Assembly: GCF_000522985.1 (NCBI RefSeq)
Contig: NZ_CP007129.1
Coordinates: 620,001-684,000 of the forward strand
Length of the DNA: 64,000 nt
Direction of reading: 5' to 3'
Origin: Gemmatirosa kalamazoonensis
Lineage (GTDB): Bacteria; Gemmatimonadota; Gemmatimonadetes; Gemmatimonadales; Gemmatimonadaceae
Position 1 is the first letter of the stretch, and each line of letters begins with the position of its first letter. Positions 1 through 64,000 of this stretch are shown here, one piece after another. The position numbers and the translations under genes were made by a program. Below the pieces are notes generated by a model. The model searched no databases, was not told the origin of the DNA, and saw only the letters and a program-made list of their open reading frames with translations.

Positions 1-1
1 C

Positions 2-1084
2 ATGCGGCTCGATCGCAAGGTGATCGTCGGGCACTGGGAGGCGCCGGACGTGCAGGCGTCGCTCGGCGCGTGGACGCGCGCGGCATGCGCGTGGCACGAC
101 GCGCAGGGCGCGCGGTTCGCGCGGTTCGGCGACAACATGCGCGAGGTCGCCGTCACCGAGGGCGACAAGGTCGCGGCCCAGCTCCGACTCGGCTACTCCG
201 TGAACGGCTTCGGTGTGGGCGACCTCGCGCGGTACGTGACCGACGTCGCGGACGCGGACATCGACGCGGCGGTCGCGCAGTACGACGAGCAGTACGCGGT
301 CGCGTCGTCGCTGCGCCGCGGCGGCGACCGGCACGACGCGCTGCGCGACGGCGCGCGCCTCGAGCTCGGCCTGCGCCGGTTCCTCGAGGCCGGGGGCTTC
401 AAGGGCTTCACGACCACGTTCGAGGATCTGCACGGCCTCGCGCAGCTGCCCGGCCTCGGGCCGCAGCGGCTGATGGCCGAGGGCTACGGCTTCGCTGCGG
501 AGGGCGACTGGAAGACCGCGGCGCTCGTGCGCGCGATGAAGGTCATGAGCGCCGGCCTCACGGGCGGCACGTCGTTCATGGAGGACTACACGTACCACCT
601 CCATCCCGACGGCCAGAAGGTGCTTGGCGCGCACATGCTCGAGATCTGTCCGTCGATCGCCACGTCGAAGCCGTCGCTCGAGGTCCATCCGCTGTCCATC
701 GGCGGCAAGGCGGATCCCGTGCGTCTCGTGTTCGACGCGAAGACGGGGCCCGCGGTGAACGCGTCCGTCGTCGAGATGGGCGACCGGTATCGCATGATCG
801 TCAACGTGGTCGACGTCGTACCGACCGACGAGCCGCTGCCGAAGCTGCCCGTCGCGCGCGCGCTCTGGCGCCCGCGTCCGGACCTCGCCACGTCCGCCGC
901 GGCGTGGATCTACGCCGGCGGCGCGCACCACACCGGGCTCAGCCTCGATCTCACGACCGAGCATCTCGCCGACTTCGCCGAGATGGCGGGAATGGAGCTG
1001 CTCGTGATCGACGAGGACACCACCGTGCGCGAGTTCAAGAAGGAGCTGCGGTGGAACGACGTGTACTACCGTCTGGCGCGCTGA
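2..1084 (+). CDS. araA: L-arabinose isomerase, 3' part (5' end outside window)
   Basis: Converts L-arabinose to L-ribulose, the first cytoplasmic step of arabinose catabolism. The 360 visible residues match the C-terminal two thirds of AraA (about 500 aa in full), and the frame is open at the window edge, so the true start lies upstream; the ATG at position 2 is internal. In fragment numbering, the residues matching the metal and catalytic set of E. coli AraA are E167 ([10 protein letters not shown]), E194 (SFMEDYTYH), H211 (AHMLEICPS) and H310 (GAHHTG). A secreted GH27 enzyme and, further on, a GH67 enzyme encoded on the same strand fit use of plant hemicellulose. Family assignment is very secure; only the N-terminus is missing. 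Confidence 0.95.
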
Positions 1085-1255
1085 CGCCGACGCGCGCACG
1101 CCCGACTCCACGTTCTTCCGTCTTCAATTCGAGGAATCTCGAGAATTCAAGGAAAGCCTCTTCAGCGACGAACGGGATTCGTCGAATTCTCCCGATTCCT
1201 TGCATTGAAACCCGAAGCAGTGGAGTCCTGCCCGTCGGATGAACGACCTGATGGC
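1085..1255. other. AT-richer intergenic stretch between araA and the GH27 gene
   Basis: This 171-bp gap is clearly richer in A/T than its surroundings. It holds several overlapping GAATTC/CTCGAG-type palindromes between about 1121 and 1200 (GAATTC occurs twice, TCGAGAATTC once). The composition suits a promoter or operator for the GH27 gene, but I cannot place -35 and -10 boxes with confidence. Confidence 0.3.
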
Positions 1256-2635
1256 ATGATGAGACGAGCCTGCCCCGTGGCGCGCGCACTCCTGGTGGTC
1301 ATCGCCCTCGTCGCGTCGGAGGCCGGCGCGCAGCGCGCGAGCCTCGCGCCGACGCCGCCGATGGGGTGGAACAGCTGGGACTCGTACGGCACGACGGTCA
1401 CGGAGACGCAGGTGAAGGCACAGGCCGACGTGATGGCGCGCGATCTCGCGCCGTACGGCTGGCGCTACGTGACGGTCGACATCCAGTGGTATCAACCCAC
1501 CGCGCGCGGGCACGACTACCAGCCCGGCGCGCGGCTCGCCATGGACGACTATGGGCGCCTCGTGCCGGCGCCTAACAAGTTCCCGTCGGGCTTCAGGTCC
1601 CTCGCGGACTACGTGCACGCGAAGGGGCTCAGGTTCGGCATCCACATCATGCGCGGCATCCCGCGCCAGGCCGTCGCGGCGAACACGCCGATCCTCGGCA
1701 CGGCGTACCATGCGCGCGACGTCGCCGACACGACGAACCCGTGCCGCTGGAACCCCGACATGTGGGGCGTCGACGTCACGAAGCCCGGCGGGCAGGCGTA
1801 CTACGACGCGATCGCCGCGCTCTACGCGTCGTGGGGCGTCGACTTCGTGAAGGCCGACGACATGGGAAGCCACGCGTTCCAGCCGTCGGAGATCGCCGCC
1901 CTGCGCCGCGCGCTCGACAGGACCGGCCACCCGATCGTGCTCAGCATCTCGCCCGGCCCCGCCCCGCTGGACCAGGCGGCGTTCTTCGCCGAGCACGCCG
2001 AGATGTGGCGCATCTCCGACGACTTCTGGGACGACTGGCGGCTCGTGCGCAAGCAGTTCGACTACGCGCGCGACTGGGCGCCGTCCGTCGGCGTGCGCCA
2101 CACGTGGCCCGACGCCGACATGCTGCCGTTCGGCCGGCTGCGCCTCACCGATTCCGCGGGCCGCGGGTCGCCGAGCCGGCTCACGGCGGACGAGCAGCGC
2201 ACCGTGATGACGCTGTGGAGCATCTTCCGCTCGCCGCTCGTCATGGGCGGCGACCTGCTCACGCTCGACGCGGCGACGCGCGCGCTGCTCACGAACCCCG
2301 AGGTGCTCGCCGTGAACCAGCACGGCCGGTCGCCGCGCCAGGTGCTCGACCAGGGCCGCGTGCGCGTGTGGCGGTCCACCGCGCCGAACGGGCGCGACGC
2401 GTACGTGGCCGTGTTCAATCTCGACACCGCGTCGCAGCGCATCGACCTGTCGTGGACGGACATCGGTCTCGCCGCGGGCCGACACCGCCTGCGCGACCTG
2501 TGGGCTCGGCGCGATGCGACGCCGGCGGAGCGGCTGCGCGTGGAGCTCGCGCCGCACGCCAGCGCGCTCTACCGCGTCACTTCGCGAGCCCCATGCGCCG
2601 CTCCAGCTCCTCGGACCGGCTGCGGCTCACCTTGA
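1256..2635 (+). CDS. Secreted GH27-family glycoside hydrolase (alpha-galactosidase-like)
   Basis: Predicted to release terminal alpha-D-galactose (or a related sugar) from oligosaccharides outside the cytoplasm. The ATG pair at 1256/1259 gives a signal peptide ending near AGAQ; an upstream in-frame ATG at 1205 would place non-signal sequence in front of it. The mature protein opens with the GH27 signature PPMGWNSWDSYG. The nucleophile is expected in the DFVKADD motif near residue 200 and the acid/base Asp in RISDD near residue 255. A C-terminal beta-sandwich (about 370-450) follows the barrel. Length (459 aa) is normal. The last 59 bases overlap the 3' end of the convergent LytTR regulator gene. 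The exact substrate (galactose or arabinopyranose) cannot be told from sequence. Confidence 0.85.
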   Translation: MMRRACPVARALLVVIALVASEAGAQRASLAPTPPMGWNSWDSYGTTVTETQVKAQADVMARDLAPYGWRYVTVDIQWYQPTARGHDYQPGARLAMDDYGRLVPAPNKFPSGFRSLADYVHAKGLRFGIHIMRGIPRQAVAANTPILGTAYHARDVADTTNPCRWNPDMWGVDVTKPGGQAYYDAIAALYASWGVDFVKADDMGSHAFQPSEIAALRRALDRTGHPIVLSISPGPAPLDQAAFFAEHAEMWRISDDFWDDWRLVRKQFDYARDWAPSVGVRHTWPDADMLPFGRLRLTDSAGRGSPSRLTADEQRTVMTLWSIFRSPLVMGGDLLTLDAATRALLTNPEVLAVNQHGRSPRQVLDQGRVRVWRSTAPNGRDAYVAVFNLDTASQRIDLSWTDIGLAAGRHRLRDLWARRDATPAERLRVELAPHASALYRVTSRAPCAAPAPRTGCGSP

Positions 2636-3449
2636 GCTGCAGCCCACCGCGCAGCTGCACCGTGTAGTCGCCGCTCGCGTTCCGCGTCAGCCCCTCGATG
2701 AGGTCGAGCCGCACGATGGCCGAGCGGTGCACGCGGAAGAATCGCTCCGGGTCGAGCCGATCCTCGAGCACCTGCATCTGCTCCCGGATGAGATACGTCC
2801 GCTCCGGCGTGTGGATCTCGACGTACGGGCCGCTCGCCGTGACGTACTGCACCTTCGCCACGGGCACCACGCGCACCTGCCCGCGGATCTCGACCGCGAT
2901 GCGCTCGAGGTAGTCGGGCCGCGCCGGCGTCGCCGCGGGCGCCGCCGCGGGTGCGGGTGTCGCGACGTCGGCTTCCTCACGCAGCGGCGCGGCAGGCACC
3001 GGCGTCGCGCCGCCGCCCTGCACCGCCTGCAGCGCGGCGAGCAACTCGCCCGAGAGCCGGCGCAGCCGCTTCGACTCCACCGACTCGCGCGCGCGCTGGA
3101 ACGCCTGCACGAACCGCTCGTCGTCGTACGGCTTCACGAGATAGTCGACCGCCGCGGCGTCGAACGCCTTCAGCGCGTACTGGTCGTAGGCCGTGACGAA
3201 CACCGTCACCGGCATCGCGTCGGGCCCGATCTCGCGCACGACGTCGAGCCCCGTGCCGTCGGGCATCTGCACGTCGAGGAACACGACGTCGGGCGCGTGC
3301 GCGCGGATGGCCGCGACCGCCTCGGCGCCGCTCGTCGCGGTGCCGACGATCTCCACGCCCGACTCCTCGCCGAGCAGCTCGGCGACGCGGCGGCGGGCCA
3401 GCGGCTCGTCGTCGACGATGAGCACGCGCACCGCCCGCGGCGCGGTCAT
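2577..3449 (-). CDS. LytTR-family response regulator
   Basis: DNA-binding response regulator of 290 aa. Residues about 8-125 form a receiver domain with the acidic pair in LIVDDEP, the phospho-acceptor Asp in VVFLDVQMPDGTG and the conserved Lys in YLVKPYD. An Ala/Pro-rich linker of about 50 residues leads to a C-terminal LytTR domain (about 180-285, with FFRVHRSAIV and a strand-rich end). The gene starts within the stop of the upstream histidine kinase gene (ATGA overlap at 3446-3449), so the two are translationally coupled and form a LytS/LytR-type pair. Regulated genes cannot be inferred from the window. Confidence 0.92.
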   Translation of the reverse strand: MTAPRAVRVLIVDDEPLARRRVAELLGEESGVEIVGTATSGAEAVAAIRAHAPDVVFLDVQMPDGTGLDVVREIGPDAMPVTVFVTAYDQYALKAFDAAAVDYLVKPYDDERFVQAFQRARESVESKRLRRLSGELLAALQAVQGGGATPVPAAPLREEADVATPAPAAAPAATPARPDYLERIAVEIRGQVRVVPVAKVQYVTASGPYVEIHTPERTYLIREQMQVLEDRLDPERFFRVHRSAIVRLDLIEGLTRNASGDYTVQLRGGLQLKVSRSRSEELERRMGLAK

Positions 3450-4705
3450 CCCCGCGCCGCGCTCTCCGCGCCGACTGCGCCCAGCGCGGCCGGCGTCGCG
3501 TCGTCGTCCACCGCGGCGACGCCCGCCGCGTGCAGGTCGGCGCGCGTGTGATACGGCAGCGTCAGCTCGGCCACCACGCCGCCGCCCGGCGCCGCCGTGA
3601 GCGTGAGCGTGTGCTCCGGGCCGTAGAGCTGCGTCAGCCGCTCGCGCGTGTTGCGCAGCCCCACGCCGCCCGGCCGCGCCAGCGCGTCGGCATCGTCGAT
3701 CGCCGGCCCGTTGTCGCGCACCGACAGCACGACGTCGTCGCCCGCGCGGCGCACGGTCACCGCGACGCGCCCCACCGCGGCGTTAGGCAGCTTGCTCACC
3801 CCGTGCTTGATCGCGTTCTCGACGAGCGGCTGCAGCACGAGGTTCGGCACGAGCGCGTCGAGCGCCGCCGGATCCACGCTCGTGTCCACGTGGAGGCGTC
3901 CCTCGAAGCGGATCTCCATGATCTCGACGTACTGCCCGAGCACCGCGAGCTCCTGCGCGAGCGGCACCTCGGGCTCGGTCGACTCCTCCAGCGTGTGGCG
4001 GAGCAGCGCGCTCAGTCGCGCGATCATGCGCCGCACGCCGCGCGGGTCGCTGCCGACGAGCGACGAGACGGCGTTCAGCGTGTTGAACAGGAAGTGTGGG
4101 TCGAGCTGCGCGCGCAACGCGGCGAGCCGCGCCTCCGCGAGCTGCGCCTCGAGCCGCGCCGCCTCGGCCTGCAGCCGCGCGCGCTCCGCCTCCAGCTCCA
4201 CCGCCTCGTCGTGGCGCTTCTGCAGCCGATGGAAGTAGTCGCGCGCGAAGCCCACCGCGAGCACCGCGAGATACACCACGAAGTCGTCGAGCCAGAACAG
4301 GCGCTTCAGCCCGAACAGCGGGTTGTACCCGAACGCGCGGTCGCGCGGCGAGAAGAACACCTCGAAGCGCAGGTACGAGACGACGATCTCCATCCCGATC
4401 GCGATAACGACGCCCACGCCGAGCAGCGCGAGGACGTTCGTGTGCCAGTGCCCGCGCTCGAAGGAGTAGCGGCGGCTGAGGCGGAAGATCGGACGCGTGA
4501 GCGCCGCCCACAGGTACGCGCCGGTGAACGCGAGCCCCACCGAGGCGGCCGGGAACACCGGCTTCAGGAAGCCGGCGCGCGGATCGAGCAGCTGCCCCAC
4601 CGCGGTGAGCACCGCCATCGCCGTCCAGAACGCGAGGATCAGCGCGGGCTCCACCCACCACCGCGGCGCGGAGGTCGTCGTCTCGGCAGGGGCTGGAGTC
4701 GTCAT
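3446..4705 (-). CDS. LytS-type sensor histidine kinase, membrane bound
   Basis: Partner kinase of the downstream LytTR regulator (ATGA overlap). The N-terminal half has about four hydrophobic segments (for example around ALILAFWTAMAVL and VLALLGVGVVIAIGM) and no obvious extracellular sensor domain. An Ala/Glu-rich coiled coil follows, then the His_kinase (PF06580) motif with its histidine in AQLDPHFLFNTLN, then a HATPase_c domain with N-box LVENAIKHG and G-box DNGPAIDD and GGVGLRNTRERL. I chose ATG 4705 because the farther in-frame ATG at 4768 would overlap the neighbouring YceI gene; neither has a strong Shine-Dalgarno sequence. Confidence 0.9.
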   Translation of the reverse strand: MTTPAPAETTTSAPRWWVEPALILAFWTAMAVLTAVGQLLDPRAGFLKPVFPAASVGLAFTGAYLWAALTRPIFRLSRRYSFERGHWHTNVLALLGVGVVIAIGMEIVVSYLRFEVFFSPRDRAFGYNPLFGLKRLFWLDDFVVYLAVLAVGFARDYFHRLQKRHDEAVELEAERARLQAEAARLEAQLAEARLAALRAQLDPHFLFNTLNAVSSLVGSDPRGVRRMIARLSALLRHTLEESTEPEVPLAQELAVLGQYVEIMEIRFEGRLHVDTSVDPAALDALVPNLVLQPLVENAIKHGVSKLPNAAVGRVAVTVRRAGDDVVLSVRDNGPAIDDADALARPGGVGLRNTRERLTQLYGPEHTLTLTAAPGGGVVAELTLPYHTRADLHAAGVAAVDDDATPAALGAVGAESAARG

Positions 4706-4742
4706 CGCGCGGTACGCCGCCACGGAGAGGGTCGTGCGCACG

Positions 4743-5471
4743 TTACCGGCCCTGACCGGGAGCGGCAATCGCCGGCGCCGTCTCGGGCACGAAGCGGAAG
4801 TCGTACTCGAGCGTGATCGTGTCCGCGACGCTCAGCAGCACCGGCACCCGCGGCTGGTCGAGCGAGAAGTCCTTGAACGTGAACGCCGTCGTCGCGGTGC
4901 CCGTCACCGCGCCGCCCTCGGCGCGCGCCGTCACCTTCCACACCGTCGGCCGCGTCACGCCGCGCACCGTGAGGTCGGCGAGCAGCTCGAACGTCGCCGT
5001 GCCCGACGTCGGCAGCGTGCCGGTGCCGCCGCGGAACTCCGTCGGGACGAGCGTCGCCGTCGGGAACGAGTCGACCTGCAGCGTGCGGCGCTTCACGAAG
5101 CCGTCGCGGCGCGCCTGGTCGCTCGTGAGGTTCGTGAGCGTGACGACGATCCGCGAGCTGTCGCGCACCACCCGCCCCTGCGCATCGACGAACAGCCGGC
5201 CGGTGATCTCCTTCGTCGTGCCGATCGCGTCGTTGTCGAGATCGTGGCCCATGAGCCGCTCGCGCACGCGGTAGCGCGCCTCGTTGCCGTCGGCCGCGAG
5301 GACGAAGCGGCGCGGGGCCGCCGCGGCCGCCGCGGTCTTGCGCGCGGGAGCGCTCTTCTTCGTCTGCGCGTCGGCGCGGGTCGCGGTCAGCGCGAGGCCC
5401 GCGGTGAATGCCGTGGCGAGGGCGGTGAGGAGGCGCGCGCGGCCGGCGTGGGATCGGGTGCTCATGGCCAT
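4743..5471 (-). CDS. YceI-family secreted protein
   Basis: The 242-aa product has a signal peptide (hydrophobic run LLTALATAFTAGLALTATRA, cut near ADAQ), then a Lys/Ala-rich stretch and a lipocalin-like YceI domain of about 185 residues. YceI proteins bind isoprenoid or amphiphilic ligands in the periplasm; the ligand here is unknown. Typical features are the SRIVVTLTNLTSDQ and RRDGFVKRRTLQVDSFPTA segments and the C-terminal ITLEYDFRF strand. The start at 5471 (or 5465, two codons on) was chosen because it gives a clean signal peptide; the longest ORF starts 93 bases upstream without coding character. It is transcribed toward the two-component pair, 37 bp away. Confidence 0.85.
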   Translation of the reverse strand: MAMSTRSHAGRARLLTALATAFTAGLALTATRADAQTKKSAPARKTAAAAAAPRRFVLAADGNEARYRVRERLMGHDLDNDAIGTTKEITGRLFVDAQGRVVRDSSRIVVTLTNLTSDQARRDGFVKRRTLQVDSFPTATLVPTEFRGGTGTLPTSGTATFELLADLTVRGVTRPTVWKVTARAEGGAVTGTATTAFTFKDFSLDQPRVPVLLSVADTITLEYDFRFVPETAPAIAAPGQGR

Positions 5472-5805
5472 ATCCGGTGGTGGGTGGGCGTCGTGGATCG
5501 GCTGCGAGGATAAGGAGGCGGCCCACCGGCACGGCATCCGTCGTGTCATGGGCTGCGACTCCATGTCACGAGGTGCAGGACCGGCGGCACGAGTCGCGAC
5601 GCGGCCCCGGCGCCCCCGCGCCGCCCGGGCTCATGTCGCCCCGCCCGCAACTCGTGACGCCGCGCCGCAACTCGTGCCACCGACCGGTACACGCCGCCCC
5701 CCTCGGTCGTATGGTCCTCGAAGCACGACGCGACCGCATGACGCGACCGCACGACGCGGCGGCCCCTCCTTCCCGGCCGCGCGACACTCTCCGACACCGC
5801 CGGCC
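5472..5805. promoter_or_regulatory. Divergent intergenic region with short direct repeats
   Basis: This 334-bp region separates the divergent YceI gene and the receptor gene and holds no convincing ORF. The 11-mer CGCAACTCGTG occurs twice, at 5646-5656 and 5666-5676, with a period of 20 bp. A related CACGAGTCGCG lies near 5588. Near 5725-5760 the unit GACGCGACCGCA repeats almost exactly. Repeats spaced by about two helical turns suit a regulator binding on one DNA face; this is inference only. Confidence 0.35.
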
Positions 5806-8317
5806 ATGACCAGCCGCTCACGCACCACGTTCCTGATCCTCGCGGCTGCCGCCCTCCCCGGCGCGGCGCTCGCCCAGCCTTCCGGCCCGCCGCCGGGCGC
5901 GCCCGCCGGGCCCCGCGCGGCGCCGCGCCGCAGGCCGCCGGCCGCATCGCCGGCACCGTCGTCCACGCCGCCGGCGGCCAGCCGATCGCGGCGGCCGCGG
6001 TGTCGCTGCGCAGCATGCGCGACTCGGCGCTCGTCGGCGGCGGCTACTCGCGCGCCGACGGCACGTTCCGCATCGACGGTCTGCGGCCCGGTGTCTACAC
6101 CGTACGCGTGCGCGCGATCGGCTTCGCGCCGCTCGTGAAGAGCGGCGTCGCCGTGACGGCCGCCGCGCCCGTGATGGACCTCGGCAAGCTGCCGCTCACC
6201 CCCGTCGCCGCCGAGCTGTCGAGCGTGACGGTCACCGCGCAGCAGGAGGCCGTGGCGCTCGCCCCCGACCGCAACAGCTACACGGTGAAGGACATGCCCG
6301 CCGCGTCGGGCGGCAGCGCGGTCGACGTGCTGCGCAACGTCCCCGCGGTCGAGGTGGACGGCGACAACAAGGTGAGCCTGCGCGGCAACGAGAACGTCGT
6401 CGTGCAGATCAACGGCCGCATCACGCCGATGCGCGGCGAGGCGCTGGGCAACTTCCTCGCGCAGCTCCCGGCGAACATGGTGAGCAAGGTCGAGGTGGTG
6501 CCGAACCCGTCGGCGAAGAACGATCCCGAAGGCATGGCCGGCATCGTCAACATCGTGCTGAAGGAGAACGCGGACCTCGGCCTGAGCGGCGGCGCCACGG
6601 TCGGCGGCGGCACCACGGGCCAGGTGAACCTGTCCGGCAACCTCGGCTACCAGGCCGGCCCGCTCACGCTGTTCGCGAACTACGGTTTCATGCGCGACGA
6701 CCGCGAGCTCTCCGGCTTCACGAGCCGTCAGGGGCTCGCCAGCGGCCTGCTGCCGTTCCTCGAGAGCGACGCGACCGGCGCGTTCTCGCCGAAGTCGCAC
6801 TCGCTGAACGCCAGCGCGGACTACAAGCTCGGCGCGCGCACCACGCTCTCGTCGACCCTCATCGGGAGCAAGCGCGATCTCACGCGCGAGAACGACAACG
6901 CGTACCGCGAGCTCGACGCCACGCGCGCGCTCACCGGCCGCTCGCTCCGCACGAGCATGCAGACCGGCGACGGCCTGATGGTCGACTACACGCTCGGCTT
7001 CCGCCGCACCGCGAAGCGCGCCGGTGACGGGCTCTCCGCCGAGTTCCGCGTGAACCGCTCGCGCGACGACGACGCCGTGCGCCTCGCCGACCAGACGCTG
7101 TCGACGACGGCCGGCGCCCCGGCCGGTGCCGCCGCCATCGAGACGAACGCGACCGGCGCGCTCACGCACAACTGGACGCTGCAGACCGACTTCACGCGCA
7201 CGCTCGGCAGCCGCACGAAGCTGGAGACCGGGTACAAGGGCACGCTCCGCCAGCTCGAGAACGCGTACGACGTCGCGCAGTGGTCCGATGCGACGGCCTC
7301 GTTCGTCACCGACGCGGGTCGCAGCAACGCGTTCGACTACGACGAGCAGGTGCACGCCGCGTACGCCGTGCTGAGCCAGGGTATCGGCAAGTTCGACCTG
7401 CAGGGCGGCCTGCGCGCCGAGGCGGTGTCGACTCGGTTCGACCTCGCGACGACGAGCACGCGCTACGACAACGACTACCGCAGCCTGTACCCGAGCGCGA
7501 TCGCGGCGTACAACCTCGACGACCGCCGGCAGCTGAAGGCGAGCTACTCGAAGCGCGTCACGCGCCCCGACACGCGTCAGCTCAACCCGTTCGGCATGCG
7601 CGAGGACGCGCTGAACGTCTTCCAGGGCAACCCGGCGCTGCAGCCCGAGTACACGCATGCGTTCGAGCTCGGCTACCAGCAGTCGTTCGGCAAGGGCACG
7701 GTGCAGGTGACGCCGTTCGCGCGCCACACGGTGAACGCGGTGCGCTTCATCCGCACGATCGACGACGCCGGCGTGTCGACGACGACGTTCCAGAACGTCG
7801 CCACGAGCGACTCCTACGGCGCCGACGTGAACGGCTCGCTGCGGCTCGGCCGCCTCACCGGCTTCGGCGGCGTCAGCGCGTTCAAGCAGGTGACCGACGG
7901 CAGCAACCTGAGCACCGACGTGTCGAACAGCGCGCTCGGCTGGTCGGCGCGCGGCAACGCGACGGTGAAGCTCACCCGCACGCTCGACGCGCAGGGCTTC
8001 CTGATGTACCGCGCGCCGATGACGACCGAGCAGGGCCGCATGTCGGCGATGACGATGACGAACCTCGCGCTCCGCCAGAAGCTGCGCGGCGACGCGGCGA
8101 GCGTGACGCTGCGCGTGATGGACCCGTTCAACACGATGAAGATGGGCTTCGTCACCGATGACGGGCGCTTCTACCAGACGTCGCAGCGGCAGTTCGGCGC
8201 GCGCGCGGGCTGTTCCTGAGCTTCAACTACGCGTTCGGCCGCCAGCCGCGCATCCGGCAGCGCGCCCCCGAGCAGCAGCAGGAGGCGCAGCCCACGCCGG
8301 ACGGCCGCCTGCCGTAA
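5806..8317 (+). CDS. TonB-dependent receptor-like outer membrane protein, interrupted by two frameshifts
   Basis: Outer-membrane beta-barrel receptor (PF14905-like) with an N-terminal carboxypeptidase-regulatory domain. The signal peptide (MTSRSRTTFLILAAAALPG, cut after ALAQ) lies in one frame from 5806. The regulatory domain (RIAGTVVHAAGGQPI, then GTFRIDGLRPGVYTVRVRA), the plug (DVLRNVPAVEVDGDNKVSLRG) and the barrel continue one frame over, as a 739-aa ORF from 6000. The join lies in a G/C-homopolymer stretch near 5905-5920 and looks like one missing base. At 8197-8206 a (GC)5 run shifts frame again: with (GC)4 the reading becomes FGARGLFLSFNYAFG, the expected last strand, and ends at 8317. 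It is a recent pseudogene, a slippage-prone gene or two sequence errors. The substrate is unknown. Confidence 0.8.
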
Positions 8318-8354
8318 CAAACCCTCGGCGGGCGACCCGTGTCCCAGTGAGCAT

Positions 8355-8379
8355 CGGCCGGCGCGAAACCGCGTCGGCC
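8355..8379 (+). terminator. Possible hairpin after the receptor gene
   Basis: Bases 8356-8364 can pair with 8371-8379 (nine pairs including one G-U) around a six-base loop, between the receptor stop at 8317 and the next start at 8406. No U tract follows. It may be a weak terminator or a leader structure for the next gene; such hairpins are common by chance at this GC content. Confidence 0.3.
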
Positions 8380-8405
8380 AAGCGCTCACCCCAGCCGGAG
8401 CCGCC

Positions 8406-9266
8406 ATGCGCGTCCTCGTCACCCTCGCCACGGCCACCACCCTGCTCGTCGGCGCGCTGCCTGCCGCCGCGCAGCGCTTCTCGCGTGACCGCGACGTCGA
8501 GGGCAGCGAGACGTGCCGCGAGATCTGGCGCGAGTACGGCCGCATGATGAGCGGGCGGCCCGCCGCGGTGTACTGCGAGGTCCGCGACCTCGGCACGCGC
8601 GCCGCGCGCGGCACGCTCGACGTCGACGGCGGGGAGCGGCAGGGCGTGCTCGTGCGCGGCGGCTCGCGCAGCGACGTGCGCACGAGCCTCGTCATCCAGG
8701 CGCAGGGCCGCTCGGTGGACGACGCGCGTGAGCTCGCGCGCCGCGTCGCGGTGGACCTGTCGCGCACGCCGCTGCGCATCACCGGCATCACCGCCATGGA
8801 CGAGCAGGACGACGACCACTTCGTCGGCGCGACGCTCGTCCTCGACACGCCGCGCGAGTCCGACCTCTCGCTGCGCGTCGGCTACGCGCCGCTCACCGTG
8901 AGGGACGTGCGCGGCCGCATGGACCTGCGCGCGGACCACGGCCCGCTGCAGATCAGCAACGTCGGCGGCGACGTGCGCGCGCGCGTGGAGTACGGCCCGC
9001 TCTCCGTCGACCTCGACTCGCCGCGGTGGAACGGCACGCGGCTCGACGCCGAGTCGGCGTACGGGCCCGTGACGCTGACCGTGCCGCGCAGCTTCGCCGG
9101 CGACCTGGAGATCGGCAGCGAGCACGGGCCGTTCAGCAGCGACCTCCCGCTGTCGGTGACGCACCTCGACGACTCGCCGGTCCGCACGCGACTCGGCGGC
9201 GGCGGGCCGCCGGTGCACGCGGTCGCGCGCTACGGGCCGATGTCGCTCAGGACGCGAGACCGGTAG
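8406..9266 (+). CDS. Secreted DUF4097-like beta-repeat protein
   Basis: 286 aa with a signal peptide (MRVLVTLATATTLLVGALPA, cut near AAAQ). From about residue 140 the sequence consists of short beta-strand repeats with the recurring pattern YGPL/HGPL (GYAPLTVRDV, DHGPLQISNV, EYGPLSVDL, AYGPVTLTV, EHGPFSSDL, RYGPMSLRT), typical of the right-handed adhesin-like fold in DUF4097 proteins. Function is unknown; these proteins are common in envelope-stress gene groups. The ATG follows a GGAG sequence. The last 20 bases overlap the convergent radical SAM gene. Confidence 0.75.
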   Translation: MRVLVTLATATTLLVGALPAAAQRFSRDRDVEGSETCREIWREYGRMMSGRPAAVYCEVRDLGTRAARGTLDVDGGERQGVLVRGGSRSDVRTSLVIQAQGRSVDDARELARRVAVDLSRTPLRITGITAMDEQDDDHFVGATLVLDTPRESDLSLRVGYAPLTVRDVRGRMDLRADHGPLQISNVGGDVRARVEYGPLSVDLDSPRWNGTRLDAESAYGPVTLTVPRSFAGDLEIGSEHGPFSSDLPLSVTHLDDSPVRTRLGGGGPPVHAVARYGPMSLRTRDR

Positions 9267-10821
9267 CCGGCGCTCCGCTGATCGCCGTCGGGCCCGTCCG
9301 CTCGGTGGCGAGGTACGCGTTCTGGTCGTGCATGAGAGCGCCGGCGGGGAGGTGGGCCCAGAACGGCCCCAGGTCGCGCCGCACGCGCTCCGCGTAGAAC
9401 GCCGGCAGCTCCGTGCTCTCCCCCTCGAAGAAGCGCCGCATCGACCGGTCGGTGTCCAGGAGGCCGCGCACCTCGCGGTAGTAGCGGTTCCGGCCCGCGC
9501 CTTCGCTGGACACCGCGCGGACGACGTTCATCGCGCGCGGGATCAGCTCGCGGTTCGCCGCGAAGCGGCGCACGATCGCGCGGCGCGAGAACGCGTACGC
9601 CGTCAGGTCGACGACGCGGTCGTAGAACGCGGGCCACGCGTAGTGTTTCGGCCGCACGTTCATCGCCCGCGAGTTGTTCAGGAAGTGGTGCGGGAACGGC
9701 AGCACGCGTCCGTCGCGCTGGAGATCCAGGTTGAGCGGCGCGGCGCGGCCGAACGCCGACAGCAGCGAGAACCCGGGAAACGCGCCCGGCACGAGGTCGA
9801 GGAACCGCTTCGTGAGCTCGAACGGCTCGTCTCCCTCGTCGGTGTCGAGGCCGAGCACGAAGTTCGTCTGCACGTACGGCACGTGGCGCAGCACCATGTT
9901 CACGTGGTCGGCCACCTGCCGCACCTTGTCCATCCCCGACGCGCGCCCCGTGCGCGACTTGTTGCCGAGCGAGTACCAGGACTCCACGCCGGGGAGGAGC
10001 GCCTTGAAGCCGTTGCGCGCGAGCCGACGCATGCGCTCCTCCGACAGCAGCGACAGGCTGCTCTCGGCGATGAAGTCGACGCGCCCGGGCGGCACCGCCT
10101 CCTCGATGGCGCCTAACGTCTCGTCGAAGCGCACGCCGAAGTTCGGATCGTGCCACGCGACGTGCGGGCGGCGGAACTTGGTGAGCAGGAAGCGGAGGTC
10201 GTCGCGCAGCACCTCCACCGGGAACGGCTGATGCGCGACCGTCGAGTCGATGCAGAAGCTGCACGTGTAGGGGCAGCCGAGGCTGGAGAGCATCGGCACG
10301 ATCTTGATCGTCGGCGCCTTCGCGAGCGTCGGCTCGATGAAGCGCCAGCGCTCGCGCACCCCCGGGAGATTCACGACCTGCCGCGCCGCGCCGATCTGCA
10401 CGCCGAGGGGACGGTGCGGCGCGCACTCGGCCAGCGCATCGCGGACGATCGTCTCGTCGGTGAAGCCGAAGACGTAGTCGAAGTAATTGCGCGCGTCCTC
10501 GGGGTAGCAGCGCGCGTGCGGGCCGCCCAACCCGGTGACCGTGCCCTGGCGGCGATAGCGCTCGCTGATCGCGTACGCGAGCTGCGCCGCCTGGCTGAAC
10601 GCGCTGACGAACAGGAAATCGAGGCCGGCCGGCAGCTCGGCCGAGAGGTCCTCGAACCCCGTATAGCACACGAACCGCACATCGTGTCCGGCCGCCTCGC
10701 ACCACACGCCTAACGCCTGCGGCATGAGGCTGGCCAGGTTCGCGTTCATGATCCGCCCGTACAGCGCGGTGGCGGGGCCGTTCGTGACTAGGTCGAGAAT
10801 GCCGACGCGCAACCGACGCAT
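9247..10821 (-). CDS. B12-binding-type radical SAM protein
   Basis: 524-aa radical SAM enzyme with the [4Fe-4S]-binding triad CPYTCSFC (Cys-x3-Cys-x2-Cys) near residues 183-190. The preceding 150 residues resemble the cobalamin-binding Rossmann domain of class B enzymes (SQAAQLAYAISERYR, GLGGPHARCYPED), but the classic DxHxxG motif is not visible, so B12 binding is uncertain. After the SAM barrel (ESSLSLLSEERMRRLARNG) comes a long C-terminal extension of about 170 residues. Chemistry and substrate are unknown. The gene stands alone, divergent from the pilin gene. Confidence 0.8.
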   Translation of the reverse strand: MRRLRVGILDLVTNGPATALYGRIMNANLASLMPQALGVWCEAAGHDVRFVCYTGFEDLSAELPAGLDFLFVSAFSQAAQLAYAISERYRRQGTVTGLGGPHARCYPEDARNYFDYVFGFTDETIVRDALAECAPHRPLGVQIGAARQVVNLPGVRERWRFIEPTLAKAPTIKIVPMLSSLGCPYTCSFCIDSTVAHQPFPVEVLRDDLRFLLTKFRRPHVAWHDPNFGVRFDETLGAIEEAVPPGRVDFIAESSLSLLSEERMRRLARNGFKALLPGVESWYSLGNKSRTGRASGMDKVRQVADHVNMVLRHVPYVQTNFVLGLDTDEGDEPFELTKRFLDLVPGAFPGFSLLSAFGRAAPLNLDLQRDGRVLPFPHHFLNNSRAMNVRPKHYAWPAFYDRVVDLTAYAFSRRAIVRRFAANRELIPRAMNVVRAVSSEGAGRNRYYREVRGLLDTDRSMRRFFEGESTELPAFYAERVRRDLGPFWAHLPAGALMHDQNAYLATERTGPTAISGAPATGLAS

Positions 10822-11147
10822 GGTGCCGCTCCGATCAGGGGAGGAGGGCGAGGCGAGCAGGCCGGCATGATACGGGGAATCCCCCGGCCCGGCAAGGACG
10901 GCGGCCGCCTAACGGCCCGCCGCGCATCGGTCGCCCTCGCGGTCTGCGAGAAAGTCTCGCACGGTGCGGCGGTCGCGGGAATCGCGGGGGACTCCCCGCC
11001 GCACGCCTAACGCGTTGCCGCCGTGCGGCTTCCGCGCGAACGACACCGACCGGCACGCAGGCTGCCTTGGAGTCCGGTGCCTCGCAGCGAGAGGACGAGG
11101 CGTACGACCCTCCGCATCCCCTCCCCGTCGAACCCACCGAGGTCCCC
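10822..11147. promoter_or_regulatory. Divergent region between radical SAM and pilin genes
   Basis: 326 bp with no convincing ORF. It carries two copies of the recurrent heptamer (minus strand, 10907-10913 and 11005-11011) and should hold the promoters of both flanking genes. A GAGGT ribosome site sits just before the pilin ATG. A GGCACG...TGC arrangement near 11052 resembles a sigma-54 element but has the wrong spacing. Confidence 0.35.
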
Positions 11148-11567
11148 ATGATGTCGCAGAACACGAACCGCAAGGGCTTCACGCTGATCGAGCTTCTGAT
11201 CGTCGTCGTCATCATCGGCATCCTCGCCGCGATCGCGATCCCGAAGTTCTCGTCGACGAAGGAGAAGGCCTACATGGCCACGATGAAGGCGGACCTGAAG
11301 AACCTCACGAACGTGCAGGAGGCCTTCTACTCCGACTCCGGCCGCTACGCGAAGCAGAGCGAGCTGACGGGCAACTACCTGTGGAACCTGAGCCAGAACA
11401 ACACCGTGATCGGCGTCGACGGCGACGCGACGGGCTGGTCGGCCAGCCTGAAGAACGCCGCCGTGAAGTCGGTCACGAGCTGCAACATCTTCGCGGGCGG
11501 CCCGACGGGCGCCGCGGCGACGAACAAGGGCTCGGCCACGGCCGACGGCGCGCCGATCTGTAAGTAA
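11148..11567 (+). CDS. Type IV pilin-like major subunit
   Basis: 139-aa prepilin with a ten-residue leader ending at Gly10, processed before Phe11 by prepilin peptidase (NRKG/FTLIELL). It has Glu at mature position 5 and the hydrophobic helix LLIVVVIIGILAAIAIPKF. The globular part ends in a loop closed by Cys112 and Cys138, the usual disulfide-bounded D region. The start at 11148 follows GAGGT; an upstream ATG at 11067 would bury the leader. No other pilus gene is nearby, so assembly genes must lie elsewhere. The strong hairpin just downstream suggests a monocistronic, highly expressed transcript. Family is certain; its role (motility, adhesion, DNA uptake or secretion) is open. Confidence 0.93.
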   Translation: MMSQNTNRKGFTLIELLIVVVIIGILAAIAIPKFSSTKEKAYMATMKADLKNLTNVQEAFYSDSGRYAKQSELTGNYLWNLSQNNTVIGVDGDATGWSASLKNAAVKSVTSCNIFAGGPTGAAATNKGSATADGAPICK

Positions 11568-11589
11568 GTCGCGGACGCTGGTCCGCATT

Positions 11590-11625
11590 CGAGGGGGACG
11601 GCGCGAACGAGCGCCGTCCCCCTCG
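11590..11625 (+). terminator. Strong hairpin terminator after the pilin gene
   Basis: A perfect 15-bp stem (11590-11604 with 11611-11625) closes a six-base loop and begins 23 bases after the pilin stop. No U tract follows, as is common at this GC content. It also lies at the 3' end of the convergent kinase gene and may act on both strands. Confidence 0.75.
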
Positions 11626-11643
11626 TCCGTTCCGGCGGCTGGC

Positions 11644-11669
11644 GTTAGGCGCGCAGCGCGGCGTTAGGC
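11644..11669 (+). repeat. Two direct copies of the GTTAGGC heptamer
   Basis: Two GCGTTAGGCG copies lie at 11642-11651 and 11661-11670 (start-to-start distance 19 bp), in the short intergenic tail between the pilin terminator and the stop of the kinase gene. They belong to the window-wide family described in the findings and show that the motif also occurs outside coding sequence. Confidence 0.7.
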
Positions 11670-11671
11670 GC

Positions 11672-12904
11672 CTACGCGTCCGGCGCGGATCCGCGCGCCG
11701 GGGCGCCGTCCGCGACGTCGGCCGCGCGACGCGCCGGGAGCGCGAACGCGAAGCACGATCCGCCGTGCGGCGGGAACGTCACCCACGCGCGCCCGCCGAC
11801 CGCCTCGATCGCGTCGCGCACGATCGTCAGGCCGAGCCCGGTGCCCTCGACGTCGGTCACGGTCTCCTCGTGCGCGCGGAAGCCCTGCGCGAACAGGTGT
11901 GGGCGCTTCTCCTCCGGCACGCCGAGCCCGTTGTCGCACACCTCCACGACGATCTCGCGCCGCGGCGCGCTCACGAACGCGCGAATCAGCACCCAGCGCG
12001 CGGCCTTCGCCGGGTCGGCGTACTTGATCGCGTTCGACAGGTAGTTCGTGAGCGACAGCTCGACCGCCGCGGCGGGCACCTCGACCGCGGGCAGCGGGCC
12101 GATGCGCACGGCGACGCCCGACGCCCGCGCGCGGTCGCGCAGCTGTCGCACCGCCTCGGCCACCGCCTGCGGCAGCAGGATGCGGCGCTGGTGGCGGGCC
12201 TCGGGATCGAGACGCGACAGCTCGACGAGGTTGCCGAGCACGTCGCGCATGACGCGCGCGTTGCGGCGGATGATCTCGATCGCCGGAGGGCGACGGTCCT
12301 CGGCGAGCCCGGGCTCGTCGAGCAGCTCCGCGGCGCCGAGGATCGCGCCGATCTCGTTCTTCAGCTCGTGCGTGAGCGCGCGGTTGAACGCGCGCAGCCG
12401 CGCCTCGCGCTCGGAGAGCCGCGCGCGCATGCGCTGCAGGTAGTGCGCGACGCTCGCCTCCTGGATGACGGCGATGGCGCGGAACAGCCGGTGCCCACAG
12501 ACGAGGATCTCGTCGCGGTCGCACGGCGCCTGGAGCTCGCGGACCTCGCGCACGAGGAACGCGAACAGCACGCCGCCGAGGAGCTCGAACTCCTTCAGGA
12601 TCTCGTACTCGTCGAACCCCTGCTCGTGGCGGAGCGCGCCGAGCTCCATCGCCTTCGCGATCACCGGCGCGTCGGCGGGGATCTCCTGCGCCGGGTCCTC
12701 GATGTACGCCGCGATGCCGGCGAACAGCATCGGCACGTGGTCGAGCAGCTCGTCGCTCGGGAAGACCTCGTTCGGGTCGAGGTTGACCCGCGCGCTGATG
12801 CGGTCGAGCCAGCGGCGCGTGAGCTCCTCGCGGGCGTCGCAGATCCGGAGTGCGAGCGCCGTGGCGAGCGGGCAGGAGGGGAGCGGGTCGTTCGAGGCGA
12901 TCAT
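11672..12904 (-). CDS. Cytoplasmic sensor histidine kinase
   Basis: 410 aa without membrane segments. The N-terminal 170 residues are helical and resemble RsbR-type sensory domains (LTRRWLDRISARVNLDPNEVFP, YEILKEFELLGGVLFAFLV). The HisKA histidine is in ALTHELKNEIGAILGAAELL, followed by a HATPase_c domain with N-box SLTNYLSNAIKYA, G1 DNGLGVPE and G2 GTGLGLTIVRDAI. No response regulator is adjacent, so the partner is unknown. I use ATG 12904 because sequence upstream in the same frame (to 12967) lacks domain character and would leave little room for the divergent marR promoter. Confidence 0.85.
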   Translation of the reverse strand: MIASNDPLPSCPLATALALRICDAREELTRRWLDRISARVNLDPNEVFPSDELLDHVPMLFAGIAAYIEDPAQEIPADAPVIAKAMELGALRHEQGFDEYEILKEFELLGGVLFAFLVREVRELQAPCDRDEILVCGHRLFRAIAVIQEASVAHYLQRMRARLSEREARLRAFNRALTHELKNEIGAILGAAELLDEPGLAEDRRPPAIEIIRRNARVMRDVLGNLVELSRLDPEARHQRRILLPQAVAEAVRQLRDRARASGVAVRIGPLPAVEVPAAAVELSLTNYLSNAIKYADPAKAARWVLIRAFVSAPRREIVVEVCDNGLGVPEEKRPHLFAQGFRAHEETVTDVEGTGLGLTIVRDAIEAVGGRAWVTFPPHGGSCFAFALPARRAADVADGAPARGSAPDA

Positions 12905-13002
12905 GACGATTCCGACGGAAAACTTCGCGCTCGTCGCAGGATCCGCACCCCTCCGCCCACCGCGCATGGAAGTCCGACGGGTCTTGCGCCCAGCGTGAAA
13001 TT

Positions 13003-13018
13003 AGTTATCATGGCAACA
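13003..13018 (+). promoter_or_regulatory. Operator 1, upstream of marR-type gene
   Basis: The 16-mer AGTTATCATGGCAACA is an imperfect palindrome of the form AGTTnnCATGnnAAC(T). It sits 32 bases before the marR-type start codon and is matched by a sister site before the DoxX gene. Homology between the two loci runs for about 35 bp, past the palindrome to the shared CACTTCAA. Probable site of MarR autoregulation. Confidence 0.7.
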
Positions 13019-13049
13019 GTTGCCTGTCACTTCAACCGCGCCTCGTTCG

Positions 13050-13589
13050 ATGGCCTCGTCACGACACCCCGTCCGACCGCGCCCCGGTCGGCTCCAGCGA
13101 GAGCTCCGCCAGGGACGCCCGTTCGCCTCGGCGCGGCAGGAGGCGACCGTGGCGCTGCTGCGCACGGCGTCGGTGGTGCGGCGCGTCCTCGAGCGCGTCG
13201 TCGAGCCGTTCGGGCTCAGCCTCGCGCAGTACAACGCGCTGCGCATCGTCCGCGGCGCCGGCACCGGGGGCATCCCCACGCTCGCCATCCGTGAGCGGAT
13301 GATCGAGGAGGGCACCACGATCACGCGGCTGCTCGACAAGCTGGAGGAGGCCGGCCTCCTGCGCCGCGAGCGCTCCCTTCCCGACCGGCGGCAGGTGATC
13401 TGCTTCGCCACCGCCGCCGGCGTGCAGCTGCTCGACCGTGTGGACCCGCTCGTCGACGCGAGCGACGCCGCCGCGGTGGAGACGCTCCCCGACGACGACG
13501 TCACGCGGCTCGTGGCGCTGCTCGACGCCGTGCGGACGGCGAACGCGGAGCGTGGCGCGGCCCGCCGCGCCGCCCCCGCATCCGGCTAG
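13050..13589 (+). CDS. MarR-family transcriptional regulator
   Basis: 179-aa winged-helix regulator. After a basic tail the MarR core runs from about residue 30: dimer helix ATVALLRTASVVRRVLERVV, recognition region QYNALRIVRGAGTGGIPTLAIRERM, and wing LRRERSLPDRRQVICFATAAG with the DRR motif. I chose ATG 13050; a TTG at 13020 in frame would begin directly behind the operator. The operator just upstream and its copy before the downstream DoxX gene suggest the protein represses itself and DoxX. The ligand is unknown; regulators next to DoxX genes often respond to oxidants, phenolics or electrophiles (family knowledge, not proof). Confidence 0.9.
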   Translation: MASSRHPVRPRPGRLQRELRQGRPFASARQEATVALLRTASVVRRVLERVVEPFGLSLAQYNALRIVRGAGTGGIPTLAIRERMIEEGTTITRLLDKLEEAGLLRRERSLPDRRQVICFATAAGVQLLDRVDPLVDASDAAAVETLPDDDVTRLVALLDAVRTANAERGAARRAAPASG

Positions 13590-13626
13590 CGCGATCGCGA
13601 CCGAGAAGTCTCCCAAAGCGTCCAAT

Positions 13627-13642
13627 AGTTGTCATGCTAACT
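13627..13642 (+). promoter_or_regulatory. Operator 2, upstream of the DoxX gene
   Basis: The 16-mer AGTTGTCATGCTAACT matches its own reverse complement at 12 of 16 positions and operator 1 at the same core (AGTT, CATG, AAC). It begins 63 bases before the DoxX ATG. The downstream GTTGCC and CACTTCAA blocks are also shared with operator 1, which suggests the same promoter layout and regulator. Confidence 0.7.
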
Positions 13643-13689
13643 GTTGCCTTGCACTTCAAACGCCCGACCCCACCTCGGAGGAAATCCCC

Positions 13690-14202
13690 ATGTCGACCAT
13701 CACTCGCCCCGCCCCGTACGCGACGCCGGGCTCGCTCACGACGCCGGTCGCGCTCCTCGACAGCCGAGCCGCCGTCGCGCCGTTCGTCGCTCGCGTCTCG
13801 CTCGCGCTGCTCATGTTCCCGCACGGAGCCCAGCACGCGCTCGGCTGGTTCGGGGGCTACGGCTTCCGCGGCACGCTCGGCTGGATGACGGGCACGCTCG
13901 GCTTCCCGGCGCCCGCCGCGGCGCTCGCGATCACCGTCGAGCTGCTCGCGCCGTTCGCGCTGCTCCTCGGCTTCGGCAGCCGCCTCGCCGCGCTCGGCCT
14001 CGTCGGCCTGATGCTCGGCGCCATCAGCACGCACGTCGCGAACGGCTTCTTCATGAACTGGTTCGGCGCGCTGAAGGCCGGCAGCGAGGGGTTCGAGTAC
14101 CACCTGTTCGCCATCGCGCTCGCGGCGGTCGTCGTCATCGACGGCGGCGGCGCCCTGTCGGTCGACCGTCGACTCGCGCGTGCCGTGCGTTCCGAGCGTT
14201 GA
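13690..14202 (+). CDS. DoxX-family membrane protein
   Basis: 170 aa with four predicted membrane helices (around ARVSLALLMFPHGAQHAL, PAAALAITVELLAPFALLLGF, LGLVGLMLGAISTHV and HLFAIALAAVVVI). The pattern matches DoxX/YphA-like proteins, including the H-x2-QH-x2-GWFGG stretch near the first helix. DoxX proteins are linked to redox balance and thiosulfate or quinone-related reactions, but the reaction is not settled for most. The ATG has a strong GGAGGAAAT ribosome site. Its operator matches the one before marR, so the two form one small regulon. Confidence 0.88.
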   Translation: MSTITRPAPYATPGSLTTPVALLDSRAAVAPFVARVSLALLMFPHGAQHALGWFGGYGFRGTLGWMTGTLGFPAPAAALAITVELLAPFALLLGFGSRLAALGLVGLMLGAISTHVANGFFMNWFGALKAGSEGFEYHLFAIALAAVVVIDGGGALSVDRRLARAVRSER

Positions 14203-14254
14203 GCTTCCGCGGCCGAGGCCGCATGTTCGGCGCTGACCTCCTCCGGATCCACCG

Positions 14255-15958
14255 ATGATGCGCCGCCTCGCCGCTCTCCTCACCGCCGCGTTCGGTCTCG
14301 CGTCGAGCGTCGCGCGCGCCCAGCACGTCGTGGGCGTGCGCGACGCTCGCGCGCTGCGCGCCGACAGCGTCTTCCAGCGCTTCGACCGCACCGACTCGCC
14401 GGGCTGCGCGCTCGGCGTCTACCAGGACGGCCGCATCCTGTACGCACGCGGCTACGGGATGGCGAGCCTGGAGCACGGCATCGCGCTGTCCCCGCGCTCC
14501 GTGCTGGACGTCGGCTCCATCTCGAAGCAGTTCACGGCGATGGCGATGCTGATGCTGCAGAAGGAGGGCAAGCTGTCGCTCGACGACCCGCTGCGGAAAT
14601 ACATCCCGGAGATGCCGGCGTACGCGGACCGCATCACGCTCCGCCGCGCGCTGAGCCAGACGAGCGGGCTGCGCGACCTGTACGTGATGATGGGGCAGAC
14701 GGGCCGCACGTTCGCCGGCGACACGATCGACGCGCTGCGCGTGATCACGCACTCCGCGGAGCCGAACTACGAGCCTGGCGCGCGCTACCTCTACACGAAC
14801 TCGGGCTGGATCCTCGCCGCGCAGATCGTCTATCGGCTCACCGGCAAGACGCTCGACCGGTTCGCCGAGGAGCGGATCTTCGGGCCGTTAGGCATGCGCG
14901 ACACGCGCTACCTCGCGGACGTCACGACCATCGTGCCCAACGCGGCGGAGGGGTACGCGCCGCGCCCGGACGGCGGGTTCCGCGTCGCGCGCTCGACGTA
15001 CGACGGCGCCATCATGGGGGCCGGCGCGGTGCACACGACGATCGAGGACTTCGGCCGCTGGCTCGACAACTACGACGCGGCGACGGTCGGCGGCCGCGAC
15101 ATCATCGAGACGATGACGACGGTGACGCCGCTGAACGACGGCACGCCGGCCGTCTCGGGTCCCACGCAGGCGTACGCGATCGGCCTCAACGTCGGGACGC
15201 TGCGCGGGCTGCGCGTCGTCTCGCACGGCGGCAGCTGGGCGGGCTACCGCGGCCACTTCCTCCGCTTCCCCGACCAGCGGTTCGCCGTGGCGACGTTCTG
15301 CAATCTCACGACGTCGGGCCCGGACTCGCTCGCACGCAAGGTGGCCGGGATCTACCTCGGCGATCGCATGCAGCCCGACAGCGCCGCGCTGTGGACCGCG
15401 GCGCTGGACGCGGCGCCGCGCGGCGACGTGCCGACCGCGAGCCTGCGCGCGCTGGCCGGCGTGTGGCGCAACGTGGAGCGTGGCGAGGTGCGGCGCACGC
15501 GGCTCGTCGGCGACACGCTGTTCGCCGTGGGCGCCGAGCGCACGCGGATGGTGCCGGTCGAGGGCGGCCGCTTCCGCGTCGGCTCCGGCACCGAGTTCCG
15601 CTTCGAGCGCGACGGCGACGCGGCGGTGCCGACGCGCATGATCGTGCGCACGACGGGTGAGACGGTGACGTACACGCGGGCCGACACGGCGGTGCTGACG
15701 CCGGCGCGGCTCGCCGAGTACGCGGGCCGCTACCGGAGCGACGAGGTCGACGCGACGCACACGTGGACCGTCGAGAACGGACGGCTCGTCGTGTACTCCG
15801 ACGACCGCCGGCTCGGCGCGCTGGAGCCGACCTACGCGGACGGCTTCACGCGCGGCGGTGCGGTCATCGACGTGCAGCGCGACGCGAAGGGGCGCATCAC
15901 CGGATTCGTGGTGGAATCCGGGCGCGTTAGGCACCTCCGCTTCACGCGGGTGCGGTGA
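14255..15958 (+). CDS. Secreted serine beta-lactamase-like hydrolase
   Basis: 567 aa with a signal peptide (cut near ARAQ). The PF00144 (class C beta-lactamase-like) domain covers about residues 25-380: SxxK motif SISK near residue 90, Tyr motif YTN near 190 and the KTG-equivalent HGG (VVSHGGSWAGYRG). Residues about 395-567 form a C-terminal beta-rich domain found on many of these esterase/peptidase-type enzymes. The substrate (ester, peptide or D-amino-acid bond) is unknown and a resistance role should not be assumed. It is one of three such secreted enzymes in the window. The final 17 bases overlap the convergent methyltransferase gene. Confidence 0.87.
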   Translation: MMRRLAALLTAAFGLASSVARAQHVVGVRDARALRADSVFQRFDRTDSPGCALGVYQDGRILYARGYGMASLEHGIALSPRSVLDVGSISKQFTAMAMLMLQKEGKLSLDDPLRKYIPEMPAYADRITLRRALSQTSGLRDLYVMMGQTGRTFAGDTIDALRVITHSAEPNYEPGARYLYTNSGWILAAQIVYRLTGKTLDRFAEERIFGPLGMRDTRYLADVTTIVPNAAEGYAPRPDGGFRVARSTYDGAIMGAGAVHTTIEDFGRWLDNYDAATVGGRDIIETMTTVTPLNDGTPAVSGPTQAYAIGLNVGTLRGLRVVSHGGSWAGYRGHFLRFPDQRFAVATFCNLTTSGPDSLARKVAGIYLGDRMQPDSAALWTAALDAAPRGDVPTASLRALAGVWRNVERGEVRRTRLVGDTLFAVGAERTRMVPVEGGRFRVGSGTEFRFERDGDAAVPTRMIVRTTGETVTYTRADTAVLTPARLAEYAGRYRSDEVDATHTWTVENGRLVVYSDDRRLGALEPTYADGFTRGGAVIDVQRDAKGRITGFVVESGRVRHLRFTRVR

Positions 15959-16568
15959 GCGCGTCGGCGGCCACCGGCTGCCGTCCGCCGCGGTACCCCT
16001 GCAGGGTGCCGTCCGCGTCGAACAGCAGCAGCAGCGCGTCGGGGCTTCCGTACCGCTGCATGACGTCGCGCATGACGGGCGCTTCCCCGCCCCACGGGTA
16101 GCCGAACACGACGTCGAAGTCCTCCGGCGCGCGGCCGAGCTGCTGATAGCCGGAGTCGCCGCGCGCGATCGTCCCCGTGCGTCCGTCGCCGTCCGCCGAC
16201 CGCCATCGATAGCCGGTCGGCAGGAAGCTGCCGACGACGAAGCGCGCGCCGGAGCCGTGGCGGGCGGCGACCTCGCGTGCCGTCGCCACCAGCCCGGCAT
16301 CGACCTCGATGCCGTACGCATCGAAGCCCATGAGGTCGGCCATGATCGTGATGATGCCGGTGGCCGACCCCCACTCCAGGAAGCGGCGCCCCGGCGCGCG
16401 CAGCGCCAGGAGCGTCGCTCGGACGACCTCGTAGTCGGCCGGGACGAACGGGTGGAACCCGCGCTCCCGCACCGTCCCGTCGAACCGTTCCCAGATGGCC
16501 CAGCCGTCGGCGCACAGGGCGTCGAGTCGGGCGTGAAGCGCCGCCTCGGCGTCGGGCTCCCGCGTCAC
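15942..16568 (-). CDS. Class I SAM-dependent methyltransferase
   Basis: About 208 aa. SAM-binding motif I is RRFLEWGSATGIITIMADLMG, followed by the acidic residue in GIEVDAGLV; a later hydrophobic strand is DFDVVFGYPWGG. The N-terminal PADYEVVRATLLAL helix is common in small methyltransferases acting on proteins or metabolites; the substrate is unknown. I start it at GTG 16568, 19 bases after the cold-shock gene stop, because the longest ORF (from 16676) runs antisense-free but through the Gly-rich end of the cold-shock gene in another frame. The start is uncertain. Probably co-transcribed with the cold-shock gene. Confidence 0.75.
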   Translation of the reverse strand: MTREPDAEAALHARLDALCADGWAIWERFDGTVRERGFHPFVPADYEVVRATLLALRAPGRRFLEWGSATGIITIMADLMGFDAYGIEVDAGLVATAREVAARHGSGARFVVGSFLPTGYRWRSADGDGRTGTIARGDSGYQQLGRAPEDFDVVFGYPWGGEAPVMRDVMQRYGSPDALLLLFDADGTLQGYRGGRQPVAADALTAPA

Positions 16569-16587
16569 GGCCGGGCGACGCTGGCCG

Positions 16588-16899
16588 TCAGTACCCGCCT
16601 CGCCCGCGGCCGCCACCACCGCCGTACCCACCACCGCCGCCGCCGTAGTCGCCACCCCGACCACCACCGCCCCCACCGCTCGGCCGCCCGCCGCCGAGCC
16701 GCGTCACGTTCTCCGCGGCCGGCCCCTTCTGCCCCTGCACGACGTCGAACTCCACGCTCTCGCCCTCGTCGAGCGACTTGAAGCCGCTGCCCTGGATGGC
16801 CGAGTGGTGGACGAACAGGTCCTTGCTCCCGTCCTCGGGCGTGATGAAGCCGAAGCCCTTGTCGTTGTTGAACCACTTCACGGTTCCCTTCGTGCGCAT
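16588..16899 (-). CDS. Cold-shock domain protein with RGG/glycine-rich tail
   Basis: 103-aa single-stranded nucleic-acid-binding protein. Residues 1-68 form a CspA-type fold with RNP1 (KGFGFIT) and RNP2 (LFVHHSAI). A tail of about 35 residues follows, mostly Gly with Arg and Tyr ([16 protein letters not shown]), like the RGG tails of eukaryotic and cyanobacterial RNA-binding proteins. Typical Csp proteins stop near 70 aa, so the tail is an addition that may promote RNA binding or self-association. The ATG at 16899 is preceded by GAGAGAG and, farther upstream on the mRNA, a run of seven U. The longer ORF reading to 17121 is not coding. Confidence 0.92.
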
Positions 16900-17065
16900 G
16901 ACGCCGCTCTCTCGAAAAAAAGTGGGTTCGGCTCTCGGGAGTCGGCAGGCGGCGGGCTCCCGGCGGGTCGGCATGACGCAGGTTTCGCTCCCAACACGCG
17001 GCCAGCGCGGCCGCGGAGCGACATTCCGATAGCTTCGAGGCACGCCGCCCACCCCGAACCCAGCC

Positions 17066-19198
17066 ATGCCGCGCTCGGCTCGCCACACCGCAACGGCGCT
17101 TCTCACGCTGCTGGCCGTCATGGCCGCGCCGCTCCGGGGGCAGCAGCCGCCCGCCGAGAGCGGGTACGATCTCTGGCTCCGCTACGTCGGCGTGGAGGAC
17201 GCCGCGCTGCGACGCGCGTACGCGTCTCGCATCACGCACCTCGTGGTGCAGGGGGCCTCACCGTCGCTGCGTGCGGCGGCGGGCGAGCTGGAGCGTGGGA
17301 TCCGCGGACTGCTCGGCGCCGGCGTGCCGGTCGAGGCGGAGGTCCGCGGGCAGGGCGCGCTCGTCGTCGGAACGCCGGCGAGCTCCGCGATCGTTAGGCA
17401 CCTTGGCTGGGGGCGCGAGCTCGACGCGCTGGGGCCGGAGGGGTTCGTGATTCGCTCGACGCGCGTCGCCGACCGCCCGGTGACGATCATCGCATCGAGC
17501 GGCGACGCGGGCGCGCTGTACGGCGCGTTCCATCTTCTGCGACTGCTGCAGACCGGACGGCCGATCGACACGCTGCGCGTGGCCGAGCGACCGCGCCTCG
17601 CGCGCCGGATGCTCGACCACTGGGACAACCTCGACGGCACCATCGAGCGCGGGTACGCCGGCGCGTCGATCTGGCGGTGGGCCGAGCTGCCCGCCCGTAT
17701 CGACCCCCGGCTCGTGGACTATGCGCGCGCGAACGCGTCGATCGGCATCAACGGGGTGGTGCTGAACAACGTGAACGCGGATCCGCGCGTGCTGCGCGCC
17801 GACTACCTGGCGAAGGTCGCGGCGATCGCGAGCGCGCTGCGCCCGTACAACGTCCGCGTGTATCTCAGCGCGAACTTCGGGGCGCCGCTTCCTCCGTCGA
17901 GCACACCGGACGCCATGAAGAAGTGGGGCGGCATCGGATCGCTGCCGACCGCCGATCCGCTGGACCCGCGCGTCGCGCGGTGGTGGCGCGAGAAGGCGGA
18001 CGAGATCTACCGGCTGATCCCGGACTTCGGGGGCTTTCTCGTGAAGGCGAGCTCGGAGGGGATGCCGGGTCCGCAGGACTACGGACGCAGCCACGTCGAC
18101 GGCGCGAACATGCTCGCGGCGGCACTCGCGCCACACGGCGGCGTGGTGATGTGGCGCGCGTTCGTGTACCCGAAGAACGCGGACCCGGATCGCGTGAAGC
18201 GCGGCTACAAGGAGTTCGTGCCGCTCGACGGCCGGTTCGCCGCGAACGTGTTCGTGCAGCCGAAGAACGGCCCGCTCGACTTCCAGCCGCGCGAGCCGTT
18301 CAACCCGCTGTTCGGCGCGATGCCGGACACGCCGCTGATGCCGGAGCTGCAGATCACGCAGGAGTATCTCGGCCGCGCGACGCACCTCGTCTATCTCGCG
18401 CCGATGTGGAAGGAGTTCCTCGACGCCGACACGCACGCGCGCGGCGCGGGCTCCACGGTCGCGCGCATCGTCGAGCGCGCGCCCAACGGCACGAGCGGCA
18501 TGACCGGCATCGCGGGCGTCGCGAACGTGGGCGCCGACAGCGACTGGACCGGGCACCACTTCGCGCAGGCGAACTGGTACGCGTTCGGGCGGCTGGCGTG
18601 GGATCCGTCGCTCCCGTCCGACGCCGTGGCGGAGGAGTGGGCGCGGATGACGTGGAGCAACCGGCCGCGCGTCGTGCGCACGGTGGAGTCGATGATGCTC
18701 GGCTCGTGGGAGGCGGCGGTGAGCGACATGACACCGTTGGGCCTGAGCCTCACGGTCGACGGCCAGCACTACGACCCGGGACTCGAGCGACGCGAGGGCG
18801 AGTACTGGCACGCGGACTCGCTGGGGATCGGCTACGACCGCTCCAGCCGCGGCAGCGACTACGTGGGCCAGTACCACGAGCCGCTGCGCCGTCTGTGGGA
18901 CGAGCCGGCGACGACGCCGCCGGAGCTGCTCCTGTGGTTCCACCGGGTGTCGTGGGACTTCCGGCTGCCTAACGGCCGCACGGTGTGGGCGGAGCTCGTG
19001 CACCGCTACGACGACGGCGCGCGCTACGGCGACGATCTGCTCGCGTCGTGGCGCACGCTCGCCGGCGACGTCGACGCGCGGCGATGGCGCGAGGTGCAGG
19101 ACCGGCTGGAGCAGCAGCGCGCGCACGCGCTTCGCTGGCGCGACGCGAGCGTCGCGTACTTCGGGTGCCGGAGCGGGCGCACGCGCTGCGGCGGCTGA
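17066..19198 (+). CDS. GH67 alpha-glucuronidase, secreted
   Basis: Removes (4-O-methyl)-glucuronic acid side chains from xylo-oligosaccharides. 710 aa, the normal length for the family, with a signal peptide (cut near LRGQ). The N-terminal GH67N domain (about 25-150) precedes the barrel. Family landmarks include [20 protein letters not shown], the Glu in [16 protein letters not shown] (near 335) and the catalytic Asp/Glu pair in [15 protein letters not shown] (near 400). The C-terminal GH67C domain holds the [20 protein letters not shown] segment. Together with the GH27 enzyme and AraA it supports xylan/hemicellulose use. A promoter was not identified in the 166 bp shared with the divergent cold-shock gene. 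Confidence 0.93.
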
Positions 19199-19236
19199 CG
19201 CGCTGTGACGAGCCGTGCTTGCGGGCGCGGCGCGAT

Positions 19237-19251
19237 CCTTACAACGTAAGG
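19237..19251 (+). promoter_or_regulatory. Perfect inverted repeat ending one base before the PadR start
   Basis: CCTTACAACGTAAGG: perfect 6-bp arms with a 3-bp spacer, ending one base before the ATG at 19253. It is likely the binding site of the PadR repressor it precedes. In mRNA the same palindrome could fold and mask the AAGGA sequence close to the start codon. AT-rich compared with its surroundings. Confidence 0.7.
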
Positions 19252-19252
19252 A

Positions 19253-19582
19253 ATGGGACGCGATCTCCTCGGGGGGTTCGAGCATCTCGTGCTCCTCGCC
19301 ATCCTGCGGCTCGACGCGGACGCGTACGCGCCCGCGATCCTCGACGAGATCGAGCGCACGACCGGCCGCGCGCCGGCCGCCGGATCGGTCTACGTGACGC
19401 TCGACCGACTCGAGGCGAAGGGGTTCATCCGATCGCGCGTCGGCGGCGAGACGCCGGAACGCGGCGGTCGGCCGAGGCGCTACGTCACCGTCACGGCGCG
19501 CGGGCTGCGCGAGGTGCGCGCCGCGCGCGCCGAGCTCTCCGCGCTGTGGCGCGGCTTGGAGACACGGCTCGATGGCGCGTGA
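19253..19582 (+). CDS. PadR-family transcriptional regulator
   Basis: 109-aa winged-helix regulator: FEHLVLLAILRL start, AYAPAILDEIERTTGRAPAAGSVYVTLDRLEAKGFI recognition region, GGRPRRYVTVTARG wing, then a short C-terminal dimer helix. PadR genes directly ahead of ADOP permease genes are frequent in Acidobacteria and Gemmatimonadota and presumably repress them. Its last 11 bases overlap the start of the permease gene, so the two are co-translated. The inverted repeat overlapping its ribosome-site region implies autorepression. Confidence 0.92.
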   Translation: MGRDLLGGFEHLVLLAILRLDADAYAPAILDEIERTTGRAPAAGSVYVTLDRLEAKGFIRSRVGGETPERGGRPRRYVTVTARGLREVRAARAELSALWRGLETRLDGA

Positions 19583-22274
19583 GCGCGTGCCCGCCGCGCT
19601 CGAGCGGCTCGTCACGATGATCGTGCGCGCCTCGGCCTACGGCGACGCGATCGTCGGCGACCTGCGCGAGGGCTTCGCGCGGCGCGCCGCGACTTCGCCG
19701 GCCGACGCGCGCCGGTGGTACCGGCGGCAGGCGCTGTCCATCGCATGGCGCTATCTGCCCACGGCGTTCCGTCACCGCGTCGACCGAGGAGATCCGCGCA
19801 TGAGCACCGTCGTCTCCGACCTGCGCGACGCCGCGCGCGCGCTCCGCCGACGTCCGGGCCTGACGTCGCTGCTCGTGGCCTCGCTCGCCCTCGGCATCGC
19901 GGCGAACGGCGCGATCTTCGGCGTCGTGCGCGGCGTGCTCCTCCGGCCGCTCGCGTTCCCCGACGCCGACGGCGTCGTGACGCTGTGGTCGACGAACGCC
20001 GCGCGCGGCACCTCGCGCGACGGCGTCTCGCGGCAGGACGCCGCGGACTGGGCGACGGCCACGCACACGCTCGCGGCGATCGGCACCTACACCTCGGTCG
20101 AGTCGAACGTCGTCGCCGGCGGTACGGGCGAGCGCGTGCAGCGCGCGCGCGTCGCGCTCGCGTCGCCCGACGTCTTCCGCGTCCTGCGGGTGCCGGCGCT
20201 GCTGGGCCGCACGCTCGCCGCCGACGACGAGACGCGGCACCCCGACGTGGCCGTCGTGAGCTACGCGTTCTGGCGCGGCGCGTTAGGCGGCGACCCGGCC
20301 GCGGTGGGCCGCGCGATCACGGTGGACGGCAAGCCGCTCACCGTCGTCGGCGTGATGCCGCGCGCGTTCGACTTCCCCGACGCCGCGACAGCGCTGTGGA
20401 AGCCGTTCGGCGCGCCGCCCGACGCGACGGGACCGCGCCAGGCGCGCTGGGTGAGCGCCGTGGGCCGTCTGCGCGCCGGCGTCCCGATCGACGCCGCGGC
20501 ATCGGAGCTGGCCGCGGTGGCGTCGCGGCTCGCGCGCGCGTACCCGGCGAGCAACCGCGACGTCGGCGTGCGCGTGGAGCCGCGGCTCCGCGCCGAGACC
20601 GGCGACGTGCGACCGCTGCTGCTCGTCGCGTGGGCGATGGTGGGGCTCGTGCTGCTGATCGTCACGGTGAACAGCGGCAACCTGCTGCTCGCGCGCGCCG
20701 CGGAGCGCGAGGGGGAGGTGGCGGTGCGCGCCGCGCTCGGCGCCGGCCGCGGTCGTCTCGTGCGCGCGTGCCTGGCCGAGTGCGTGGTGCTCGCCGCGGC
20801 CGCCGGCGCGTTAGGCACCGCGCTCGCGGCGCTGTCGCTCGCGCTGCTCCGCCGCCTCGACGGGGTGAGCGCGCTGGACGTGCCGCGGCTCGGCGAGCTG
20901 ACGCTCGATCCGTGGGTGCTCGCCTACACCGGGGTGCTGTCGCTGGCCGCCGCGCTCGCGTTCGGGGTCGCGCCGGCGCTCGGCGCGGCGCGCACGCGGC
21001 CGGCCGGCGCGCTGCGACGCGGCGGCCGCGGCACGACGTCGTCGGGTCGGCACGAGCGTCTGCGGTCGTCGCTCGTCGTGGCGCAGGTGGCGGTCGCGGC
21101 GATCGTGCTCGTCGTCGCCGGACTGCTGCTGCGCAGCTTCGCGCGGCTGAGCCGGGTGGAGCCGGGCATCGCGCTCGACGGGCGCGTCACGTTCCGCGTC
21201 GCGCCGGACTGGGGCACGTATCCCGAGCGCGCGCGGGCGCAGGCGCTCTACGACCAGCTGCTCGCGCGCCTCGCGGAGACACGGGGCACGATCGCGGTGG
21301 CCGCCGTGAACCGGCTGCCGCTCACCGGCGCCTGGTGGACGACCGACTACGAGCCGGAGGGGCGGCCGTCGGAGCCGGGCGCCGCGCCGACGGCGAGCTA
21401 TCGCGTGGTGACGCCGGGCTACTTCGCGACGATGGGCATCCCGCTGCTCCAGGGCCGCGGCATCGAGGCGGTCGACCGCGCCGGCGCCGACCCGACGGTG
21501 GTCGTCAGCCGCTCGTTCGCCGAGCGCGCGTGGCCGGGCCCGCGCGCGATCGAGCGCGCGATCGGCCGCCGCGTCACGCTCGATCCCGACGCGCCGGAGC
21601 GACACTGGCTCCGCGTGGTCGGCGTCGTCGGCGACGTGCACACGAGCGGGCTCGCCGACGCGCCGGAGCCGCTCGCGTACGTCTCGTTCGGCCAGGCGAC
21701 GTTCGGCCACTTCGGCGACTGGGGAATGGACGTCGTCGTCCGCGTGCGCGACGGCGCGGGCGCGCGCGAGACGAGTGCCGTGCTCGCCGCCGCCCGCCGC
21801 GCACTGCACGCGATCGCTCCGTCGATCCCGGCGTTCGACGGCCGCCCGTTAGGCGACCTCGTGGCCCGCGACCTGGCGCGCCGCCGGGTGCTCGTGCGCG
21901 TGCTCGGCGCGTTCGCGGCGACGGCGTACCTCATCGCGGCGCTGGGGCTGTACGGCGTCGTCGCGTACGGCGTGGCGCGGCGCCGCGCGGAGCTCGGACT
22001 CAGACTGGCGCTCGGCGCGGAGCGCGGGCGCGTGTGGGCGGCCGTGGTGCGCCGCAGCGTGGGGCTCGCGGCGGCCGGCGCGGCGCTCGGGCTCGCGATC
22101 GCCGCGGTCGGAGGCCGGGCGGTCGCGGGGCTGCTCTACGACGTGGGGCGGCTCGATCCGGCGACGTTCGCCGCGGTCGGTGCGGCGCTGCTCGTGCTCG
22201 CGGGCGCGGCGGCGTGGGTGCCCGCATTCCGCGCGTCGCGCGTGAGCCCGCTGGAGGCGCTGCGCGGCGACTGA
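19572..22274 (+). CDS. ADOP-type ABC transporter permease (MacB/FtsX-like, duplicated)
   Basis: 900 aa. The first 75 residues are the soluble prefix typical of PadR-linked ADOP permeases (MIVRASAYGDAIVGDLREGF). Two MacB_PCD plus FtsX repeats follow: first helix LLVASLALGIAANGAIFGVV near 98-118, periplasmic domain, helices at about 350-480, second periplasmic part (RVTFRVAPDWGTYPER onward) and a final FtsX bundle ending AWVPAFRASRVSPLEALR. Such permeases lack a linked ATPase gene here, as is common, and may export peptides or lipids or act in envelope signalling. Four copies of the heptamer's TTA-GGC (Leu-Gly) style occur in this region, three of them inside this gene. Confidence 0.9.
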   Translation: MARERVPAALERLVTMIVRASAYGDAIVGDLREGFARRAATSPADARRWYRRQALSIAWRYLPTAFRHRVDRGDPRMSTVVSDLRDAARALRRRPGLTSLLVASLALGIAANGAIFGVVRGVLLRPLAFPDADGVVTLWSTNAARGTSRDGVSRQDAADWATATHTLAAIGTYTSVESNVVAGGTGERVQRARVALASPDVFRVLRVPALLGRTLAADDETRHPDVAVVSYAFWRGALGGDPAAVGRAITVDGKPLTVVGVMPRAFDFPDAATALWKPFGAPPDATGPRQARWVSAVGRLRAGVPIDAAASELAAVASRLARAYPASNRDVGVRVEPRLRAETGDVRPLLLVAWAMVGLVLLIVTVNSGNLLLARAAEREGEVAVRAALGAGRGRLVRACLAECVVLAAAAGALGTALAALSLALLRRLDGVSALDVPRLGELTLDPWVLAYTGVLSLAAALAFGVAPALGAARTRPAGALRRGGRGTTSSGRHERLRSSLVVAQVAVAAIVLVVAGLLLRSFARLSRVEPGIALDGRVTFRVAPDWGTYPERARAQALYDQLLARLAETRGTIAVAAVNRLPLTGAWWTTDYEPEGRPSEPGAAPTASYRVVTPGYFATMGIPLLQGRGIEAVDRAGADPTVVVSRSFAERAWPGPRAIERAIGRRVTLDPDAPERHWLRVVGVVGDVHTSGLADAPEPLAYVSFGQATFGHFGDWGMDVVVRVRDGAGARETSAVLAAARRALHAIAPSIPAFDGRPLGDLVARDLARRRVLVRVLGAFAATAYLIAALGLYGVVAYGVARRRAELGLRLALGAERGRVWAAVVRRSVGLAAAGAALGLAIAAVGGRAVAGLLYDVGRLDPATFAAVGAALLVLAGAAAWVPAFRASRVSPLEALRGD

Positions 22275-22375
22275 CGCGGATCCCGCCGGCACCGGGTCGT
22301 TCGCCCCATGTGGCGCGCGGCCGATCGTCGCACCATGACGCGTCGGCCGCGAGATCCCAGGAGCCCGAGGACGTC

Positions 22376-22552
22376 ATGCTGCTCGCCACCGTGTATCTGA
22401 GCCGGTACGGCACCCGGCTGCGCGCGTACAACATGCTGCAGGTCGAGCTCATGGCGGCATACCTGCGCCGCGGCGGGAGCGAGGAGGCGTGGTGCGTGCG
22501 ATACGCCGCAGCATTCCGTCGCCGCTTCGGCTGGATGCTCGCGGAGGCCTGA
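22376..22552 (+). CDS. Small hypothetical protein (58 aa)
   Basis: Short ORF with a GAGG ribosome site about six bases before its ATG and G/C-ended codons matching neighbouring genes. The product is basic and amphipathic (RLRAYNMLQVELMAAYLRR) with no signal peptide or clear membrane helix. I recognise no family. It sits in the same direction after the ADOP permease and may share its transcript. Moderately supported by codon use and ribosome site only. Confidence 0.5.
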   Translation: MLLATVYLSRYGTRLRAYNMLQVELMAAYLRRGGSEEAWCVRYAAAFRRRFGWMLAEA

Positions 22553-22560
22553 CGGCGCGC

Positions 22561-22567
22561 GGGAATA
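22561..22567 (+). promoter_or_regulatory. GGGAATA element upstream of a small secreted protein gene
   Basis: GGGAATA, here followed by AGGAGC, lies 79 bases before the start at 22646. The same heptamer occurs in both orientations in the divergent region around 30040-30080 next to an ECF sigma gene, so it may be an ECF -35 element. Weak evidence by itself. Confidence 0.3.
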
Positions 22568-22645
22568 AGGAGCACTCGGTGTGAATCATCATGACGACGG
22601 CGCCGCATCGAGGCGCGCGTCGCTCCTTCACCGCGAGGCCTTCCC

Positions 22646-23041
22646 ATGAACGCACGCACTCTCGTCCGCGCCGTCGCGGGCGCGCTCTCCGTCGCCGCGA
22701 TCGCTCCGCTCGCGGCGCAGAGCCCCACGGCCGATATCCGCCCCGTCGTCACGTTCCACGTCGCGACGCGCAACCACGACCGCACGATGCCGGCGACGGT
22801 GGTCGTCGCCGACTCCGCGGGGCAGCTCGTCGCGCGCTACCGCCTGGCGAAGGACTCGTCCGAGCATCGCATGGGCGTGTTCGTCTACCGCGACGATCTG
22901 GTGGTCGTCGGCGAGACGGAGAAGGGCGTGCTCGAGATGGTCTTCGACAAGCAGGCGCAGGGGACGCCCGGCCGCACCATCACCGGCCGCTGGCAGCGCG
23001 GCTCGGAGGAAGGGGTCCTGCGCGGCCGCGTGAAGGGCTGA
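22646..23041 (+). CDS. Secreted hypothetical protein
   Basis: 131 aa with a signal peptide (VRAVAGALSVAAIAPLAAQ). The mature part is a small beta-rich domain (RPVVTFHVATRNHDRTM, LVARYRLAKDSSEHRMGVFVYRDDLVVVGETEKG) with no Cys and no catalytic motif I recognise. Separated from the convergent RidA gene by 15 bp. A GGGAATA element and an AGGAG sequence lie upstream. Coding is supported by codon use and the clean signal peptide; function unknown. Confidence 0.7.
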   Translation: MNARTLVRAVAGALSVAAIAPLAAQSPTADIRPVVTFHVATRNHDRTMPATVVVADSAGQLVARYRLAKDSSEHRMGVFVYRDDLVVVGETEKGVLEMVFDKQAQGTPGRTITGRWQRGSEEGVLRGRVKG

Positions 23042-23056
23042 CGCCGCGCCGCCTGG

Positions 23057-23482
23057 CTACCGCGTCGAGCGACGGTCCACGGCGACGATCTCGAGCTCGA
23101 TGCGCGCGCCGAGCGGCAGCGCCGCCACGGCGATGGTGGTGCGCGCGGGATGCGGCGCGTCGAAGTGGCGCGCGTACTCGGCGTTGAACGCGGCGAAGTC
23201 CGCCATGTCGACGAGGTACACGTTCACCTTCACGACGTCGTCCATGCCGAGCCCCGCGGCGTCGAGCACGGCGGCGAGGTTGCGCAGCGCCTGCCCCGCC
23301 TCGGCGACGGTGCCGCCCTCGACGAGACGTCCGGTCGCCGGGTCCTGGCCCGTCTGGCCGGAGAGGTAGACGAGGTCGCGCGCGCCGACGCCCGTGCGCA
23401 CGGCGTGCGAGAACGGGCCGACCGGTGGCGAGAGCGCGGGGCTGGTCACCGCATCGCGGGTCGCTCGTGGTGTGGCGGACAT
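23057..23482 (-). CDS. RidA/YjgF-family enamine/imine deaminase-like protein
   Basis: 141-aa cytoplasmic protein of the YjgF/YER057c/UK114 superfamily, which hydrolyses reactive enamine/imine intermediates from PLP enzymes. Family features are GPFSHAVRTG, VYLSGQTGQDPATGRLV, the helix QALRNLAAVLDAAG, VVKVNVYLVDMADF and PARTTIAVAALPLGARIELEIVA, where the Arg of PARTT matches the substrate-binding Arg105 of RidA and the final Glu is present. A GGAGAG ribosome site precedes the ATG. A PLP decarboxylase gene lies 13 kb away, but a direct link is not implied. Confidence 0.9.
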   Translation of the reverse strand: MSATPRATRDAVTSPALSPPVGPFSHAVRTGVGARDLVYLSGQTGQDPATGRLVEGGTVAEAGQALRNLAAVLDAAGLGMDDVVKVNVYLVDMADFAAFNAEYARHFDAPHPARTTIAVAALPLGARIELEIVAVDRRSTR

Positions 23483-23590
23483 CGACTCTCCTCCGTCGTA
23501 CGGTGTGCGCTCCCGTCGTGCGTCGGACGGAGTATCGTACGCGGCGTGGCGACGTGCTGTCAGATCCTTGTGCCGCTCCGCGCGCCCCGC

Positions 23591-25132
23591 CTAACGCGCG
23601 GCCGGGGCGAGCGTGACGGGGTAGCTGAGGCGCGCGCCGAACGGCGCGTCGGACGTCGGGTACGTCGTGACGAGCCCCACGAGCGCGTCGCCGCGGCGAT
23701 AGAGCTCGACGTAGACGTCGTACGGCCCGGGGCCCACGTCGTCGGACTCGTGCAGATCGCCGCGGAACCGTCCGGAGAGCCGGCCACCGGTGCCGTCGAA
23801 CGGCGCGAGCTGCACGCCGCGCAGCGACGCCGCCGCGCCGCCGTCGAGCGCGACGTCGACGTCGCGGGCATCGGACACGCGCACGCGGATCGGCGTGTCG
23901 CCGTGCGGCGTGCGGATGGTGCCCGCCCAGCCGCCGACGAGCGCCGGCGGCACCGGTGGCGGCGATGGCGCCGCGCGCTGCATCGACGACTGCGCCACGC
24001 GGACGCTGTCGCTCGATCGGCGCGCGCGGTATCCGGGGATCGCCGCGTCGAGCGCGGCCTCGGTGACGGCGGTCGTGATGCCGGTGCCGGTGTTCGCCAG
24101 CACCGCGACCGCGACGCGCGCGGCGGGAAGCACGAGCAGCGACGCGGAGGCGTCGTCGGTGCCGCCCTGCGCGAACAGCGCGCGGTAGCCGTGATGATCC
24201 GGCTCGATCCACCAGCCGAGCGCGTACGCGCCGTCGCCGTCGCCCGTCGACACCGTGGTGTCGTGCATCAGCGCGAGCGTCGCCGGCGCGAGCGCGCGTG
24301 TCTCGCTCTCCGCGCCGAGGTGCAGCAGGGCGAAGCGCGCGAGATCGTCGACGCTCGCGTATCCACCCGACGCGCCGGGCGTGGAAGTCGTCGCGGAGTC
24401 GTGCGGACCGCGCGCGCGGCTGTAGCGCACCGCGGTCAGCGCGCGCAGCTCCGGCGACGGGCCGATCGACGCATGCCGCATGCGCGCGGGCAGGAAGACC
24501 TCGTCATGCAGCACGCGCGCGAACGGACGCTGCGCCGCGCGCGAGGCGATCTCGCCGAGTATGCCGTAGCCGAGGTTCGTGTAGTCGAAGTGCTCGCCGG
24601 GCGGGAACATCAGCGCGCCGAACCGCGCGACGGCACGATCGATCGGCTGCACGCGGCAGCCGGGTTGGTCGGTGTAGCACACGTTCCAGTACGTCGTCAC
24701 GCCGCTCGTGTGCTGCAGCAGATGCCGCACCGTCGCCTGCGAGCCGCTCCACGGGCCGACGCTCCACAGTCGACCCGACGGCGGCAGATAGTCGTTCGCC
24801 GGCGCGTCGAGCCGGATGCGTCCCTGCTCCACGAGTCGCATGACGGCCGTGGCCGTGAGCGTCTTCGTGACCGACGCGAGGTAGTAGGGCGTGTCGTGCG
24901 TCGCGCGCACCCGGCGCGCGCTGTCGGCGAGGCCGAACGCCTCCTCCCACGCGATGCGCCCGTCCTTCACGACGGCCACGGCGATGGACGGCGTGCCGTC
25001 GGCCGCCATGAGGCGCGTCACCGTCGCGCGTGCCTCGGCGAACGCGTCCTGCGCGCGCGCGTCGGTGGCACGCATCGCGCCGAGGGCGAGAGCGAGGAAC
25101 GCGAGCGTGCGTGCGATGCGGGAGCGGGACAT
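23591..25132 (-). CDS. Secreted serine beta-lactamase-like hydrolase
   Basis: 513 aa with a signal peptide (TLAFLALALGAMRATDARAQ). PF00144 domain with SVTK (SxxK, near 85), YTN (near 180) and a GG motif (FAQGGTDD, near 335) in place of HGG/KTG, then a beta-rich C-terminal domain of about 130 residues. The ATG at 25132 follows GAGGA with good spacing; the far longer ORF start at 25462 would run through the divergent rhodanese gene. It ends in a TAG that is part of the GTTAGGC heptamer. Substrate unknown. Confidence 0.87.
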   Translation of the reverse strand: MSRSRIARTLAFLALALGAMRATDARAQDAFAEARATVTRLMAADGTPSIAVAVVKDGRIAWEEAFGLADSARRVRATHDTPYYLASVTKTLTATAVMRLVEQGRIRLDAPANDYLPPSGRLWSVGPWSGSQATVRHLLQHTSGVTTYWNVCYTDQPGCRVQPIDRAVARFGALMFPPGEHFDYTNLGYGILGEIASRAAQRPFARVLHDEVFLPARMRHASIGPSPELRALTAVRYSRARGPHDSATTSTPGASGGYASVDDLARFALLHLGAESETRALAPATLALMHDTTVSTGDGDGAYALGWWIEPDHHGYRALFAQGGTDDASASLLVLPAARVAVAVLANTGTGITTAVTEAALDAAIPGYRARRSSDSVRVAQSSMQRAAPSPPPVPPALVGGWAGTIRTPHGDTPIRVRVSDARDVDVALDGGAAASLRGVQLAPFDGTGGRLSGRFRGDLHESDDVGPGPYDVYVELYRRGDALVGLVTTYPTSDAPFGARLSYPVTLAPAAR

Positions 25133-25228
25133 GTGACATCCTCGACGGGGAGACTCGTCCTCTCGGACATCGCGCGTCGTGGCACGGTTTGAACGCACCG
25201 AACGGCGCGCGCCGAGCATATTGCAGCC

Positions 25229-25579
25229 ATGAGCGCTCCCGACCACGTCCCGACGATCGACCGCGCGGAGCTCGCCGCCCGGCTCGGCGACCCATCGCCG
25301 CCGGCGCTGTTCGAGGTCCTGCCGCGCGGGTACTGGCGCAAGCATCACCTGCCGGGCGCGCTGAACGCGCCGCCGGCGGAGGCGGTCGCGATCATCACCG
25401 CCGCGGTGCCCGACCGCGACGCGCCGATCGTGGTGTACTGCTGGGACCCTGGCTGACCCCACTCCAGGTACGCCGCCCGTGATCTGGCGGCGCTGGGCTA
25501 CACCGCCGTGCGCGAGTACCGCGACGGGAAGCAGGACTGGATCGCCGCCGGGCTGCCGATGGAGCGGCCCGCGCGGTGA
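25229..25579 (+). CDS. Rhodanese-like protein with in-frame TGA (selenocysteine candidate or nonsense mutation)
   Basis: Single rhodanese domain of 116 codons, split by TGA at codon 76 (25454-25456). Before it: DRAELAARLG, PALFEVLPRGYWRKHHLPGA and the active-site strand PIVVYCWDPG. After it, in the same frame: SRYAARDLAALGYTAVREY, then RDGKQDWIAAGLP, a standard rhodanese end, stopping at 25579. So the domain is whole apart from the TGA. Related rhodaneses carry a second Cys at about this position in the active-site loop (YC-x4-C), so TGA replaces a Cys codon or encodes selenocysteine. A 7-bp hairpin starts 14 bases after the TGA. Without decoding, only a 75-aa fragment is made. A one-base mutation or sequence error is the simple alternative. 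Confidence 0.65.
25471..25492 (+). promoter_or_regulatory. Hairpin downstream of the in-frame TGA (bacterial SECIS-like)
   Basis: CGCCGCC (25471-25477) pairs perfectly with GGCGGCG (25486-25492) around the eight-base loop CGTGATCT. The loop starts 21 bases after the TGA and has G as its second base, which fits general bacterial SECIS rules (loop about 16-37 bases from UGA, G in the first two loop bases). Such GC hairpins are frequent by chance here. Confidence 0.35.
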
Positions 25580-25588
25580 GACGTTCCG

Positions 25589-28048
25589 TTAGGCGAGCAC
25601 CGCCGCCGGCGCGATGCGCGACGCGCGCCGCGCCGGCAGGTACGCCGCGAGCGCGGCGACGGCGAGCAGCACCGCCGCGATGACGAGCAGCGTCGCGGGA
25701 TCGCCGGGCGCCACGCCGTAGAGCTGCGCGCGCAGGAGCCGCGTCGTGGCGACGGCGAGCACGGCGCCCGCCAGCGCGCCGAGCGCCACCGGCGTGAGCC
25801 CGCGCCGCACGACGAGCCTCGCGATCTCGCCCGGCGCCGCGCCGAACGCCATGCGGAGCGCGATCTCCCGCGTGCGCGCGCCCACCGCGAACGCGATCAT
25901 GCCGTACACGCCGACCCCCGCGAGCACGAGCGCGATCGCGCCGAGCGACGAGAGGAGCAGGGTGTTGAATCGCGCGGTCGCGCGCGATGCCGCCACCAGC
26001 TCGTCCATCGTGCCGACGGCGGGAGCGGGCAGTCCGCGGTCCACCGCCTCGACCGACGCGCGCACGGCGCGGGTGAGCGTGGCGGGCGGCACCCGCGTGC
26101 GCGCGACGACGGTGAGCGAGCCCTGCACGGCGCGCCACAGCACCGGTGGCGCCTGCTCGAACGGGATGTAGAGCTCCGGCGCGGGTGGCTGATCGAGGCT
26201 CACGTCGCGCGGCCCCGCGACGACGCCGACCACCTGCATGAAGTGCGTGTGGCTCGGGTCCATCCCCTCGATGCGCCGGCCGATCGCGCGCTCCACCGGC
26301 TCGCCCGGCCACAACTTCGCGGCGAGCGCGTCGCTGATGATGGCGACGTTCGTCGACCGCGCGTCGTCGAACGCGGCGAAGTCGCGCCCCGCGCGGAGGC
26401 GGATGTGCAGCGCGCGGAAGTAGCCGGGGCCGATCAGGCGCAGGTCGGCGAGCAGCCGCTCGCCATCGGTCATCGGCCGCCCCTCGGCGCCGACGCCGCT
26501 GCGGATCGCGCCGCCTAACGGCACCGTGGATGCGAGCGCCGCCGACTCGACGCCCGGCGTGCCGCGCACGCGCTCGGCGATCGCGTGGTACACGGTCGCC
26601 GCACCGGCGAGGTCGGGGTAGCGGTTCGCGGGGATCAGGATCCGCGCGGTGACGACGCGCTCCGGATCGAAGCCGGGGTCGACGTGCGAGATCTCCCACG
26701 CGGTACGCACGAGCAGCCCGGCGCCGCTCAGCAGCGCCATCGCGAGCGCGACCTCGGCGGCGACGAGCACGCTCCGCGCGCGCTGCCGCTCGCGCCCCTC
26801 CCCGCCGCCCCGCCCGCCCTCGCGCAGCGCACCCTCGAGCCGCAGGGCGCCGGCACGCGCGGCGGGCCACGCACCGACGACGAGCGCGCACAGCGCCGAG
26901 GCGCCTAACGTGAACGCGATGACGCGGCCGTCGACGGCGGCCTGATCGAGGCGCGGCACGCCCGGAGGCCCGAGGCGCACCGCCGCCCTCACGAGCGCGT
27001 ACGCGAGCGCGAGCCCCGCGGCGCCGCCGAGCGCGCAGAGCACGCCGGCCTCGGTGAGGAGCTGCGCGACGAGGCGTCCGCGCCGCGCCCCGATCGCCGC
27101 GCGCACCGCCATCTCGCGCGAGCGTGCGCTGCCGCGCGCGAGCAGCAGGCTGGCGACGTTGACGCACGCGATGAGGAACACGAACGACACCGCGCCCAGC
27201 AGCACGAACAGCCGCGCGCGCAGGTCGCCGACCGCGGCGTCCGCGTACCGGCGCGCCTGTGCCGCGTAGCCGCTCCCCCACATCGGAAACCGCGCCGCGA
27301 GCGCGCGCTCGTCGGCCGCCACCGCCGCCGTCGCCTGCTCGACCGAGACGCCGGGCGCCAGCCGCGCGACGACGTTGAGGTAGCGCCGCCGGAAGTCGGT
27401 CAGCTCGTCCGACGTGAGCGCGAGCGGCACCCACAGCGCGTCGCCCGCGCTCGTGGCGTCGAACGCGGCCGGCATCACGCCGACGACCGTGTAGAGCGAG
27501 TCGTCGAGTCGCAGCGTGCGGCCGACGATGGACGGATCGCCGCGGAACTCGCGGTGCCACAGCGCATCGCCGAGCACCACGACGTGCGGCGCGCCCGGTG
27601 CGGCGTCCACCGCCGTGAAGCCGCGCCCCAGCGCGGGCGGCACACCGACGACGTGGAAGAAGTCCGCCGTGGCGCGCGCGCCCGTGACCACCGTCGGCGC
27701 CTCGCCGCCGCGCGCGTCGGTGCGCGAGAGGACGAACGTGTTCTGCGGCTCGACACCGGCGACGGCGTCGAACGCGCGGCGGCGCTCGCGCCACGTCGCG
27801 AGCTCGAGGTTCGACGCCGCCGCCACCGGCGCGCCGTCGCGCGTCGGCTGCAGCACGACGACGCGCTCGGGCCGCGCGAACGGGAACGGCCGCAGCACGA
27901 CGGCATCGACCACGCCGAACACGGCCGCGGTGGCGCCGATTCCGATGGCGAGCGTCGCCACCGCAGCCAGCGTGAACGACGGCGCGCGGCCGAGCTGCCG
28001 CAGCGCGTACGACGCATCGCGCCGCAGCCGATCGAACGAGTTCACCAC
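25589..28048 (-). CDS. ADOP-type ABC transporter permease (MacB/FtsX-like)
   Basis: 819 aa, second ADOP-type permease of the window, without the soluble prefix of the first. N-terminal DASYALRQLGRAPSFTLAAV leads into the first helix (VATLAIGIGATAAVFGVVDA). A MacB periplasmic domain follows, then helices around 275-400 with the REMAVRAAIGARRGRLV loop, a second periplasmic segment and a last FtsX bundle with REIALRMAFGAAPGEI, ending PARRASRIAPAAVLA. No ATPase gene adjoins. The stop codon TAA lies inside a GTTAGGC heptamer. Cargo unknown. It lacks an adjacent PadR gene, so its control is unclear. Confidence 0.9.
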   Translation of the reverse strand: MVNSFDRLRRDASYALRQLGRAPSFTLAAVATLAIGIGATAAVFGVVDAVVLRPFPFARPERVVVLQPTRDGAPVAAASNLELATWRERRRAFDAVAGVEPQNTFVLSRTDARGGEAPTVVTGARATADFFHVVGVPPALGRGFTAVDAAPGAPHVVVLGDALWHREFRGDPSIVGRTLRLDDSLYTVVGVMPAAFDATSAGDALWVPLALTSDELTDFRRRYLNVVARLAPGVSVEQATAAVAADERALAARFPMWGSGYAAQARRYADAAVGDLRARLFVLLGAVSFVFLIACVNVASLLLARGSARSREMAVRAAIGARRGRLVAQLLTEAGVLCALGGAAGLALAYALVRAAVRLGPPGVPRLDQAAVDGRVIAFTLGASALCALVVGAWPAARAGALRLEGALREGGRGGGEGRERQRARSVLVAAEVALAMALLSGAGLLVRTAWEISHVDPGFDPERVVTARILIPANRYPDLAGAATVYHAIAERVRGTPGVESAALASTVPLGGAIRSGVGAEGRPMTDGERLLADLRLIGPGYFRALHIRLRAGRDFAAFDDARSTNVAIISDALAAKLWPGEPVERAIGRRIEGMDPSHTHFMQVVGVVAGPRDVSLDQPPAPELYIPFEQAPPVLWRAVQGSLTVVARTRVPPATLTRAVRASVEAVDRGLPAPAVGTMDELVAASRATARFNTLLLSSLGAIALVLAGVGVYGMIAFAVGARTREIALRMAFGAAPGEIARLVVRRGLTPVALGALAGAVLAVATTRLLRAQLYGVAPGDPATLLVIAAVLLAVAALAAYLPARRASRIAPAAVLA

Positions 28049-28147
28049 ACCCGCCTCCGCGAAGGGTCGACTCCCGACGAGTCCCGTCGCGAAAGCTGAG
28101 CGCGCGTACGGCCGTCCGCGAGCGGCGGACGGCCGCGACGTGACGGA

Positions 28148-28501
28148 CTACCGCGCGCCGCCGACCACCACCGTGCCGTGCATCTCGGGATGGATGTGGC
28201 AGGAGTACGTGTATCGTCCCGCGGCGGCGAACACGCGCCCGACGCGGGTGTTCGTGACGGTGCCGGGGATGTCGGCCGGCGCGCCGGCGGCGGCGTCGAA
28301 GAACACGTTGTGCGCGACCGAGCCGAACGCGAACGTCACCGTGTCGCCGGGCGCCACGGCGAGGGTGGCGGGGGTGAACACGAGCGACGGCAGTGCGGCG
28401 ACGGTCTTCTGCTCGACGTTCGCGGGGCTTGACGGGCCGTACGCGTTGCTGCCGCACGCAGCGGCGACGACGGCCACGACGATGGCTATGAAGGCACGCA
28501 T
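28148..28501 (-). CDS. Plastocyanin/azurin-like cupredoxin lipoprotein
   Basis: 117 aa: lipoprotein signal with lipobox VAAAC, a linker, then a type 1 copper domain. Ligands are visible as His in VAHNVFFD and Cys-His-Met in YSCHIHPEMHG. Likely a periplasmic or membrane-tethered electron carrier. The ATG at 28501 has a strong AGGAG site; the ORF could extend to 28558 but that would destroy the lipoprotein signal. It follows the anti-sigma gene in the same direction (94 bp gap). The nearby metallophosphoesterase carries a related cupredoxin domain. Confidence 0.88.
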   Translation of the reverse strand: MRAFIAIVVAVVAAACGSNAYGPSSPANVEQKTVAALPSLVFTPATLAVAPGDTVTFAFGSVAHNVFFDAAAGAPADIPGTVTNTRVGRVFAAAGRYTYSCHIHPEMHGTVVVGGAR

Positions 28502-28595
28502 GGATCTCCTGGAGTGAGAACGCGGCGGAGCCGCGGAAGCGCGCGAGCGCTCACTCATCAGGACTCCGCGATCGCGTCGGAATTCCCGCGAGTGC

Positions 28596-29420
28596 CTAAC
28601 GCGCCCCTCGCAGCAGCTTCGCGAACCCGGCGAGCTCCGTCGCGTTCAGATCGGAGACGACCCACTGCTCCACGCCGCCGGCGCGCCAGTGCACCGCGTT
28701 GTAGCCGCGCGACGCCGCGGTCGACGCGCCGACATCGCCCGCGCTCGTCGGCCACGAGAAGACGTTGATCGCGTGCTGGCGCCGGCCGTACACGACGACG
28801 GCGACCGGCCGTCCCGCGACGTAGTCGAGCCGCCCGCCGAGCAGCGGGAAGCCCTGATCGTCGAGGCGCGGGACGGTGGGAGAGAAGTCGAGGCGCCCGT
28901 CGAACCACGGCTTCACGTTGTGCTGGTCGTTCGACTGCACGTCGGTGAGGTGCGCGGGCATCAGCGACCGGATGTGGCTCGCGAGCACCTCGCGCTCGAC
29001 GATGGCGTCGTTCCGCCGCGCACCGGAGATCGCGCGCGTGGCGACGAGCGTGGTGCCGCTCGACAGCAGCACGAGCGCGGCCGCCGCGGCCCATCGCGAG
29101 GCCCACGGTCGTCGGCGCGGCGCGGGCGGCGCCGCGGCCGGCAGCGTCGCGTCCGCGCGCGCCGCATCGCGTAGCGCGGCGCGGACGCGCACGCGGAGCG
29201 TGTCGGGCGCGGAGTAGTGCACGAGACCTTCTCGAAGAGTCGCGACCGTCGCGAGCGTGGACTCGTAGGCCGCCGAGCAGTCGGCGCACACGGTGAGGTG
29301 GCCGGCGATGGCCGCCGCCTGGTCGGCGGGCAGCTCGTCGTCCACGTACGCGCCGAGCACGTGGTGCACGTGATGCTCGCGGCCGTTCGACGGCTCGCGT
29401 GCGTGGTCGTGTGAATCCAT
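28596..29420 (-). CDS. Zinc-finger (zf-HC2-like) anti-sigma factor, membrane bound
   Basis: 274 aa. The N-terminal ~60 residues form a zf-HC2 anti-sigma domain (HHVLGAYVDDELPADQA, then HLTVCADCSAAY with the H-x3-C-x2-C metal set). One membrane helix (WAAAAALVLLSSGTTLVA, near 112-130) separates it from an extracytoplasmic domain of about 140 residues (VKPWFDGRLDFSPTV, GFPLLGGRLDYVAGRPVAVVVY). That outer domain resembles sensor domains of other anti-sigma factors in soil bacteria and may bind the inducing signal. Eight bases separate it from the upstream ECF sigma gene. ATG 29420 is preferred over GTG 29426 because GAGAG is well spaced. Confidence 0.88.
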   Translation of the reverse strand: MDSHDHAREPSNGREHHVHHVLGAYVDDELPADQAAAIAGHLTVCADCSAAYESTLATVATLREGLVHYSAPDTLRVRVRAALRDAARADATLPAAAPPAPRRRPWASRWAAAAALVLLSSGTTLVATRAISGARRNDAIVEREVLASHIRSLMPAHLTDVQSNDQHNVKPWFDGRLDFSPTVPRLDDQGFPLLGGRLDYVAGRPVAVVVYGRRQHAINVFSWPTSAGDVGASTAASRGYNAVHWRAGGVEQWVVSDLNATELAGFAKLLRGAR

Positions 29421-29428
29421 CGGCACTC

Positions 29429-29965
29429 TCAGCTCGCCTCCCGCGAAGCCAGTCCTAACGCGTGCTGCATGCGCTTCCGTGCGCGCGCCAGGCGCGACAT
29501 GACCGTCCCGATCGGCACGCCCGCCACGCGCGCGATGTCACGGTACGACATCCCGTGGACCTCGCGCAGCACGAGCGCCTCGCGAAACTCCGGCGCCAGC
29601 TCGTCCAGCGCGCGGCCCAGCGTCTCCCCGCGGTCCGCGGCCATCGTGCGGCGGTCGGCCGCGTACGACGGCGGGGCCGCGATCTCGTCGCCGCCGGCCG
29701 CGAGCTCGAGCTCCATGCTCGCCCGCGCTCGCCGGCGCAGCGAGTAGCAGCAGTGGCGCACGATCGTGAGGAACCACGCCCGTGGGTCGCCGCCGCGGAA
29801 CGTCTCGAAGTACCGCAGCGCGCGAAGATAGGCCTCCTGCACCATGTCCTGCGCGTCGTGTGCATCGCGTGTGAGGTAGCGCGCGAGCGTGTACGCATCG
29901 TCCATCAACGGCAGGAGCTCGCGCTCGAACCGCTCCAGCGTCGCTGGTGAGTCCTGGCTGTCCAC
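29429..29965 (-). CDS. ECF RNA polymerase sigma factor
   Basis: 178 aa. Region 2 includes AYTLARYLTRDAHDAQDMVQEAYLRALRYF and DPRAWFLTIVRHCCYSLRRR; region 4 includes REALVLREVHGMSYRDIARVAGVPIGTVMSRLARARKRMQ. It is paired with the zinc-finger anti-sigma downstream and with a cupredoxin gene beyond. The divergent metallophosphoesterase-cupredoxin gene is a likely regulon member: GGGAATA elements face both genes in the shared intergenic region, which would suit autoregulation. The inducing signal could concern copper or redox stress, by gene context only. Confidence 0.93.
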   Translation of the reverse strand: MDSQDSPATLERFERELLPLMDDAYTLARYLTRDAHDAQDMVQEAYLRALRYFETFRGGDPRAWFLTIVRHCCYSLRRRARASMELELAAGGDEIAAPPSYAADRRTMAADRGETLGRALDELAPEFREALVLREVHGMSYRDIARVAGVPIGTVMSRLARARKRMQHALGLASREAS

Positions 29966-30042
29966 GGATGGGCCCTCGTATGCGTGCGGCGGCGGGGCGA
30001 CGCGCCTCCCGCCACGTGTCCAGAGCTCAGGTGTGCCCGGTT

Positions 30043-30049
30043 TATTCCC
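30043..30049 (-). promoter_or_regulatory. GGGAATA element facing the ECF sigma operon
   Basis: On the minus strand CGGGAATAAACCG (30050-30038) points toward the sigma/anti-sigma/cupredoxin genes, 78 bases before the sigma start. It is the inverted partner of the element at 30072-30078, 22 bp apart. Candidate ECF -35 box; no -10 could be assigned. Confidence 0.4.
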
Positions 30050-30071
30050 GTCGTCGCGAGCCGAGCCGCGC

Positions 30072-30078
30072 GGGAATA
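30072..30078 (+). promoter_or_regulatory. GGGAATA element facing the metallophosphoesterase gene
   Basis: CGGGAATACCG points toward the start at 30146. GATACGG begins 16 bases after GGGAATA and could be the -10 region, giving normal ECF spacing. Together with the inverted copy at 30043-30049 it suggests that one sigma factor drives both divergent genes. Confidence 0.45.
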
Positions 30079-30145
30079 CCGGCCCGCGCGTCCTGATACG
30101 GTGGGTACGCAGTCACACCACCGGACCGGACACGAGGAGCGATGG

Positions 30146-31414
30146 ATGGATACCCCGAGCGACGACGGCATCGACCGCCGCGGCTTTCTGCAGTGCATGG
30201 CGTGGGCAGGGACGGGCCTGCTGTGGACCATGCGGGGCGGCGTCCCCACGGCGACGGCGATGAGCACGCTGCGCGACGCCGTCGGCGGCGCGGCCGGCGA
30301 GCGGGTGCTGTTCGCCCAGATCAGCGACAGCCACATCGGCTTCGACAAGGCGGCGAACGCGAACGTCACGGCCACGCTGCAGGAAGCGGTCGCGAAGCTC
30401 AACGCGCTCCCGCGCACGCCGGCGTTCGTGCTCCACACGGGCGACATCACCCAGCTCTCCAAGCCGTCGGAGTTCGACACCGCGGACCAGGTGCTGCGCG
30501 GGCTGAAGAGCGAGCGGGTGTTCTACGTGCCCGGCGAGCACGACGTGCTGACGGACAACGGCGCGTCGTACCTCGACCGCTACGGCCGCGCCGTCGGCGC
30601 GAAGGGCGGCGGCTGGTACAGCTTCGACCACGCCGGCGTGCACTTCATCGGCCTCGTGAACGTGCTGAACCTGAAGGCCGGCGGCCTCGGATCGTTAGGC
30701 GCCGAGCAGCTCGCGTGGCTCGCGGGGGACGTGCGCGGGCTGAGCGCGAGCACGCCGATCGTGCTGTTCGCGCACGTGCCGCTGTGGACCGTCTACCCCG
30801 AGTGGGGCTGGGGGACCGACGACTCGGCGCGCGCGCTCGACCTGCTGAAGCGATTCGGGTCGGTGACGGTGCTGAACGGGCACATCCACCAGATCATGCA
30901 GAAGGTGGAGGGCAACGTGCACTTCCACACCGCGATGTCGACGGCGTTCCCGCAGCCCGCACCCGGCTCGGCGCCGTCGCCCGGCCCGATGACCGTCGCG
31001 CCGGGTCTGTTACGCAGTGTACTGGGTGTGGCGAGCGTGAGCGTCGTGCCGGGACGCCACGCGCTCGCCGTCGTCGACGCGACGCTCTCCGGCGCGCCAG
31101 CCGCGTTCGCCGAAGCGAACCGCCACGACGCACCGCGGCGCGCGGACGGGCGGCCGGCACTCGGCCCCGGCGAGATCGGCATCGACAACTTCGCGTTCGG
31201 GCCACGGGAGCTCGCGGTGCCGTCGGGCACCGCGGTCACGTGGATCAACCGCGACGACGTGCCGCACGTCATCGCGAGCGCGCAGGGACGCTTTCCATCG
31301 TCGCCGGTGCTCGACACGAACAAGCGCTTCACGTTCCGCTTCGCCGAGCGCGGCACGTACGACTACTTCTGCTCCATCCACCCGACGATGACGGGGAGGA
31401 TCGTCGTGTCGTGA
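30146..31414 (+). CDS. Tat-exported metallophosphoesterase fused to a cupredoxin domain
   Basis: 422 aa. Twin-arginine signal DRRGFLQ near residue 10-16. The calcineurin-like phosphoesterase domain (about 53-300) shows D61 and H63 in ISDSHIGF, GD in LHTGDIT, GEHD (usually GNHD; the metal-bridging Asn is replaced by Glu) and GHIHQ. After a linker, residues about 340-422 form a cupredoxin domain with ligands His in DVPHVIA and Cys-His-Met in YFCSIHPTMTG. The C-terminal domain resembles the separate cupredoxin encoded at 28148-28501. The ATG follows GAGGAG. It lies divergent from an ECF sigma operon. Substrate unknown; the fusion suggests coupling of phosphate-ester or phospholipid cleavage to copper or redox state (inference). 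Confidence 0.88.
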   Translation: MDTPSDDGIDRRGFLQCMAWAGTGLLWTMRGGVPTATAMSTLRDAVGGAAGERVLFAQISDSHIGFDKAANANVTATLQEAVAKLNALPRTPAFVLHTGDITQLSKPSEFDTADQVLRGLKSERVFYVPGEHDVLTDNGASYLDRYGRAVGAKGGGWYSFDHAGVHFIGLVNVLNLKAGGLGSLGAEQLAWLAGDVRGLSASTPIVLFAHVPLWTVYPEWGWGTDDSARALDLLKRFGSVTVLNGHIHQIMQKVEGNVHFHTAMSTAFPQPAPGSAPSPGPMTVAPGLLRSVLGVASVSVVPGRHALAVVDATLSGAPAAFAEANRHDAPRRADGRPALGPGEIGIDNFAFGPRELAVPSGTAVTWINRDDVPHVIASAQGRFPSSPVLDTNKRFTFRFAERGTYDYFCSIHPTMTGRIVVS

Positions 31415-31455
31415 CGCGCTCTTCCGCCCCCTCTCCCGAGCCGCATCTTAGGACC

Positions 31456-32097
31456 ATGTCGAGAAGGCCGAAGGAGCCACCGCCGGCCGCGAGCGCGACC
31501 GAGCTGCTGGCCGAGCTGCGCGCGGGCCGCCCCGAAGCGCTCGAGCGGCTCGTCCCCGTGCTGTATCTCGAGCTGCGTCGCAGCGCACGGCGCGAGCTCG
31601 CCGCGCGTCCGAGCGACACGCTGTCGCCGACCGCGCTCGTGAACGAGCTGTATCTGCGGCTCGCGGGCGTCGAGCATGCCGACTGGCGCAACCGGGCGCA
31701 CTTCCTGGCCGTCGCCGGCATCGCGATGCGGCACATCCTCGTCGACAACGCGCGGCGGCGACTCACGGCGAAGCGCGGCGCCGCGGCACGGCCGGTCACG
31801 CTCGACGAGCACGTCGTGCCGGGCCGCGACGACGCCCTGTCGCTGCTCGAGCTGCACGACGCGCTCGACCGGCTCGCCGCGCTCGACCCGCGGCTGGCGC
31901 GCGTCGTCGAGTGCCGCTTCTTCGGCGGCATGTCGGAGGAGGAGACGGCGGAGGCGCTGCACGTCACGGCGCGCACGGTGCGGCGCGACTGGGTGAAGGC
32001 GCGCGCGCTCCTGCGCACGTCGCTCGGCTACCCGACCGAGCGCACCGGCGTCGCGCGCGCGGGCGGCGAGCCCGCGCGCGCGCTGCGGCCGCCGTGA
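31456..32097 (+). CDS. ECF sigma factor of the kinase-linked type (ECF43-like)
   Basis: 213 aa. Region 2: [24 protein letters not shown], the characteristic [13 protein letters not shown] and [24 protein letters not shown]. Region 4: [41 protein letters not shown]. This form lacks an anti-sigma gene; related sigma factors are thought to be switched on by phosphorylation from a Ser/Thr kinase encoded next to them. Here the kinase gene starts within the sigma stop codon (GTGA at 32094-32097). A second pair of the same design lies at 52.3-55.1 kb. Confidence 0.9.
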
Positions 32098-35000
32098 GCC
32101 AACCGGAGCCGCTCTCTCCGGCGCGGTGGGCGGTGGTGCAGCCCGTGCTCGACGGCGCGCTGGCGCTCTCCCGATCACGCCGCGCGGCGTTCCTCGACCG
32201 CGCGTGCGGGAGCGACGTCGCGCTGCGGACGGTGGTGGAGACGCTGCTCGCGGCGTCCGAGGACGCGGACGACATGTTCCGCACGCCGGCCGCGGTCGTC
32301 TTCGGGTCGCTGCTCGGCGACGGCGCGCCGGCGCTCCCCGACGAGCTCGGAGGACGCTACCACATCGTGCGCGAGATCGGGCGCGGCGGCATGGCGACGG
32401 TGTATCTCGCCGACGACCCGAAGCACGCGCGGCAGGTCGCGATCAAGGTGCTGCACGCCGACGTCGCGCGCGCCATCGGCCAGTCGCGGTTCCAGCGCGA
32501 GATCGAGATCGCCGCGGGCCTGTCGCACCCGCACATCCTGCCGCTGCACGACTCCGGCACGGTGCCGTCCGACGTCGACGGCGAGCCCGCGCTGCTGTAC
32601 TTCGCGGCGCCGTTCGTCGCCGGCGAGTCGCTGCGGAGCCGCCTGCACCGCGAGCGCCGTCTGCCGACCGACGAGGCGCTGCGTCTCGCGCGCGAGGTCG
32701 CCGGCGCGCTCGACTACGCGCACCGGCAGGGGGTGATCCACCTCGACATCAAGCCGGAGAACATCCTCCTGCAGGAAGGGCACGCCGTCATCGCGGACTT
32801 CGGCATCGCGCGCGCGATGCGGCGACGCGCGACGAGGCGGCGCACCCACGCGCACCACGAGACGTTAGGCACCACGACGGGCGTGCTCGGCACGCCGGCG
32901 TACATGAGCCCCGAGCAGGCGGCCGGCGCGCGCGACGTCGACGGCCGGAGCGACGTGTACTCGCTCGGACTCGTGCTGCGCGAGATGCTCACCGGCGAGC
33001 ACGCGGGCCGCGGCGGCGACGACGGGATCGCGCGCGACGTCGCGTCGATCATCCGCCGCGCCACGGCGCTCGCGCGCGAGGACCGGTTCCTCACCGCGGG
33101 CGAGCTGGCGCGCGTGCTCGCCGACGTCGCGCACACGCCGCCGAGCGCCGCGACGCCGCCGTACGGCGGGGGACGCGACGACGGGCGCCTCGCCGTGGAG
33201 ACGCCCGACGAGACGGTGGTGGCACCGCGCGCGCCGGTGGAGCAGAGCGTCGTCTGCCCCGTGCTCGTCGGCCGCGAGGCGCCGCTGTCCACGGTGCTGC
33301 ACACGCTCGAGCGCGCGCATGCGGCGCACGGCGGCACGCTGCTCGTCTCGGGCGAGGCAGGCATCGGCAAGACGCGGCTCGTGCGCACGATGGTCGAGCG
33401 GGCGCGGGCGCTCGGCTTCGCGACGCTGCGCGGTGCGTGCTTCGAGGCCGACCGCGGCCAGCCGTACGCGCCGCTGCTCGACCTCGTGCGCGTGCTCGCC
33501 GCGAGCACGTCGCCGGCGCTCGCCGCGCACTACTTCGCGCCGGCCGCCGCGGAGCTGGTGGCGATCTTCCCGGAGCTGCGCAGCGTGTTCGGCGACGTGC
33601 CGCCGCGCCCGACGCTCGACCCGGAAGAGGACCGCCGCCGGCTGTACCACGCGTACGGCGAGGCGGTGCGCACGCTCGCCGCGGTCCAGCCGCTGCTGCT
33701 CGTGATCGAGGACGTGCACTGGAGCGACGACGCGACGCTCGACCTCGTGCTGCACCTCGCGCGGCAGATCGGCGCGCAGTCGGTGGCGCTCATCCTCACG
33801 TTCCGCAGCGACGAGGTGGGACCGCGGCTCGCGCGCCTGCTCGCCGACCTCGATCGCGCGCGGTGCGCGTCGGAGATCGCGCTGCGGCCGCTCGGCACGC
33901 CGGAGGTGCAGGCGATGCTGCAGGCGATCTTCGGCCCGCACGCCGCCTTCGGCGCCGCGTTCGTGGACGGGCTGCACGCGCTCACCGAGGGCAACCCGTT
34001 CTTCGTCGAGGAGATGCTGAAGGCGCTGCTCGTCGCCGGCGATCTGTCGCAGGTGGACGGGGCGTGGCGCGCGCGCCCGCTGGAGCACGTGCGCGTGCCC
34101 CGCACCGCGACCGAGGCCGTCGGGCGCCGGCTCGCGGGGCTCACCGCGCCGGCGCGTCAGGTGGCGTCGGTCGCCGCGGTCGCCGGACGGCGCTTCGACT
34201 TCGGGCTGCTGCAGACGCTCACCCGGCACGACGACGCCGCGCTGCTCGCGCTGCTCCGCGAGCTCGTCGACGCGCAGCTCGTGGTGGAGGAGTCGGCGGA
34301 CCAGTTCTCGTTCCGGCACGCGCTCACCCGCGAGGCGATCCGCGCGCGGCTGCTCCGGCGCGAGCGCGTGGCGCTGCACAAGGCGATCGCGGTGGCGATG
34401 GAGGCGCAGTGCGAGGACGGCACCACCGACCGCGACGCGGCGCTCGCGTACCACGCGTTCGAGGCCGGCGCGTGGGACTGGGCGCAGTCCTACGCGCTGC
34501 GCGCGGCGGAGCACGCGCTGGCGCTGTGCGCGCCGCGCGAGGCGTTGCAGCACTTCGAGCGCGCGGTCGCGGCGACGCGGCATGCCGGCGGCCGGCCGAG
34601 CGCGTCGCTGCTCGTCGCGCGCGGCCAGGCGCACGAGACGTTGGGCGCGTTCGGCCCCGCGCACGACGACTTCGGCGCCGCGCTGTCGGCGGCGCGCGAC
34701 GCGGGCGATCGCCGCGCGGAGTGGACGGCGCTGCACGCGCTGGGCATGCTGTGGGCGGCACGCGACTACGAGCGCGCGGGACGCTACCGGCACGACGCGC
34801 TCGACGTCGCTCGCGCGATCGGCGACGACCGGCTCGTCGCGCGCAGCCTGAATCGCGTCGGCAACTGGTACGTCAACCGCGAGGATCCGTACGCGGGCAT
34901 CCCGCACCACGACGAGGCGCTGGCGATCTTCGAGCGGGTCGACGACCGGCGCGGCGTGGCGGAGACGGTGGACCTGCTGGCGATGGCGCACCACGTCGGC

Positions 35001-36248
35001 GGCGCGGAGGTCACGGCGGGGGCGCTGTACGAGCGCTCGGTCGCGCTGTTCACCACGCTGCAGAACCGCCGCGGCCTGGTGAACGCCATGGCGGTGCTCG
35101 GTGTCTGCGGTCCGAGCTGGCACGCCTCGGCCGGCCCGGTGCACACGAGCCGAATGATGCCGGCGCTGCTCGCCGAGGAGCGCGCGGCGCGCCTCGCCGT
35201 CGACATCGGGTGGCGCGCCGGGGAGGCGTTCGCCCGGTATCTGATCGCGGACTGTCTGCTGTGGCGCGGCGAGATCGGGCGCGCGCTCGGTCTCGCGCGC
35301 GCGTCGCTCGCCATCGCCGGGGAGATCGAGCACCTCGAGTGGCAGGCAGCGGCGCGCCGCGTGCTCGGCACGGCCGCGCTGGAGCTGGGCGCCACGGCCG
35401 AGGCGCTCGGGCCGTTAGGCGCCGCGCACGACGTCGCGCGCCGGCTCGGGTCCGCGGTGTGGACGCGGTGGACGGCGTCGCCGCTCGCCATCGCGCTCGC
35501 GCGCGACGGGCAGCACGAGCGCGCCGCGACGCTGCTCGACGAGGTCGACCGCCTCATCCCCACGCCGACCGGCGCCCGCCCGACGCTCGGCGCGCGCTTC
35601 CTGTCGCTCGCGCGCGCGGAGGTGGCGCTCGCCGCCGGCGCGCCCGCCGGGGCGCTCGCCGCGCTCGATGCCGACGCCGCCGTCGGGACGCCGCGCGTCG
35701 CGCTGCTCCGCGCGCAGGCGTTCGCGGCGCTCGGCCGGTGGAGCGAGGCGGCCGAGTCGTTAGGCATGGCGCGCGACGACGCGCTCGCGCAGGGCGCGGT
35801 GCCGCTGCTCTGGCGCATCGACGCGGCGGTGGGCGCCGTGCATCTCGGCCAGCGCCACCGCGTGGAGGCGCGCCGGGCGTTCGACGCCGCGCGCTCGGCC
35901 GCGGGCCGGCTCGTGGCGGACGTCGACGAGCCGGCGCTCCTCGCGGGGTTCCGCGCGCTCGTCGATCGGCTCGCTCCCGCGCCGCCGGCGCGCACGCGGC
36001 GGCAGGCGGCGAAGGCGGCGCACGGTGGGCTCACCCGGCGCGAGCGCGAGACGGCGGCGCTCGTCGCGCGGGGCAAGTCGAACCGCGCGATCGCGCGGCT
36101 GCTCGGCATCGCCGAGCGCACCGTCGAGAGCCACGTCGCGGCGGCGCTCGCGAAGCTCGGCTTCTCGTCGCGCGCGCAGCTCGCCGTGTGGGCGACGCGC
36201 CAGGGACTCGTCGGCCCCGACACGGTCCCCGGGAAGCCGCGCCACTGA
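32094..36248 (+). CDS. Ser/Thr protein kinase-ATPase-LuxR fusion regulator
   Basis: 1384 aa. Residues about 90-345: protein kinase with [19 protein letters not shown], catalytic loop HLDIKPEN (Leu replaces Arg of HRD, so a non-RD kinase), DFGIARA and [10 protein letters not shown]. About 395-690: AAA/STAND-type ATPase with Walker A GEAGIGKT (near 420) and Walker [11 protein letters not shown] (near 535). About 800-1290: helical TPR-like repeats. About 1312-1384: LuxR-type HTH ([27 protein letters not shown], in part). It combines a MalT-like regulator with a kinase and overlaps the ECF sigma gene, implying phospho-control of sigma plus its own DNA binding. GTG 32094 is the only start consistent with the overlap. 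Targets unknown. Confidence 0.88.
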
Positions 36249-36360
36249 GGCCCGTGCTCCGTGGCCACGATGGAAATCTCCGTATTCGCCACGACGCCGT
36301 GACGCTCGATCGCCGGTAGTCTGCGGAAGAAGCCACCATTCCCTCACTGGAGTGAACGCG

Positions 36361-37929
36361 ATGCAGCCGTCCGGCCCGACCCACACCCGCGCGCGCCCGC
36401 ACGACGCGGCGACCGCTTCCGCGCCGCTCGCCCCCGTCACCGACCTCGCGTGGGACGCCGACCGCGCGCGCGCCCTCGGCGCCGAGGTGGTCGCCTTGTG
36501 GGCCGAGCTGCTCGAACGACTGCCGGCGATGCCGGTCGCCGGACGCGCGAGCGTCGCCGACGTGCGCGCCGCCGTGGTGCGCGCGGTGCCCGAGGAGCCG
36601 CTCGCGCCCGAGGAGCTCGTCGCCGCGCTGCGCACGATCGCGCTGGAGCATGCGACGTACACCGGACATCCCGGGTTCATGGCGTACATCACCGGCGCCG
36701 GCACCGTGCCCGGCGCGGCCGCGGACCTCATCGCCGCGGTGCTGAATCAGAACGTGGGCGCGTGGCGTCTCGCGCCCGCGGCGACGGAGATCGAGCTGCA
36801 CCTCGGTCGCTGGTTCGCGAGCCGACTGGGTCTGCCGTCGACGGCGGGCGGCTACGTGACGTCGGGCGGCGCGATGGCGGCGTTCATCGGCCTCAAGGCG
36901 GCGCGCGACGCGCGGGCGGGCTGGCGCATCCGCGAGCTGGGGACGCGCGGCGGCCCGCCGCTCACGCTCTACGCGTCGTCGCAGGCGCACGACGTCAACA
37001 CGCGCGCCGCCGACATGCTCGGTCTCGGCCGCGAGGCGGTGCGCGTGGTGCCGTGCGACGGCGAGCTGCGCATGCGCGTCGATGCGCTGCGGGCGTGCGT
37101 CGCGCGCGACGTGCGCAACGGCTACCAGCCGGTCGCCGTGGTCGCCACCGCGGGCACGGTGTCCACCGGCGCGATCGATCCGCTCGATGCGATCGCCGAC
37201 GTGTGCGCCGAGCATCGGCTGTGGATGCACGTCGACGGCGCGTACGGCGGCGCCGCCGCGCTCACCGACGCGCTGCGCCCGCGCTTCCGCGGCATCGAGC
37301 GCGCCGACTCGGTCGCGTTCGACCCGCACAAGTGGCTGTACACGCCGCACTCCGGCGGCGTGATCGTCGTGCGCGACATGCAGACGCTGGCCGACGCGTT
37401 CTCCATGGAGCCGAGCTACGTGTACGAGGACAAGGAGCTCACCGGGCGCGGCGTCGACCTGTACGGGCTCGGCCCGCAGTTCTCGCGCGGCTTCCAGGCG
37501 CTGAAGATCTGGATGTCGCTGCTCGCACACGGGTGGAGCGCATACGAGCGCCGCATCGCGCACGACGTCGCGCTCGCGCGGCGGCTGCACGATCGCGTGG
37601 TGGCGAGCCCCGTGCTGGAGCCCGTGGGCCCGCCGCCGACGCTCTCCATCGCGTGCTTCCGCTACGTGCCGCGCGAGCTGCGCGACCGGCGCGGCGAGGC
37701 GCAGGCCGAGGACTACCTGAACCGGCTGAACGCGCGTCTCATGACGGAGCTGCAGCTCGGCGGCCGCGTGTTCCCGTCGAACGCCGTGATCGACGGACGG
37801 TTCGCGCTGCGCGCGTGCATCGTGAACTTCCGCACGGAGGCGGCGGACATCGACGCGCTCGTCGACCAGGCCGTCGCGACGGGCGAGGCGCTCCACCGGA
37901 CGGAGCGCGCGTCGTTAGGCACCGCCTGA
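36361..37929 (+). CDS. PLP-dependent group II amino-acid decarboxylase-like protein
   Basis: 522 aa. Family features of aromatic-L-amino-acid/glutamate decarboxylase-like enzymes: HPGFMAYITGAGTVPGAAADLIAAVLNQNVG, YVTSGGAMAAFIGLKAARD, SSQAHDVNTRAADMLGLG, the PLP Asp in HVDGAYGGAAAL and the Schiff-base Lys in DPHKWLYTP (Lys324). Probably decarboxylates an amino acid; which one is unclear. ATG 36361 follows GGAG nine bases upstream; the ORF upstream is a shadow of the kinase gene. It ends at a hairpin shared with the convergent DinB gene. Confidence 0.9.
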   Translation: MQPSGPTHTRARPHDAATASAPLAPVTDLAWDADRARALGAEVVALWAELLERLPAMPVAGRASVADVRAAVVRAVPEEPLAPEELVAALRTIALEHATYTGHPGFMAYITGAGTVPGAAADLIAAVLNQNVGAWRLAPAATEIELHLGRWFASRLGLPSTAGGYVTSGGAMAAFIGLKAARDARAGWRIRELGTRGGPPLTLYASSQAHDVNTRAADMLGLGREAVRVVPCDGELRMRVDALRACVARDVRNGYQPVAVVATAGTVSTGAIDPLDAIADVCAEHRLWMHVDGAYGGAAALTDALRPRFRGIERADSVAFDPHKWLYTPHSGGVIVVRDMQTLADAFSMEPSYVYEDKELTGRGVDLYGLGPQFSRGFQALKIWMSLLAHGWSAYERRIAHDVALARRLHDRVVASPVLEPVGPPPTLSIACFRYVPRELRDRRGEAQAEDYLNRLNARLMTELQLGGRVFPSNAVIDGRFALRACIVNFRTEAADIDALVDQAVATGEALHRTERASLGTA

Positions 37930-37934
37930 CGCGA

Positions 37935-37969
37935 ACGCGGCCCCGCGCCGGGTGGGCGCGGGGGCCGCG
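37935..37969. terminator. Bidirectional hairpin between convergent genes
   Basis: ACGCGGCCCCGCGCC pairs with GGCGCGGGGGCCGCGT around a short G-rich loop, with one bulged G. It lies 6 bases after the decarboxylase stop and about 24 bases before the stop of the convergent DinB gene, so it can serve both. Confidence 0.6.
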
Positions 37970-37992
37970 TCGCCATCCGCACGAGCGCGGCG

Positions 37993-38526
37993 CTACCGGC
38001 CGAGCGCCGCGCGGATCGCGGCGAGGTGGTGATAGCTGTGCCGCAGCGCGTGGTCCTCGACGAAGAACTGGCACGTCAGCGGCGCGTCGGCGTTCAACGA
38101 CACCGGCGCGGCCTGGTCGAGCTGCTCGTCGCTGAACGCGCGAACCGCGGCTGCCGCGGCCGTGCTGTTCGCCCACAGCAGGTCGAGCGCCGCCTCCTTC
38201 GTCACGTCCGCGTTGTCGGCGGCGTGGCGCGCGTTCAGCGCGTGGATGTCGTTCCACGTCACGCCCGCCACGGCGTTCCCGGTGGCGAGCGCCTGCGCGA
38301 GCTGGATCTCGAGCGGGTACATGGTCGCGACGTGGTGCACGAGCACGCCGATCGCGCGCCCATCCTTCACGCGCGTGGTCCATTCGTCAGACGTGAGCGA
38401 CTCGGCGAGCGTGGCGAGCTGGCGTGCGCCGCGCTCGAGGCGCTCGGCGAGTGCCTCGCTGCGGCGGCTCGTGGTCCCGCTACGCGTGTAAGACCCGCGA
38501 ACGTCCGCAGTGGTGTCGGTCGACAT
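37993..38526 (-). CDS. DinB-family (four-helix) protein
   Basis: 177 aa. The DinB/YfiT-like fold is suggested by the helix RLERGARQLATLAESLTSDEW, the metal-type His in VLVHHVATMYPLEIQLAQAL and the C-terminal FFVEDHALRHSYHHLAAIRAAL, which together give a three-His nickel/zinc-like set. Such proteins include metal-dependent thiol transferases and maleylpyruvate isomerase-like enzymes; the reaction here is unknown. Cytoplasmic, no signal peptide. It is transcribed toward the PLP decarboxylase. Confidence 0.8.
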   Translation of the reverse strand: MSTDTTADVRGSYTRSGTTSRRSEALAERLERGARQLATLAESLTSDEWTTRVKDGRAIGVLVHHVATMYPLEIQLAQALATGNAVAGVTWNDIHALNARHAADNADVTKEAALDLLWANSTAAAAAVRAFSDEQLDQAAPVSLNADAPLTCQFFVEDHALRHSYHHLAAIRAALGR

Positions 38527-38568
38527 TGGCTTCTCCGTGAAAGGGATGTTCGGATCGGCGGGTCGAGG

Positions 38569-39144
38569 CTACGGCGCGCGGTAGAAGTAGTAGTCCGCCG
38601 TGTACGGCACGCGCGCTTCCTCGCCCACCGTGCTGCCCGGTGCGCTCGGCGCGTTTCCGCCCACCGTGTTCAGCCGCTGGATGAACTTCGTGTCCTCGAA
38701 CACGCCGGGGCCGTCGGCGACCGCGTCGAGCACGAGCCACGCGATCGCGGTGGGGTTTGGCGTGCAGCGGCCGGTGACGGTGCCGACGACGCGGCTCCCG
38801 CTCAGCGTCTGCCACGTCGGGCCGCCGAAGTGCGTGCCGACCAGCGCATTCTTGCTCGCGTCCGCGAACAGGTCCGCGGCGGGCGCGACGAACGCCCAGC
38901 TCGTGCCGTTCCAGCGGTAGATCTGCACGCCCGTCGCGAACGCGTGGAACGCGACCGTGCTGCCGTCGGGCACCTTCAGCAGCGTCTGGCAGCTGCCCAG
39001 GTCCGGGAACCGCGCGGCGTCCGCCTGCGGGCCGACGGGACCGAGAGCGCCGCCGGCCGTACGATCGGCGCACGCCGCGAGGACGATCGCGGCCGAGAGG
39101 GCGGCGATCGCTCGTGGCAGCGCGCGGGCTGTCGTGGTGATCAT
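38569..39144 (-). CDS. DUF3455-family lipoprotein
   Basis: 191 aa. Lipoprotein signal with lipobox AAC (ALSAAIVLAACADR). The domain matches DUF3455: LLKVPDGSTVAFHAFATGVQIYRW, VGTHFGGPTWQTLSGSRVVG, AIAWLVLDAVADGPGVFEDTKFIQRLNTVGG and the diagnostic end RVPYTADYYFYRA. Family function is unknown; members occur in bacteria and fungi. ATG 39144 was chosen for the lipoprotein signal; an ATG nine codons upstream would run into the divergent transporter's leader. No clear ribosome site. Confidence 0.85.
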   Translation of the reverse strand: MITTTARALPRAIAALSAAIVLAACADRTAGGALGPVGPQADAARFPDLGSCQTLLKVPDGSTVAFHAFATGVQIYRWNGTSWAFVAPAADLFADASKNALVGTHFGGPTWQTLSGSRVVGTVTGRCTPNPTAIAWLVLDAVADGPGVFEDTKFIQRLNTVGGNAPSAPGSTVGEEARVPYTADYYFYRAP

Positions 39145-39190
39145 GGGTATGCGGTTCGGGTATGATGTCACATCCTCAATCGGGTACTAC

Positions 39191-40645
39191 GTGAACAGTC
39201 GGCGGAAGCGGACACGCCATGCGCAGACAGGCACTGCGCCGACGCGCGGCGCCCTGTCGCTCGACGGCGCCGCGGGACGATGGGTCGTCGCCGCCGCCGT
39301 GCTCGGATCGAGCGCGGTGTTCCTCGAGGGCACGGTCGTCAACGTCGCGCTGCCGCCGATCGGGCGCGACCTCGGGTTCTCGCTCGCCGCGCTGCAGTGG
39401 CTCGTCGACGGCTACCTGCTCACGCTCAGCGCGCTCATGCTGTTAGGCGGCGCGCTCGGCGACCGCTACGACCGGCGGCGCGTCTTCGCGGTCGGCTGCG
39501 TGGCGTTCGGGGCGAGCTGCGCCTGCGCGGCGCTCGCGCCGACCGCCGCGCTCCTGCTGCTCTGCCGCGTGGTGCAGGGCGCGGCCGGCGCGCTGCTGGT
39601 GCCTAACAGTCTCGCCCTGCTGGAGACGTCGTTCCGCGAGGCGGACCGCGGCCGCGCCATCGGCCACTGGACGGCGTGGTCCGCCGTGTCCACCGCGGCC
39701 GGGCCGTTCGCCGGCGGCGGGCTGCTGCAGATCGGATCGTGGCGCTGGGTGTTCGCCACCATCGTGCCCGTGGCGCTCGCCGCGGCGTGGGCCGCATGGC
39801 GCCACGTCGCACCGGCGGCGCGCCGCGAGGGCGCCGCGCCGAGCGTCGACGTCGGCGGCGCGCTGCTCGCCACGCTCGGCCTGGCCGGCACGACGTGGGC
39901 GCTCATCGAGGGACCGACGCGCGGCGTGCGCGACGCGTGGGTGCTCGGCGCCGTCGCGATCGGCGTCGGTGCGCTCGTCGCGTTCGTCGTCGCGGAGCGG
40001 CGCGTGGCGCACCCGCTGCTGCCGCTCTCGATCTTCCGCTCGCGGCAGTTCAGCGGCGCGAACGGCACGACGCTGCTCGTGTACGCGGCGCTCGGCGGTC
40101 TGTTCTTCCTCCTCATGCTCGAGCTGCAGAACGTGCTCGGCTACGGGCCGCTCGCCGCGGGGACGGCGCTGCTGCCGTTGAACGCGCTCATGCTGCTCGT
40201 GTCCCCGCGCGCCGGCAAGCTCGCGCAGCGCATCGGGCCCCGCCTGCCGATGACGGTGGGCTCGCTCGTCGCGGCCGTCGGGATGCTGCTCTTCGCGCGC
40301 GTCGGGCCCGGCGCGCACTACGTCGACACGGTGCTGCCGGCGATCCTCGTCTTCGGCGTCGGGCTCTCCGTGCTCGTGGCGCCGCTCACCGCCGCGGTGC
40401 TCGGCGCGGTGGACGACGAGCTGGCCGGCGTCGCCTCCGCGCTCAACAACGCGGTGGCACGGCTCGCGGGCCTGCTCGCGATCGCCGCGCTGCCGATCGC
40501 CGCCGGCTTCGGCGCGGCGCGCGAGGCGTCGGGGCGCGCGTTCGCCGCGGGATTCTCGCGCGCGATGGTGATCTGCGCCGGGCTGTGCGCGGCGGGCGCC
40601 GTGGTGGCGTGGGCCACCGTGCGACGCGGCCGGCGCGCCGCCTAA
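39191..40645 (+). CDS. MFS drug transporter, DHA2-like (EmrB/QacA type)
   Basis: 484 aa with about 14 hydrophobic segments. Conserved DHA2 features are FLEGTVVNVALPPIGRDLGFSLAALQWLVDGYLLTLSALMLLGGALGDRYDRRRVF (motif A GDRYDRRR) and RVVQGAAGALLVPNSLALL (motif C region). Likely a proton-coupled exporter of small hydrophobic compounds; substrate unknown. Start is uncertain: GTG 39191 leaves room for the divergent promoter; ATGs at 39143 and 39149 are in frame but overlap the DUF3455 start. The stop TAA is part of a GTTAGGC heptamer (minus orientation). Confidence 0.88.
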   Translation: MNSRRKRTRHAQTGTAPTRGALSLDGAAGRWVVAAAVLGSSAVFLEGTVVNVALPPIGRDLGFSLAALQWLVDGYLLTLSALMLLGGALGDRYDRRRVFAVGCVAFGASCACAALAPTAALLLLCRVVQGAAGALLVPNSLALLETSFREADRGRAIGHWTAWSAVSTAAGPFAGGGLLQIGSWRWVFATIVPVALAAAWAAWRHVAPAARREGAAPSVDVGGALLATLGLAGTTWALIEGPTRGVRDAWVLGAVAIGVGALVAFVVAERRVAHPLLPLSIFRSRQFSGANGTTLLVYAALGGLFFLLMLELQNVLGYGPLAAGTALLPLNALMLLVSPRAGKLAQRIGPRLPMTVGSLVAAVGMLLFARVGPGAHYVDTVLPAILVFGVGLSVLVAPLTAAVLGAVDDELAGVASALNNAVARLAGLLAIAALPIAAGFGAAREASGRAFAAGFSRAMVICAGLCAAGAVVAWATVRRGRRAA

Positions 40646-40714
40646 CGCCGGAGATCGCCCCGGCGACCCGCCGCGCTCTTGCGGGCGACGCCCTGCATCG
40701 GCAAGGTGGGAGCC

Positions 40715-41914
40715 ATGGCGACCCCCCTTCCGGACGGCGTGGTCTACGCGTTCGGCGACTGCGAGCTGGACACGCGGCTGCACGAGCTGCGCTGCGCCGG
40801 CGAGCGTCGGCACGTCGAGCCGCAGGTGTTCGACGTGCTCGCGTACCTGTTCGCGTCGCGCGACCGACTGGTGACGAAGGAGGAGCTGCTCGACGCGGTG
40901 TGGGGCCATCGCTACGTCGCGCCCACGACGTTGAACAGCCGGATCAAGCACGCGCGGCAGGCGGTCGGCGACGACGGCGCCGCGCAGCGCGTGATCCGCA
41001 CGGTGCACGGGCTCGGCTTCCGCGTCGTCGCCGACGTCGAGGAGCGCGTCGACGAGCGCGCGACGTCGAGGCCCGAGCAGCGGATCCGGTTCTGCACGGC
41101 GGCCGACGGCGCGCGCATCGCGTACGCGACGAGCGGGACCGGCCCGCCGCTCGTGAAGCCGGCGAACTGGCTCACGCACCTGGAGTACGACTGGGACAGC
41201 CCGGTCTGGCGCCACTGGCTGCGCGAGCTGTCGCGCGACCACACGCTCGTGCGCTACGACGAGCGCGGCTCCGGGCTCTCCGACCACGACGCCGAGGACC
41301 TGTCGTTCGACGCGTGGGTGCGCGACCTCGAGACCGTGGTCGACGCGATGCGGCTGGAGCGCTTTCCCCTCCTCGGCCTCTCGCAGGGGTGCGCCGTCGC
41401 GATCGCGTACGCCGCTCGCCATCCGGAGCGCGTGAGCCGCCTGGTGCTGTACGGCGGCTTCGCGGAAGGGGCGCTCGTGCGCGCGCGGACGCCGCAGGCG
41501 CGCGAGGAGGCGGAGATGTTGATGCGCCAGCTCCCGCTCGGCTGGGGACGCGACAACCCCGCGTTCCGCCTGTTCTTCGCCGCGCGCTTCCTCCCCGAGG
41601 GCACGCCGGAGCAGATGCGCTGGTTCAGCGAGCTGCAGCGCGTCACGACGTCGCCCGACATCGGCGTGCGGCTGCGCTCCACCGCGGCCGAGATCGACGT
41701 CACCGCGCTCGCCCCGCTCGTCCACGCGCCGGCGCTCGTGCTGCACGCCACGGGCGACGCCGCGGTCCCGTTCGACCAGGGACGCGCGCTCGCTGCCCTG
41801 CTGCCTAACGCCACGTTCGTCTCGCTCGACAGCCGCAACCACATCCTCCTCGAGGAGGAGCCCGCGTGGCCGCGCTTCGTCGACGAGGTGCGGCGGTTTC
41901 TGGCCGGGGATTAG
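40715..41914 (+). CDS. OmpR/CadC-type winged helix fused to alpha/beta hydrolase
   Basis: 399 aa. Residues about 5-110 are a Trans_reg_C winged helix (FGDCELDTRLHELRC, VEPQVFDVLAYLFASRDRLVTKEELLDAVWG, IRTVHGLGFRVVADV). Residues about 125-399 form an alpha/beta hydrolase with nucleophile Ser in LLGLSQGCAVAIAYAARHP (near 222), acid Asp in HATGDAAVPF (near 348) and His in SRNHILLEEEP (near 374); the region RYDERGSGLSDHD is also typical. No receiver or membrane segment. This fusion is known in adenylate-cyclase-like/hydrolase regulators of soil bacteria; the hydrolase may act as a ligand sensor or enzyme. ATG 40715 follows GGTGGGAG. Confidence 0.87.
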   Translation: MATPLPDGVVYAFGDCELDTRLHELRCAGERRHVEPQVFDVLAYLFASRDRLVTKEELLDAVWGHRYVAPTTLNSRIKHARQAVGDDGAAQRVIRTVHGLGFRVVADVEERVDERATSRPEQRIRFCTAADGARIAYATSGTGPPLVKPANWLTHLEYDWDSPVWRHWLRELSRDHTLVRYDERGSGLSDHDAEDLSFDAWVRDLETVVDAMRLERFPLLGLSQGCAVAIAYAARHPERVSRLVLYGGFAEGALVRARTPQAREEAEMLMRQLPLGWGRDNPAFRLFFAARFLPEGTPEQMRWFSELQRVTTSPDIGVRLRSTAAEIDVTALAPLVHAPALVLHATGDAAVPFDQGRALAALLPNATFVSLDSRNHILLEEEPAWPRFVDEVRRFLAGD

Positions 41915-41943
41915 TGGGGCGTGGAGCACCGCATGCTCGAGCC

Positions 41944-42588
41944 TCACACCAGTGCAGCCACCGCCGCCGCGATCAGCGCGCCGGCCCACAGCGCGTTCAG
42001 GTTGATCCACGCGCGCCGCAGGATGCGCAGCCCCACCTTCTCGTACACGACGATCGCGATGACGACGGTCGCCACGAGATAGCCGAGCGTGTGGACGAGC
42101 GGGGCGGCGACGCCTAACGAATCCGTGGTGGCGACGCCGGCGGCCATCATGTGGTGATGGTGCGGCTGCACCGGCATGCTCGCCGCCGCGCCGAGCACGA
42201 ACGGGAGCACCATCAGCCCCGCGCCGTGCGCCGATGCCATCAGGAACGACCAGGTGGCCAGCTCGCGTGCGCCGACGCGCATCCCCGCGAGCTGGACGTG
42301 GCGATGGCGCACCAGCCCGTCGACGCCGACGAGGAGCAGCGCCACCGCGACGCCCCATCGCAGCGCGCGCGGCGGCAGCACGGTGCCTAACGTCAGTGCG
42401 AGCGCCACCGCCGCGCCGACGGCGAGCGCGTGGCCGAGGGCGAGCGGACCGAGCGCGCGCCACACCGCGCGCCGGTCGCGTTCCTGCAGCCCACGTCCCA
42501 CGGCGAACAACCACCCCATCGCCGGGTTGATGCCGTGCACCGCGCCGAGGAGCAGCAGCGAGATCCACGGGAACGATGCGGGGTGCAT
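41944..42588 (-). CDS. Polytopic membrane protein next to selenium-binding protein (UreH/NiCoT-like)
   Basis: 214 aa with about six membrane helices. The motifs LLGAVHGINPAMGWLFAVG near the N-terminus and LGPLALGHALAVG in the second segment recall the His/Pro motifs of UreH/HupE/NiCoT metal transporters. A cytoplasmic or external HHHH run (QPHHHHMMA) is in the middle. So metal transport is plausible but not shown. ATG 42588 lies two bases after the stop of the upstream selenium-binding gene, so the two are co-transcribed. I do not know a firm family name. Confidence 0.7.
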   Translation of the reverse strand: MHPASFPWISLLLLGAVHGINPAMGWLFAVGRGLQERDRRAVWRALGPLALGHALAVGAAVALALTLGTVLPPRALRWGVAVALLLVGVDGLVRHRHVQLAGMRVGARELATWSFLMASAHGAGLMVLPFVLGAAASMPVQPHHHHMMAAGVATTDSLGVAAPLVHTLGYLVATVVIAIVVYEKVGLRILRRAWINLNALWAGALIAAAVAALV

Positions 42589-42590
42589 GG

Positions 42591-43997
42591 TCACTCCGCG
42601 TAGCAGAACGAATCCGACGACGCGTCGCCGCCCTCGAGCCGCACCTGGTGCGGGCGCAGCCCCTCCTCGAACTCGACGAGGAACTCGCGGTCGAGCGCGA
42701 TGCCGCCCGTCGGCTCGGCGTCGATCTTCGCCATCCAGCCGCGGATGCCGTCGGGATAGAACTGCGCGTCCCACGCCGAGTAGAGCCCGTTCGTCAGGTA
42801 CACGCGCCGCCCGTCGCGGCTCACCTCCACCATCTGCGGGCCGCCGTTCAGCGGTCGCGCCGGGTCGCTCGGGTGCGACGCGCGGCTCGCGATCCCGCCG
42901 AGGCGCAGCGAGCCGGCGAGCCGCGGCGCCGTCGGATCGCTCACGTCGTAGCGCCGCAGCTCGCCGGTGCCCCAGCACGACACGTACAGCCAGCGATCGT
43001 CGAGCGAGAGGTTGATGTCGGTGACGAGCGGCGGCACGGCGCCGAAGCCCTTCAGCAGCGGCGGCAGCACGTCGGGATCCGCCGGCTCGGCCGGGATCGT
43101 GATCACCTTGCGCGCGCCCCACGTGCCGGTCTGCTCGTCGCGGTACCACATCCAGATGGAGCTCGACAGATCGGCGAGCGACAGCACGACGCCGACGAAG
43201 CCGTACGCGTGACGCGGATCGTGCGCCGGCCGCAGCTCGAGCACCATCTGCTGCTCGGCGCCGAGGTCGATCGTCTGCTCGTGCTTGCGCGTGCGCAGGT
43301 TCCACACGTGCAGCGCGTGCCCGTACTTGCCGGCGAGCAGCAGCTCCGGGTTCACGCCGTCCTTCACCATGTTCGGCGTGCCCCACTCGCTCGTGATCAT
43401 CGTGTCGTAGCCGAGGTGCCACCAGAAGTCGTAGGCGAGATACTGCGGGCCGCGGTCGCGCTCCCAGCGTCCCTTCAGCTCGAACGTCTCGTGGTCGAGC
43501 ACGAAGATGCCGCCGGGACCGGCGCCGTCGGGGGCGCCTAACGCGTTCACGTACACGCCGTCGGGGCCGCAGTGCACGGTGTGCGGCGCCGAGTAGCCCG
43601 TCTTCCGCATCACCTCCTCGCCCTCGATCACCTTCACGAGCCGCGGGCGGCGCGGGTCGGGCTGCGTGTCGACGACGTGGATGCGCGAGCTGTTCGTCCC
43701 CGGCAGGAGGAGGAAGCGCCGCTCCATGTGCGGGTTCGGCGCGTACGCGCACAGGTGCGAGCTGCACGCGTTCCAGCCGAAGTGGTGCAGCTCGTTGCCG
43801 CCGTTCGGTAGCTCGAGCCGCCCGACCAGCCGGCCGTAGTCCGGTGACGCGGGATCGGTGTCGACGACGCCGAGGGCGTCCTTCTTTCCGTTCTCGCCCG
43901 CGGTCAGCAGCGCGACGTACGCGAGCGACTCGGCGGGCGCCTCGATGGCCATCGTGGGCGAGGGGTAGAACGTCGGGTCCGGAAGCAAGCGAGCCAT
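42591..43997 (-). CDS. Selenium-binding protein 56 family (methanethiol oxidase-like)
   Basis: 468 aa, the normal length for SBP56/SELENBP1. Family sequence is clear: ELHHFGWNACSSHLC (Cys78 matches the selenium-binding Cys57 of human SELENBP1), YSAPHTVHCGPDGVYVNALG, TMITSEWGTPNMV, and VTDINLSLDDRWLYVSCWGTGELRRYDVSDP. Bacterial and human members oxidise methanethiol to formaldehyde, hydrogen peroxide and sulfide using copper; several His of the copper site are present. No Sec secretion signal is visible. ATG 43997 has an AGGAG site. The downstream membrane gene may supply metal (inference from context). Confidence 0.92.
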   Translation of the reverse strand: MARLLPDPTFYPSPTMAIEAPAESLAYVALLTAGENGKKDALGVVDTDPASPDYGRLVGRLELPNGGNELHHFGWNACSSHLCAYAPNPHMERRFLLLPGTNSSRIHVVDTQPDPRRPRLVKVIEGEEVMRKTGYSAPHTVHCGPDGVYVNALGAPDGAGPGGIFVLDHETFELKGRWERDRGPQYLAYDFWWHLGYDTMITSEWGTPNMVKDGVNPELLLAGKYGHALHVWNLRTRKHEQTIDLGAEQQMVLELRPAHDPRHAYGFVGVVLSLADLSSSIWMWYRDEQTGTWGARKVITIPAEPADPDVLPPLLKGFGAVPPLVTDINLSLDDRWLYVSCWGTGELRRYDVSDPTAPRLAGSLRLGGIASRASHPSDPARPLNGGPQMVEVSRDGRRVYLTNGLYSAWDAQFYPDGIRGWMAKIDAEPTGGIALDREFLVEFEEGLRPHQVRLEGGDASSDSFCYAE

Positions 43998-44183
43998 GTG
44001 GGTCTCCTGTGGGTTCGCCGCAGCATGCGTCCGACTGCTCCGACGATGCTTGGAGACGGGAGGGAGATTCGGTGGAGGTTCCGCGGAGGCCGGCTGTCCG
44101 AAACGTTCGCCACTGGTCAGGCGTCGGTGTTTGTTCGGGCTCGCCCGACACCCAGCCGCACACCGATCGACCGGAGACCCGCC
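43998..44183. promoter_or_regulatory. Divergent promoter region, selenium-binding protein / radical SAM
   Basis: 186 bp between divergent starts. It is less GC-rich than the flanks. I see no clear operator or matching boxes. In the plus frame an ORF runs through it without coding character. Confidence 0.35.
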
Positions 44184-45449
44184 GTGGACCTGAACGAGAA
44201 GCTCGCCGTCCTCATGTCGTACGCCGCCGACGACCGCGAGGGCGTGCCGTCGACCGCGCCGCTGCCGCCGCGGCTCCGGAACGCCGGCGCCGCCGGCGCG
44301 CTCGGTCCGCTGAACCTCCGGAACGTCCGCGTCCCCGGCCGCGGCCGGGCGACGCTGCTGCGCGTGCTCATGACGAACGCGTGCAGCTACAACTGCCACT
44401 ACTGCCCCATGCGCCGCGATCGGGAGATGCCGCGCACGCTGCTCACCCCGGAGGAGCTCGTGCGGATCTTCCTCCAGGCCCGCGCGCGCGGCTGGTGCGA
44501 CGGGCTGTTCGTCACCACCGGCATCCCCGGCCGGCCGGCGCCGGTCGCCGACAAGCTCATCGCCGTCCTCGAGATCCTCCGCTTCCGCGAGCGATTCGAC
44601 GGCTACGTGCACGTGAAGCTCGTGCCCGGCGCCGAGCCGGCGCAGATCGAGCGCATCGTCGCGCTCGCGAACCGGGTGTCGCTCAACCTCGAGGCGCCGT
44701 GCGGCGCGTCGCTGAAGTCGATCGCCCCCGAGAAGGATTTCGACCTATCGGCGGCGAGCCTCGCCCACGCGCAGTCGCTCGTGCGCCTCGAGCGCGCCGA
44801 GCGCCGCGACGGGAAGCCCGGCGACCGGCTGCGCCCGGGCGGCGTGGCGGGGATGACCGTGCAGTTCGTCGTCGGCGCGACGGCGGACAGCGACCGCACG
44901 CTCGTCGGCAAGGTGAACGAGCTGTACGCGACGGGCGGGCTGCACCACGCGCACTTCAGCGCGTTCCGCCCCATCCTCGATACCCCGATGGAGTCGGCCG
45001 CGGCGACGCCGGCCATGCGCGAGCACCGGCTGTATCAGGCCGACTGGTTGCTGCGCGACTACGGCTTCGAGGCGTCGGAGATCGCGTATGACGCGCGCGG
45101 CAACCTGCCGCTCGACGTGGACCCGAAGACCGCCGCCGCGCTCGCGCAGCGCGACCGCTTTCCCGTCGAGGTGCGCACCGCGGCCTACGAGACGCTGCTG
45201 CGCGTGCCCGGCATCGGGCCGGCGACCGCGCGCCGCATCGTCGACGAGCGCCGCACGACGACGTTCCGGTCGCTCGCCGACCTGAAGCGGCTCGGCGTCG
45301 CCGTGGCCCGCGCGGCCGGCTTCGTGACGCTCGGCGGGCGGCGGCTGCAGGACGTGCGGTGGGTGTCGCAGCTCTCGCTCTGGGACGACGGCGACGAGGT
45401 CGGCGCGGCGCACCGGACGTTCGCGTTCAGCCCGGGGACGTTCCGGTGA
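44184..45449 (+). CDS. Putative DNA modification/repair radical SAM protein
   Basis: 421 aa. Opens VDLNEKLAVLMSYAADD, the usual start of the TIGR03916 family; GTG 44184 with GGAGA upstream fits, while the longer ORF starts inside the divergent promoter. Radical SAM cluster ACSYNCHYCP (Cys-x3-Cys-x2-Cys, near 67-75). The C-terminal part carries a helix-hairpin-helix (LLRVPGIGPATARRIVDERR), a DNA-binding element. Family members usually sit next to a uracil-DNA-glycosylase-like gene (TIGR03915), which is absent here. Biochemical role is not established in the family, so repair is inference from DNA-binding features. Confidence 0.88.
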   Translation: MDLNEKLAVLMSYAADDREGVPSTAPLPPRLRNAGAAGALGPLNLRNVRVPGRGRATLLRVLMTNACSYNCHYCPMRRDREMPRTLLTPEELVRIFLQARARGWCDGLFVTTGIPGRPAPVADKLIAVLEILRFRERFDGYVHVKLVPGAEPAQIERIVALANRVSLNLEAPCGASLKSIAPEKDFDLSAASLAHAQSLVRLERAERRDGKPGDRLRPGGVAGMTVQFVVGATADSDRTLVGKVNELYATGGLHHAHFSAFRPILDTPMESAAATPAMREHRLYQADWLLRDYGFEASEIAYDARGNLPLDVDPKTAAALAQRDRFPVEVRTAAYETLLRVPGIGPATARRIVDERRTTTFRSLADLKRLGVAVARAAGFVTLGGRRLQDVRWVSQLSLWDDGDEVGAAHRTFAFSPGTFR

Positions 45450-45473
45450 CGCGGCACGGCGGCTCGTTGCGGG

Positions 45474-47816
45474 GTGGGGCCCCCATTCGTATTCCCTGAG
45501 ACAGGAGTTCCTCGTAGGCCCCGCACCGCCGCACCGTTGTTCTCCCCGCACGCGCACCGCTTCTTCGAGCTGTCGACCGACCTGCTCTGCCTCGTCGGCC
45601 GCGACGGCAGGTTCCAGCGCGTCAACCCGGCGTTCGAGCGTACCACCGGGTGGCCGTCCGAGAAGATCGTCGAGCTGCCGTTCCTCGCCGTCGCGCACCC
45701 GGAGGAGTACGACCGGCTCGCCCACGCGTGGGCGGCCGCGCTCGGCGGGGGCGCGCCGGAACCGGTGCAGCTCCGTGTCCGCTGCCGCGACGGCTCGTAC
45801 CGACGCATCGCGTGGCGCCTCTCGGCGGCCGACGCGAGCACGGTCTGCGCGGTCGGCCAGGACGTCACCGAGCGCGAGGCGACCGCGCTCGTGCTGCGTG
45901 CGACCGAGGCGAGCTACCAGCACATCGCGGCGAACGTCCCCGGCCTCGCCTACCAGTGGGTGTACCGCGCCGACGGGACCGCGGGCTACACGTTCGTGAG
46001 CGAGGCCTCGCGCACGCTGTTCGGCGTCGAGCCCGAGGCGGCGCTGCGCGACCCGGAGGCGCTGCTCGGTCTCATCCACCCCGAGGAGCGCTCACGCTTC
46101 GTCACGCTCGCCCGCGCCGCGGCGACGACGCTCGGCCCGTTCCGGTGGGAGGGGCGCGTGGTGCTCGCGAACGGCGCCGTGCGACACGTCGAGATCGCGG
46201 CCCGCGACCAGCGCCTCGCCGACGGCAGCGTCGTGTCCGACGGGCTGATCACCGACGTCACCGAGCTGCGGCAGGCGACGCGGCAGCTCGAGGAGAGCGA
46301 GCAGCGCTATCGCTCGCTGTTCGAGCACAACCCCGACGCGGTGTTCAGCTTCGACCTCGACGGACGCTTCGTGAGCGCGAACCCGGCGTGCGAGGAGCTC
46401 TCGGGCTACGCGCCCGACGCGCTGGTCGGCGAGTCGTTCGAGCCGCTGGTCGTGCCCGAGGACCTCGAGACGGCGCTCACGAACTACCGCCTCGCCGCCC
46501 GCGGCACCGCGACGCGCTTCGAGGTCCGCCTGCGCCATCCCGCCGGGCGCGAGGTGCGCATCGGCGTGACGAACGTGCCGATCATCGTCGGCGGGCGCAT
46601 CGTCGGCGTGTTCGGCATCGCGAAGGATCTCACCGCCCAGCGCGCGCTCGAGGATCGTCTGCGCCAGGCGCAGAAGATGGAGGCCGTCGGCCAGCTCGCC
46701 GGCGGCGTCGCGCACGACTTCAACAACTTGCTCACCGTCATCCTGAGCCACGGCGCGTTCGCCGCCGACGCGCTCCCCGCGGACAGCGTCGCGCACGCCG
46801 AGTTGGGGCAGGTGCTGTGCGCCGCCGAGCGGGCGCGAGCGCTCACGCGGCAGCTGCTCGCGTTCGGGCGCAAGCAGGTGCTGCGTCCGCGTCCGCTCGA
46901 CGTGAACGGCAAGGTGACCGACGTCGCGAGCATGCTGCGCCGCGTGATCGGCGAGGACATCACGCTGGAGACCGTGCTCGAGCCGGCGCCGTGGCCCGTC
47001 GTGGCCGACGCCGGGCAGCTCGAGCAGGTGCTCATGAACCTCGCGGTGAACGCGCGCGACGCGATGCCTAACGGCGGCACGCTGCGCCTGCGCACCGAGA
47101 ACGTCACCGTCGCGCCCGACGCGCTGGCCGACGTCCCCGCGGGCGCGTACACCACACTCGTCGTCGAGGACACGGGCATCGGCGTCGCGCCGGAAGTGCG
47201 CCCGCACCTGTTCGAGCCGTTCTTCACCACGAAGCCCGTCGGCAAGGGCACGGGGCTCGGGCTCGCGACCGTGCACGGCATCGTCGAGCAGTCGGGCGGC
47301 TTCGTGCACGTCGAGAGCGCGCCGGGCCGCGGCAGCCGATTCACGGTCCTGCTCCCCGCCGCGGCGACGTCGGTGCCGACGTGCGACGCGGCGTGCGCAC
47401 CGGCATCCGACGCGCGCGGCAGCCGCGAGACGATCCTGCTCGTGGAGGACGAGGAGGGCGTGCGCACCGTCGTGCGCCGGCACCTCGAGCGGCAGGGCTA
47501 CGTCGTGCGCGTGGCGTCCACCGGCGCCGAGGCGCTGCGGCTCGCCGAGGCGCGCGTCGACCTCGTGATCACCGACCTGGTGATGCCCGAGCAGAGCGGC
47601 CGCGTCCTCGGCGAGCGGCTCGCCGCGCGATGGCCGCATCTGCCTGTGCTCTACATGTCCGGCTACACCGACGACGAGATCTTCCGTCGCGGACTCGGCG
47701 ACGCCGGCGCGGCGTTCCTCGAGAAGCCGTTCACGGCGGAGCAGCTCGCCCGCGCGGTGCGGCAGGCGCTGTCGGGCGGCGTTGCCACCGCCGCCCGTCG
47801 CGCGTCTGGATCGTGA
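45474..47816 (+). CDS. PAS-domain hybrid histidine kinase with C-terminal receiver
   Basis: 780 aa, soluble. Three PAS domains (about 28-140, 145-265 and 275-395; for example FELSTDLLCLVGRDGRFQRVNPAF and FEHNPDAVFSFDLDGRFVSANPACE). HisKA histidine in GGVAHDFNNLLTVILSHG (near 414). HATPase_c with MNLAVNARDAMPNGG, EDTGIGVAPEVRPHLFEPFFTTKP and GTGLGLATVHGIVEQSGG. Receiver at about 650-770 with DLVITDLVMPEQSGR and Lys in FLEKPFTAEQ. An FTTKP-type cytoplasmic hybrid kinase; signal and output unknown. The start is uncertain: GTG 45474 is the farthest, and no ATG exists before the first PAS domain. Confidence 0.88.
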   Translation: MGPPFVFPETGVPRRPRTAAPLFSPHAHRFFELSTDLLCLVGRDGRFQRVNPAFERTTGWPSEKIVELPFLAVAHPEEYDRLAHAWAAALGGGAPEPVQLRVRCRDGSYRRIAWRLSAADASTVCAVGQDVTEREATALVLRATEASYQHIAANVPGLAYQWVYRADGTAGYTFVSEASRTLFGVEPEAALRDPEALLGLIHPEERSRFVTLARAAATTLGPFRWEGRVVLANGAVRHVEIAARDQRLADGSVVSDGLITDVTELRQATRQLEESEQRYRSLFEHNPDAVFSFDLDGRFVSANPACEELSGYAPDALVGESFEPLVVPEDLETALTNYRLAARGTATRFEVRLRHPAGREVRIGVTNVPIIVGGRIVGVFGIAKDLTAQRALEDRLRQAQKMEAVGQLAGGVAHDFNNLLTVILSHGAFAADALPADSVAHAELGQVLCAAERARALTRQLLAFGRKQVLRPRPLDVNGKVTDVASMLRRVIGEDITLETVLEPAPWPVVADAGQLEQVLMNLAVNARDAMPNGGTLRLRTENVTVAPDALADVPAGAYTTLVVEDTGIGVAPEVRPHLFEPFFTTKPVGKGTGLGLATVHGIVEQSGGFVHVESAPGRGSRFTVLLPAAATSVPTCDAACAPASDARGSRETILLVEDEEGVRTVVRRHLERQGYVVRVASTGAEALRLAEARVDLVITDLVMPEQSGRVLGERLAARWPHLPVLYMSGYTDDEIFRRGLGDAGAAFLEKPFTAEQLARAVRQALSGGVATAARRASGS

Positions 47817-47854
47817 GGCCCGACGCCTCGCGTCCTCACCAGCATCCGCTGCCG

Positions 47855-48286
47855 ATGTCCAACATCATCCGCACGTCCGTCAACCGCCTGGCGCTCCTCA
47901 CCCTGTGCGTGGCCGCCGCGGCCTGCGCCCACGGCACGTCGAGCGGGGCGCGCGCGAGCCGCGCGATCTTCACGGCCGAGACGTCGCGACCGGATTCGGT
48001 CGTCGTGCGCGTCGTGAACAACGTCGCCCGCCCGGTCACGGTCTACCGCGTGGGCAAGGGCACGCGCGCGCCGCTCGGCAAGGTGAGCGCGGGCGCCGAC
48101 GGTCGCTTCGCGCTGCGTGCGGCCGACGTCACCGGCGCGCGCATGATGCTCGCCGCGACGCCGGTCGGCGACAAGGCGACGGTGGAGTCCGCGCCGTTCC
48201 GCGTGGAGCGCGGCCAGGTCGCCGTGTTCGTGATCGCGCCGGAGCTCGGCGGCAGCCAGGTCTTCGTGAACTGGCCGAAGCACTGA
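47855..48286 (+). CDS. Small lipoprotein, beta-sandwich type
   Basis: 143 aa. Lipoprotein signal with lipobox AAAC (LALLTLCVAAAACAHG). The mature domain is beta-rich (DSVVVRVVNNVARPVTVYRVG, then APLGKVSAGADGRFAL and RVERGQVAVFVIAPELGG). The layout matches the lipoprotein at 55206-55667 (polar start, V-x-VYxxG, LGxxxxG, late QVxVF strand), so they look like distant paralogues. Function unknown. It follows the hybrid kinase by 38 bp and ends just before the long inverted repeat. Confidence 0.75.
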   Translation: MSNIIRTSVNRLALLTLCVAAAACAHGTSSGARASRAIFTAETSRPDSVVVRVVNNVARPVTVYRVGKGTRAPLGKVSAGADGRFALRAADVTGARMMLAATPVGDKATVESAPFRVERGQVAVFVIAPELGGSQVFVNWPKH

Positions 48287-48313
48287 GCGCTGCCTCGCGG
48301 CGTGCACGACTCG

Positions 48314-48440
48314 ACGTACGTGTGTTCGTTGGACTGAAGAAGGACTGAAGGAGGACTGAAGAAGGAGAACACCAACGAGAGTGTTGGTCCTTCTTCAGTC
48401 CTCCTTCAGTCCTTCTTCAGTCCTGCACCAACACGTACGT
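48314..48440. repeat. Long inverted repeat with tandem-repeat arms
   Basis: Two perfect 36-bp arms (48331-48366 and 48388-48423) flank a 21-bp centre. Each arm contains three tandem copies of an 11-mer, GGACTGAAGAA or GGACTGAAGGA. The centre itself has ACCAAC/GTTGGT complementarity. An outer matching pair ACGTACGTGT / ACACGTACGT lies at 48314-48323 and 48431-48440. The element sits between two convergent genes and is much less GC-rich than its surroundings. It may be a bidirectional terminator or a small mobile/palindromic element; no ORF or transposase lies in it. Confidence 0.85.
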
Positions 48441-48467
48441 GGAGCCGTGCTCCGCGGCACGGACTGC

Positions 48468-49643
48468 TCACTGGATCTGGATGTACAGCGGCACGGGCCA
48501 CAGCCGCAGGATCTCCGCGCGCGACGTGGGCGGCTTGTCGTTCTTGCGCTTCGTGAACTGCTTCCATCCCGCGAACTGCACCGGCTCGCGCTTGATGTCG
48601 CGCCAGTACGTGTCGCGCTTCATCCACGGCGGGCCGAAGCCGTCCATGTCCATCACGATCTGCACGTTCGGGTCGAGCGCGATCTTGTCGGCGTGCGTCA
48701 CGCCCGCCGGCGTGAAGCGGTGCACGACGAGGATCTTCGGCGGCAGCCCGTGCTTCTCGACGAGGTTCGACAGGAAGCGCGACGCGTAGTTGATGTCGGC
48801 CGCGTCGTACGTGCCGATGCGGCGTCCCGGGATCCCGCCGTTCTTCATCGAGAACTCCGGATCGATGCCGAGGTGCACGTCGGGGCGCACGAGGAACTTC
48901 TCGATCCACGGCAGCTCCGCCTGCAGCGTGCTCTGACCCACCTGCAGATCCACGAACAGCAGCGCGTTCCGGCTCCGCGCCCACCCGTACACCTTCTCGA
49001 TCATCGCGCTGTCGTGCCGCGTGCGGTACTTGCCGCTCGGCCCCGGCTGCGCGTCGGCGACGAGCACGATGACGTGCAGCGCGGGCTGCACCGGATGCGC
49101 GGGATCGACCGCGTTCCACGCCGCCACTTCCGCGTCGAGCTTGCGGAGCATCTCGTCGGCCGGGAACTCGCCGAGGATGCCCATGCGCTTCGACTTCGGG
49201 TTGCCGTAGAACGCGACGATGCGCTTCGCGGGGAGGATCGATCCCGGCAGCGGCGCCGGCGCGTTCTTCACCGGCCACAGCGAGTCGAGCGCGAGGTCCA
49301 CGCCTTTGAACGCCGGATGCCGGTCGCCCGACTTCGGGCCGAGGCGAGCGGGCCGCGGCGTCGTGTCGCCGCGCGCGGTGTCGCGGCCCGCCGTGTCGCG
49401 CGGCGTGCCGTCGCGCGGCGGGAGCGGCATGGTGTCCTGCACCGTCGCGCGTCGCGCCGCCTCGGCCGAGTCGACGAGCGGAACGCGCACGGAGTCCACG
49501 ACGGCGACGCGCGGCGGCTGCGCGCCGGCGCTCGCGCCGCCGACCGAGCTGCCGCCTTCGGCGCAGGCCGCGATGAGCAGCGTGATCGCGGCGCGCGAGA
49601 GTCGGCGCGGCTCGGGGGATCGTTCGGCGTGACGGAGCGACAT
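48468..49643 (-). CDS. Hypothetical lipoprotein with TIM-barrel-like domain
   Basis: 391 aa. Lipoprotein signal (RRLSRAAITLLIAACAEGG), then a low-complexity stretch rich in Asp/Thr/Arg/Pro (TPRDTAGRDTARGDTTPRP). The main domain (about 115-391) alternates strands and helices: RIVAFYGNPKSKRMGILGEF, LHVIVLVADAQPGPSGKY, NALLFVDLQVGQSTLQAEL, DVHLGIDPEFSMKNGGIPG, KILVVHRFTPAGVTHAD, NVQIVMDMDGFGPPWM. Acidic residues at strand ends resemble a glycosidase-like barrel, but I recognise no named family. ATG 49643 begins the lipoprotein signal; sequence upstream is not coding. Confidence 0.72.
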   Translation of the reverse strand: MSLRHAERSPEPRRLSRAAITLLIAACAEGGSSVGGASAGAQPPRVAVVDSVRVPLVDSAEAARRATVQDTMPLPPRDGTPRDTAGRDTARGDTTPRPARLGPKSGDRHPAFKGVDLALDSLWPVKNAPAPLPGSILPAKRIVAFYGNPKSKRMGILGEFPADEMLRKLDAEVAAWNAVDPAHPVQPALHVIVLVADAQPGPSGKYRTRHDSAMIEKVYGWARSRNALLFVDLQVGQSTLQAELPWIEKFLVRPDVHLGIDPEFSMKNGGIPGRRIGTYDAADINYASRFLSNLVEKHGLPPKILVVHRFTPAGVTHADKIALDPNVQIVMDMDGFGPPWMKRDTYWRDIKREPVQFAGWKQFTKRKNDKPPTSRAEILRLWPVPLYIQIQ

Positions 49644-49741
49644 GGGCGGGAACGGCGGGGAGGCGCGCGGATCCGCGCTCACGCAGTGTAACCGGGGAGA
49701 CGCCGGGCCCGCACGGCGTGGCGGCCTCGTAGATTCTGCGC

Positions 49742-50161
49742 GTGCCCTCATCCGAACGCTTCGGTCCCGCGGTCCCGAGCGGGATCCTCGAGTACGAGCT
49801 CCCCGATGACTGGCAGCTGTTCGCCGGCCGCACCGACGCCGCGAACGACTACGTCAGCATCAAGCTCGCGAAGCCGCGCGACCGCTGGTTCCACGTGCGC
49901 GGCATGCCCGGCGGACACGTCGTGCTGCGCGTACCCGCCGACCGCGAGCCCGATCGCGGGACGCTCGAGCGCGCGGCGGCGCTCGCGGCGTATCACAGCA
50001 AGGCGCGCACGGGCGGCGTGGTGCCGGTCTCGATGACCGAGGGGCGCCACGTGTCGAAGCCACGCGGCGCGAAGCCGGGCACGGTGGAGATCCGCAAGGA
50101 GACCGTGCTGAAGGTGCGCCCGCTCACCGACGATCAGGTTGCGGCGATGCGGCGCGCGTAG
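49742..50161 (+). CDS. Stand-alone NFACT-R (DUF814) domain protein
   Basis: 139 aa. A single NFACT RNA-binding domain, normally the C-terminal part of RqcH/NEMF/FbpA proteins: GRTDAANDYVSIKLAKPRDRWFHVRGMPGGHVVLR, AAALAAYHSKARTGGVVPVSMTEGRHVSKPRGAKPGTVEIRKE (quoted in part), with the WFHVRGMPGGHV core. No NFACT-N, HhH or CCR domains, so it cannot make Ala tails alone. Single-domain forms exist in other bacteria; likely binds tRNA or ribosomes (inference). Start GTG 49742. The last 28 bases overlap the convergent membrane-protein gene. Confidence 0.87.
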   Translation: MPSSERFGPAVPSGILEYELPDDWQLFAGRTDAANDYVSIKLAKPRDRWFHVRGMPGGHVVLRVPADREPDRGTLERAAALAAYHSKARTGGVVPVSMTEGRHVSKPRGAKPGTVEIRKETVLKVRPLTDDQVAAMRRA

Positions 50162-50811
50162 GCCGCCAGCGCCTCGAACTGCCGCGCGCGGCGACGCGCC
50201 CACGCCGGCAGCCGCAGCACGCCGACGATCATGAGCAGCACCCCGATCATCCCGGCGGCCCACGCGATCGTTAGGCGCTCGGCTCCCGCCGCGCCGCCCA
50301 CGGTCGCGAGCAGTCGCGCGATCACCGCGACGACCAGCAGCAGCGCGCCGAACTGCAGGAACGCGCGCGCGTCGCCCTTGCGCGTGCGCAGCTCGAGCAG
50401 CGCGCCCGCGCCCGCCGGCTCGTGCGTCACGCGCAGGTTGCCGACGCGCCACTCGCGCCGCGCGCCGCTCACGCGCGTGCGTCCCGTCACCGAGAACGTC
50501 TCGCGGAGCTGCGCGACGAGCCGCTCCCAGTCCTCGTCCGAGAGGTGCCGCTGCAGCGGGACCGAACGCGAGACCGCGACGGGGAGCCCGAAGTAGCGGC
50601 TCCGTTCCGGCTCGACGTCCACGGCCCGGCGCTCGAGCGCGAGCGCCGCCGCGGCGACCGCCTGCGGCGCGAGGCCGGCCTCGGCGCCGATCTGCTCGAG
50701 GTCGGCGAGCGTCCACGTGCGCTCCGGCTCGTTCGCGGCGGCGGCCTCCGCCTCGGCCGCGAGCGCGAGAATGCGGCGGACGTCCTCGTCCGAGTAGCGG
50801 CGATCGGCCAT
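50134..50811 (-). CDS. Hypothetical membrane protein
   Basis: 225 aa. The N-terminal ~75 residues are helical and charged (YSDEDVRRILALAAEAEAAAA, TWTLADLEQIGAEAGLAPQAV), followed by a beta-rich middle (VSRSVPLQRHLSDEDWERLVAQL, GNLRVTHEPAGAGALLELR) and two membrane helices near the C-terminus (FGALLLVVAVIARLLATV and IAWAAGMIGVLLMIVGVL). The layout is common in proteins of unknown function from Gemmatimonadota and Acidobacteria. No enzyme motif. Confidence 0.7.
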   Translation of the reverse strand: MADRRYSDEDVRRILALAAEAEAAAANEPERTWTLADLEQIGAEAGLAPQAVAAAALALERRAVDVEPERSRYFGLPVAVSRSVPLQRHLSDEDWERLVAQLRETFSVTGRTRVSGARREWRVGNLRVTHEPAGAGALLELRTRKGDARAFLQFGALLLVVAVIARLLATVGGAAGAERLTIAWAAGMIGVLLMIVGVLRLPAWARRRARQFEALAAYARRIAAT

Positions 50812-50917
50812 GCGGTCCTCGGGGATGCGGGTGCGCGTGCGGTTCCCCTCCCTACGCGGCGTCGCGCGCGGCCGGTTTCGGACGACGCCGCCGCGGCGTT
50901 AGGCGGCCGATGCGCCG

Positions 50918-51280
50918 TCAGTGCCGGGTCGAGACCGGCGGGTCGTTGCGCACCATGTACTGCTCCAGCCCGTAGAACGTCGCCACGGCGCCGCCCATCG
51001 CGAGCACCCCACCGACGTTGCCCTTGATCAGCGCGCCGGCCACGACCCCCGCCACGCCGCCGGCCATGAACGCGACCGCCCGCCGTCCCCGCGCCCGCGA
51101 CGCGGGATCGATCGCGACGACCGCGGGCCCGAGGGTCGCCGGGCGCGACGTCGGCGGGAGCAGGAGCCGGGGGTCGACGCGCGGGGACGCCGCCACGGCG
51201 ACGGGCGCCACGGTGTCCTGCGCGGCAGCGGGGTGTGGCGAGACGGACAGCAGAAAGCCGACGACGAGTGCGCCGATCAC
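50918..51280 (-). CDS. Hypothetical exported protein
   Basis: 120 aa. Starts at GTG 51280 with an AGGAG site nine bases upstream. Signal peptide (VGFLLSVSPHPAAAQ), Pro/Ala-rich linker, then a hydrophobic glycine-rich part (AVAFMAGGVAGVVAGALI and GGVLAMGGAVATFYGLEQYM) that could span the membrane twice. No family recognised. Coding supported by ribosome site and codon use. Confidence 0.65.
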   Translation of the reverse strand: MIGALVVGFLLSVSPHPAAAQDTVAPVAVAASPRVDPRLLLPPTSRPATLGPAVVAIDPASRARGRRAVAFMAGGVAGVVAGALIKGNVGGVLAMGGAVATFYGLEQYMVRNDPPVSTRH

Positions 51281-51420
51281 GTGAGCATCTCCTTGCGGAC
51301 GAGGTGGACGCCGCCCGGTGCAGGCCGCGCGCCGTCACCACGCCGTTGCGCGACACGGGGCCGCCGGGCAGTATCACCCGAACCCGCCGGCCCACTCGAC
51401 GGCACTACCCAGGAGGCCCC

Positions 51421-52005
51421 ATGAGGATAGCGCGTACCGCGTGCCTGGCGCTGGCCCTTCCGCTCGGCCTCGCCGCCCAGCCCCCGGCCACCCCACCGGC
51501 GAACCCGATCACGACGGCGTTCCGCGGCCGGACGATGGCGCTCCAGCGCAACCTCGCGCAGGCGTTCGACTCGATCCCCGAGGCGAAGTTCGGCTACCGC
51601 CCGACGCCGGCGCAGCTCACCGTGGGCTACATCGCGCAGCACCTGGCGAGCGACAACTACCTGTTCTGCAACGCGTTCGGCGACCAGAAGGCGCAGCTGC
51701 CGGACAAGGACACATCGACGCCCGACTCGCTGAAGGCACGGTGGCCGAAGGACTCGCTGGTCGCGAAGCTCAAGGCGTCGTTCGCGTTCTGCGAGACCGC
51801 GTTCGCGCAGCTCGACGACGCGAAGCTCGCCGACCAGGTGTCGATGACGTTCGGCGGCCAGACGCGGTCGGTCACGCGCGCGGGCATGGTGCTCGGCCAC
51901 GCGCTCGACATGGCGGACCACTACAGCCAGATCGCGAACTACATGCGGCTGAACAACCTCGTGCCGCCGACGGCGCTGCCGCGGCCGACGCGCGCGGGCG
52001 AGTAG
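51421..52005 (+). CDS. Exported DinB-family protein
   Basis: 194 aa with a signal peptide (TACLALALPLGLAAQPP). The DinB-like four-helix domain includes RTMALQRNLAQAFDSIPEAKFGYRPTPAQ (in part), VGYIAQHLASDNYLFCNAF with its helix-2 His and VLGHALDMADHYSQIANYMR with the C-terminal HxxxxxxH pair, giving a possible metal site. Secreted DinB proteins are frequent in this kind of genome; function unknown. The ATG follows AGGAGG. A second, cytoplasmic DinB gene lies at 37993. Confidence 0.85.
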   Translation: MRIARTACLALALPLGLAAQPPATPPANPITTAFRGRTMALQRNLAQAFDSIPEAKFGYRPTPAQLTVGYIAQHLASDNYLFCNAFGDQKAQLPDKDTSTPDSLKARWPKDSLVAKLKASFAFCETAFAQLDDAKLADQVSMTFGGQTRSVTRAGMVLGHALDMADHYSQIANYMRLNNLVPPTALPRPTRAGE

Positions 52006-52054
52006 CCGGCACTCGGGCCGCCTAACGAAACGTCAGGAGCATCGACCCGCTCCC

Positions 52055-52327
52055 ATGGGACTCGACATCGTCGAGCTGGTGATGGACGTCGAGCGCGAGT
52101 TTGGCCTCCAGATACCGAACGCCGAGGCGAAACGGTTCCGGACCGTCGGCCTGCTGTTCGACTACGTGCGCGCCAACACGACGCAGGTGGGCCCCCCGGC
52201 CCGCGGCGACCCGTACGCCGGGCCGCTCTGGGATCGGTACCTGCGCGTCGTGTCGCGGTCCGTCGGCGTGCCCCGCGCGGAGCTCCGGCCCGAGCAGGAG
52301 TTCGTCCGGGATCTCCGCCTCGACTAG
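52055..52327 (+). CDS. Acyl-carrier-protein-like protein in permuted order, no Ser motif
   Basis: 90 aa. The N-terminus MGLDIVELVMDVEREFGLQIPNAEAKRFRTVG matches helices II-IV of an acyl carrier protein, beginning just at the point where DSLD would be; the phosphopantetheine Ser is absent (GLDIVE). After a short linker, the C-terminus LWDRYLRVVSRSVGVPRAELRPEQEFVRDLRLD matches ACP helix I and stops where the DSL motif would follow. So the two ACP halves appear in swapped order, and no prosthetic-group site is visible. It could be a regulatory or structural ACP mimic. No fatty-acid or polyketide genes adjoin. Confidence 0.75.
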   Translation: MGLDIVELVMDVEREFGLQIPNAEAKRFRTVGLLFDYVRANTTQVGPPARGDPYAGPLWDRYLRVVSRSVGVPRAELRPEQEFVRDLRLD

Positions 52328-52347
52328 GAGCGCGGCCTTAGGCGGGC

Positions 52348-54456
52348 TCAGCGCCGCACGATCACGAATTGCCCGCCGTCCGGCGACACGTCGTACATCG
52401 TGTTGAGCGCGGCCTGATACGGCGCGTGGAAAAGCACGCGCTCGTCCCCGACGGTCGCCGGCCCGCCGAGCATCGGCGGACCGACGCGCACCGCCACGAG
52501 CGCGTCGCCGCGCCAGTAGTACAGCTCCCGCCCGTCGCCGCGCCACACTGGGTCGATGCCCCCGCCCTGCGACACGCGCACACGCCGGCCGGACCGCGGG
52601 TACGAGTCGAGGTACACCTCTTGTTGCCCCGACTCGTCCGACGTGTACGCGATCCACCGTCCATCGGGCGACACGCGCGCGCCCGTCTCGTCGGCCGCCG
52701 TCGCGGCGTACGGGTGCGGGGCGGAGCCGTCCACCGGCTGCACGAGGATGTTGTGCCGGCCGAACGCGTCGTCGGTGACGAGCAGCGCGCTGCCGTCGCG
52801 CAGCCAGTCGCTCGGGAACTGCGTGCCGTCGCGTGTCGCGAGCGGACGCGCCGGCGTGCCGTCGAGCCGCCGCGCGGCGACGTCCTTGCCCCCCGGCGCG
52901 CTCACCGAGTACGCGACGACGGCGCCGTCCGGGCTCCACTGCGGGTCGTTGCTGTCCGCGTCGTCGTCGGTGATGCGCTGCGTCGTGCCGCGGGCGAGGT
53001 CGGTCACCCACACGTCGCTCGTGGTCCGCCCCGAGCCGAACGCGCCGTACGCGACGCGGCGGCCGTCCGGCGAGAAGCGCGGCGTCCACGGCCGCTCGGC
53101 GGGGATCGCGCGCACCGGCCGGCCCGCGCGGTCGACGACGACGAGCGACAGGCCGGACGACGTCGTCGCGCGCACGTCGACGTCAGGGGCGAGCGGGGGC
53201 GTGCTCGCGGGCGTGCTCGCCGGCCGCGCCATCGCCGGCGCGTCGCTCGCCCAGCGGTCGAGCAGCGACGAGCGCCCGAACAGGAGCCCACTCGCGAGCC
53301 CGATGCCGAGCGCGACGAGCGTCGCGTACACCATCACGCGCGCCGCCACGAGGCGCCCGGACGACGTCGCCGCGGACGGTGGTACGGCGGGCGGCGCGAC
53401 GAGCGCGGCACCGAGCTCCGCGGCCGTCGCGAAGCGCGCGTCGGGCCGCTTCTCGAGCGCGCGGCGCACCGCCGCGTCGAGCGACGGCGGCACCTCGGGA
53501 CGCCGCGTGACGAGCGGCGCCGGCGGCTCGTGCAGCATCCGCTGCAGCACCACCTGGCGCGACGCCCCCGACGCGAACGGCGGCTCGCCGACGAGCATCT
53601 CGTGCAGCACCGCGCCTAACGCGTAGACGTCCACGCGCGCGTCCAGCGCGCGCTCGGCCGCGGCCTGCTCCGGCGCCATGTACTGCGGCGTGCCGAGCGT
53701 GAGCCCCGTCAGCGTGAGCCGCTCGCCGCCCGCGTGCTCCAGCGCGAGCGCGATGCCGAAGTCGGCGACGAGCGCGTGGCCGTCCTGCAACAGCACGTTC
53801 TCGGGCTTCACGTCGCGGTGCACGACGCCGCGTGCATGGGCGTGGGCGAGCGCGTCCGCCACCTCGCGCGCGATGCGCACCGCCTCGCCGATGGTCAGGC
53901 GCCCCTCGCGCGCGAGCCGCGTCCGCAGCGTCTCTCCCTCGACGAACGGCATCGCGTACCACAGCAGATCGTCCGCGCTCCCCGAGTCGAACAGCGGCAG
54001 CACGTGCGGATGCTGCAGCGAGGCCGTGACGCGGATCTCCTCGAGGAAGCGCTCGGCGCCGACGGCCGACGCGACCTCGTCGCGCAGCACCTTGATCGCG
54101 ACGGGGCGGCGGTGGCGCACATCGCGCGCGAGATACACGGTGGCCATGCCGCCGCGCGCGATCTCGCGCTCGATCTCGTAGCGGCCGGCGAGCGCGGCGG
54201 CGATGCGCGCCCGCTCCGGCGCGCGCGTCGGCGGCGTGGGCCCGACGAGCGCCTCCACCGCGGGGCGCCCCAGGAACGCGTCGGTCGACTCGTGGTGCGC
54301 GGCGAGGAGCGCCGCGACCTCGCGCCGCAGCGCGTCGTCGTCGCCGCACGCCTCGCGCACGAAAGTGTCGCGCCGCTCGGGCTCGCACGCGAGCGCGCCC
54401 TGGAGGACCGCATCCACCGCGCGCCAGCGCTCCGGCGTCATCGCCGGCGCCGTCAT
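52348..54456 (-). CDS. Ser/Thr protein kinase with TolB-like beta-propeller sensor
   Basis: 702 aa. N-terminal helical segment (WRAVDAVLQGALACEPERR) typical of kinases paired with ECF sigma factors. Kinase domain about 90-350: [44 protein letters not shown]. One membrane helix (VMVYATLVALGIGLASGLLF, near 370-390). The extracytoplasmic part (about 410-702) has WD40/TolB-like blades (RFSPDGRRVAYGAFG, QWSPDGAVVAYSV, RVSPDGRWIAYTSDESG). Overlaps the ECF sigma stop by four bases (ATGA). A classic RD kinase, in contrast with the HLD kinase at 32094. The propeller probably senses an external ligand. Confidence 0.9.
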   Translation of the reverse strand: MTAPAMTPERWRAVDAVLQGALACEPERRDTFVREACGDDDALRREVAALLAAHHESTDAFLGRPAVEALVGPTPPTRAPERARIAAALAGRYEIEREIARGGMATVYLARDVRHRRPVAIKVLRDEVASAVGAERFLEEIRVTASLQHPHVLPLFDSGSADDLLWYAMPFVEGETLRTRLAREGRLTIGEAVRIAREVADALAHAHARGVVHRDVKPENVLLQDGHALVADFGIALALEHAGGERLTLTGLTLGTPQYMAPEQAAAERALDARVDVYALGAVLHEMLVGEPPFASGASRQVVLQRMLHEPPAPLVTRRPEVPPSLDAAVRRALEKRPDARFATAAELGAALVAPPAVPPSAATSSGRLVAARVMVYATLVALGIGLASGLLFGRSSLLDRWASDAPAMARPASTPASTPPLAPDVDVRATTSSGLSLVVVDRAGRPVRAIPAERPWTPRFSPDGRRVAYGAFGSGRTTSDVWVTDLARGTTQRITDDDADSNDPQWSPDGAVVAYSVSAPGGKDVAARRLDGTPARPLATRDGTQFPSDWLRDGSALLVTDDAFGRHNILVQPVDGSAPHPYAATAADETGARVSPDGRWIAYTSDESGQQEVYLDSYPRSGRRVRVSQGGGIDPVWRGDGRELYYWRGDALVAVRVGPPMLGGPATVGDERVLFHAPYQAALNTMYDVSPDGGQFVIVRR

Positions 54457-55073
54457 CCGTCGAGCTCCCGACGGAGCCACATGCGCGCCACGGCCCACTC
54501 GCGGCCGACGGTCGCCGGGGAGATGCCTAACGCGGTCGCCGCCTCGGCGATGCTGAGCCCCGCGAAGTAGCGCAGCTCCACGAGCCGCGCCTTGTGCGGG
54601 TCGAGGGTGGCGAGGCGCGCGAGCGCGTCGTCGAGCGCGAGCAGATCCACCGCATCGAGCGCCGCGGGCTCGGCGCCCTCGCGGTCCACGGCGCCTAACG
54701 TCACGCGCGCCGCGGCGCCCGGCCCGCCGCCGCGCTTCAGCGCGTGCCGCGTGCGCGCGTGGTCCACCAGCACGCGTCGCATCATGCGCGCGGCGACGGC
54801 GAAGAACTGGGTGCGGCTCTCCCAGCGCGCCTCGTGCTGGCCGTCGAGGCGCATCCACGCCTCGTGCACGAGCGCCGTCGGCTGGAGCGTCTGTCCCTCG
54901 CCCTCGCGACGCAGCACGAGCCGCGCCTGCCGACGCAGCTCCGCGTACACGACCTGCGCGAGCGCCTCCGACGCGTCCGCGTCGCCGGTGCCCCACGCGC
55001 GCAGCAGCTCGGTGACAGCGGGGGCCACCCGGACGTCGGGCGTGCCGCGGGGCGGCGTCGGCGTCGGCATCAT
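54453..55073 (-). CDS. ECF sigma factor of the kinase-linked type (ECF43-like)
   Basis: 206 aa. Motifs: SEALAQVVYAELRRQARLVLRRE, LQPTALVHEAWMRLDGQ, SRTQFFAVAARMMRRVLVDHAR, then region 4 with KARLVELRYFAGLSIAEAATALGISPATVGREWAVARMWL. Same subfamily as the sigma factor at 31456 and likewise without an anti-sigma gene; the kinase gene overlaps its stop codon. The ATG pair at 55073/55070 is the sensible start; the ORF open to 55202 has no sigma features. No clear ribosome site. Confidence 0.9.
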   Translation of the reverse strand: MMPTPTPPRGTPDVRVAPAVTELLRAWGTGDADASEALAQVVYAELRRQARLVLRREGEGQTLQPTALVHEAWMRLDGQHEARWESRTQFFAVAARMMRRVLVDHARTRHALKRGGGPGAAARVTLGAVDREGAEPAALDAVDLLALDDALARLATLDPHKARLVELRYFAGLSIAEAATALGISPATVGREWAVARMWLRRELDG

Positions 55074-55205
55074 CGCATTGAGAAGGAGAGGACGAACCCT
55101 GGCCTGGTCTTGGACACACACGGCGGTGAGTGGGTTTCGCTGCGTTTCGCGCGCTATGGGATGAGGCGCCGAGGGCGCCCGGTTTCCCCGTCCCTGGAGC
55201 ACACG

Positions 55206-55667
55206 ATGACTACGCCACGCACCCGTGCCGCCGTTTCACTCGTCGCCGCCGCGCTGACCACGCTCGCGCTCGGCGCTTGCGCCTCGCACCTGTCCCCGGT
55301 CGCGCGGGAGGGCGTCGCCGTCTCGCCCGGGGAGGCGATCGCCATCCGCTTCGACAACGAGGCGCAGGTCTACGTGGACGTCTATCTCATCGGCGATCAA
55401 CGCGAGTGGGCGCTCGGTCGCATCGAGCCGGGCGCGCGCGCGACGCTGCGCATCCCGCAAGCGGCGCTGACCAACACGTCGGGGTTCGTGCGGCTCGCGG
55501 TGCTCGCCGGCGCGCAGCGCTCGGTCCAGGCGGCGCGCGACCCCCGCGCGACGTTCACGATCGCGCAGCCGGCGGGGATGCTGCTGTCGCAGCGGTGGAC
55601 GTTCTCGCAGCGGCAGTCGTCGGCGCCGGAGATCTTCGGGTCGCACGTGGCGGCCGGCCGCCGGTAG
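55206..55667 (+). CDS. Small lipoprotein, beta-sandwich type
   Basis: 153 aa. Lipoprotein signal with lipobox GAC (AAALTTLALGACASHL). Beta-rich mature domain (VSPGEAIAIRFDNEAQVYVDVYLIG, WALGRIEPGARATLRIP) resembling the lipoprotein at 47855. Divergent from the ECF sigma/kinase pair, so it may belong to their regulon. The ATG follows GGAG. Function unknown. Confidence 0.75.
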   Translation: MTTPRTRAAVSLVAAALTTLALGACASHLSPVAREGVAVSPGEAIAIRFDNEAQVYVDVYLIGDQREWALGRIEPGARATLRIPQAALTNTSGFVRLAVLAGAQRSVQAARDPRATFTIAQPAGMLLSQRWTFSQRQSSAPEIFGSHVAAGRR

Positions 55668-55774
55668 CGGCGGCGGGACTCGCGGGGAGCGGGCGCGGGG
55701 CTACCGTGCGGCGCGGCCGTGCGGGGCCGCCGCGCCCCCCCCCGCGCCTAACGTCACCCGCGCCGTCCCGCCCC

Positions 55775-57361
55775 ATGCCCGCGCGTCCCGTCCTCGCCGC
55801 GCTCGTCCTGCTCGTCGCACGCGTCGTCGTCGCGCAACAGCCGCTGCCGCGCAGCACGCCCGAGCGCGAGGGCATCGCCTCGGCGGGCATCCTCGACTTC
55901 GTGCGGGCCGCGGACACGAGCATCGACGCGATGAACAGCGTCATGATCGTGCGCCACGGCCGCGTGGTGGCGGAGGGATGGTGGGCGCCGTACGACTCGG
56001 CGACGCCGCACGTGCTCTACTCGCTCAGCAAGAGCTTCACGTCCACCGCGGTGGGGCTCGCCGCGGCGGAAGGAAAGCTCTCGGTCGACGATCTCGTGCT
56101 GAAGTTCTTCGCCGAGGATGCGCCGCCGCAGCCGTCGGCCAACCTGCGGCAGATGCGCGTGCGCGACCTGCTGCGCATGAACACCGGCCAGACGTCGGAG
56201 GCGCCGTTCGGGATCACCGAGGACACGACGCTGCGCGGGCAGACGTGGGTGCACCGGTTCCTCGCGCACCCGGTGCCGTACAAGCCCGGCACGCACTTCC
56301 TCTACAACTCGCCGGCGACGTACATGCTGTCGGCGATCGTGCAGCGCACGACCGGGCAGACGGTGCTCGACTACCTCGGCCCGCGGCTGTTCGAGCCGTT
56401 AGGCATCGCGCGTCCGCGGTGGGTGACGAGCCCCGAGGGGATCGACGCCGGCGCGTACGGCCTCGACGTGCGCACGGAGGACATCGCGAAGCTCGGTCTG
56501 CTCTACCTGCAGGGCGGCCTGTGGAACGGGACGCGCGTCCTCCCCGCGGCGTGGGTGGCCGAGGCGACGGCGCGCCAGACGTCGAACGGCTCGAGCCCGA
56601 CGAGCGACTGGGACCAGGGCTACGGCTACCAGTTCTGGCGCTCGCGCCACGGCTTCCGCGGCGACGGCGCGTTCGGCCAGTACATGCTGGTGCTCCCCGA
56701 GTACGACGCCGTCGTCGCCATCACGAGCGGCGTGCGCGACATGCAGGCCGTGATGAACCTCGTGTGGGACCGGCTGCTTCCCGCCATGCGCGCCGAGCCG
56801 CTGCCGGACGACCCCGGCGCCCAGCGCGCGCTCGCCGCGCAGCTGGCCACGCTCTCGGTGCGCGTCGCCGCCGGTCGGCCGACGTCGCCGCTCGCGCGCC
56901 GCGTCGCCGGCCGGTGGTACGCGCTCGCGGAGAACGACCGCGGCCTGCGCGCGGTGATGCTCGACCTCGCGCCGCGCGGCGGCCGCGAGCCGGCGCTCGT
57001 CGTGCGCACGGCGGCCGGCGAGACGCGCACGCCGTTAGGCATCGGCCGATGGGTGCGGAGCGCGGCGGGGTTCGCGAACGGCATCGAGCGGCTGCTCGCC
57101 GTGCCCGCGCACCCCGCCGTCGCGCTGAGCGGCGCGTGGGCGTCGGACAGCGTGTTCGCGGTGAAGGTCGTGGCGCCGGAGACGCCGTTCTACTCGACGC
57201 TCACGTTCCGCTTCGCCGGCGACCGCGTGGTGCTCGACGGCGAGCACAACGTGTCGTTCGGCGCCACGACGCTGCCGCGCATCGAGGGGATGCTCAGTGC
57301 AGCGGCGCGTGGGTCAGATCCGGCCGGTGGTGCTCGTCCGACTCCGCGCCGAAACCGTTAG
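55775..57361 (+). CDS. Secreted serine beta-lactamase-like hydrolase
   Basis: 528 aa with a signal peptide (VLAALVLLVARVVVAQQ). PF00144 domain with SLSK (SxxK, near 85), YNS as the Tyr motif (FLYNSPATYML, near 175) and a Gly-rich third motif in DGAFGQYML (near 295). A C-terminal beta-rich domain of about 160 residues follows. Third such enzyme in the window, least similar to the others. The stop TAG overlaps a GTTAGGC heptamer, and the last 68 bases overlap the convergent small ORF. Confidence 0.85.
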   Translation: MPARPVLAALVLLVARVVVAQQPLPRSTPEREGIASAGILDFVRAADTSIDAMNSVMIVRHGRVVAEGWWAPYDSATPHVLYSLSKSFTSTAVGLAAAEGKLSVDDLVLKFFAEDAPPQPSANLRQMRVRDLLRMNTGQTSEAPFGITEDTTLRGQTWVHRFLAHPVPYKPGTHFLYNSPATYMLSAIVQRTTGQTVLDYLGPRLFEPLGIARPRWVTSPEGIDAGAYGLDVRTEDIAKLGLLYLQGGLWNGTRVLPAAWVAEATARQTSNGSSPTSDWDQGYGYQFWRSRHGFRGDGAFGQYMLVLPEYDAVVAITSGVRDMQAVMNLVWDRLLPAMRAEPLPDDPGAQRALAAQLATLSVRVAAGRPTSPLARRVAGRWYALAENDRGLRAVMLDLAPRGGREPALVVRTAAGETRTPLGIGRWVRSAAGFANGIERLLAVPAHPAVALSGAWASDSVFAVKVVAPETPFYSTLTFRFAGDRVVLDGEHNVSFGATTLPRIEGMLSAAARGSDPAGGARPTPRRNR

Positions 57362-57551
57362 GCACCAGCAGCGCCCGCCCGGCGTCGGTCAGCTCGTGCT
57401 CGGCGAGCTGCCGCGTGCGGCCGAACAGGTACACCTCGATGTGCCCGCCCTTGCCGTGGAACACCTCGAGGATGTGCGCCGGGTTCAGCGCACAGGTGCG
57501 CGTGACCCAGACCAGGTGCTCGTGCGGGTCTCGCGGAATTGGGCTGCTCAT
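57294..57551 (-). CDS. Small hypothetical protein (85 aa)
   Basis: Starts at ATG 57551 behind GGAGG. The product (PHEHLVWVTRTCALNPAHILEVFHGKGGHIEVYLFGRTRQLAEHELTDAG in part) is soluble and rich in His, with one Cys. No family recognised. Its 3' end overlaps the end of the convergent serine hydrolase by 68 bases, which lowers confidence slightly, but the ribosome site and codon use support it. Confidence 0.6.
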   Translation of the reverse strand: MSSPIPRDPHEHLVWVTRTCALNPAHILEVFHGKGGHIEVYLFGRTRQLAEHELTDAGRALLVPNGFGAESDEHHRPDLTHAPLH

Positions 57552-57736
57552 GGCGCCTCCGGCGTGGGGGAAGGGATGCGCTGCCGTCGCACACGGGGCC
57601 TTCCCCCCATACTGCACACCCGACGCCGCCGCGCCTAGGCGCCGAGGGCCGAGCAAAACGTGATCTGCGTCACACGTGGCACTCAGCTTGCCCAGGTCGC
57701 CTAGTCGTCGCTCGCGTCCCGGCAGTCCCCGCCCCC

Positions 57737-57850
57737 ATGTCACATCTCACGTCACACCTGCTCTCGCTGGCCGTCGGCGCCGTCTGGATCGCCGCCGCCG
57801 GCGCCATCCTCGTCGCCGCGCATCGCGCGATCCGACGCGGGGGCGCCTAG
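57737..57850 (+). CDS. Possible 37-aa single-span membrane peptide
   Basis: MSHLTSHLLSLAVGAVWIAA opens the peptide, which holds one membrane helix and a basic end (HRAIRRGGA). Composition and codon use suit a real small membrane protein, but there is no strong ribosome site and no homologue I can name. The gene stands alone between two minus-strand genes. Confidence 0.35.
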   Translation: MSHLTSHLLSLAVGAVWIAAAGAILVAAHRAIRRGGA

Positions 57851-57855
57851 GTCGA

Positions 57856-58368
57856 CTAGCGCTTGAACAGCGTCACCGGAGAGACGCCGCCGTTCAGGAA
57901 GGAGCCGTCCACCCGCGAGGCGTCGGACGAAACGATGCCGCGGTAGCTCGGCGTCAGCGTGCACGAGCTGCAGACCGTGCCGACGTACAGCATCAGCGTG
58001 TCGCCGTTCACGGTGCCGACGAGCGAATACGCGGCCGTCATGAACGGCGTCGTGGTCGTGCCGGTGCCGCTCACCAGGCCGCCGCTCGCCTGCTGCAGCG
58101 TGAACGTGTAGGTGTGCGTCACGTCCGGCCCGTCGCTGGTGCCGACCCACGTTCCCGAGGCGTCCACGGTCGGCGGCGTCGTCACGACGAGCTGCGTGCT
58201 GCCGCCACCGCCGCCACCACCGCCGCCGCCACCGCCGCCGCTTCCCTTGCTCGCCAGCGGGTGCGCGGGCACCGACGTCGCTTGGGTCGGCGAGGAAACG
58301 TCGGAGCACGCGGCGACGAGTGCCGCGGCGAGGACGGCGAACGGCAGGGTCCTGGCGATGGATGACAC
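57856..58368 (-). CDS. Lipoprotein with poly-Gly linker
   Basis: 170 aa. GTG start at 58368 with GGAGA upstream. Lipobox VAAC (AVLAAALVAACSD). A linker of 13 consecutive Gly (GSGGGGG...GS) joins the signal to a beta-barrel-like domain of about 110 residues (VTHTYTFTLQQASGGLVSGTG, SLVGTVNGDTLMLYVG, SSCTLTPSYRGIVSSD) with two Cys close together. No enzymatic motif. Function unknown; the domain resembles small lipocalin-like repeats of surface proteins. Confidence 0.75.
   Translation of the reverse strand: MSSIARTLPFAVLAAALVAACSDVSSPTQATSVPAHPLASKGSGGGGGGGGGGGGGSTQLVVTTPPTVDASGTWVGTSDGPDVTHTYTFTLQQASGGLVSGTGTTTTPFMTAAYSLVGTVNGDTLMLYVGTVCSSCTLTPSYRGIVSSDASRVDGSFLNGGVSPVTLFKR
58201..58241. repeat. 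GCC/ACC trinucleotide run coding for poly-Gly
   Basis: An imperfect run of GCC and ACC triplets on the plus strand encodes the 13-Gly linker of the lipoprotein. Triplet gain or loss here changes linker length without a frameshift. Confidence 0.7.
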
Positions 58369-58564
58369 GGGTGTTCTCCGGATGGGGTGGGGTCGCAACG
58401 CCCCCCGGAGAAGCAAGACGGAGCGCAGCGAGACGCGCTCCGTGAATGCGTTGTCGCGCAACGAGTTGTGCGGCGCGCGGCGGCGCGGAGGCGGCCGCGG
58501 GGGCGTATCGAAGCGTGCCAGGCCTGTATCGGAACGATACGGCAGGCGCACCCCGGCGCCGCCG
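58369..58564. promoter_or_regulatory. Upstream region of the poly-Gly lipoprotein with GTATCG repeats
   Basis: 196 bp, no ORF. GTATCG occurs at 58505-58510 and 58526-58531, and its inverse CGATAC at 58535-58540. The last two form a perfect palindrome GTATCGGAACGATAC (6-bp arms, 3-bp spacer). A candidate operator about 158 bp before the GTG start; the regulator is unknown. Confidence 0.4.
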
Positions 58565-59986
58565 CTATTGCCGCGTCCAGACCAGCACGACGCTGCAGCC
58601 GTCGAAGTTGTCCGGGGGGCGGTACTTGATCGGGACGGACCCGCCGTCGGCGTAGACCTCGATGCCGACCACGTCTTTCGTCCCCACCCACATGTCGATG
58701 TCGTCGCCGCGCGGAACGGCCTGCCCGTTCAGGACGATCCACGCCGCGCATCTCGCATTGCCGCCATGCAGCCTCGTGAACGGGCTGGTGCCCAATAGCC
58801 TCGTGCCGAGGTGCCTGTCCGGAACGACCCACACCGCCCGCATGCCACGCAGCGCGTCGCTGACCAGGGACGCGTGCAGGCGGACGAGATCCTCTGCGGT
58901 GATGAACCGGTCGGCGACGTTGCGGGCCCGCCGGTCGAGGAACCCCGCGAGCCCGGAGGTCGGCGTGCCGAGCACCGTCACCGCGGCGAGCGTCGGCACG
59001 CGGTCCATCCGCACGTTCACGGCGGCGGCGCGGTCGGAGCCGAGGTCGACGGGCAGGCGGCGCAGCGCGAACCCGATCGCCCGCACCTCGAGCGTGCGCG
59101 TGCCTGCGGGCAGCCCGCCCAACGAGAAGACCCCGTCCGCGTCGGCGGTCGTCGAGGCGGTCGCGCCGCGGATGGAGACCCGCGCCCCGCGCACGGCTCG
59201 GCCGGCCGAGTCGCGCACGACGCCGGTCAGGCGTGCGGTGCCGTGCATCGCGCCGGCGGCGGTGGTGTCGCCGGCCGTCGTGTCGCCAAGGGCGAGGTCG
59301 AGCATCATGAACCCCCGCGGCGGCACCTCCAGCGCGACCTCGCCGCTCGCCCGTCCCGGCGCCGCGGCCGACACGACCATCTCCTCGCCGGCCGGCACGC
59401 CGCACAGCACGTAGCTGCCGCCCCGGCCGGTGGTCACGGGGACGCGGCGATGCTCGGTGCGCACCCCGCCCGCGTCGAGCGCGACCTCCGACCACGTGAG
59501 GACGACCTTCGCGTTCTCGACCGGCGCTCCGTCGGCCGAGTCGCGCACGCGGCCCGCGAGCAGCCCGCTCGAGTCGCTCGGCGCCTGCGCGCTGCCGCAG
59601 ACGACCGGGCGCACGCGGGCGAGGTCCGGCACGCCCAGGTCGACGCGGACGATGTCGACCCCGAGCTCGACGACCCGCGGCGTGGCCTGGACGCGGAGCA
59701 GGTCGAGCAGCGGGTGAAAGAACGCGACGAGGTAGCGGCCCGGCGCGAGCGAGTCGACCCGGAACCGCCCGGCCGAGTCGGCGGCCACGGTGCGGCCCCC
59801 GTCCAGATCGCCGGCGCGCACGACCTGCACGTAGGCCCGCGCGAGCGGCCGGCGCGTCAGCGAGTCGTACACCACGCCGTACAGCGCGCCGTCCGCGGAC
59901 GCGGGCGGTTGCGCGACGGCCAGGTGCGGCCCGAGCGCCAGCGCGGCGATCGAGGCGGCCACCACGGCGACACGGCGAACGCGCAT
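58565..59986 (-). CDS. Secreted protein with carboxypeptidase-regulatory-like repeats and plug-like end
   Basis: 473 aa with a signal peptide (VVAASIAALALGPHLAVAQ). Three CarboxypepD_reg-like beta-sandwich repeats (LYGVVYDSLTRRPLARAYVQV, LLAGRVRDSADGAPVENAKVVL, LTGVVRDSAGRAVRGARVSI), each followed by a G-x-F or G-x-Y turn. The C-terminal ~110 residues resemble the plug of TonB-dependent receptors (VTVLGTPTSGLAGFLDRRAR, DVVGIEVYADGGSVPIKY), but no beta barrel follows. So a receptor-like plug without its pore; possible partner for another barrel. Function unknown. Confidence 0.8.
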   Translation of the reverse strand: MRVRRVAVVAASIAALALGPHLAVAQPPASADGALYGVVYDSLTRRPLARAYVQVVRAGDLDGGRTVAADSAGRFRVDSLAPGRYLVAFFHPLLDLLRVQATPRVVELGVDIVRVDLGVPDLARVRPVVCGSAQAPSDSSGLLAGRVRDSADGAPVENAKVVLTWSEVALDAGGVRTEHRRVPVTTGRGGSYVLCGVPAGEEMVVSAAAPGRASGEVALEVPPRGFMMLDLALGDTTAGDTTAAGAMHGTARLTGVVRDSAGRAVRGARVSIRGATASTTADADGVFSLGGLPAGTRTLEVRAIGFALRRLPVDLGSDRAAAVNVRMDRVPTLAAVTVLGTPTSGLAGFLDRRARNVADRFITAEDLVRLHASLVSDALRGMRAVWVVPDRHLGTRLLGTSPFTRLHGGNARCAAWIVLNGQAVPRGDDIDMWVGTKDVVGIEVYADGGSVPIKYRPPDNFDGCSVVLVWTRQ

Positions 59987-60066
59987 CGGGCAGGCTCCGC
60001 GGGAAGGAAGGCGGCGAAGCTAGAATGCCGCCGGAAGCCCCGCCAGTCGTGGGCGCGGCGCGCGTG

Positions 60067-61020
60067 CTAGGCCAGCGCGCGCCGCACCCCCTCGATGCTG
60101 GCCCGCAGCGCGGCGATCGAGTCGCCGCTGTCGGGCGCCGTGTCCTGCTCGACGAAGAAGTGCTGCAGCCCCGCCGTCGCCGCCTGCGCGAAGATGGGCC
60201 GGTAGTCGATCTCCCCCTGCCCGACGGGGACGATCTTCGCCGCGCGCTGCCGCTCGGCCTGGCTCGTCATGCCGGCGAGCGCCGCGAGCCCCGCCATGTC
60301 CTTCACGTGCCACAGCGGGAAGCGGCCCGGATGCTTCGCGAACAGGTCGAGCGCGCGCTGCCCGGCCACCGTGGCCCACCCGATGTCCAGCTCCAGCACC
60401 ACGCGCTCGGGGTCGAGCTCCGCGAGCAGCACGTCGTACGGCGTGCGGCCGTCGGGTAGCGGCTGGAACTCCATGGTGTGGTTGTGCACGAGCACCTTGA
60501 TGCCGTACGGCTTCGCCGCGGCGGCGACCTCGTTGTACTGCTCGATCGTGCGTCTGACGCCGTCGACCGACGGCGGCGGCATCGGCGGCCGCTGCCCTCC
60601 GGGACGCATCCCCGCCGGCGGCGGACCGCCCGCGGCGGCGTAGCGGTGCCCCATGAGCTGGTAGCCGGCGAGCTGCTTCTCGAGGTCGGGCCCCGGCCGC
60701 AGCGCCGCGTGCGTGCTCGGCGCCGTGAGCCCGGCGCGGTCGAGCGCGGCCTTCACCTGCTCCGGCGTGCGCCCGTTGTACGAGAAGAACTCGACCTCGC
60801 GGTAGCCCGCCTGCGCCACCTGCGCGAGCGTCCCCTCGAAGTCGGTCTGCATCCGGTCGCGCACCGTGAACAGCTGCACGCCGACGCGATCCGCCGTCGG
60901 ACGGATCGCGTTCGCGCTCGCGTTCGCGCTCGCGCGGGCGCATGCGGCGAGCAGGCCGCCGCCGAGTGTCGCGGCGGCGAGGTCGCGCAGGAAGAGCCGG
61001 CGACTGCGGGCGTGGGACAT
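60067..61020 (-). CDS. Tat-exported sugar phosphate isomerase/epimerase-like lipoprotein
   Basis: 317 aa. Twin-arginine signal (SRRLFLRDLAAATLGGGLLAACA) with a lipobox LAAC, so possibly a Tat lipoprotein. A 12-base direct repeat encodes SANASANA after it. The AP-endonuclease-2-like TIM barrel includes GVQLFTVRDRMQTDFEGTLAQVAQAGYREVEFF, KVLVHNHTMEF, VVLELDIGWATVAG and LWHVKDMAG; His and Glu/Asp of the metal site are present. Usually acts on keto-sugars or inositols; substrate not evident. It precedes the cytochrome gene on the same strand (34 bp). Confidence 0.85.
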   Translation of the reverse strand: MSHARSRRLFLRDLAAATLGGGLLAACARASANASANAIRPTADRVGVQLFTVRDRMQTDFEGTLAQVAQAGYREVEFFSYNGRTPEQVKAALDRAGLTAPSTHAALRPGPDLEKQLAGYQLMGHRYAAAGGPPPAGMRPGGQRPPMPPPSVDGVRRTIEQYNEVAAAAKPYGIKVLVHNHTMEFQPLPDGRTPYDVLLAELDPERVVLELDIGWATVAGQRALDLFAKHPGRFPLWHVKDMAGLAALAGMTSQAERQRAAKIVPVGQGEIDYRPIFAQAATAGLQHFFVEQDTAPDSGDSIAALRASIEGVRRALA

Positions 61021-61054
61021 GAGATCTCCGGTGTGAGGAGCGACGCGCGAGCGC

Positions 61055-61846
61055 CTAACGGTCGCCGCTCGGCGACACGCCGAGGTCCTGCAGCCGGCGC
61101 AGCACGCGCGGGTCGTTCGGCCGCTTCGTGAGCGCCGCGCGGAAGCGCGCGATCGCCTTGTCGCGGTCCCCGCCGCGCAGGTAGACCTCGGCCATCGCCA
61201 CGTCGACGTCCGGAGAGTTCGGGAAGAACTCCTGGTTCATCTCGAGCAGCTTGATCGCGTCGGCGCCGCGGCCGCGCGCGGCGAGCGCCTGCGCGAGATC
61301 GTTCACCGGTCCTTCGCGGAAATCGTAGCGTCCGGACACCATCTCGCCGCGCAGCTTCCGGTACTGCGCGATCGCCGAGTCGACGCCGGTCTTCTCCACC
61401 GCCTCCGAGAGCATGGCCACCGTCGTCTGCGGCAGCGGCGAGCCGTGGTGGCACGTCGCGCACGACACCACGACCGTCGGCGAGTGACGGTTCGGGAGCG
61501 CCGCGAGCACGACGCGATTCAGGCTGTCCGCCATGCGGATCATGAAGCGCGCCGTCTCCTTCGTCGGCTTGTCGTCCTTCGCGGGGCGGAGCTGCTCGCG
61601 CGGCCCGGGTGCGCCCGGCGGCGCCGGTTCGGCGACGTGGCAGAACGTGCAGTTCACGCCGAGCGCGCCCGTGAAGCTGCGCATGATGCCGAGCAGCGAG
61701 TCGCGCGGGATGTCCTTCGGGAACACCTTCAGGTTCTCGAACTTCTGCGGCTGACCGCCGCCGCCGGGCGGTTGCGCGCGGAGCGTCGCGGCCGAGGTGG
61801 CGAGGGCACACGCAGCGAGGAGCGAGAGGCGTCGCACGGATGGCAT
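61055..61846 (-). CDS. Diheme cytochrome c (reaction-centre cytochrome-like) with TPR end
   Basis: 263 aa. Signal peptide (SLLAACALATSAATLRAQ). Two heme-binding CxxCH motifs, CTFCH (66-70) and CATCH (129-133), in a CytoC_RC-like fold (ENLKVFPKDIPRDSLLGIMRSFTGALGVN, in part; FMIRMADSLNRVVLAAL). The C-terminal ~100 residues form TPR-like helices (AMAEVYLRGGDRDKAIARFRAALTK). Periplasmic electron transfer; such proteins are common in Acidobacteria and Gemmatimonadota outside phototrophy. Stop TAG lies within a GTTAGGC heptamer. Partner unknown. Confidence 0.88.
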   Translation of the reverse strand: MPSVRRLSLLAACALATSAATLRAQPPGGGGQPQKFENLKVFPKDIPRDSLLGIMRSFTGALGVNCTFCHVAEPAPPGAPGPREQLRPAKDDKPTKETARFMIRMADSLNRVVLAALPNRHSPTVVVSCATCHHGSPLPQTTVAMLSEAVEKTGVDSAIAQYRKLRGEMVSGRYDFREGPVNDLAQALAARGRGADAIKLLEMNQEFFPNSPDVDVAMAEVYLRGGDRDKAIARFRAALTKRPNDPRVLRRLQDLGVSPSGDR

Positions 61847-61873
61847 GGCGCTGGGGGTGAGTGTGGTCGAACG

Positions 61874-63316
61874 TCAGGCGTTAGGCCGGCCACCGTCGCG
61901 CCGGTGCGCGCGGTACCAGGCATGAAAGCTGTGCGCGGGCGGCGGCGGCAGGTCGCGCGCATGTCCCCACGCGCCCGCGGCGAGCCGCGCGACGCGCCGC
62001 GGCATGAGCCGCAGCCCCACGCGCGCGATCGCGCCCGCGGCGCGCAGCCAGCGCGGGCGCGCGAGCAGACGCCCCGCGCCGTGCATCGCGACGGCCTTCC
62101 CCGTCGGCGCGTGCCCCGCGGCGACGACGAGCTGCCGCCACCGGTAGAGCTGCGCGTCGAGGTCGATCTTCACCGGGCACACGGCGGTGCACGAGCCGCA
62201 CAGCGTGGACGCGAACGGCAGCGTCGCGTACCGCTCGAGGTCGAGCCCCGGCGTCAGCACCGAGCCGATCGGACCGGGCACCGTGGAGTCGTAGCTGTGC
62301 CCGCCGGAGCGCCGATAGATCGGGCACGTGTTCATGCACGCGCCGCAGCGGATGCACTTCAGCGAGCGCCAGAACCCCTCGCGCCCCAGCTGCGTCGAGC
62401 GGCCGTTGTCGACGAGCACGACGTGCAGCGCCTGCCCTTCGCGCGGCCCGTGCACGTGCGACGTGTACACGGTCACCGGCTGGCCGGTCGCGCTGCGCGT
62501 GAGCAGGCGCAGGAACACCGCGAGGTCGGCGGCGCGCGGCACGAGCTTCTCGATGCCGATCGACGCGACGTGCACGGGCGCCAGCGCGGCGCCGAGGTCC
62601 GCGTTCCCCTCGTTCGTGCACACCACGAAGCCGCCCGTCTCGGCGACGACGAAGTTCGCGCCGGTGAGCGCCGCATCGGCGGCGAGGAACTTCGCGCGCA
62701 GGTGCTCGCGCGCGGCCTGCGCGAGAGCCGACGGATCCGCGAGCCCTTTCGGCGTGCCGAGAAACTCGTGGAACGTGTCGCCGACGTCCTCCTTCTTCAG
62801 GTGGATCGCCGGCAGCACGATGTGACTCGGCGCCTCGCCGCGCAGCTGCACGATGCGCTCGCCGAGGTCGGTGTCGATCACCTCGACGCCGCGCGCTTCG
62901 AGGTACGGGTTGAGGCCGCACTCCTCGGTGAGCATCGACTTGCTCTTCACGAGCCGCGTCGCGCCCGCGGCGGCGAGGATGCCGTGCACGATGCGATTGT
63001 GCTCGTCCGCGTCGCGCGCCCAGTGCACGGTGATGCCGTTGCGCGTCGCGTTCGCCTCGAACCGCTCGAGGTACTCGTCGAGCCGCGACAGCGTGTGCTC
63101 CTTGATCGCCGACGCGAGCGTGCGGAGCGTCTCCCACTCCGGCAGCGCCTGGGCCGCGCGGTCGCGCTTCTCGCGCACCCACCACAGCGCGCCGTCGTGC
63201 CAGTCGGCGCGCGGCTCGTCGGCGAGGAACGCCGCCGCGGCCTTCGCGTGGTCCACCGCGCCGTCGCCGCGATGCGGCTCGTGCAGCACGGGAAGCTCGA
63301 ATGCGCGCCTGGTCAT
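61874..63316 (-). CDS. lutB: L-lactate oxidation iron-sulfur protein LutB
   Basis: 480 aa. LutB (YkgF/YvfW) of the LutABC L-lactate dehydrogenase complex, which feeds electrons to the respiratory chain. Features: VKSKSMLTEECGLNPYLEARG, VLPAIHLKKEDVGDTFHEFLG, the GANFVVAETGGFVVCTNEGN segment, and two 4Fe-4S clusters (CIRCGACMNTCP and CGSCTAVCP). Starts inside the stop of lutA (ATGA, 63313-63316). The third subunit gene, lutC, is not downstream (a cytochrome gene follows), so it may lie upstream or elsewhere. Confidence 0.93.
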   Translation of the reverse strand: MTRRAFELPVLHEPHRGDGAVDHAKAAAAFLADEPRADWHDGALWWVREKRDRAAQALPEWETLRTLASAIKEHTLSRLDEYLERFEANATRNGITVHWARDADEHNRIVHGILAAAGATRLVKSKSMLTEECGLNPYLEARGVEVIDTDLGERIVQLRGEAPSHIVLPAIHLKKEDVGDTFHEFLGTPKGLADPSALAQAAREHLRAKFLAADAALTGANFVVAETGGFVVCTNEGNADLGAALAPVHVASIGIEKLVPRAADLAVFLRLLTRSATGQPVTVYTSHVHGPREGQALHVVLVDNGRSTQLGREGFWRSLKCIRCGACMNTCPIYRRSGGHSYDSTVPGPIGSVLTPGLDLERYATLPFASTLCGSCTAVCPVKIDLDAQLYRWRQLVVAAGHAPTGKAVAMHGAGRLLARPRWLRAAGAIARVGLRLMPRRVARLAAGAWGHARDLPPPPAHSFHAWYRAHRRDGGRPNA

Positions 63317-64000
63317 GCTCGGCGTGTCTCATCCAGTCCAGTGGCCAGCACCTCCGCGACGTGCATCATCGGCAGCGCGACCCCCGCGCGGCGCGCGAGG
63401 CCGCCGAGGTGCATGAGGCACGACACGTCGGTCGAGACGATCGCCTCGGCGCCGTGCGCGTCGTAGTCGCGCAGCCGGTCGCGGCCCATCTTCGCCGAGA
63501 CGGCGGGCTCGGTGACCGAGAACGTGCCGCCGAAGCCGCAGCACTCGTCGCGGCGCGCGAGGTCGGCGAACGTGAGCCCGCGCACGGGGGCGAGGAGCGC
63601 GCGCACCTTGTCGAAGGGCGCGCCCTGCAGCTCCGTCGGCTTCGCGAGCCCCAGCCCGCGCAGCCCGTGACAGCCGATGTGCACCCCGACGCGTCGCGGG
63701 AGCTCGGCCCCCAGCGACGCGATCGCGTCGAGCCCGACCTCGTCGTGCAGGAACGCGCAGAACTCCGTCGTGCGCTCGGCCACCGCGCCGCCACCGACAC
63801 TGGCCGCGTGCGCGCGCACGTGCACCGCGCAGCTCCCCGACAGCACGACGACGCGCTCGTACGGCGCGAACGTGTCGACGAACGTGCGCAGCGCGCGCTC
63901 CCCGCTGTGCTCGAACCCCGCGTTCGCCGGCGGCTGGCCGCAGCACGCGGCGCCGTCCGGCACGGCGACGTCGACGCCGAGCCGCTCGAGCACCCGCAGC
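63313..64000 (-). CDS. lutA: L-lactate oxidation protein LutA (N-terminus outside window)
   Basis: At least 229 codons; the frame runs off the window end, and the GTG at 63993 is internal. Two CCG (cysteine-rich) domains: AACCGQPPANAG and DECCGFGGTFSVTEPAVSAKM, as in LutA and heterodisulfide-reductase-type proteins that bind an Fe-S cluster. First residues VLERLGVDVAVPDGAACCG match the usual LutA N-terminal third. Overlaps lutB by four bases, giving a lutAB operon read leftward. Confidence 0.93.
   Translation of the reverse strand, partial: LRVLERLGVDVAVPDGAACCGQPPANAGFEHSGERALRTFVDTFAPYERVVVLSGSCAVHVRAHAASVGGGAVAERTTEFCAFLHDEVGLDAIASLGAELPRRVGVHIGCHGLRGLGLAKPTELQGAPFDKVRALLAPVRGLTFADLARRDECCGFGGTFSVTEPAVSAKMGRDRLRDYDAHGAEAIVSTDVSCLMHLGGLARRAGVALPMMHVAEVLATGLDETRRA

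Follow-up and report, generated by a model that had tools for sequence, protein, structure and literature searches.

A rhodanese gene of Gemmatirosa kalamazoonensis with a predicted selenocysteine codon in its active-site loop

The DNA under study, a stretch of 64,000 nucleotides from Gemmatirosa kalamazoonensis that is referred to here as the window, contains a short rhodanese gene with an in-frame TGA at codon 76, and this raises the question whether the triplet is read as selenocysteine (Sec), ends translation, or marks a damaged gene. The choice bears directly on annotation, as a gene model with TGA as a stop is shortened to a 75-residue half. A first-pass annotation of the locus had proposed a new selenoprotein rhodanese, with a simple nonsense mutation or a base-call error as equally compatible alternatives. 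From the comparison of homologous genes, hairpins and the selenocysteine machinery set out below, we consider it very probable that the locus is a real selenoprotein gene. The coordinates of its features are collected in the table.

Table. Predicted selenoprotein gene features in the window and the two AhpD-like genes of the same genome
Feature	Position	Strand	Remarks
Seleno-rhodanese gene	25229..25579	+	Single frame; ATG 25229-25231, TGA at codon 76, final TGA 25577-25579; 116 residues with predicted Sec
Cys71 codon	25439..25441	+	TGC; canonical rhodanese active-site position at strand end
Predicted selenocysteine codon 76	25454..25456	+	In-frame TGA; TGA in 8 genes including that of the window, Cys codon in other homologues
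Predicted bacterial SECIS hairpin	25471..25492	+	Same place, spacing and loop start CGUG in 8/8 TGA genes; absent from Cys genes checked
AhpD-like gene, first copy	G000:C4, L113:6634-7230 (TGA 6886)		In-frame TGA in CPFU, GGUC-loop hairpin; diverged from second copy
AhpD-like gene, second copy	G000:C4, L108 (TGA 5689)		In-frame TGA in CPFU, GGUC-loop hairpin; diverged from first copy

The rhodanese frame on both sides of the TGA

The read-through protein matches PF00581 with 40.9 bits (cut-off 22.2) over residues 13-106, a range that spans both sides of the TGA, and the domain thus continues in the same frame past codon 76 as had been proposed. An AlphaFold2 model computed with 17 aligned sequences has the rhodanese fold with a mean pLDDT of 94.6, and the nearest PDB structures, 6mxv (TM 0.84), 1yt8, 3tp9 and 3nhv, are rhodaneses. 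In this model Cys71 directly follows the strand formed by residues 67-70, and residue 76 lies in the loop that precedes helix 78-88. The motif around the TGA reads YCWDPG-U-PHS, so that the triplet stands five residues after the cysteine of the active-site strand, in agreement with the earlier description, and gives the pattern C-x4-U (CxxxxU) in an extended rhodanese active-site loop. Its profile score, its fold and the cysteine that ends the strand leading into the active-site loop assign the protein to the rhodanese superfamily.

Conservation extends well beyond the TGA. All 17 aligned homologues retain Cys71 and either Cys or Sec at position 76, together with the downstream residues Ser79, Leu86, Gly90, Gly100, Trp104 and Gly108, and pN is lower than pS after the TGA in every pair but one. 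The gene stands alone between a divergently oriented upstream gene for a serine hydrolase of the beta-lactamase family (23591-25138, minus strand) and a convergent downstream gene for a MacB/FtsX-type permease (25589-28048, minus strand), both named from their sequences. A comparison of gene neighbourhoods revealed no conserved neighbour genes and offered no hint of a substrate, and promoter and terminator scans found nothing.

Codon 76 and the downstream hairpin in homologous genes

Homologues were sought at the level of phylum, class and order, in up to 395 genomes, and TGA was read through in the whole genomes of one phylum. TGA stands at codon 76 in seven of the eight top-ranking homologues from the protein search of the 395 phylum genomes. 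An order-wide profile search yielded one more TGA gene (G410) and a close relative with a cysteine codon (G439), and a class-wide draw of genomes contained no further TGA gene. With the gene of the window counted, TGA is found at exactly codon 76 in eight genes from eight species, which belong to three families and several genera (G000, G195, G390 and G241 in one family, G213, G384 and G410 in a second, and G293 in a third). The expectation that related proteins would have a second cysteine at this place was borne out by nine other aligned homologues, those of G439, G269, G406, G066, G106, G320, Streptomyces, Embleya and Leisingera. When Sec was replaced by Cys in the query, a contig scan recovered only four relatives, all of them with cysteine, and plasmid records held six relatives, of which the three that were examined (H1, H4 and H5) likewise carry cysteine. 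Note that a homologue from a betaproteobacterial metagenome-assembled genome (CP070775.1, about 3079) has cysteine at this codon and an early in-frame stop (LPEK*FADKH) that is possibly a sequencing error. The homologue tree did not decide between one and several origins of the Sec form.

The sequence following the TGA can form a hairpin exactly as the first-pass annotation had it. A perfect stem of 7 bp, CGCCGCC/GGCGGCG (25471-25477 paired with 25486-25492), closes a loop of 8 nt, CGTGATCT as DNA (25478-25485) and also given as CGUGAUCU, in which G is the second base and is followed by U; the stem begins 14 nt after the TGA and the loop 21 nt after the UGA. We applied the bSECIS constraints of PMC13188914, namely a loop of 3-9 nt, a stem of 4-16 bp, a G as first or second loop base, a distance of 16-37 nt from the UGA and an MFE of -7.5 or below. 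All eight TGA genes have a hairpin within these limits, with stems of 5-7 bp and energies between -7.7 and -13.5 kcal/mol, the latter in the gene of the window. They share the core GCYGCC-CGUGNNYU-GGCGG, always with 21 nt from UGA to loop. In the six cysteine genes tested the hairpin is absent or reaches at most -3.6 kcal/mol; G439, a close relative whose genome does contain tRNA-Sec, lacks it. Aligned at codon 76, the homologues thus leave the proposal of a selenoprotein rhodanese standing.

On its own the hairpin is weak evidence, because 113 of the 924 TGA triplets in the GC-rich window (12%) are followed by an equally good one, with a stem of at least 7 bp within the bacterial SECIS constraints, and the local fold of the single sequence did not stand out from shuffled controls (z = -0.23). 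It is raised above chance by its conservation across the TGA genes. The arginine codon of the loop is CGT in all eight, a triplet that accounts for about 5% of arginine codons in G000 and for 0-16% near the other genes, and synonymous divergence amounts to 0.21 in the hairpin codons versus 0.48 elsewhere after the TGA. When synonymous codons were re-drawn, a stem at least as long as the observed one arose with a chance of 0.07-0.23 per gene; the product of these values is about 4e-8 if the genes are independent, which they are not fully, as the eight sequences, a small sample, are related. Most changes within the stem preserve it: a C-G pair has become U-G in four sequences and, at the outer pair, U-A in one, whereas two sequences have lost the outer pair and one the pair next to it. 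Compensatory change is slight and confined to one pair, so that support for the predicted element comes mainly from constraint on sequence and codons. An Rfam cmscan of the gene gave no match, the eukaryotic SECIS model RF00031 had no match, nor one in any control, which makes it uninformative here, and an RNA model built for the present element returned, over the whole genome, only the gene of the window and two matches at chance level.

Selenocysteine machinery and the reading of the TGA

The genome of G. kalamazoonensis comprises 7.48 Mb in four contigs and is 100% complete. A search for selA, selB, selC and selD found all four, and the objection that the machinery might be absent therefore fails. 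The genes form a cassette within 4.5 kb (L018:5782-10224) on contig C4, a replicon of 1.04 Mb distinct from contig C3, on which the window lies; selA and selB share a strand, and a selD-like gene and tRNA-Sec lie on the opposite one. SelA scores 436.5 bits (cut-off 267.9), SelB 269.9 bits (cut-off 242.25) and tRNA-Sec, the selC product, 68.1 bits (cut-off 47); a SelD-like protein of the AIR-synthase type is encoded between selB and selC.

In a scan for in-frame TGA triplets with coding sequence on both sides, which covered C4 completely and C3 for the most part, the clear C..U cases were the gene of the window and an AhpD-like gene with a CxxU motif that is present in two copies, one of them directly upstream of selA. 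The AhpD-like protein scores above the cut-off of TIGR01926, which represents a known family of CxxU selenoproteins (PMC13188914); both copies are likely selenoproteins of that family, and would give the machinery at least one further client. Among the molybdopterin oxidoreductases encoded in the genome, no TGA lies in the part that was matched.

Among the relatives, tRNA-Sec was detected above the Rfam cut-off in all eight genomes with a TGA gene, including the incomplete assemblies G390 and G293, which are not among the selA matches listed. The genomes with a cysteine gene are divided, with a tRNA-Sec match in G439, G066 and G106 and none in G269, G320 and G406. G439 has two equally scoring matches (contigs C142 and C432), which may stem from contig duplication or represent a genuine second copy. 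As selA is present in 283 of the 395 phylum genomes, co-occurrence with it is weak evidence, and what carries weight is the evidence at the codon level.

Taken together, the locus combines what is expected of a bacterial selenoprotein gene: a frame conserved past the TGA, pairs of homologues with Sec or Cys, a bSECIS element, and SelA, SelB, SelD and tRNA-Sec. Because eight species keep both TGA and hairpin, distant relatives have cysteine and no hairpin, and the machinery is complete, the TGA is almost certainly read as Sec, and the initial proposal of a new selenoprotein rhodanese has gained strong support. We infer that SelB and Sec-tRNA would bind the hairpin, that the UGA would be decoded as selenocysteine at codon 76, and that the product would be a single-domain rhodanese of 116 residues with the pair Cys71-x4-Sec76 in its active-site loop.

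Two rival readings were weighed against this one. The TGA could be a stop with some read-through, the main product then being the 75-residue N-terminal half with a use of its own and the hairpin a regulator of termination. Bacterial release factor 2 competes with selenocysteine insertion, and a truncated product is indeed likely to arise in part. A rhodanese, however, needs the C-terminal half that follows the loop, and that half is conserved in all eight proteins; moreover, the residue exchanged at codon 76 is cysteine, as expected for Sec and unlike what a programmed stop would lead to, so that we regard this reading as highly improbable. Scarcely any credence is left for a pseudogene, in which an ordinary CxxxxC rhodanese of the kind found among the cysteine relatives had suffered a nonsense mutation from TGC, one base away, or a base-call error: one and the same TGA is found in eight species from three families, frame and protein are conserved beyond it, and the hairpin is conserved with it and missing from the cysteine genes, which in practice rules out both accidents on sequence grounds and removes the parity that they had been given at first.

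Proposed active-site chemistry and relation to known rhodaneses

For the predicted selenoprotein, position suggests the roles of the two residues. Cys71 occupies the place that carries the persulfide in rhodaneses and would itself bear it, and Sec76, the counterpart of the second cysteine in CxxxxC rhodaneses, would be its partner. The likeliest chemistry, a guess on which we are evenly divided, is thiol/selenol redox or persulfide transfer, with Sec76 attacking or resolving a Cys71 intermediate through a Se-S bond. Also compatible with a selenoprotein, and entertained here as a tentative alternative, is a reversal of roles in which Sec76 is the main nucleophile and Cys71 resolves, in a peroxidase-like or reductase-like reaction. 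In most selenoenzymes Sec is indeed the attacking residue, and C and U are placed five residues apart in one loop; the fold, in contrast, puts Cys71 at the classical catalytic position.

Five forms of seleno-rhodaneses have been listed in a 2026 review (PMC13188914), with the motifs UxxS, UxxG, CxU (NF041203), UxxG and UxxxxU (TsoB, NF045694). The CxxxxU motif of the window protein is absent from these forms, and the protein reaches the cut-off of none of the NCBIfam selenoprotein models. It shares with TsoB, the fifth and rhodanese/DsbD fusion-like form, the rhodanese domain and two redox residues five apart, and the TsoB profile is co-linear with it (residues 59-113 against profile positions 104-158); as this alignment runs without a shift, Sec76 may, judged by the profile only, match the second Sec of TsoB. 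However, TsoB is a fusion of 572 positions with two Sec residues, whereas the present protein is a single domain of 116 residues with cysteine first and Sec second, and with 27.1 bits where the cut-off is 805, one Sec and no DsbD-like part it falls outside that family. The rhodanese-related (seleno)protein LYCAU, form 3, is similar by motif in having the canonical cysteine and then Sec, but there Sec follows at +2 and here at +5, and the score of 29.6 bits, for which the cut-off is 115, likewise places the window protein outside.

Forms 1, 2 and 4 (UxxS, UxxG and UxxG; PMC1088965, PMC9312934, PMC13188914) have a rhodanese domain with one Sec in common with it. Compared by motif only, they name no cysteine before Sec, whereas the window protein has a conserved one at the catalytic place five residues earlier. 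Note that residues 76-79, UPHS, literally fit the UxxS of form 1, with that cysteine in addition. By alignment and fold, the same extended loop is found in BH2092 of Bacillus halodurans (PDB 3nhv, 3o3w; YCWGPACNGA), a CxxxxC single-domain rhodanese that differs in having cysteine at both places where the window protein would have Sec at the second. We conclude that this predicted bacterial selenoprotein is a member of the rhodanese superfamily and probably represents a new subfamily, its separation from forms 1, 2 and 4 being one of motifs only. That it should constitute a sixth, undescribed form, in which a persulfide-bearing cysteine and Sec within one loop resolve each other and the protein serves as a selenium-dependent persulfide reductase, a carrier of sulfur or selenium, or a selenium donor to SelD, is doubtful at present.

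A literature search by title and abstract found nothing relevant on selenoproteins or seleno-rhodaneses in Gemmatimonadota. The analysis would add a well-supported CxxxxU subfamily of selenoproteins in a phylum for which no selenoprotein study was found. With it, CxxxxC, CxxxxU and UxxxxU would form a natural series within a single fold, and such a series offers a way to test what selenium does in persulfide chemistry.
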